Positions 1 through 20,043 of a stretch of DNA of 20,043 nucleotides are shown here, piece after piece. A model generated the notes under the pieces. That model was not told the DNA's origin and made no database searches. It was given only the letters and a program-made list of their open reading frames with translations. The stretch spans positions 1-20,043 of the IMG/VR virus record IMGVR_UViG_3300030108_002455; one strand, 5' to 3'. The DNA comes from a virus. Made by a program: the position numbers and the translations under genes. Position 1 is the stretch's first letter. Each line of letters begins with the position of its first letter.

Positions 1-1633
1 CAGCTGTAAATACAAATTCATTCTTAGATAATCTAGCAGGTACATCGTCAGCTCTTTCCATTCTACCCATATCTACAAAACCACCTGTCTCTCTATAGTC
101 TTTTTCTTTACCATCCATATCAATTAAGGGCATAGTCTTCTTCGCTACTGGTTCTGCATCTCCACCTTCTTGATAACCCATTCTCATTAGACCACCATCA
201 GCTGCTGTCCCTCTAAATTGTGGTGCTAAATAGTTGTAAGGATTTAATCTTATGTCAGCTATATTAATACCTTGACTTCTGTAGTATTCATCTAAATCCA
301 TTTTGTCATCATCATCTTTACCTACACCTAATGCATCTAAAGCAAGAGGTATACCAAAACCTAAAGCTGTTGCTTTTCCTACTGATAAATTATCAAAACT
401 AAGAGCTTTGTCTCCACCTTTAGTTAAAATTTTAGATAAAAATCCACCTGGTTTTGCAAAGTTAGAAAATCCACCTGTAGCTTTTATACCAAAACCTGGC
501 ATATAATATGCTCCTAAACCAAACAATGCAGCTTTACCTAATGGTGACTTAACAACTTTCTTAACAGCTCTCTTTGCTTTCTTAACTAATTTACCTAAGA
601 AATACATTTGTCTTCCTGATTCAAGATCCATGATTCCTCCTGTAGGATCATCGTCCATCATACCACCATCCATCATTCCTGCACGTCCACCATCTGCAAG
701 ATTATCAAAATTATATATAGAACCACCAAACAATGGCGCAAGTCCACCTAAATTACGTTGTGCTTCCATAGTTTCATCAGCCTTTTCTCCAATAAAACAA
801 TACGCAGGTGGATTAGGTCCTTTACACGGGTCTTGATTACTTGCGTTATCTCCACCTGTTGGAGGGTTTTCTAATTTAAATCTGTTTGGTTCAAACTCTT
901 CCATCATTTCTTTTGATGTAACCGTATCAATGTCAAGATCTCTAGCTCTTGTATAACTGTTTTTATCTCCAGAATATAACTCCATCAACTCTTCCATAGT
1001 CGTTGGACCTGCCATTCCTTTTCCAACTACATTTGCACCTGCAGCTAAACCTTTAGTTAAAAGTCCACCAGGCACATTAGCTAAATCTATTGGAACAAAA
1101 GATTCTGGTGGTTTTCTTTTACCAGATAAAACATCATCTATAAATTCTTGACTATATTTACCAGTTCCTCCTGGTCCAAATTCAGTGATACTTGGTGCAT
1201 AATTTTTTATAAAATCTTCGTAAGTTTCTTCTGTATCTCCATAAAAATCTAAACCTAGTGCACTTAATTTAGCATTTAATTCATTAATTTTTGCTTGTTG
1301 ATATCTAGTTAATTGTTTCTTTTTATAATTTCTATTGTAATTTGTTCTTGTTGTATTTGCTTTTTCAAGTAAATTTTGATTTTTACTTGTAGAATATAAA
1401 TTACCTTTTGCTAAAGCTTTATTAGCTTTTTCTTTTTGTTCTGGTGTCCCAAATTTAGCTGCAAGTGTATTATCAACACCAATATTTTTACCACCTCTAT
1501 ATGTTTCAAATGTAGAACCTTTTTTACCACCAGACATTTGATAGTCTAAATCTCTACCTTTATAACCAGGACGTTTATCGTTTGCTGGTTTATTTACAAG
1601 TTGCTGGTATTGTTGTGCGTTTGTAATTGCCAT
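1..1633 (-). CDS. Large virion protein, possible internal or ejected protein (C-terminus beyond window)
   Basis: Translating the minus strand from the ATG at 1633 gives 544 residues without a stop up to the left edge, so the gene is partial. The start overlaps the stop of the 84-aa gene (TAATG) and has AAGGA upstream. Residues 65-125 are rich in Lys, Asn and Gln and look helical. Residues 269-279 hold a two-cysteine motif (DPCKGPNPPAYC). Gly/Met/Asp-rich stretches lie at 312-335 (ADGGRAGMMDGG) and 478-491 (ADGGLMRMGYQEGG). A strongly basic segment, 348-366 (KLVKKAKRAVKKVVKSPLG), precedes an Ala/Gly/Leu-rich hydrophobic stretch. The visible end carries DDVPARLSKNEFVFTA (529-544). I recognise that motif from large proteins of marine phages and pelagiphages, whose function is not known to me. 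The position after the nozzle gene fits an internal or ejected virion protein, which is inference. Confidence 0.7.
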   Translation of the reverse strand, partial: MAITNAQQYQQLVNKPANDKRPGYKGRDLDYQMSGGKKGSTFETYRGGKNIGVDNTLAAKFGTPEQKEKANKALAKGNLYSTSKNQNLLEKANTTRTNYNRNYKKKQLTRYQQAKINELNAKLSALGLDFYGDTEETYEDFIKNYAPSITEFGPGGTGKYSQEFIDDVLSGKRKPPESFVPIDLANVPGGLLTKGLAAGANVVGKGMAGPTTMEELMELYSGDKNSYTRARDLDIDTVTSKEMMEEFEPNRFKLENPPTGGDNASNQDPCKGPNPPAYCFIGEKADETMEAQRNLGGLAPLFGGSIYNFDNLADGGRAGMMDGGMMDDDPTGGIMDLESGRQMYFLGKLVKKAKRAVKKVVKSPLGKAALFGLGAYYMPGFGIKATGGFSNFAKPGGFLSKILTKGGDKALSFDNLSVGKATALGFGIPLALDALGVGKDDDDKMDLDEYYRSQGINIADIRLNPYNYLAPQFRGTAADGGLMRMGYQEGGDAEPVAKKTMPLIDMDGKEKDYRETGGFVDMGRMERADDVPARLSKNEFVFTA

Positions 1634-1887
1634 TATTCTTCGTCCTTGTCAGATGATGCGCCTAACGCTGGCATCTTTGCAACTTTAATTTTTAATGATC
1701 TTGTTATGTGTTCTCTTTGAGTATCTGTTTCTGGATTTGCAATATCATCTTCTGCTTCTTGATCCGAGTTATACTCGTAATTTGTTTGTGTATTTCTTAA
1801 TACCACTTCTGTTTCACACTTAACGACTGGTACTTTTTTGCCGTCTATCTCTACGTATTCTACAGATCCTTCTTCTATAAATGCCAT
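1633..1887 (-). CDS. Small conserved virion-associated protein, 84 aa
   Basis: This is an 84-residue protein with a short hydrophilic beta-type N-terminal half (EEGSVEYVEIDGKKVPVVK). The acidic middle around residues 41-57 is rich in Asp, Glu and Asn. A basic patch, SLKIKVAKMPALG, is followed by an acidic tail ending DKDEE. I recall relatives of similar length and the same order of motifs in marine phages, always of unknown function. It has no membrane segment, no cysteine pair and no enzyme motif. The ribosome site is weak (AGAGA), so translation probably depends on coupling to the 110-aa gene, whose stop lies two bases upstream. It ends on the start codon of the large left-edge gene. Its place between the nozzle candidate and that gene suggests a virion accessory protein. 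Confidence 0.7.
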   Translation of the reverse strand: MAFIEEGSVEYVEIDGKKVPVVKCETEVVLRNTQTNYEYNSDQEAEDDIANPETDTQREHITRSLKIKVAKMPALGASSDKDEE

Positions 1888-1889
1888 AA

Positions 1890-2222
1890 TTAATCTCTGT
1901 TTATTTCCAATATCGATGCAACGACATGTAATTCGTTTGCATCAGATGCAGTTACTTTTAATATTTCACCTTCTAACAAAATCAATGGTTCTGTCAAAAG
2001 TTGTTCTGTTGCAAGAGCCCCTACGGCTTTTGTTTTAAATAAAGCAAATGCATTACTAGATGCATCTGTTAGTGTTATATCCAAGCTAGCTCCGCTAGAG
2101 TTCTGGTCGTTACACGCAAGTATAGACTTTACAATAGCTCTTGAATCACTTGGAACTGTATATAATACTGTTTCTGACGCAGTAGTCAAATCTAGTTTTG
2201 CGTTTTTGTATATATTAGCCAC
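1890..2222 (-). CDS. Small beta-rich virion protein, 110 aa, GTG start
   Basis: This is a 110-residue protein beginning MANIYKNAKLDLTT, with alternating beta-type segments (TVLYTVPSDSRAIVKSILAC, then SLDITLTDAS, then GEILKVTASDANELHVVAS). The start is GTG at 2222. I prefer it because relatives I remember begin with the same MANxYKN-type sequence and no in-frame ATG lies nearby. It overlaps the end of the 55-aa gene by eight bases and no clear Shine-Dalgarno sequence is visible, so it is probably translated by reinitiation. The YTVPSxSRAIVKSI segment recalls small beta-sandwich proteins of marine phage tails. I know of no assigned function. A tail or fibre accessory role is inferred from the neighbours only. 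Confidence 0.75.
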   Translation of the reverse strand: MANIYKNAKLDLTTASETVLYTVPSDSRAIVKSILACNDQNSSGASLDITLTDASSNAFALFKTKAVGALATEQLLTEPLILLEGEILKVTASDANELHVVASILEINRD

Positions 2223-2382
2223 CTATAAACCAAGAAAATCTTTCTTGCTCCTGTTTTTGTTCGTTTAAAAATGTTGAGTTTAGCTGTTCTGTTATCAAAG
2301 CAATTGCTCTGTTAATTTGTTTTTGGTTAGAGACATCATACTCCTCTTTTGGTTCTGGTAATCTTACCACTATCTTAGCCAT
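2215..2382 (-). CDS. Mini-protein, 55 aa, conserved between nozzle and 110-aa gene
   Basis: Translation from the ATG at 2382 gives 55 residues: MAKIVVRLPEPKEEYDVSNQ at the start, a helical amphipathic middle (QINRAIALITEQLNSTFLNE), a Gln/Glu-rich run, and FSWFIGG at the end, then TAA at 2215-2217. It exactly fills the space between the 648-aa gene (TAATG overlap) and the GTG of the 110-aa gene (eight-base overlap). That fit, and my memory of short marine phage proteins with the same pattern (basic start, NQxQI helix, ERFxWF end), support a real gene. The predicted central helix could be a coiled-coil or docking helix. The function is unknown. Confidence 0.75.
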   Translation of the reverse strand: MAKIVVRLPEPKEEYDVSNQKQINRAIALITEQLNSTFLNEQKQEQERFSWFIGG

Positions 2383-4328
2383 TATCTTCTTCCATCAGGT
2401 TGTACATCTAGTTTAAAAGTACCAAATCTCCAAGATTCAGAAGAAGAATCATTCTCTATTTTTATATTAACAAATCTTCCTCTTGCTCTAGTATCCTTCT
2501 TATCAGTGCTAGATGTTATTGTAAAGGGACTTAAACTTGTAGTTGTTTCTGATTGTTGCGGATATCTTTTTACAGCTAGTGTTACTTTTGCATTACCTGC
2601 TAATGTTTTAAAATCAGGTACAAATCTTCTTACGGCTAAAAATATTTCACCTGCAATGGTTGGTCCTGTAGATCTACCTTGTGCATTTCGTTGTCTTGAT
2701 TGTAAATCAAAATCATACGATTTTACAAATGATGTAACTGTTGTTGTGCTACCATTAGGATTAATTTGATCAGTGCCTACCTCGTGTTCAAAAAATGTAG
2801 TTTGACCTAATCCTGATTGACCTACAATTACAGGAAAAGTACCTGATGCGTTATCGTCAAATTTAGTTGCAAAAGGTGTTGGATAAACTGTTGCATCAAT
2901 CCATGATGTTCTAGCCTCAGTTCCAATGTACCAAACACCACCTTTCATAGGTTCACCATAATTAAACACAACATACTTATTATTGTAATCAGATCCTGTT
3001 GATGGGTAATACCAAACAACTTCAGTAAACTGATTGTTTAATCCTGCGTTTACTTGTTGACCTTTTGTGGTGTCAGCTGAATCATATACAAAATCTTCTA
3101 CACTACATGGTAGTGATTTAACTGTACCATCAAACATAAAGAAACCATTTGGTGACATCCAAAATGCAGTACCATCTATTTCAACAGCAGCATTTTTACC
3201 TATTAATCCGCAGTTTGTACCAACTTGTTCAAATCCAAATGTAAATGGTGCACCAATAAATTTCATTGTATATAAAGCATTGTCAGTCCAAACCAAAATT
3301 ACTTCTTTTGTTTTTAGCGCGCCAATAATTTTTGTACCGTCTTGTAATCTTTGTGAACCTGCAGAATTAATTGCTGTTGGAACATAATCGTTTATGTCTT
3401 CTTGATCAGAAAATCTTATAAACATATCATCTTGTGTTGCAGTATTTCCGATTGTTGTTTCTGTTCCAAGATGAATTAAGTGTCTAGTTGTTGGAGATAC
3501 TAATGTAACCCTCGTTGCAGTAGGATTATTACCTGTTGCAAAATTAGTTGTTGTTGTCGATGCTCTGGTTGTTAGTCTTGCTGGGTCACCTGCGTTCCAT
3601 GTAAATGTTTTACCATTTGCAATGGTTGCAATTAATACTTCACCAAAATTACTTAATGACCATAAACCAGGTTCTAGTGATACGTCAGATGCAGGTGCAG
3701 CTTCACCCCAGTTACCTGTACCCCAACTATCAATACCCCAACCATAACCATATGATTGTTCTGCAGGACCAACTTGTTCATAAGGTTTAACTTGTAAACT
3801 ACCACCTGTTGAAACAGTTCCTCCAGCGTTACTAGCTTGTGTAATTGTAAATACACTTGTGCTTGTAATAGAAGTTACTTGAAATAATTTGTCTTCGAAG
3901 TCAGCGTTTTGATAACCTGTACCACCTGGTAAAGTTACATTGTCTAATAATACAATATCACCTGCTGATAAACCATGATTTGATTTTGTTATAGAACAAA
4001 CAGCTGAACCATTAGTTGTTGCAATAGTACAAGATGTCAATGTTGCTTTTAAAGGTGTAACATCATATAATTGTCCCTCAAAATATATAAGTAAAAATTT
4101 ATCTGTACCGATAGCAACGTATCGGTTACCATCTAGATCAACAAACGCAAATTGTCTTCTTGCAACACCTACAATTGTATCTGTAACAAGTGATGACCAT
4201 CCTCCTACTTTTTCTGGTAGGCCATATCTAAATCTTGTATTGTCACAATCAACCCATCTAAACTCTGCACCAGAGTCAGTGTTTTGTTTGTCTATTCCTG
4301 GTAAGACTTTGAAATCAATTAGAGCCAT
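2382..4328 (-). CDS. Probable tail nozzle / tail tubular protein B-like, 648 aa
   Basis: This is a 648-residue protein. Residues 1-45 contain PGIDKQNTDSGAEFRWVDCD and RFRYGLPEKVGGW, a start I know from marine podovirus tail proteins. Residues 50-95 and 220-480 contain many short beta strands ending in Gly-Asp or Asn-Gly turns (VDLDGNRYVAIGTDKFLLIY, VLIATIANGKTFTWN, VILVWTDNALYTMKF, GTAFWMSPNGFFMFDGTVK), as expected for a beta-propeller. An inserted region, 97-180, carries the NHGLSAGDIVLL motif (117-128). Residues 192-209 are aromatic and glycine-rich (SYGYGWGIDSWGTGNWGE). This pattern fits the tail tube/nozzle role of T7 gp12 or P22 gp10-like proteins, which form the distal tail hub and channel. 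Homology to a named family is recalled, not tested. The ribosome site AGGAG lies 9 bases before the ATG. Confidence 0.7.
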   Translation of the reverse strand: MALIDFKVLPGIDKQNTDSGAEFRWVDCDNTRFRYGLPEKVGGWSSLVTDTIVGVARRQFAFVDLDGNRYVAIGTDKFLLIYFEGQLYDVTPLKATLTSCTIATTNGSAVCSITKSNHGLSAGDIVLLDNVTLPGGTGYQNADFEDKLFQVTSITSTSVFTITQASNAGGTVSTGGSLQVKPYEQVGPAEQSYGYGWGIDSWGTGNWGEAAPASDVSLEPGLWSLSNFGEVLIATIANGKTFTWNAGDPARLTTRASTTTTNFATGNNPTATRVTLVSPTTRHLIHLGTETTIGNTATQDDMFIRFSDQEDINDYVPTAINSAGSQRLQDGTKIIGALKTKEVILVWTDNALYTMKFIGAPFTFGFEQVGTNCGLIGKNAAVEIDGTAFWMSPNGFFMFDGTVKSLPCSVEDFVYDSADTTKGQQVNAGLNNQFTEVVWYYPSTGSDYNNKYVVFNYGEPMKGGVWYIGTEARTSWIDATVYPTPFATKFDDNASGTFPVIVGQSGLGQTTFFEHEVGTDQINPNGSTTTVTSFVKSYDFDLQSRQRNAQGRSTGPTIAGEIFLAVRRFVPDFKTLAGNAKVTLAVKRYPQQSETTTSLSPFTITSSTDKKDTRARGRFVNIKIENDSSSESWRFGTFKLDVQPDGRR

Positions 4329-4339
4329 GGTCCGTGCTC

Positions 4340-5059
4340 CTATATTTTATCTTTGTAGACCCAGCCTCTTGTAGCATTAACATATACTAACGTAAAAGCC
4401 GAAGCGTTCGCTGAAACAACTAAATTAGAAGCAGCACCATTTATGTTAGATCCATTTCTTCCAACCGTTAAATTGTTAGATGCAAAATTGTTACCACTGT
4501 CTATAAATGTTACTTCATTTCCAATAACAGGTGATGCAGGTAGATTGATTGTAATAGGACCATTAATACCAGAGCCAGATGTATCAATCAAAACTTGATC
4601 ACCATTGACTGTTGTGTAAGTAGCAGTTGGTGTGTAGTAACCTTTTGTTTGTAGTTTTCCTGTAATATTTGTACCATCAGAATACAACACAGTTGTTGAT
4701 CCAACTGGTAATGTAAGTCCTGTTCCTGATACAGTTTTAACTGTTAGTGTATAATTGTTTGATGATCTAGTTGTAGCATCTTCTACTATAAATACTCTTT
4801 CTGCAGAGTCAGGCATAGTAACTGATCTGTTTGCAGTTAGTGTACCAGTTAGTTTGTAATATAAATTTTTACCATTTGCTGTAGCATGATTTGCTAAAGA
4901 TAAAGCAACATCACTAGATCCTACTGCTAATGATATATAACCTGATGCTGCTTGTTCTAATATTTGTAAATTTGTATTTGTGATTGTACCCCAGGTACCT
5001 GACTTTTCACCTGTCGTTATTAGTTCTAGTTTTAAATCATTTGATGTACTTGACGCCAT
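4340..5059 (-). CDS. Fibre-type tail protein, 239 aa
   Basis: This is a 239-residue protein. Residues 1-40 (SNDLKLELITTGEKSGTWG, then TNTNLQILEQAASG) match an attachment-type N-terminus that I know from many phage tail proteins. The rest is repetitive beta structure without cysteines: residues 60-140 (NLYYKLTGTLTANRSVTMP, YTLTVKTVSGTGLTLP) and a second module at 144-236 ending FTLVYVNATRGWVYKDK. The second module resembles the body of the 135-aa protein at 19424-19831 in the order of its motifs. It lies between the repeat proteins and the nozzle candidate, so it may link appendages to the tail tip; that is inference. A clear AGGAG ribosome site sits about 8 bases before the ATG. Confidence 0.65.
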   Translation of the reverse strand: MASSTSNDLKLELITTGEKSGTWGTITNTNLQILEQAASGYISLAVGSSDVALSLANHATANGKNLYYKLTGTLTANRSVTMPDSAERVFIVEDATTRSSNNYTLTVKTVSGTGLTLPVGSTTVLYSDGTNITGKLQTKGYYTPTATYTTVNGDQVLIDTSGSGINGPITINLPASPVIGNEVTFIDSGNNFASNNLTVGRNGSNINGAASNLVVSANASAFTLVYVNATRGWVYKDKI

Positions 5060-5068
5060 ATATTTCTC

Positions 5069-5320
5069 CTACGGATTATTCGGGTCGATAGGTACCCAAA
5101 CTCCAGTTGCATTTGGATCTATCGGTATCCATGATATCACATCTACCGTGTTAGTTGCAAGTTTTAAATGCTGTCCTGTTACAGGAACTGTAGTAATTAA
5201 ATCAATTGTTGTGTTCCCTATAGCAATATTCATTCGATTACCATTAGGTAATACTACAACATTTTGAATACCTACACCGGCGAATGTTGTTGCTGAAAAG
5301 GCTGTTGCTCCAAAAAACAT
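5069..5320 (-). CDS. Short 22-residue-repeat protein, 83 aa (two repeats)
   Basis: This is an 83-residue protein that looks like a short version of the neighbouring 217-aa protein. Both start with M(Y/F)FGATxF followed by a Phe and a VG, and both end with a WVPI motif. Between these caps this protein has only two repeat units, about residues 21-66 (NGNRMNIAIGNTTID, then VPVTGQHLKLATNTVDVIS). The cap WIPIDPNATGVWVPIDP repeats WxPID within itself. It overlaps the 217-aa gene by one base (TAATG) and has a GAGGA ribosome site. I recall similar short proteins in marine phages next to fibre genes. A solenoid or spacer role is inferred from the repeats. Confidence 0.7.
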   Translation of the reverse strand: MFFGATAFSATTFAGVGIQNVVVLPNGNRMNIAIGNTTIDLITTVPVTGQHLKLATNTVDVISWIPIDPNATGVWVPIDPNNP

Positions 5321-5973
5321 TAAGATCCTCTACTTGTTTGGATAGGTACCCAGGTCTGTGTAGCACCTGGTACAATACCATCCCATTGTTTTATATTAAC
5401 ATCAGTTGTACCGATTTCAAAACCTTCTCCAGAAGGTAAAGCTTTTGCTTTAGCTATCACAGTTACATCACTTGTACCAACGTTAAATCTCTTACCTGTT
5501 ACAATTGCTGTAGCATTTGCTTTAGCTGTAGCATTACCTAAAGCTATTTCAATACCATTACCTGTAACTGATAAATTACATTTACCAATAATAGTTACTT
5601 GGCCTGTTGCTAGATCTAAGCCATTACCTATAATAGTTGGTTTAGCACCTGCTGTTGTAGTAACAGTTCCATTACCTAATTCAAAACCATTACCTGTAAC
5701 CGGTACGTCTTTACCAATTGATGCTTCTGCATTACCGATACCTAGTTCTAATCCGTTACCAGATAATACTTCTTTTGCTTTACCAATAATAGTTACATTA
5801 CCGGTAGATATATTTACTCGTTTACCTGTGACTGATACATTTGCTTGACCAATAATTGTAGAGTTACCAATGCTAACATTGATCTGTGATCCAAGGACAT
5901 TGACAAATGCGTTAGGATTAAACCCTACATCTGAGAAGGGTGCGGCTGCAAAGGGTGTAGCACCAAAATACAT
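5320..5973 (-). CDS. Solenoid-like protein with eight 22-residue repeats, 217 aa
   Basis: This is a 217-residue protein. After an N-terminal cap (MYFGATPFAAAPFSDVGFNP) come eight back-to-back units of exactly 22 residues, starting at residues 24, 46, 68, 90, 112, 134, 156 and 178. The approximate consensus is V-x-V-T-G-N-G-h-x-h-x-h-G-N-h-T-h-I-G-K-A, with h hydrophobic. The C-terminal cap ends TQTWVPI. Strict spacing with alternating hydrophobic positions and Gly/Asn turns is typical of beta-solenoids or filament-like shafts. It directly follows the third appendage cassette and precedes its short paralogue. The ribosome site GAGG overlaps the end of the preceding gene and lies inside a short GC-rich inverted repeat (5974-5988). 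The function is unknown; a shaft or spacer is a structural inference. Confidence 0.7.
   Translation of the reverse strand: MYFGATPFAAAPFSDVGFNPNAFVNVLGSQINVSIGNSTIIGQANVSVTGKRVNISTGNVTIIGKAKEVLSGNGLELGIGNAEASIGKDVPVTGNGFELGNGTVTTTAGAKPTIIGNGLDLATGQVTIIGKCNLSVTGNGIEIALGNATAKANATAIVTGKRFNVGTSDVTVIAKAKALPSGEGFEIGTTDVNIKQWDGIVPGATQTWVPIQTSRGS
5377..5904 (-). repeat. Eight 66-bp coding repeats
   Basis: The DNA encoding the eight 22-residue units has a 66-base period and stays in frame throughout. On the plus strand the recurring trace is short blocks such as ttacctgttac or ttaccaataatagttac. The units differ at the DNA level, so this is an old coding repeat and not a recent microsatellite expansion. 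It is not CRISPR-like because no constant repeat/spacer pattern exists. Confidence 0.8.
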
Positions 5974-5979
5974 GCGAGA

Positions 5980-7017
5980 TTACCTCGCTGTTACTGGAAT
6001 GTTATTATTTCCTACCAGGGTTTGACCAAATGCAAAATAAAAATAATCACTTCCATCTGCATTTATACCACCACCATTGTATCTAATTTTAAAACCATTA
6101 CTTAAAAAATCCATCCAACCTGCTGATAAACCTGTATAATCTCCACCGGAACTATCTGCTTCTAATCTATGCACTTCAGGATTATTTGCATCTCTTTTAT
6201 TATCAAACATGTGCCAACCATCAGAACCATCTTTTCTAGTAACAACAAAAGCAGGTTTAAATCCAGTATAAACAAAAGGTCCATTATTACTTCCATCGCC
6301 TCTAAAACTACCAAATTTACTAAAACCAGTTTTTTCTGCAAAAGCATAAGCTATATAACTTCCACTGCTTCCATTTGTTCTACCATTTGTACCAACGCTC
6401 ATTACAGAAGTTGTTGGTGCTGTATCATTAAATACAGTTGAGTTTGTCGATGGTGCACTAGTATTATTTAAATCTGCTTTTTTTGTTGCACCTAAAAAAG
6501 AATGATAGATTGTCCAATCATCTGCACTATCTAATCTTTTATACATTATCATTTTTGGAGCAGCACCTAGTCCATGTCCTACAGTAGCAGCACTTCCTGT
6601 TCCTGTATATTTTGAAATTGAAAATCCGGCTGTTGTATTAACAGAAGTATAAGTAGTGTTTATTGTCCCGTCTGTATTTGACGTACCTTGTCCAGCGCCT
6701 GCTTTCCAGTTCCATGATACGAAACTATTTCCATTACCATTCATGTTAGCATTATCTCCAAGAGTAAAGCCATCTGTTCCAAAAGCTGTTAAACCAGCTG
6801 ATTGTGTTTGTTCTGGAGAAGTTGCACTACTTTCAAGATATTTAGTTACACCTCTTACAGCATCATATAAATTATGGTTTCCAGAAGCATCTCTACGCTT
6901 TAACCAAGTAAAGTCTGGCTGATGGCCAACTCCAGTAATAGCATTAGTTCCACCATTACCTGTGTATGTTACTGTATTAAAATAAGCTGTATGTTTATTA
7001 ATTGTTGTATAAGCCAT
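5980..7017 (-). CDS. Three-repeat appendage protein (DUF7483-type), copy C, 345 aa
   Basis: This is a 345-residue paralogue of the proteins at 9544-10614 and 12767-13783. Three units can be aligned by eye: residues 18-106 (YTGNGGTNAITGVGHQPDFT to SWNWKAG), 137-228 (YTGTGSAATVGHGLGAAPK to YIAYAFAEK) and about 238-335 (FVYTGFKPAFV to YFYFAFGQ). Each contains Y/F-x-G-x-G, then xGxxPxxxxxK/R, a central GF motif (except in the second unit) and a final aromatic A/W-F/N-A/K motif. The end is NNIPVTAR. I recall this family as DUF7483, found in marine phage tail regions; its molecular function is not known to me. It shares one base with the preceding SPRY gene (TAATG) and has an AAGGA site about 12 bases before the ATG. 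A surface-contact role is inferred from its companions. Confidence 0.75.
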   Translation of the reverse strand: MAYTTINKHTAYFNTVTYTGNGGTNAITGVGHQPDFTWLKRRDASGNHNLYDAVRGVTKYLESSATSPEQTQSAGLTAFGTDGFTLGDNANMNGNGNSFVSWNWKAGAGQGTSNTDGTINTTYTSVNTTAGFSISKYTGTGSAATVGHGLGAAPKMIMYKRLDSADDWTIYHSFLGATKKADLNNTSAPSTNSTVFNDTAPTTSVMSVGTNGRTNGSSGSYIAYAFAEKTGFSKFGSFRGDGSNNGPFVYTGFKPAFVVTRKDGSDGWHMFDNKRDANNPEVHRLEADSSGGDYTGLSAGWMDFLSNGFKIRYNGGGINADGSDYFYFAFGQTLVGNNNIPVTAR

Positions 7018-8375
7018 TATTCGTTTAATCCTTTTGTTGATAAAGCTGTAAATCCACTTGGGACATCATACTCAAAAAGTCCAATATTGCTAGCATTAGT
7101 TCCTGCACTAGATATTGCTGTTGTTGCAAAATATCCATTACCAAAATTATACCTACTAATTCCAGTATTACCACCATAACCCCTCATAGCATGAGCAGGC
7201 ATATAATATTCTCCGGCTGTTAAATTTGTAAATGCTGCTGTAGAGTTTGCATAAGTTTGATCTGCTCCACCAGAACCATTAGCCCATTGACCATTTCTAC
7301 CAAATGTTATTTTATTGTTGTCCAAATCTAATGCGATCATCATAATATCATCTGTGCTAAAGCCACCCATGTAAGCTGATTGAGCATCGTCTCCCGCTTT
7401 ATTACCATTAGAAAATTGAACACTTTTACCTCCATATGGTGTGCCTTGTAAACCATGACCTGTGCTTACATTTGAAAAATTTGATGATGCTCTAGCCACA
7501 CCTACTTGATCTATTTCTGCTAAGTCTGCAGCTTTTACTTCCCAATAAAATTTACCAGAATTTGCTGCTAAAGTAGAACCTATATAACTATAATCACTTC
7601 CATTGTTTCCACCACTTGCAGTATTATTACCTTGTAATATAGATATGTATCTTGTGTTTATTGGATTTAATGTACAAAAAATATTACTTGGACAATCTTC
7701 TGTTTTTGTAAGTGTACCATTTCCTGAACTCCAATTATTAGAGTTAGGTGATTCATCTGTTAATGAATTACCATTTTTTAAAATAAAGAAACCATTAGTT
7801 CCATAAGATACACTAGGGGTCGTATTTATTTTCCATTCTCCAGTTGTGCTATCAAAAGAACCGAAGTCTGATGCTTGATATAATTGATTATCACAAAAGT
7901 GAATATGAGAAAGCGAACCATCAAAATATTGTGTATTATTTCCACTTCCAATTTTCCAAGTTTGAGAATTATTACCAAAGTTAAATAAACTTTCTCTGCC
8001 TGATGTAGGATTTGTATCTGTTGCAAATGATGTTTCCTCCACACCATTAATCCACATTTTCATTCTATCTCCTGCTGTACTATTTGAACTATCCCATCTT
8101 AAAACAATATGATACCAACCATTACAATCTCTAAAAACTCTATTAGTTTGTAATCTACCACCATTAGAATATGAACCTGCTTGATAACTCCACCAATCTA
8201 ATTTATCATCAGAAGCACCAAATCTAACAACATCTTGATTATTGTTATCTAAATGACAAGTTGAAACAACTTGGTCGCCATTAGTTATAGTTCCTCTTTT
8301 AAGCCAAAAACTCCAAGTCCATTTTGTTCTTGTTCCACTTGAGGCATAAGCTTTACTGATATTTGTACTAGCCAT
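7017..8375 (-). CDS. LamG-like plus SPRY-like appendage protein, copy C, 452 aa
   Basis: This is a 452-residue protein with two concanavalin-like beta-sandwich modules. Residues 17-200 resemble LamG/pentraxin-type domains: WTWSFWLKRG, LQTNRVFRDCNGWYHIVLRWD, then MKMWINGVEETSF and IGSGNNTQYFDGSLSHIHF. Residues 262-415 resemble SPRY: ANSGKFYWEVKAADLAEIDQ, then DDIMMIALDLDNNKITFGRNG. The tail, 410-452 (NFGNGYFATTAISSAG, then LFEYDVPSGFTALSTKGLNE), is shared with the two paralogues and is typical of marine phage SPRY proteins. Such folds often bind glycans or proteins, so receptor binding is plausible but not shown. No signal peptide or membrane segment is present. AGGAGGA lies about 13 bases upstream, and the start overlaps the previous stop. 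Confidence 0.8.
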   Translation of the reverse strand: MASTNISKAYASSGTRTKWTWSFWLKRGTITNGDQVVSTCHLDNNNQDVVRFGASDDKLDWWSYQAGSYSNGGRLQTNRVFRDCNGWYHIVLRWDSSNSTAGDRMKMWINGVEETSFATDTNPTSGRESLFNFGNNSQTWKIGSGNNTQYFDGSLSHIHFCDNQLYQASDFGSFDSTTGEWKINTTPSVSYGTNGFFILKNGNSLTDESPNSNNWSSGNGTLTKTEDCPSNIFCTLNPINTRYISILQGNNTASGGNNGSDYSYIGSTLAANSGKFYWEVKAADLAEIDQVGVARASSNFSNVSTGHGLQGTPYGGKSVQFSNGNKAGDDAQSAYMGGFSTDDIMMIALDLDNNKITFGRNGQWANGSGGADQTYANSTAAFTNLTAGEYYMPAHAMRGYGGNTGISRYNFGNGYFATTAISSAGTNASNIGLFEYDVPSGFTALSTKGLNE

Positions 8376-9541
8376 TAGTTAAACTGTGCTCCTCCTGTTG
8401 CACCGTGAGATATTGTAATTGTAAACTGACGGTCCGCTGTTTGGGCCTGTGCATCTGTTGCTCGTATAGTAAACGTATACGTTGTCGTAGCAGTTGACCC
8501 TGATTCAGTACCAGTGATCGCACCAGTACTTGTATTTAAACTTGCACCACCTGGAAGTGATCCAGATTGTACCGCAAAAGTTGTAGCATTTGTTGCAGCT
8601 ACTGTAAAGTTGATAGTTCCCGCAGCCGCTACTGTTCCTAAACTGCCTGCCGCAGTTGTCCATGCAGGTGCATCAGATACAGTTAATAAAGCTGTTCCAG
8701 ATCTACATGCAATACCATCGTTATTTTCTAATCTTAAAAAGTATGTGCCATCTACAGATATTGTAAATGTTGCAACAACTGTTGTTGCATTTGTAAATGA
8801 TACTGAATCTGCAGTGACTATTGCACCAGTAGATGAATTGATTGCATCAACAAAAGGTGGTGTTGAACTGTCTTTAAAATTTGTACCTGTAAGTGTTACA
8901 GCTGTTTGTGTGTTTTCAATAACACTTGGACTAATAGATCCTATAGTTGGAAACGTAATACTATCTGCAAAAGATAATGTCCCTGATCCGTTGGTCGCGA
9001 TTACTTGATTGGCTGTACCATCAGCTGTTGGTAATTTTAAAAATGCACCTGTGTTAATTGTAGATGAATTATGGTTTATAAAATTACCCATGTTCGCATG
9101 TGATGAACATTGGTAGTATAAAATGTTTGGTGTATCATTATCGACTGCAATAGTTGTGTGTGCACCAGCATTACCTGGTGTGCCAGATGTAGTTACACCT
9201 GTTGTAAATTGTGTTTGCTTTGATACGTTGTTATAAAATCTTAATGGGTGACCAGAGTTAGATGCATCTGATTGATCAAACTTGTAGTAATATGGTTTAC
9301 CTGTATCGTTACCTTTTAATTCAATGATAGGTGTTTGAATACCATTTATAAAATAACCATTAGAACTTCCAACATTGTGATATGGAGAGGCTGCAGTTTT
9401 AGATGCAACAGTTACTGTAAATACTTTTGGACTTGATGAAGAAAAGTAATCTCCTTCAAATCCTCCACCACCAGAATCTTTACTGATGATCAGGTTACCC
9501 TGTTGATCTTGGATCGTATCTACTTTTAATATACTACTCAT
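8375..9541 (-). CDS. Cupredoxin-like plus IPT/TIG plus Ig-like appendage protein, copy C, 388 aa
   Basis: This is a 388-residue protein about 125 residues longer than its two paralogues. The N-terminal tag SSILKVDTIQDQQGNLIIS fits marine phage fibre starts. Residues 38-160 form an extra domain: KVFTVTVASK, then YYYKFDQSDASNSGHPLRFY and YYQCSSHANMGNFI. H98, C145, H148 and M151 match the ligand order of type-1 copper proteins. Residues 165-192 are a linker of a type I know from phages (LKLPTADGTANQVIATNGSG). An IPT/TIG-like domain (200-288, SPSVIENTQTAVTLTGTNF) and a He_PIG/cadherin-like Ig domain (290-377, ending TYTFTIRATDAQAQTADRQF) follow, then GGAQFN. Copper binding is inferred from motif order only. 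The ribosome site is weak (AAGA). Confidence 0.75.
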   Translation of the reverse strand: MSSILKVDTIQDQQGNLIISKDSGGGGFEGDYFSSSSPKVFTVTVASKTAASPYHNVGSSNGYFINGIQTPIIELKGNDTGKPYYYKFDQSDASNSGHPLRFYNNVSKQTQFTTGVTTSGTPGNAGAHTTIAVDNDTPNILYYQCSSHANMGNFINHNSSTINTGAFLKLPTADGTANQVIATNGSGTLSFADSITFPTIGSISPSVIENTQTAVTLTGTNFKDSSTPPFVDAINSSTGAIVTADSVSFTNATTVVATFTISVDGTYFLRLENNDGIACRSGTALLTVSDAPAWTTAAGSLGTVAAAGTINFTVAATNATTFAVQSGSLPGGASLNTSTGAITGTESGSTATTTYTFTIRATDAQAQTADRQFTITISHGATGGAQFN

Positions 9542-9543
9542 AA

Positions 9544-10614
9544 TTATCTTGCCGTTGCCGGTATACTTTGTCCTACGTTAGCTACTAATGGCTCAGCTGC
9601 AAATGCCAAGTAACAATATGTATTTCCATTTCCATTGACATCATTATTAGCCATTCTAAGTTTAAAACCATTTGATACTAAATCTATTTTATCATCTGCA
9701 TCTTCTGCATCGTTATTGTTAGGATGTAAATCATCGTTATCAACATTATACCCTTCTCTTTTATTATCATAAATATACCAATCATCAGATGCATCAGTTC
9801 GTTTGATCAGAACAAAAGCAGGTTTAAATCCTGTGTAAATAAATGCTCCATCTGCGTTGTCATTACCTGTATATGCACCAGACTGGCTAAATCCTTTTAC
9901 GTTTGCAAAACAGTAGGCTACATATTGTTGACTACCATTATTTAAATCATCATTATCACCAAGAGTAAATACTGTGCTTGTTGGAGTAGTGTTGTACCAA
10001 TATGCTGAATCTGTATTGTAGTAATCATTTGAATTTAGTCTTAAAGCTCTAGTGTTAGCAGAAGGCACACCTACATTATAAACTCTCCAATCTTTTACAA
10101 CTCCATCTAGTTTTTTAATTATTATACATTTTGGAACTGCACCAAGATGATGAGGTATAGTATGACCGTTTGAAGAATTACCACCATATTTAATAATAGA
10201 AAATCCGGCTGTAGTATTTACAGAATAAGTGTATGCTTTGCCTGTACCTGAACCAGTGGTTGTACCAGAACCAGTTGTTCCTGCTCTCCAATTCCATGCT
10301 ACATAAGTTCTTCCGATACCACTTACTGCATCTCCAGCTGTTACTGTAAAACCATCTGTACCAAAAGCACTTAAATATCCATTACTGTAGTTAGTAGTTT
10401 CTATATCATTTGTGTTTGAAAATAATGTTTTATTAACACCTCTTAGTGAATCTGTTAAAATATGAGGAAAAGCTGTACCACCATGACTTCTAGTTTTTAT
10501 CCAAGTAAAGTCTGGTTGAAAACCTACACCTGTTACTGATTTTGCAGCATCAGTGCCTGTATATAAAACTGAATTCATATATGAACTAGATTTTGAAATT
10601 CCTGAGTATGCCAT
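9544..10614 (-). CDS. Three-repeat appendage protein (DUF7483-type), copy B, 356 aa
   Basis: This is a 356-residue paralogue of the copy A and C proteins. The repeat units fall at residues 18-111 (YTGTDAAKSVTGVGFQPDFT to VAWNWRAG), 143-237 (YGGNSSNGHTIPHHLGAVPK to YVAYCFANV) and 248-342 (YTGNDNADGAFIYTGFKPAF to YCYLAFAAEP). The end is SIPATAR. The second unit differs most from the other copies (tandem Asn/Tyr-rich stretch 194-209). An acidic, Asn-rich insertion lies at 289-309. Cysteines are C163, C235 and C334. No enzyme motif is visible. The gene starts nine bases after the preceding gene, with AGGA before the ATG. It is probably part of a host-contacting appendage; this is inferred from cassette context and not from a known activity. 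Confidence 0.75.
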   Translation of the reverse strand: MAYSGISKSSSYMNSVLYTGTDAAKSVTGVGFQPDFTWIKTRSHGGTAFPHILTDSLRGVNKTLFSNTNDIETTNYSNGYLSAFGTDGFTVTAGDAVSGIGRTYVAWNWRAGTTGSGTTTGSGTGKAYTYSVNTTAGFSIIKYGGNSSNGHTIPHHLGAVPKCIIIKKLDGVVKDWRVYNVGVPSANTRALRLNSNDYYNTDSAYWYNTTPTSTVFTLGDNDDLNNGSQQYVAYCFANVKGFSQSGAYTGNDNADGAFIYTGFKPAFVLIKRTDASDDWYIYDNKREGYNVDNDDLHPNNNDAEDADDKIDLVSNGFKLRMANNDVNGNGNTYCYLAFAAEPLVANVGQSIPATAR

Positions 10615-10622
10615 ATTATATC

Positions 10623-11972
10623 CTATCCATAAGTATTTATATTTTTTGTATTTAATGCGTAATATCCAGATGGTACATCATATTCAAATAAAGATCCATT
10701 ACCATTTGAACCTGCAGAAGTTATAGCTGTTGTACCAAAAAATCCATTACCAAAATTTACTGAAAATTGTTCGTTAGCATAATATTGAGAAAAAGCAGGT
10801 ACATACGTTGTATTAGCTGCTATTATCATTGCACCAGTTCCTGTACTACCAGATGTTGGTACACCACTATTTTGATATGTTCCATTTTTAGAAAAATACA
10901 TTTTAGCATTATCTAAATCCATAGCAACACCTATAATATCTCCTGCTGTCCAACTATTACCAAAACTAAATGTTTGATTATTATTACCACTATTACCACT
11001 TTGTGCATGATAACCATATCCTCTTCCTTGTTTATAAAATTGTTGGTTATTAGCCTCATTTGTCATTTGTTCTATATCAACAATTCCAACCCAAAAATTA
11101 TTTGGGTCTGAGTTTTGTATTTGGTCAACTTTCATTTCAAAATAATATTTTCCACTAGATGCACCTAGTGTTCCATAAAAACTTCTCCAAGCATTAGATG
11201 TAGGTGTGCTTGCTTTTGATAAAGCACCATTTTCTATGGTTACTTGAGATGCAGAATATGTGAGTTGATTTATTACAGAGGAAACATTTGACGGTGTATC
11301 AAGTGCTTGTTTTAAATTTCCAGCAACTGTCCAGTTATTTGTATTAGTAGAACTATCTAAACCTAAATTACTGGAGTTTTCAAATTTTATATGTGCACCA
11401 TTAGTACCCCAAGTAACACCAGATGGTGTTTTAAATTTCCAAATACCAGATGTAGAATCTGTTTCACCAAATACAGTAGGAGCTAATTGTTGTCCATCTA
11501 CAAATGCAACATGACTCATGTAACCATTAAAAAAATTTCCAATACCCACTTGACCTATGTAGTGTGCAGTTGATGCTTTATTTATAAATGTATCTTGGTT
11601 TTGACTTGGATAAGTTGTAGTTCTATCCCAAGTATATTGTTCTCCATTTATATATAATTTTACTCTGTTAGCTGCTGTGGCTTGAGTTGTATCAGTAGCT
11701 ACTACTATATGATACCAAGCTGAAGTATCTCTAAATAATCTGTTAGTTGCTAAACTTGCTTTTATAGCACCACCTTGATAATCATAATAAAAGAAATAAT
11801 TATCAGGATGAAAAGATAGTTGTGCATAATTATTTCCATCTGTATATGCTGCAAACACATCCATATAAACACCTGAACTAGATAATTTAGATCTTTTTAT
11901 CCAAGCGCTCCAAGTCCATTTATCAGCGTTAGTTGGTGTTCCTAATGTTCTACTTAATGCACTATTTGCCAT
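10623..11972 (-). CDS. LamG-like plus SPRY-like appendage protein, copy B, 449 aa
   Basis: This is a 449-residue protein. Residues 18-200 are LamG-like: WTWSAWIKRS, LATNRLFRDTSAWYHIVVAT, DTTQATAANRVKLYINGEQY, then YIGQVGIGNFFNGYMSHVAF. Residues 265-408 are SPRY-like: ASSGKYYFEMKVDQI, NNFWVGIVDIEQ and WTAGDIIGVAMDLDNAKMYF. The C-terminal tail is VNFGNGFFGTTAITSAG, then LFEYDVPSGYYALNTKNINT. The phrase DTTQAT is shared with copy A, which fits a common ancestor for the cassettes. The protein has no cysteines. It lies nine bases after the Ig gene, with AGGA upstream. Both domains are ConA-like sandwiches that commonly bind sugars or peptides; a ligand cannot be named from sequence. Confidence 0.8.
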   Translation of the reverse strand: MANSALSRTLGTPTNADKWTWSAWIKRSKLSSSGVYMDVFAAYTDGNNYAQLSFHPDNYFFYYDYQGGAIKASLATNRLFRDTSAWYHIVVATDTTQATAANRVKLYINGEQYTWDRTTTYPSQNQDTFINKASTAHYIGQVGIGNFFNGYMSHVAFVDGQQLAPTVFGETDSTSGIWKFKTPSGVTWGTNGAHIKFENSSNLGLDSSTNTNNWTVAGNLKQALDTPSNVSSVINQLTYSASQVTIENGALSKASTPTSNAWRSFYGTLGASSGKYYFEMKVDQIQNSDPNNFWVGIVDIEQMTNEANNQQFYKQGRGYGYHAQSGNSGNNNQTFSFGNSWTAGDIIGVAMDLDNAKMYFSKNGTYQNSGVPTSGSTGTGAMIIAANTTYVPAFSQYYANEQFSVNFGNGFFGTTAITSAGSNGNGSLFEYDVPSGYYALNTKNINTYG

Positions 11973-11981
11973 AATATTATC

Positions 11982-12767
11982 CTAGTTAAACTGTCCTGAG
12001 TTATTTGCTTGTGTTGTTACAGTTATAGTAAACGCACGATCCGCAGTCTGCCCTTCAGCGTCTGTGGCTCGTATCGTAAAACTATATGTTGTATCAGATG
12101 TAGCACCAGATTCAGTTCCAGTCAATGTAGATGAACCTGATCCACTATTTAATGTCATACCACCTGGAAATGTTCCAGATACTTTTGCCATTGATACTGA
12201 GTTAGTTGCTGTTAATGTAATTGTTCCAAAGCTTGCTCCAGCAGAAAATGAACCTAATGATCCTGCTGAAGTTACCCACGCTGGTGCATCAGAAACCGTT
12301 AATACAGCACCTGTTTGTACTGCATTACCATCTGGGTTTTCAATATATAATTTATAAGTTCCGTCAACAGGTAAAGTAAATTTAGCTGTAATACTTGATG
12401 CAGATGAAAATGATACTTCATCAGCTACAACAGTTGCTCCTGTAGAATTATTGATAGCTGTAACCAAAGGTACAGATACAAAGTTACCACCAGCTATTGT
12501 ACAAGTCGTTTGTGTGTTTTCAATTGTTGATGGTGTAATAGATGAAAAAGTTGGTCTTGTTTCTGTAGTTAAAGTAATAGATCCACCAAGCGCTACTGCT
12601 TGACCGTTGATTGTAATTTGTCCTGAACCTGTAAGAGCTGAGTTTGCAATGTTCTGTGTACCAGCAAATGTTGCACCTGCTGGAATAGTTATAGTATCAC
12701 CACTATCTCCTAGCTGTACATTTGTCCCGGATCGTGGACTTATTTTATTTACTTTTACTTCACTCAT
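11982..12767 (-). CDS. IPT/TIG plus Ig-like appendage protein, copy B, 261 aa
   Basis: This is a 261-residue protein. Residues 1-35 (MSEVKVNKISPRSGTNVQLG, GDTITIPAGATF) are a start I know from marine phage fibres. Residues 47-65 (GSGQITINGQAVALGGSIT) resemble a shaft linker. Residues 73-158 are an IPT/TIG-like domain (SSITPSTIENTQTTCTIAGG to YIENPDGNAVQTGAVLTVSD). Residues 160-250 are a He_PIG/cadherin-like Ig domain ending TTYSFTIRATDAEGQTADRA. The end NNSGQFN is nearly shared with copies A and C. Ig-like domains on phage particles are known as weak carbohydrate-binding or structural spacer modules. The start overlaps the three-repeat gene of copy A (TAATG), whose last codons supply the AGGAG site. 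Confidence 0.8.
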   Translation of the reverse strand: MSEVKVNKISPRSGTNVQLGDSGDTITIPAGATFAGTQNIANSALTGSGQITINGQAVALGGSITLTTETRPTFSSITPSTIENTQTTCTIAGGNFVSVPLVTAINNSTGATVVADEVSFSSASSITAKFTLPVDGTYKLYIENPDGNAVQTGAVLTVSDAPAWVTSAGSLGSFSAGASFGTITLTATNSVSMAKVSGTFPGGMTLNSGSGSSTLTGTESGATSDTTYSFTIRATDAEGQTADRAFTITVTTQANNSGQFN

Positions 12768-13783
12768 TATTCTCCTACCGCTGGTATGTTATTCGTTCCT
12801 ACAATCGGGTTTTCTGCAAACGCCATGTAGATATATGGTTTTCCGCTTGCATTAAAAGCGTTATTATTACTTCTAGGTTTAAAACCATTAGAATAAAAAT
12901 CAATATCTACAGAACCTTCAGAATTATTTAAATTAGGATATAAAACTTTATTTAAAGGATTACCCCCATTAGTAGTTCTTTTAAGATCATGCATGTGCCA
13001 ATTATCAGTATCATTAGTAACCTTAAAAATAACAAAAGATGGTTTAAATCCTGTATAAATAAATGTTCCATTAGCATCACCATTTCCTGTATAATTTCCA
13101 AATTTTGAATATCCTTTTTTTTCTGCAAAACAATAAGCTATTAATTGATGAGTATTTCCAAAACCTAAATTAGTAAATGTTGTAGATGTTGAAAAACCAT
13201 AAGTTCCAAGAGTTAAATCTGCTTTAGCATTAGTACCACTTAATATTAAATAATCTAATGTATCATCAACATATTTATATACCCAATACCAAGGGCCACT
13301 ACCATCTGTTCTTTTATAAATAATTATTTTTGGTGCAACACCTAGTCCATGTCCAATACCATCACTATCTGAACCATTAGATGTCCATTTTACAATACTA
13401 AATCCTGCTGTTGTGTTTGCAGATACAGTAGAAGCTATGTCTCCATCACTATTAGCTGAACCTGAACCACCTGCTTTCCAATTCCATCCAACTATATTAT
13501 TTCCATTGCCATTAGTGTCACCTCTATTTCCAACATAAAAACCATCTGATTGAAAAGTAAAATCTGCACCAATATCTATTTCAGCTTCATCAGTGTTAGT
13601 TTTTAATCTTTTTGACTGACCTCTTACCACATCATACATATTGTGGTTATTATTAGCTGACCTATTTTTTATCCATGACCAATCTGGTTGAAATCCTACT
13701 CCAGTGATGGTTTGAGTTGTAGAACCATTACCCACATATGTTACTGTATTAAAATGTAATCCTGGTTTATTTATCTGTGCCAT
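12767..13783 (-). CDS. Three-repeat appendage protein (DUF7483-type), copy A, 338 aa
   Basis: This is a 338-residue protein in which the threefold internal repeat is clearest. The units are residues 16-105 (YVGNGSTTQTITGVGFQPDW to VGWNWKAG), 133-222 (WTSNGSDSDGIGHGLGVAPK to LIAYCFAEK) and 231-326 (YTGNGDANGTFIYTGFKPSF to IYMAFAENP). The distance from the first motif to the middle GF motif is 65, 63 and 69 residues. The end NNIPAVGE differs from the TAR ending of copies B and C, and its codons contain the AGGAG ribosome site of the next gene. I recall the family as DUF7483 (name from memory). GAGGAG in the last codons of the SPRY gene serves as its own ribosome site. A receptor-contact role is inferred from context. 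Confidence 0.75.
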   Translation of the reverse strand: MAQINKPGLHFNTVTYVGNGSTTQTITGVGFQPDWSWIKNRSANNNHNMYDVVRGQSKRLKTNTDEAEIDIGADFTFQSDGFYVGNRGDTNGNGNNIVGWNWKAGGSGSANSDGDIASTVSANTTAGFSIVKWTSNGSDSDGIGHGLGVAPKIIIYKRTDGSGPWYWVYKYVDDTLDYLILSGTNAKADLTLGTYGFSTSTTFTNLGFGNTHQLIAYCFAEKKGYSKFGNYTGNGDANGTFIYTGFKPSFVIFKVTNDTDNWHMHDLKRTTNGGNPLNKVLYPNLNNSEGSVDIDFYSNGFKPRSNNNAFNASGKPYIYMAFAENPIVGTNNIPAVGE

Positions 13784-15159
13784 TAACTATACTCCTCTGC
13801 GTTTAATGATTTAGTACACAATGCTCGATAGCCCGCTGGGACATCGTATTCAAAAATACCTTCCCCATCATCTGGATTTTCCGCTGATGCTACAGCAGTT
13901 GTTCCAAAATATCCATTACCAAAATTAAAATCAAATTTAGATGGAGATGAAGTTCCTGTATCATCTGTTTGTGCAAAGAAATAAGCACCATCATTAGTGG
14001 CACTAGCAGCAATTATTGAAACTGCTCCTGTTCCTGAAGCACCAGAAGTTGGGTTTCCACTATTTTGCCAAGCATCATTATTTTTTCTAAAATATAATTT
14101 ATTATTATCTAAATCTAATGCCATGCTTATAATATCTCCTGTAGTATATGTTGTGTTGTACCCAGATAAATCTCCACCTCCATTACCTGCTACTGCTCCA
14201 TTAGATGAATAATAACCCCAACTATGAGTAGCGTTTAAAATACTACCATTTGTTCTAGCTAAATTTGCAGAATCTCCTGTTATACCAATGACATTTCTTG
14301 AATAAGTATTATCTACTGTTGCTTTTGCTTCACAATAATATTTTCCAGATGTCATTCCTAAAGTTGTACAACCACCCCATTTATAACTACCTGATGAGTT
14401 GTTTGTTATTGAAGTAGTATTAGCATTTGAAAAAGTTGGACCATTACTTGTTGGAACAAGTAAAGGATTTAATGTAGCAAAAACATTACTAGGTGTATCT
14501 TTATTTTGTATAATAGTACCTGTAGTTGTTAAATTATTAGATCCTGCAGAATCTAATCCCATGTTTGCTGAGTTATCAAATTTTAAAAAGAATCCATTTG
14601 TTCCATAAGTTACCGTTGGTGCAGTTTTTGGTTTCCAAATTCCTGTTGTTGCATCTGTTTCACCAAAAGTTGATGGTGTATAGGCTGTTCCATCTACATA
14701 ATGAAAATGTGCCATTTCTCCATCCCAATGATGGGTATTTGTGCTTGCTCTTCTTCCAACTGTATGAGTTCCACTAGCAAGGTTAAAAAGAGTATCATAG
14801 TTTTGAGCTGGATATGAAGGTGTACCACTGCCACCATCATCCCATTCTGTTATTTGTACATTATTTATCCAACATTTAAACCTATTTGTATCTGTGGCTT
14901 GTGTTGTGTCTACTGCAGCTACCATGTGATACCAACCATTTGTATCTCTTAACTGTAGTTTTGAACGAAATTGTGATCCCATATAACAATCAACTTTATT
15001 GTCTTGTAACCAAAACCCATGATCTCCACCAGAGGCTGCTGTTAAAGCTTGATAATTACCTGATCCTATACTTGGATTTGATACTTTAAACCAAAAAGAA
15101 AAAGTATATGTTTTTCTGTTTCCTGATGTAAAAGTTCGTGATAAGTGTGCTGATGCCAT
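13783..15159 (-). CDS. LamG-like plus SPRY-like appendage protein, copy A, 458 aa
   Basis: This is a 458-residue protein. Residues 17-200 are LamG-like: TYTFSFWFKVSN, LQLRDTNGWYHMVAAVDTTQ, NRFKCWINNVQITEWDDGGS, then HTVGRRASTNTHHWDGEMAH. Residues 258-415 are SPRY-like: MTSGKYYCEAKATVDNTYSR, WGYYSSNGAVAGNGGG, TGDIISMALDLDNNKLYFRK. The tail FNFGNGYFGTTAVASAENPD, then IFEYDVPAGYRALCTK, matches the paralogues. Acidic loops such as EWDDGGSG (105-112) could bind calcium, as in some LamG domains; that is speculative. AGGAGG lies upstream, and the start overlaps the Ig gene stop. The likely role is a lectin-type tip or side domain on a tail appendage. Confidence 0.8.
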   Translation of the reverse strand: MASAHLSRTFTSGNRKTYTFSFWFKVSNPSIGSGNYQALTAASGGDHGFWLQDNKVDCYMGSQFRSKLQLRDTNGWYHMVAAVDTTQATDTNRFKCWINNVQITEWDDGGSGTPSYPAQNYDTLFNLASGTHTVGRRASTNTHHWDGEMAHFHYVDGTAYTPSTFGETDATTGIWKPKTAPTVTYGTNGFFLKFDNSANMGLDSAGSNNLTTTGTIIQNKDTPSNVFATLNPLLVPTSNGPTFSNANTTSITNNSSGSYKWGGCTTLGMTSGKYYCEAKATVDNTYSRNVIGITGDSANLARTNGSILNATHSWGYYSSNGAVAGNGGGDLSGYNTTYTTGDIISMALDLDNNKLYFRKNNDAWQNSGNPTSGASGTGAVSIIAASATNDGAYFFAQTDDTGTSSPSKFDFNFGNGYFGTTAVASAENPDDGEGIFEYDVPAGYRALCTKSLNAEEYS

Positions 15160-15950
15160 TAACAGAATCCTCCTGAGTTATTAATACCAACTTCAGACGT
15201 TAAAGTAAACGCTTGATCCGCTGTTTGACCTTGAGCATCTGTAGCTCGAATTGTAAATGAATACTGTGTTTCACTTGAAATTGTTGGCATTGTTCCTGAT
15301 AATACTGCTCTATATGTGGAGCCACTTGGATTTGTTGTTGATCCAATAGTTAAACCAGCAGGCAGCGCTCCTGAAATAGGAGAAGTTGCAATTGTTGCAG
15401 CACTATCTGCTGTTACGTCTAAGTTTGCCGAATAAGATGCTCCAGATTCTGTATTTGACAAACTTGTTGTGGTCCACACTGGACCATCTGATACTGTTAA
15501 ATCTGTACCGCTTCTAGCTGCATTACCATCTGGGTTTGTAACTAAAATTCTAACATTTTGTCCATTTGTTAAACCAGCTGTACCTGTTGTAAAACTTATT
15601 GTTGTTGCACTTGTAAATGTAACAGATGTTGCAGATTGAAAAGCACCGTTTGCTCTTTGTAATTCTACTTTTGGTATTGATGCAAAATTTTGTCCTGTAA
15701 CAGTTATTGTACCACCCACATCTGCATCTATAACTGTTGGTGTAAAACTAGATATAACTGGTTGTGTTTCAGTTGGTATTGTAGCTGAACCACCTAGGTT
15801 TACAGCGACACCATTAATCGTAATTTGTTCATTTGCTAAAGCAGAATTTGGTATAACATCATTTTGAAATACTAAACTATCACCAGCTTCACCAACTGTT
15901 AAGTTAGTTCCTGATTGTGGTGCAATAGTATCTACTTCTATTTTACTCAT
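15159..15950 (-). CDS. IPT/TIG plus Ig-like appendage protein, copy A, 263 aa
   Basis: This is a 263-residue protein. The start MSKIEVDTIAPQSGTNLTVG is a common N-terminal tag of marine phage fibres. Residues 35-58 (NSALANEQITINGVAVNLGG) match copy B. Residues 64-154 are IPT/TIG-like (PVISSFTPTVIDADVGGTIT to VTNPDGNAARSGTDLTVSD). Residues 157-252 are a He_PIG/cadherin-like Ig domain with SGALPAGLTIG and YSFTIRATDAQGQTADQAFT. The first part of the Ig domain (160-225) differs from the other copies, while the final strand is nearly identical, which suggests mosaic exchange or relaxed loops. The end NNSGGFC has a terminal cysteine absent from copies B and C. The start overlaps the 152-aa gene stop. 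Confidence 0.8.
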   Translation of the reverse strand: MSKIEVDTIAPQSGTNLTVGEAGDSLVFQNDVIPNSALANEQITINGVAVNLGGSATIPTETQPVISSFTPTVIDADVGGTITVTGQNFASIPKVELQRANGAFQSATSVTFTSATTISFTTGTAGLTNGQNVRILVTNPDGNAARSGTDLTVSDGPVWTTTSLSNTESGASYSANLDVTADSAATIATSPISGALPAGLTIGSTTNPSGSTYRAVLSGTMPTISSETQYSFTIRATDAQGQTADQAFTLTSEVGINNSGGFC

Positions 15951-16408
15951 TATATAATTACCAAATTACCTGTTACTGTTACAGTTCCTGAAACTGTTAC
16001 TGGCCCTGCTAAAACTCCTGAGTCCATTGTTTGAACATCAGAAATTGTTGACGAGTGTGTTGTTACATAAGTTGTAGCTGTCATACTTGCAGATGGTGCA
16101 CGTTTTGCAGGATAAGTACAAAATACAGTTTTAGTTCCTGTTGTAAAATTCACCGCGTTATCTGAGTTTGAAGAGGAGATAATGGTATCTCTAGAAAGTG
16201 TATCAGGTGATGCATCTGTTACAGTTCCGATACCTACTTCAAATTCAGAAGTTCCATCGTGTGAAATACAGTAGAACGTACTGTTTGTAGTTCCAATACC
16301 AGCAACAAAAGTTTCAAAACCTGTTTCAGCTGTAGCTGATAGGTTTATAGTTCCTGTGCCAGTAGACGTACTCGTCTGTTTAACTCTATCGTTAAGTACA
16401 AAAGCCAT
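15950..16408 (-). CDS. Small tail/fibre-base protein, 152 aa
   Basis: This is a 152-residue protein. Residues 1-110 (MAFVLNDRVKQTSTSTGTGT, GFETFVAGIGTTNSTFYCIS, FEVGIGTVTDASPDTLSRDT, IISSSNSDNAVNFTTGTKTV) match a beta-rich module that I know from many phages as a stand-alone protein or the N-terminus of tail fibres. Residues 111-152 are a Thr/Ser/Val-rich tail with short alternating strands (GPVTVSGTVTVTGNLVII). It sits just before the first appendage cassette, so it may be the adaptor that fixes appendages to the tail; that is inference. AAGGA lies about 10 bases before the ATG. Confidence 0.7.
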   Translation of the reverse strand: MAFVLNDRVKQTSTSTGTGTINLSATAETGFETFVAGIGTTNSTFYCISHDGTSEFEVGIGTVTDASPDTLSRDTIISSSNSDNAVNFTTGTKTVFCTYPAKRAPSASMTATTYVTTHSSTISDVQTMDSGVLAGPVTVSGTVTVTGNLVII

Positions 16409-16424
16409 TTAATTAATCCTTCTA

Positions 16425-16874
16425 TTACGCGTCGCCTAATCTAATAATAGCATTTGAAGCATCAGCAGTAGGAAACTGAATAACAAAGTCTCCGTTAGTT
16501 GCTGTTTTATTGCCACCAAAATCTAAAACTAGTACAAGCTCGTTTCCGCCTCCAGTTGATTTGTATATCGCAGCTCCTGCAGCAGTCAATGTAACAGATG
16601 GAAAAGTTAGATCAGCAAAATCAACGAATGCAGTTGTTGTTCCTGCAACTCCGTTGTTTGTTAAATCTTTACCACCGGCTGGATAAGATGTTCCACTTGG
16701 ATTGACTTCACCCTGTCCGACTCCTGATAGGAATACAGTTGAGGTTACGCTGTAGTTACTTATGCTAGTATACAAAGCACACTTGAAAGTGTTTCCTCCA
16801 TTTCCAGAAGTGTCAAAATTAAATGTTCCTTTTAACAAACCAGATTTGAAAGAATTAGGTACTATATTTGCCAT
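16425..16874 (-). CDS. Beta-rich structural protein, 149 aa
   Basis: This is a 149-residue protein beginning MANIVPNSFKSGLLKGTFNF and continuing NTFKCALYTSISNYSVTSTV. The middle is Gly/Ser/Thr-rich (SGVGQGEVNPSGTSYPAGGK) and the C-terminus is beta-type (VDFADLTFPSVTLTAAGAAI, LVLVLDFGGNKTATNGDFVI). I recall proteins with this start (a short helix, then xFKCALYT) in marine phages near fibre or tail genes, with no assigned function. One cysteine (C32) is present. A clear AAGGAGA ribosome site precedes the ATG, and the gap to the upstream gene is 15 bases. It is probably a tail or fibre accessory component, judged from position. Confidence 0.65.
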   Translation of the reverse strand: MANIVPNSFKSGLLKGTFNFDTSGNGGNTFKCALYTSISNYSVTSTVFLSGVGQGEVNPSGTSYPAGGKDLTNNGVAGTTTAFVDFADLTFPSVTLTAAGAAIYKSTGGGNELVLVLDFGGNKTATNGDFVIQFPTADASNAIIRLGDA

Positions 16875-16889
16875 GTATTTATCTCCTTA

Positions 16890-17561
16890 TTATGGTGATG
16901 GTGATTTTAAAGGAGTACGAATAACACCATCTTGGTATTCGTCCCGGCGTCTACGACCTTGTTGTTCGATCGCGTACGATTGAAGAGCTTTTTGATAAGC
17001 CTGCATGTAGTATTGTAACATATCTGCAGGTCCTTTCAAGTATCCATATGCTTCTACCAGACAAGCATACAAAAGTAAATCCTGATATTTATTAGATATA
17101 TAAGTTCCAGAAGTGCTTGCTGCTCCAGATGTTAAGGTGTCTGGTTGTTTTACATACGCTAAAGTTATTTCATATGTGCTATCTGGTGTTGGTGCAACCA
17201 CCCAAAAATTAGCATCCCAGTTTCCATAATACTTTGGAAAGCCAGATTGCGTGCTTGGAGTGTCATAATATTCTGCCATGTAACTAGTTTCTTTCTTTTG
17301 TAAATATACTTGTTTGTTGTTAGAATCTTTTAATTGAACGTATCTAATAAATCTTAAATCAGATGGAATAGTGACATATCTGTTACCAGCTTGTAAGTTT
17401 GATGTTGCATAAAATCGGTTGTCATCAGAGTCTGCTTCTCTATATATTTTGTTTTCAGCATTCTTAATCATTGTGTTAAGAACTGAATTAGATAATACAG
17501 CACTGTCTACCTCTGTATAATCTCGGATATCATCTTGTAGATTAGCTAAAGTATAAGCCAT
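16890..17561 (-). CDS. Probable phage adaptor protein (head-tail connection), 223 aa
   Basis: This is a 223-residue protein. The helical N-terminus (MAYTLANLQDDIRDYTEVDS, then LNTMIKNAENKIYREADSDD) matches adaptor proteins that I know from SU10/phiEco32-like and marine podoviruses, which join the portal ring to the tail. A beta-rich middle follows (RYVTIPSDLRFIRYVQLKDS, WVVAPTPDSTYEITLAYVKQ). The C-terminal helix, about residues 155-200 (NKYQDLLLYACLVEAYGYLK, MLQYYMQAYQKALQSYAIEQ), is followed by a basic Arg patch (GRRRRDE). The order long helix, beta core, long helix fits that family. The start is shared with the stop of the 44-aa gene, whose end supplies a GGAG ribosome site. The family assignment is from memory and is fairly firm. 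Confidence 0.75.
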   Translation of the reverse strand: MAYTLANLQDDIRDYTEVDSAVLSNSVLNTMIKNAENKIYREADSDDNRFYATSNLQAGNRYVTIPSDLRFIRYVQLKDSNNKQVYLQKKETSYMAEYYDTPSTQSGFPKYYGNWDANFWVVAPTPDSTYEITLAYVKQPDTLTSGAASTSGTYISNKYQDLLLYACLVEAYGYLKGPADMLQYYMQAYQKALQSYAIEQQGRRRRDEYQDGVIRTPLKSPSP

Positions 17562-17695
17562 TACTCCTGATCTCCTTGATGTTTTCTATTTATTTTTTCT
17601 GCTTTGTCAGATCTTACTTCATACATTTCAAGATGTTCATCTTGAGATTTAGGTGTAAATATATTTTTTATCCAATTCCAAATTTTTCTAATCAT
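17561..17695 (-). CDS. Mini-protein, 44 aa, within the connector block
   Basis: Translation from the ATG at 17695 gives 44 residues: MIRKIWNWIKNIFTPKSQDE, then HLEMYEVRSDKAEKINRKHQ and GDQE, then TAA. It exactly bridges the 209-aa gene (ATGA overlap) and the 223-aa gene (TAATG overlap), which is strong support for a real gene. The first 13 residues form a basic, Trp/Ile-rich amphipathic helix (RKIWNWIKNIF), a type that often touches membranes or packs on a larger protein. The rest is highly charged. I recall similar short proteins at this place in pelagiphage-type contigs. The function is unknown. The nearest AGGAGG lies about 20 bases upstream, so coupling probably helps. Confidence 0.75.
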   Translation of the reverse strand: MIRKIWNWIKNIFTPKSQDEHLEMYEVRSDKAEKINRKHQGDQE

Positions 17696-18321
17696 GGCTG
17701 TATTGTGACTGGTCCTCCTGATAGACCAATGCCTCCTCCTTGTTTAAGTCCTGTTGTAGCAGTATTTGTTGCTACAGTAAAATGAAAAAAGTTTGATAGA
17801 GTATAACTTGTTTCTAAAACTAATGGACCAGGTGTTATTTTTCCAAGAGTAATTGTATATCCTGCAGCTCTTTGAATATTTGATCCTTGTATACCATCGA
17901 AATCTTTTATATCTGCAAAAGCAAAAACAGAAGTTCCATTTACTCCTGTAACTGGATTGTATGGAGTTCCTGTTCCTGGTGAGATAGTTGGTGCTCCTCT
18001 AAACACAACTGTTTGTCCTGTAGTCAAACCATGACCAGGTGCAAAAACATTTATTTTACCGGACCCTGCTTGCATAGTTTCAAAAGGGTCTTCAGGTAAT
18101 GAAAACAAAGTGCTAGGCTCAGATCTATCTGATCTTACATTTAACAAAGCAATAGCATCTGCACCATTTGGTTTTGGTTCTAATTGTGGTTGCTTTGGTT
18201 CGTATTCTGAAACATGTACAAATGCACCATTCCATTCTCTGACCATTTCTTTGTATGGAAATTCCATACCTGATCTATCAGATATTGCTTTTGCGAATTT
18301 ACCTGTTGCGTATTTAGACAT
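17692..18321 (-). CDS. Conserved marine-phage structural protein, 209 aa
   Basis: This is a 209-residue protein. Residues 1-50 (MSKYATGKFAKAISDRSGME, FPYKEMVREWNGAFVHVSEY, EPKQPQLEPK) are a highly recognisable start from marine phage contigs. Residues 84-180 are a beta-type module containing GHGLTTGQTVVFRGAP (96-111), a motif frequent in phage tail proteins and also seen in the nozzle candidate (117-128 there). The C-terminus is Gly-rich (GLKQGGGIGLSGGPVTIQP). The gene lies between two connector candidates and shares bases with both neighbouring genes. A neck or tail-completion role is likely by position, but I cannot name a function. AGGAG sits at the end of the upstream gene. Confidence 0.7.
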   Translation of the reverse strand: MSKYATGKFAKAISDRSGMEFPYKEMVREWNGAFVHVSEYEPKQPQLEPKPNGADAIALLNVRSDRSEPSTLFSLPEDPFETMQAGSGKINVFAPGHGLTTGQTVVFRGAPTISPGTGTPYNPVTGVNGTSVFAFADIKDFDGIQGSNIQRAAGYTITLGKITPGPLVLETSYTLSNFFHFTVATNTATTGLKQGGGIGLSGGPVTIQP

Positions 18322-19070
18322 TATGCTCCTGGGTAATAAGCTTTTGGTGTAATATATGTACTAGAAGCTGAACCATCTTCTTGCAACGCTCTTTGAAATT
18401 CATCTTCATATAATAATTTCATTTGTTGTGTAAGTTGTGGAGCATACTTCATTGATAAGTAATAAGCTAAACCAGAAACCATGCATGGTACAAATCTAAA
18501 TGGTAAATCAGTTGCATTAGTATATACACCAACATCTTGAATTCTTTTTATAAAATAAAAATGCATATCTTTAGTTGCATTAGTCGAATCTGGTGTTGGA
18601 TAAACACTTACACTTACATGGTCAATAAATCTTTGTACCCAATATTGATTAGGTGTACCTTTAGCAAGTTTATTTGAGAAACCTGCATAAGTAGATCTAT
18701 CAACTTTTGTCATTGGACTATCTGATTGATCTGTTTGAGTTCTATTTGATCTTAATTGTGCTTCAAGAATATCTGAAATTCCATGAACATTCGCAGGAGT
18801 TGAAACAGCATTTGTACCATCACCTGCTGATCTAAAAAATTTATATTCAGCTTGTCCCTCTACCAAATCAAGATTAAGTTCTCCTATTTCCCAATAGTGA
18901 ATACCTCTATTGCCCCATTCCTGAAGCATTATATTTAATGATCGTCTTGAAGTTTTTAATTGATAACCTGAAACATCTTGCATACCAAGACGTTCGAACG
19001 CTTCTTCTATTATTTCATCAATAGAAAAAGTTTTATCAAATGTAGTTGTACCCGAGGTAGTGTTAGCCAT
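18321..19070 (-). CDS. Probable head-to-tail connector / tail tubular protein A-like, 249 aa
   Basis: This is a 249-residue protein. Residues 13-60 form helices with the motif IDEIIEEAFERLGMQDVSGY, KTSRRSLNIMLQEWGNRGIH, YWEIGELN, as in P22 gp4-like or T7 gp11-like adaptor proteins that extend the portal ring. The beta-rich centre (residues 65-175) includes VEGQAEYKF and VSVSVYPTPDSTNATKDMHF. A C-terminal helical part, about 190-235 (LPFRFVPCMVSGLAYYLSMK, MKLLYEDEFQRALQEDG), resembles that of the 223-aa adaptor (a helix with Leu/Tyr/Ala, then an F/YQxAL motif). The two may therefore be distant relatives stacked in one connector. A clear AGGAGG ribosome site lies four bases before the ATG. Confidence 0.7.
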   Translation of the reverse strand: MANTTSGTTTFDKTFSIDEIIEEAFERLGMQDVSGYQLKTSRRSLNIMLQEWGNRGIHYWEIGELNLDLVEGQAEYKFFRSAGDGTNAVSTPANVHGISDILEAQLRSNRTQTDQSDSPMTKVDRSTYAGFSNKLAKGTPNQYWVQRFIDHVSVSVYPTPDSTNATKDMHFYFIKRIQDVGVYTNATDLPFRFVPCMVSGLAYYLSMKYAPQLTQQMKLLYEDEFQRALQEDGSASSTYITPKAYYPGA

Positions 19071-19078
19071 TTAACCTC

Positions 19079-19372
19079 CTAGCCAGTATAACCTAAAGTG
19101 ACTGATCCTGTTCCTGATATTGTAGCATGTACTGTAGTTTCAAATCTTATTCCTTCACCAGGAACAAATATATCTAAACCTTCTGTTCCAAAGTGTGCTT
19201 GAAATAATAAATCACCAGAATTGTCTGCACTGTTTCTTAATTCAAGTTGACCACTTGCATGACCTTTACCTTGTATATAAGTTATTCTGCATGGACCAAT
19301 ATTAGTTGATCCTCCAGCAATTGTCTTTACCTGACCTGTACTTGTTACTCTTGTAAATCTTTGATCTGACAT
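19079..19372 (-). CDS. Small beta-rich virion protein, 97 aa
   Basis: This is a 97-residue protein: MSDQRFTRVTSTGQVKTIAG, CRITYIQGKGHASGQLELRN, LLFQAHFGTEGLDIFVPGEG, IRFETTVHATISGTGSVTLG. It is made of short alternating strands with Gly turns, has one cysteine (C28), and has no signal or membrane segment. I recall proteins of the same length and pattern next to capsid genes in marine phages; their function is unknown. A head decoration or a small jelly-roll-type component is possible. The gene lies directly downstream of the UUCG hairpin, has a strong AAGGAGA ribosome site, and ends eight bases before the next start. Confidence 0.65.
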   Translation of the reverse strand: MSDQRFTRVTSTGQVKTIAGGSTNIGPCRITYIQGKGHASGQLELRNSADNSGDLLFQAHFGTEGLDIFVPGEGIRFETTVHATISGTGSVTLGYTG

Positions 19373-19392
19373 TAGTTCTCCTTAAAATTTAA

Positions 19393-19410
19393 GTGGGGCC
19401 GAAGCCCCAC
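19393..19410 (-). terminator. GC-rich UUCG hairpin, possible (partial) terminator
   Basis: In minus-strand RNA the sequence is GTGGGGC-TTCG-GCCCCAC, a perfect seven-pair stem closed by a C(UUCG)G tetraloop, the most stable tetraloop class. It is followed by TTAAATTTTAAG, which is AT-rich but not a clean T-run, so termination may be partial. The alternative role is an RNA-stability element protecting the 3' end of the promoter-proximal message. It lies between the 135-aa and 97-aa genes and stands out sharply against the AT-rich surroundings. Confidence 0.75.
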
Positions 19411-19423
19411 AATAAATTAATTA

Positions 19424-19831
19424 TTACGCTTCTTTAGCAAATACACCTTGCACGTCAACAATCGTCCAATGAGTTGTTGAGTTTAAAGATGCACATACTA
19501 CAAAGTCACCAACTTTTGATGTACCTTTTGTATTAATAATATCTTTGTTATCTGTCAAAGATCCAGCATACAAAATACCATCGTTAGCATTTGGGCTAAT
19601 TGTTAATGCGTTAGTTCCATCAGGAGCTGTATTTACGAAAGTAAATATTCTTCCAATAGAAATTGCAGGTAAAGTAAATACCACACCATCAGTTGATGAT
19701 GTAAAAGTTTTACCAGAATCTGCATTCTGCACTGTGTAGTTAGCTGATTTGTTTTCTAGATTGAATCCAGTAACGCCTGACTCGTTAAACTTACCTTGCA
19801 GAACTGGTCCTCTAAACAATGTTTTTGCCAT
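19424..19831 (-). CDS. Probable head-associated structural protein, 135 aa
   Basis: This is a 135-residue protein beginning MAKTLFRGPVLQGKFNESGV, followed by a beta-rich body (residues 30-127) with ANYTVQNADSGKTFTSSTDG, VVFTLPAISIGRIFTFVNTA and HWTIVDVQGVF. The body resembles the C-terminal module of the 239-aa protein in the order of its motifs. It has its own upstream promoter and leader, a strong AGGAGG ribosome site about 8 bases before the ATG, and a strong hairpin downstream. This arrangement suggests a high copy number, as for a capsid decoration (cement) protein. That role is inference from position and expression signals; I do not recognise a named family. Confidence 0.65.
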   Translation of the reverse strand: MAKTLFRGPVLQGKFNESGVTGFNLENKSANYTVQNADSGKTFTSSTDGVVFTLPAISIGRIFTFVNTAPDGTNALTISPNANDGILYAGSLTDNKDIINTKGTSKVGDFVVCASLNSTTHWTIVDVQGVFAKEA

Positions 19832-19853
19832 AGTATTATCCTCCTAGTTTTCC

Positions 19854-19894
19854 GAACGTAGTCTCTAGGCCGTCGACTATACTCGTCTACGTTC
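19854..19894 (-). repeat. Eight-pair inverted repeat in the leader RNA
   Basis: GAACGTAG (minus strand 19894-19887) is complementary to CTACGTTC (19861-19854), separated by 25 bases that include the palindrome GTCGAC. In RNA it would form a stem just upstream of the AGGAGG ribosome site at about 19841-19846, and so could shape ribosome access or message stability. It is more GC-rich than its surroundings. Confidence 0.5.
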
Positions 19895-19902
19895 TGATTA
19901 AT

Positions 19903-19924
19903 TGTATAGTGGTAAAACTATACA
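19903..19924 (-). repeat. Perfect 8-bp palindrome over the -10 region
   Basis: TGTATAGT and ACTATACA are exact reverse complements separated by six bases. The palindrome covers the -10 candidate TATAGT, so it may be an operator. In a transcript starting upstream it could instead form a hairpin. Confidence 0.5.
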
Positions 19925-19945
19925 CTACATTTTAGTAGAGTGCAA
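19917..19945 (-). promoter_or_regulatory. Sigma70-like promoter candidate
   Basis: On the minus strand, TTGCAC (19945-19940) and TATAGT (19922-19917) are separated by exactly 17 bases. The -10 box matches TATAAT at five of six positions; the -35 box keeps the TTG core only. It lies between the upstream gene and the 135-aa gene and points into the structural genes. AT-rich DNA gives chance matches, so the support is spacing plus location. Confidence 0.5.
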
Positions 19946-19993
19946 GAGAGCCTGTAATGTGAATTGAATTTATTCAACGATGTAGCTTTTTTA

Positions 19994-20043
19994 TTAAGTA
20001 GCTACTGAAACTTGTGGAGCTGCACCTTCGACAGTATTCTGTC
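19994..20043 (-). CDS. C-terminal end of upstream gene, possibly major capsid protein (partial)
   Basis: The minus-strand frame that enters from the right edge reads QNTVEGAAPQVSVAT and then two stops in a row (TAA TAA, 19996-19991). Only 15 residues are visible, so no family can be assigned. The position just before a probable head-associated protein and the connector genes fits the major capsid protein of this phage type. The double stop suggests a gene where efficient termination of translation matters. It could also be another head gene. Confidence 0.5.
   Translation of the reverse strand, partial: QNTVEGAAPQVSVAT

Follow-up and report, generated by a model that had tools for sequence, protein, structure and literature searches.

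Three anchored fibre cassettes in a short-tailed marine phage: a probable tail-fibre rack with tips diversified by domain exchange between phages

Gene organization of the locus

The DNA analysed here (the window) is a whole IMG/VR virus record of 20,043 bases, IMGVR_UViG_3300030108_002455. All the large genes are located on the minus strand. The downstream order is small structural genes, an SU10-type tail adaptor gene (16890..17561), p149, p152 (15950..16408), nine cassette genes, p217 (5320..5973), p83, p239 (4340..5059), and a nozzle-type tail protein of 648 aa (p648; 2382..4328). The adaptor protein matches PF24175 with 90 bits (cut-off 27). The p648 profile matches solved nozzle proteins over partial length, including the chains 8zkk_O (nozzle gp16; E 7e-9) and 9nwi_Y (E 3e-17). 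The p217 protein contains short repeats, and the tail-fibre-like p239 has a collar domain common to alternative fibres.

The cassette genes occupy positions 5980-15950 on the minus strand, between the SU10-type adaptor gene and the nozzle-type gene. They form three head-to-tail cassettes, each consisting of an Ig adaptor, a LamG-SPRY protein, and a DUF7483 protein. Slot 1 contains Ig1 (15159..15950), whose residues 1-28 (15867-15950) form an anchor peptide that begins MSKIEVDTIAPQSGT; Lam1 (13783..15159), whose start overlaps the Ig1 stop by 1 nt; and the three-repeat protein Duf1 (12767..13783). Slot 2 contains Ig2 (11982..12767), with an anchor that begins MSEVKVNKISPRSGT (12684-12767); Lam2 (10623..11972), with a SPRY domain at residues 275-409; and Duf2 (9544..10614). 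Slot 3 contains Ig3 (8375..9541), with the anchor MSSILKVDTIQDQxGNLIISK at 9458-9541 and an extra beta domain at 9062-9430; Lam3 (7017..8375); and Duf3 (5980..7017). One-base overlaps are found within and between the sets at 15950, 15159, 13783, 12767, 8375, and 7017, and the other gaps are 2-10 bases, suggesting that the genes are co-translated. Promoter-like sites showed no excess over chance in the window sequence. There are few terminator-like sites, and the inverted repeats are weak.

A preliminary description of the window, made from the sequence alone, had listed these nine open reading frames with no other gene between them. Their coordinates, on the minus strand, and the lack of other genes between them were confirmed, as were the sizes of the Ig proteins (263/261/388 aa), the LamG-SPRY proteins (458/449/452 aa), and the DUF7483 proteins (338/356/345 aa). 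The shared motifs that it quoted are all present in the respective genes. It had also described the copies as similar along their full length and diverged in loops. The first statement fails for Ig3, which has about 120 extra N-terminal residues, and the divergence goes beyond loops, with entire domains substituted. Pairwise protein identity between the copies is 40-49% for Ig, 37-46% for LamG-SPRY, and 43-49% for DUF7483; nucleotide identity is 51-62%. This divergence rules out a triplication produced by assembly.

Domain families and folds

All three third genes contain DUF7483 (PF24299), with E values of 1e-107 to 1e-111 and 357-372 bits (cut-off 27), and the matches span nearly the whole profile. 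The SPRY domain (PF00622) was detected above the cut-off of 26.3 bits in Lam2 (45.3 bits) and slightly below it in Lam1 (23.6 bits) and Lam3 (24.3 bits). SPRY was also matched at E<=0.01 in 30 of 37 relatives, and the profile matches solved SPRY domains. The N-terminal halves of the window's own LamG-SPRY proteins fall below the Pfam threshold for Laminin_G_3 (PF13385), which was matched in 19 of the 37 aligned relatives. Among the adaptors, Ig1 has TIG and He_PIG domains over the Pfam cut-off; Ig2 and Ig3 have He_PIG. The Ig3 model contains a TIG domain (residues 194-291; best Z 13.4, rmsd 2.2, 92 aligned residues against a TIG-like domain) and a cadherin-like domain (residues 290-380). The profile of the extra Ig3 domain gave no match to solved chains.

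The Duf3 model (pLDDT 92.9) is composed of three beta repeats with boundaries at about 105-130 and 228-248, which match the breakpoints found inside the gene (see below). Comparison of the DUF7483 model with solved folds gave no convincing match (Foldseek best E 0.03; best VIA Z 5.4, rmsd 5.3, 118 aligned residues), which is no proof of a new fold. LamG and DUF7483 regions share one CDS in Roseobacter phage CRP-406 and Synechococcus phage S-SRM01, and phrog_19943 is also a LamG/DUF7483 fusion. As judged from these single-CDS fusions, the LamG-SPRY and DUF7483 proteins would act as one functional unit.

Relatives and host

Relatives were collected from scans of viral contigs, a search of phage records, and one genome scan, giving more than 500 loci. 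A near-identity search of phage records identified no close relative of the window. In phage records, the nozzle gene is most closely related to those of 023Pt_psg01 and of two isolates that infect Pelagibacter, HTVC027P and HTVC023P. In the genome collection, nozzle-gene relatives were found in a Pelagibacteraceae assembly, a Flavobacterium assembly, and others. Judging from these nozzle-gene relatives, the window phage probably infects SAR11 or a comparable bacterium.

Slot anchors and payloads

For the analysis of slots, 29 contigs (including the window) were chosen for the presence of p152 and p217 on both sides; they are not mutually independent, and most were retrieved using cassette genes. 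Between these flanks, 27 contigs have three fibre-start genes and two have four. In two contigs (L447 and L295) one anchored start was hidden by gene tiling and became visible in the cassette count. This count, which the preliminary description had proposed, gave three cassettes in 16 contigs, two in 12, and one in 1. Where a cassette is missing, another fibre type occupies that anchor. Each slot has its own N-terminal anchor of about 28 residues, and the slot order is constant in nearly all of the 29 contigs. The slot 1 anchor begins MS(K/Q/T)(I/L)EV(D/N)..PQSGT, the slot 2 anchor MSE(V/I)KVNKISPRSGT, and the slot 3 anchor MSSILKV(D/N)TI..; the second and third anchors are variant in L292, L298, and L379. 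In an independent sample, with p152 as the sole query and no selection for cassettes, the slot 1 anchor directly followed p152 in 76/76 readable contigs, and LamG-SPRY was the next gene in 34/60 complete contigs.

The anchors are separable from the bodies that they carry. In L269, the first 28 residues of the slot 2 gene match window Ig2 at 96% identity, whereas residues 46-200 are 27% identical, which is background. The same anchor is 93% identical to window Ig2 in L231 and 89% in 023Pt_psg01, on unrelated bodies (27%). HTVC023P and 023Pt_psg01 have four and three tandem Gly-rich fibres, respectively, with such anchors at the same place. Hence the cassette appears to be one among several payloads carried by the slot anchors. 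Separate conserved N-terminal anchors, by which podoviruses with multiple receptor-binding proteins (RBPs) are recognized, are thus present at the sequence level.

Conservation from anchor to tip

Slot identity weakens from the adaptor towards the tip. On trees of 156 cassettes, with slots set by anchor, the Ig body needs at least 14 slot changes, LamG-SPRY 31, and DUF7483 52; the shuffled mean is about 73. The preliminary description had taken matching trees for the three genes as support for duplication of whole cassettes; the trees conflict. Labelling slots by the best adaptor-body match was rejected, as it mislabels slot 1 adaptors that bear Ig2-like bodies; the ranking of the three genes is the same under both labels.

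The adaptors are conserved at 80-95% per slot, and the window adaptors have same-slot relatives at 89-94%. The best identities to relatives are 55-76% for the window LamG-SPRY proteins and 55-66% for the DUF7483 proteins. Identities of LamG, SPRY, and DUF7483 are nearly equal in same-slot and different-slot pairs, with the exception of the LamG-SPRY linker and the SPRY end. Closer relatives in other phages than in the neighbouring cassettes, which the preliminary description had named as evidence against its reading, were found in part: the best matches in other phages are 93% for Ig1, 94% for Ig2, 89% for Ig3, 76% for Lam2, and 66% for Duf2.

As an alternative, a built-in reservoir for recombination had been suggested; a reservoir of this kind within the genome is not supported. 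Where a genome mate was present in the set (124 cassettes), the nearest module lay in the same genome in a single case. An apparent enrichment of same-genome nearest modules was due to near-identical contigs from other samples, except for one pair. The copies within one genome are not each other's source, and exchange takes place mostly between phages.

Domain swaps and breakpoints

Three relatives (L010, L444, and L445) are 95-98% identical to the window in protein sequence from p217 through p648 (89-95% for p83); their Lam3 and Duf3 proteins are 40-42% and 47-60% identical, respectively. Comparison of other pairs showed that LamG, SPRY, and DUF7483 repeats are swapped singly between phages that are otherwise 97-99.8% identical. 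L267 and L406 differ only in the slot 1 SPRY (44% nucleotide identity), with 99.8% and 99.4% identity on the two sides. L250 and L338 differ in slot 1 only in LamG (Lam1 homologue, residues 7-217) and DUF7483 repeat 2 (residues 141-235). In L263 and L262, the slot 3 LamG and SPRY domains differ and the linker between them is kept. The replaced stretches are whole domains at 44-59% nucleotide identity, without clustered point changes. Replacement between near-identical phages, by which metaviromic islands and hypervariable regions are defined, is thus observed here; point variation confined to a variable repeat, as expected of a diversity-generating retroelement (DGR), is not.

After de-duplication, 29 of 30 breakpoints in the LamG-SPRY and DUF7483 genes fall within junction zones covering 37% of the length; the zones match Pfam and model domain edges and were drawn after viewing the pooled breakpoint histogram, so that the significance of this count is descriptive only. 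Synonymous identity at the junctions is 0.69-0.75 in pairs with adaptors at 0.82-0.85; as it falls below the adaptor identity, junction conservation could be partly a protein constraint. Transfer between slots was also found. In L258, slot 3 DUF7483 residues 149-239 match slot 1 of L126 at 98.5% identity; the slot 3 SPRY and DUF7483 regions of L437 are 95-97% identical to slot 1 of L338.

Proposed function and alternative explanations

Taken together, the array probably serves a short-tailed marine phage as a tail-fibre rack with three sockets, with tips diversified by domain exchange between phages. Each socket would be defined by the slot-specific anchor on the Ig adaptor, the first gene of the set. 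By analogy with SU10, the three anchors may dock at distinct places on the tail adaptor or the nozzle. The Ig proteins would serve as stalks, and the LamG-SPRY and DUF7483 proteins, translated beside their adaptor, as distal receptor-binding tips. All three sets are probably present in one virion on the adaptor/nozzle part and might engage several surface glycans; carbohydrate binding is suggested by fold classes. During co-infection, homologous recombination might replace LamG, SPRY, and DUF7483 repeats singly while the adaptors keep the slot. The putative crossover sites are the conserved junctions, namely the Lam start, the LamG-SPRY linker, the SPRY end to the DUF7483 start, and the DUF7483 repeat boundaries. 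Each exchange would alter one tip domain and leave the sockets intact. These findings support the earlier suggestion of several coexisting host-recognition fibres and of swapping of recognition parts. A bolder version, put forward tentatively, is that the array is combinatorial. Three fixed sockets would each carry a string of independently exchangeable domains (LamG, SPRY, and as many as three DUF7483 repeats), the conserved junctions would be permanent crossover sites, and a domain would now and then move between sockets, so that the population might sample very many multi-receptor combinations.

Repetition of one gene order three times, with similar lengths and motifs in common, would also be expected if a single cassette had been triplicated recently in this lineage and then diverged. 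The copies are only 37-49% identical, however, compared with 89-94% for the slot relatives of the adaptors elsewhere, and the nearest relatives are found in other genomes at the same slot. Distant phages already possess the slot-specific anchors, and the three gene trees conflict. Whole-cassette duplication as originally proposed is therefore not supported, and such a recent triplication is highly improbable. An ancient triplication of an anchored fibre, with the three sets now forming one long or branched fibre in which the slots dock on each other, is unlikely but deserves more weight. The fixed order and number of slots and the close spacing of the genes, many of which overlap by 1 nt, are consistent with it, and multi-protein fibres are known, such as SU10 gp12 plus gp13 (PMC9509320). 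However, payload types change slot by slot while the others are unchanged, which favours independent attachment without being decisive.

The single-domain swap pairs are all metagenome contigs, and the junction-bounded swaps might be chimeras in which the assembler jumps at conserved islands between variable genes. This is very unlikely, since the paired contigs stem from separate samples and are 97-99.8% identical on either side of the swap, and cultured phages show the same contrast. In HTVC103P and HTVC104P, the genes around the two cassettes are mostly 88-98% identical; the adaptors are 69 and 92% identical, LamG-SPRY 45-47%, and DUF7483 42-57%. Conserved adaptors with replaced payloads are therefore no assembly artefact. 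In addition, the published hypervariable region of the isolate Skadi-1 (13,646-15,713; PMC10504331) is located within the DUF7483 and LamG-SPRY gene pair of this phage. DGRs and phase variation typically act on multiple paralogous receptor-binding genes (PMC10743442), and one set might be expressed at a time. Both mechanisms are scarcely credible here: the replaced units are whole domains rather than clustered point changes, the genes overlap or nearly touch, promoter-like sites are at chance level, and inverted repeats are weak.

SAR11, the host of the closest cultured relatives, ranks with the most abundant bacteria of the ocean. Should the three-socket rack prove correct, the host range of such phages would be set jointly by several lectin-like domains and would shift by one-domain exchanges that can be read from natural genome pairs. 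The arms race at the SAR11 surface would then become testable in terms of domain targets, the matches needed, and the turnover of combinations. The anchors also offer a simple means of locating fibre slots in the genomes of uncultured phages and of counting them.

Comparison with known systems

Pelagiphages with hypervariable lectin genes are already known, as are modular fibres and multi-fibre tails (PMC10684548, PMC3909814, PMC10504331). Within an incomplete literature search, the three-anchor rack and the domain-level map of swaps appear to be new, as does the separability of anchor and payload across fibre types.

The HTVC103P-type pelagiphages (MN698242, MN698243) have two cassettes with the same Ig, LamG-SPRY, and DUF7483 order as the window. 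However, they have two slots with other anchors (beginning MPYIGRTPANAAIT and MAYIGQNLDRFS) and different morphogenesis genes; the cassette is thus not dependent on the three anchors described here. The HTVC023P-type phages (HTVC023P, 023Pt_psg01) have the same boundary genes (p152 and p217) and comparable slot anchors, but their payload is one Gly-rich fibre protein instead of LamG-SPRY plus DUF7483. The HTVC023P-type genome paper makes no mention of tail fibres. A further related case is the hypervariable lectin gene pair of Polarivirus skadi, together with the metaviromic islands of marine phages (PMC10504331, PMC3909814). Genes 45 and 46 of Skadi-1 (13,353-15,730) are DUF7483 and LamG-SPRY genes, for which low virome read recruitment has been published (PMC10504331). 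Skadi-1 has a single pair, in contrast to the triple set of the window, and slots, exchange units, and breakpoints are absent from PMC10504331 and PMC3909814.

Recent domain exchange between receptor-binding proteins, as found here, has been described as RBP domain shuffling (PMC10684548). The window and its relatives differ in the parallel exchange in three fixed slots and in the recurrent crossover zones at domain junctions. The SU10/Kuravirus tail shares the SU10-type adaptor and nozzle-type genes flanking the fibres (PMC9509320). In SU10, long fibres composed of proximal and distal trimers attach at six docks on the adaptor ring, and the short fibres are borne by the nozzle (PMC9509320). 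Its fibres are built from separate proximal and distal proteins, similar to the organization of the sets described here; however, SU10 has a single long fibre type and a single short one, without Ig/LamG/SPRY/DUF7483 sets (PMC9509320).

Slot adaptors and payloads

Contig L397 (2419-15845) carries neighbour genes that are distant from those of the window (p223 with 41% and p149 with 44% identity), whereas its slot 1 and slot 2 adaptors, Ig1 and Ig2, share 86% and 94% identity with their window counterparts. Thus, even the adaptors themselves are transferred between diverged phage backbones.

The slot 3 adaptor, Ig3, contains an extra domain at 9062-9430 (residues 38-160). H98-P99 and C145-x2-H148-x2-M151 are unchanged in all 40 of the 40 relatives, within GHPLRFY and YYQCSSHANMG, respectively. 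Type 1 copper (cupredoxin) sites have their ligands in this arrangement, and copper binding by the domain is putative. The profile search of this domain against solved structures returned no matches; related domains are also contained in other phage tail protein families. The long adaptor occupies the middle slot in L292 and L298; these two loci and L379 have variant anchors in slots 2 and 3, MVSTLKVNT(I/L)KK.. and MSEIKVNTLKKYDG...

Slot 1 also accommodates other payloads. In L263 (2863-3279), and similarly elsewhere, a 138-aa anchored protein is followed by a 356-449-aa protein starting with MANYKDLRY... Further slot 1 fibres (280-500 aa) precede a short gene, about 75-130 aa in length, that could be an assembly factor.

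Neighbouring genes and related phages

The neighbouring p217 and p83 (5069-5973) both contain the short repeat motif VTGNGxxxxxG. The repeat number of p217 seems variable, because its homologues are about 277 aa in many relatives. Relatives of the 648-aa nozzle gene (2382-4328), L566 and L567 (79-83%), were found in one Pelagibacteraceae and one Flavobacterium genome assembly; thus, the hosts may be diverse, or one of the two may be a stray particle.

Tandem Gly-rich fibres, three in 023Pt_psg01 (11090-15297) and four in HTVC023P (8235-13931), end C-terminally in GGSGIVIIRYKF or similar, and their slot anchors resemble those of the window.
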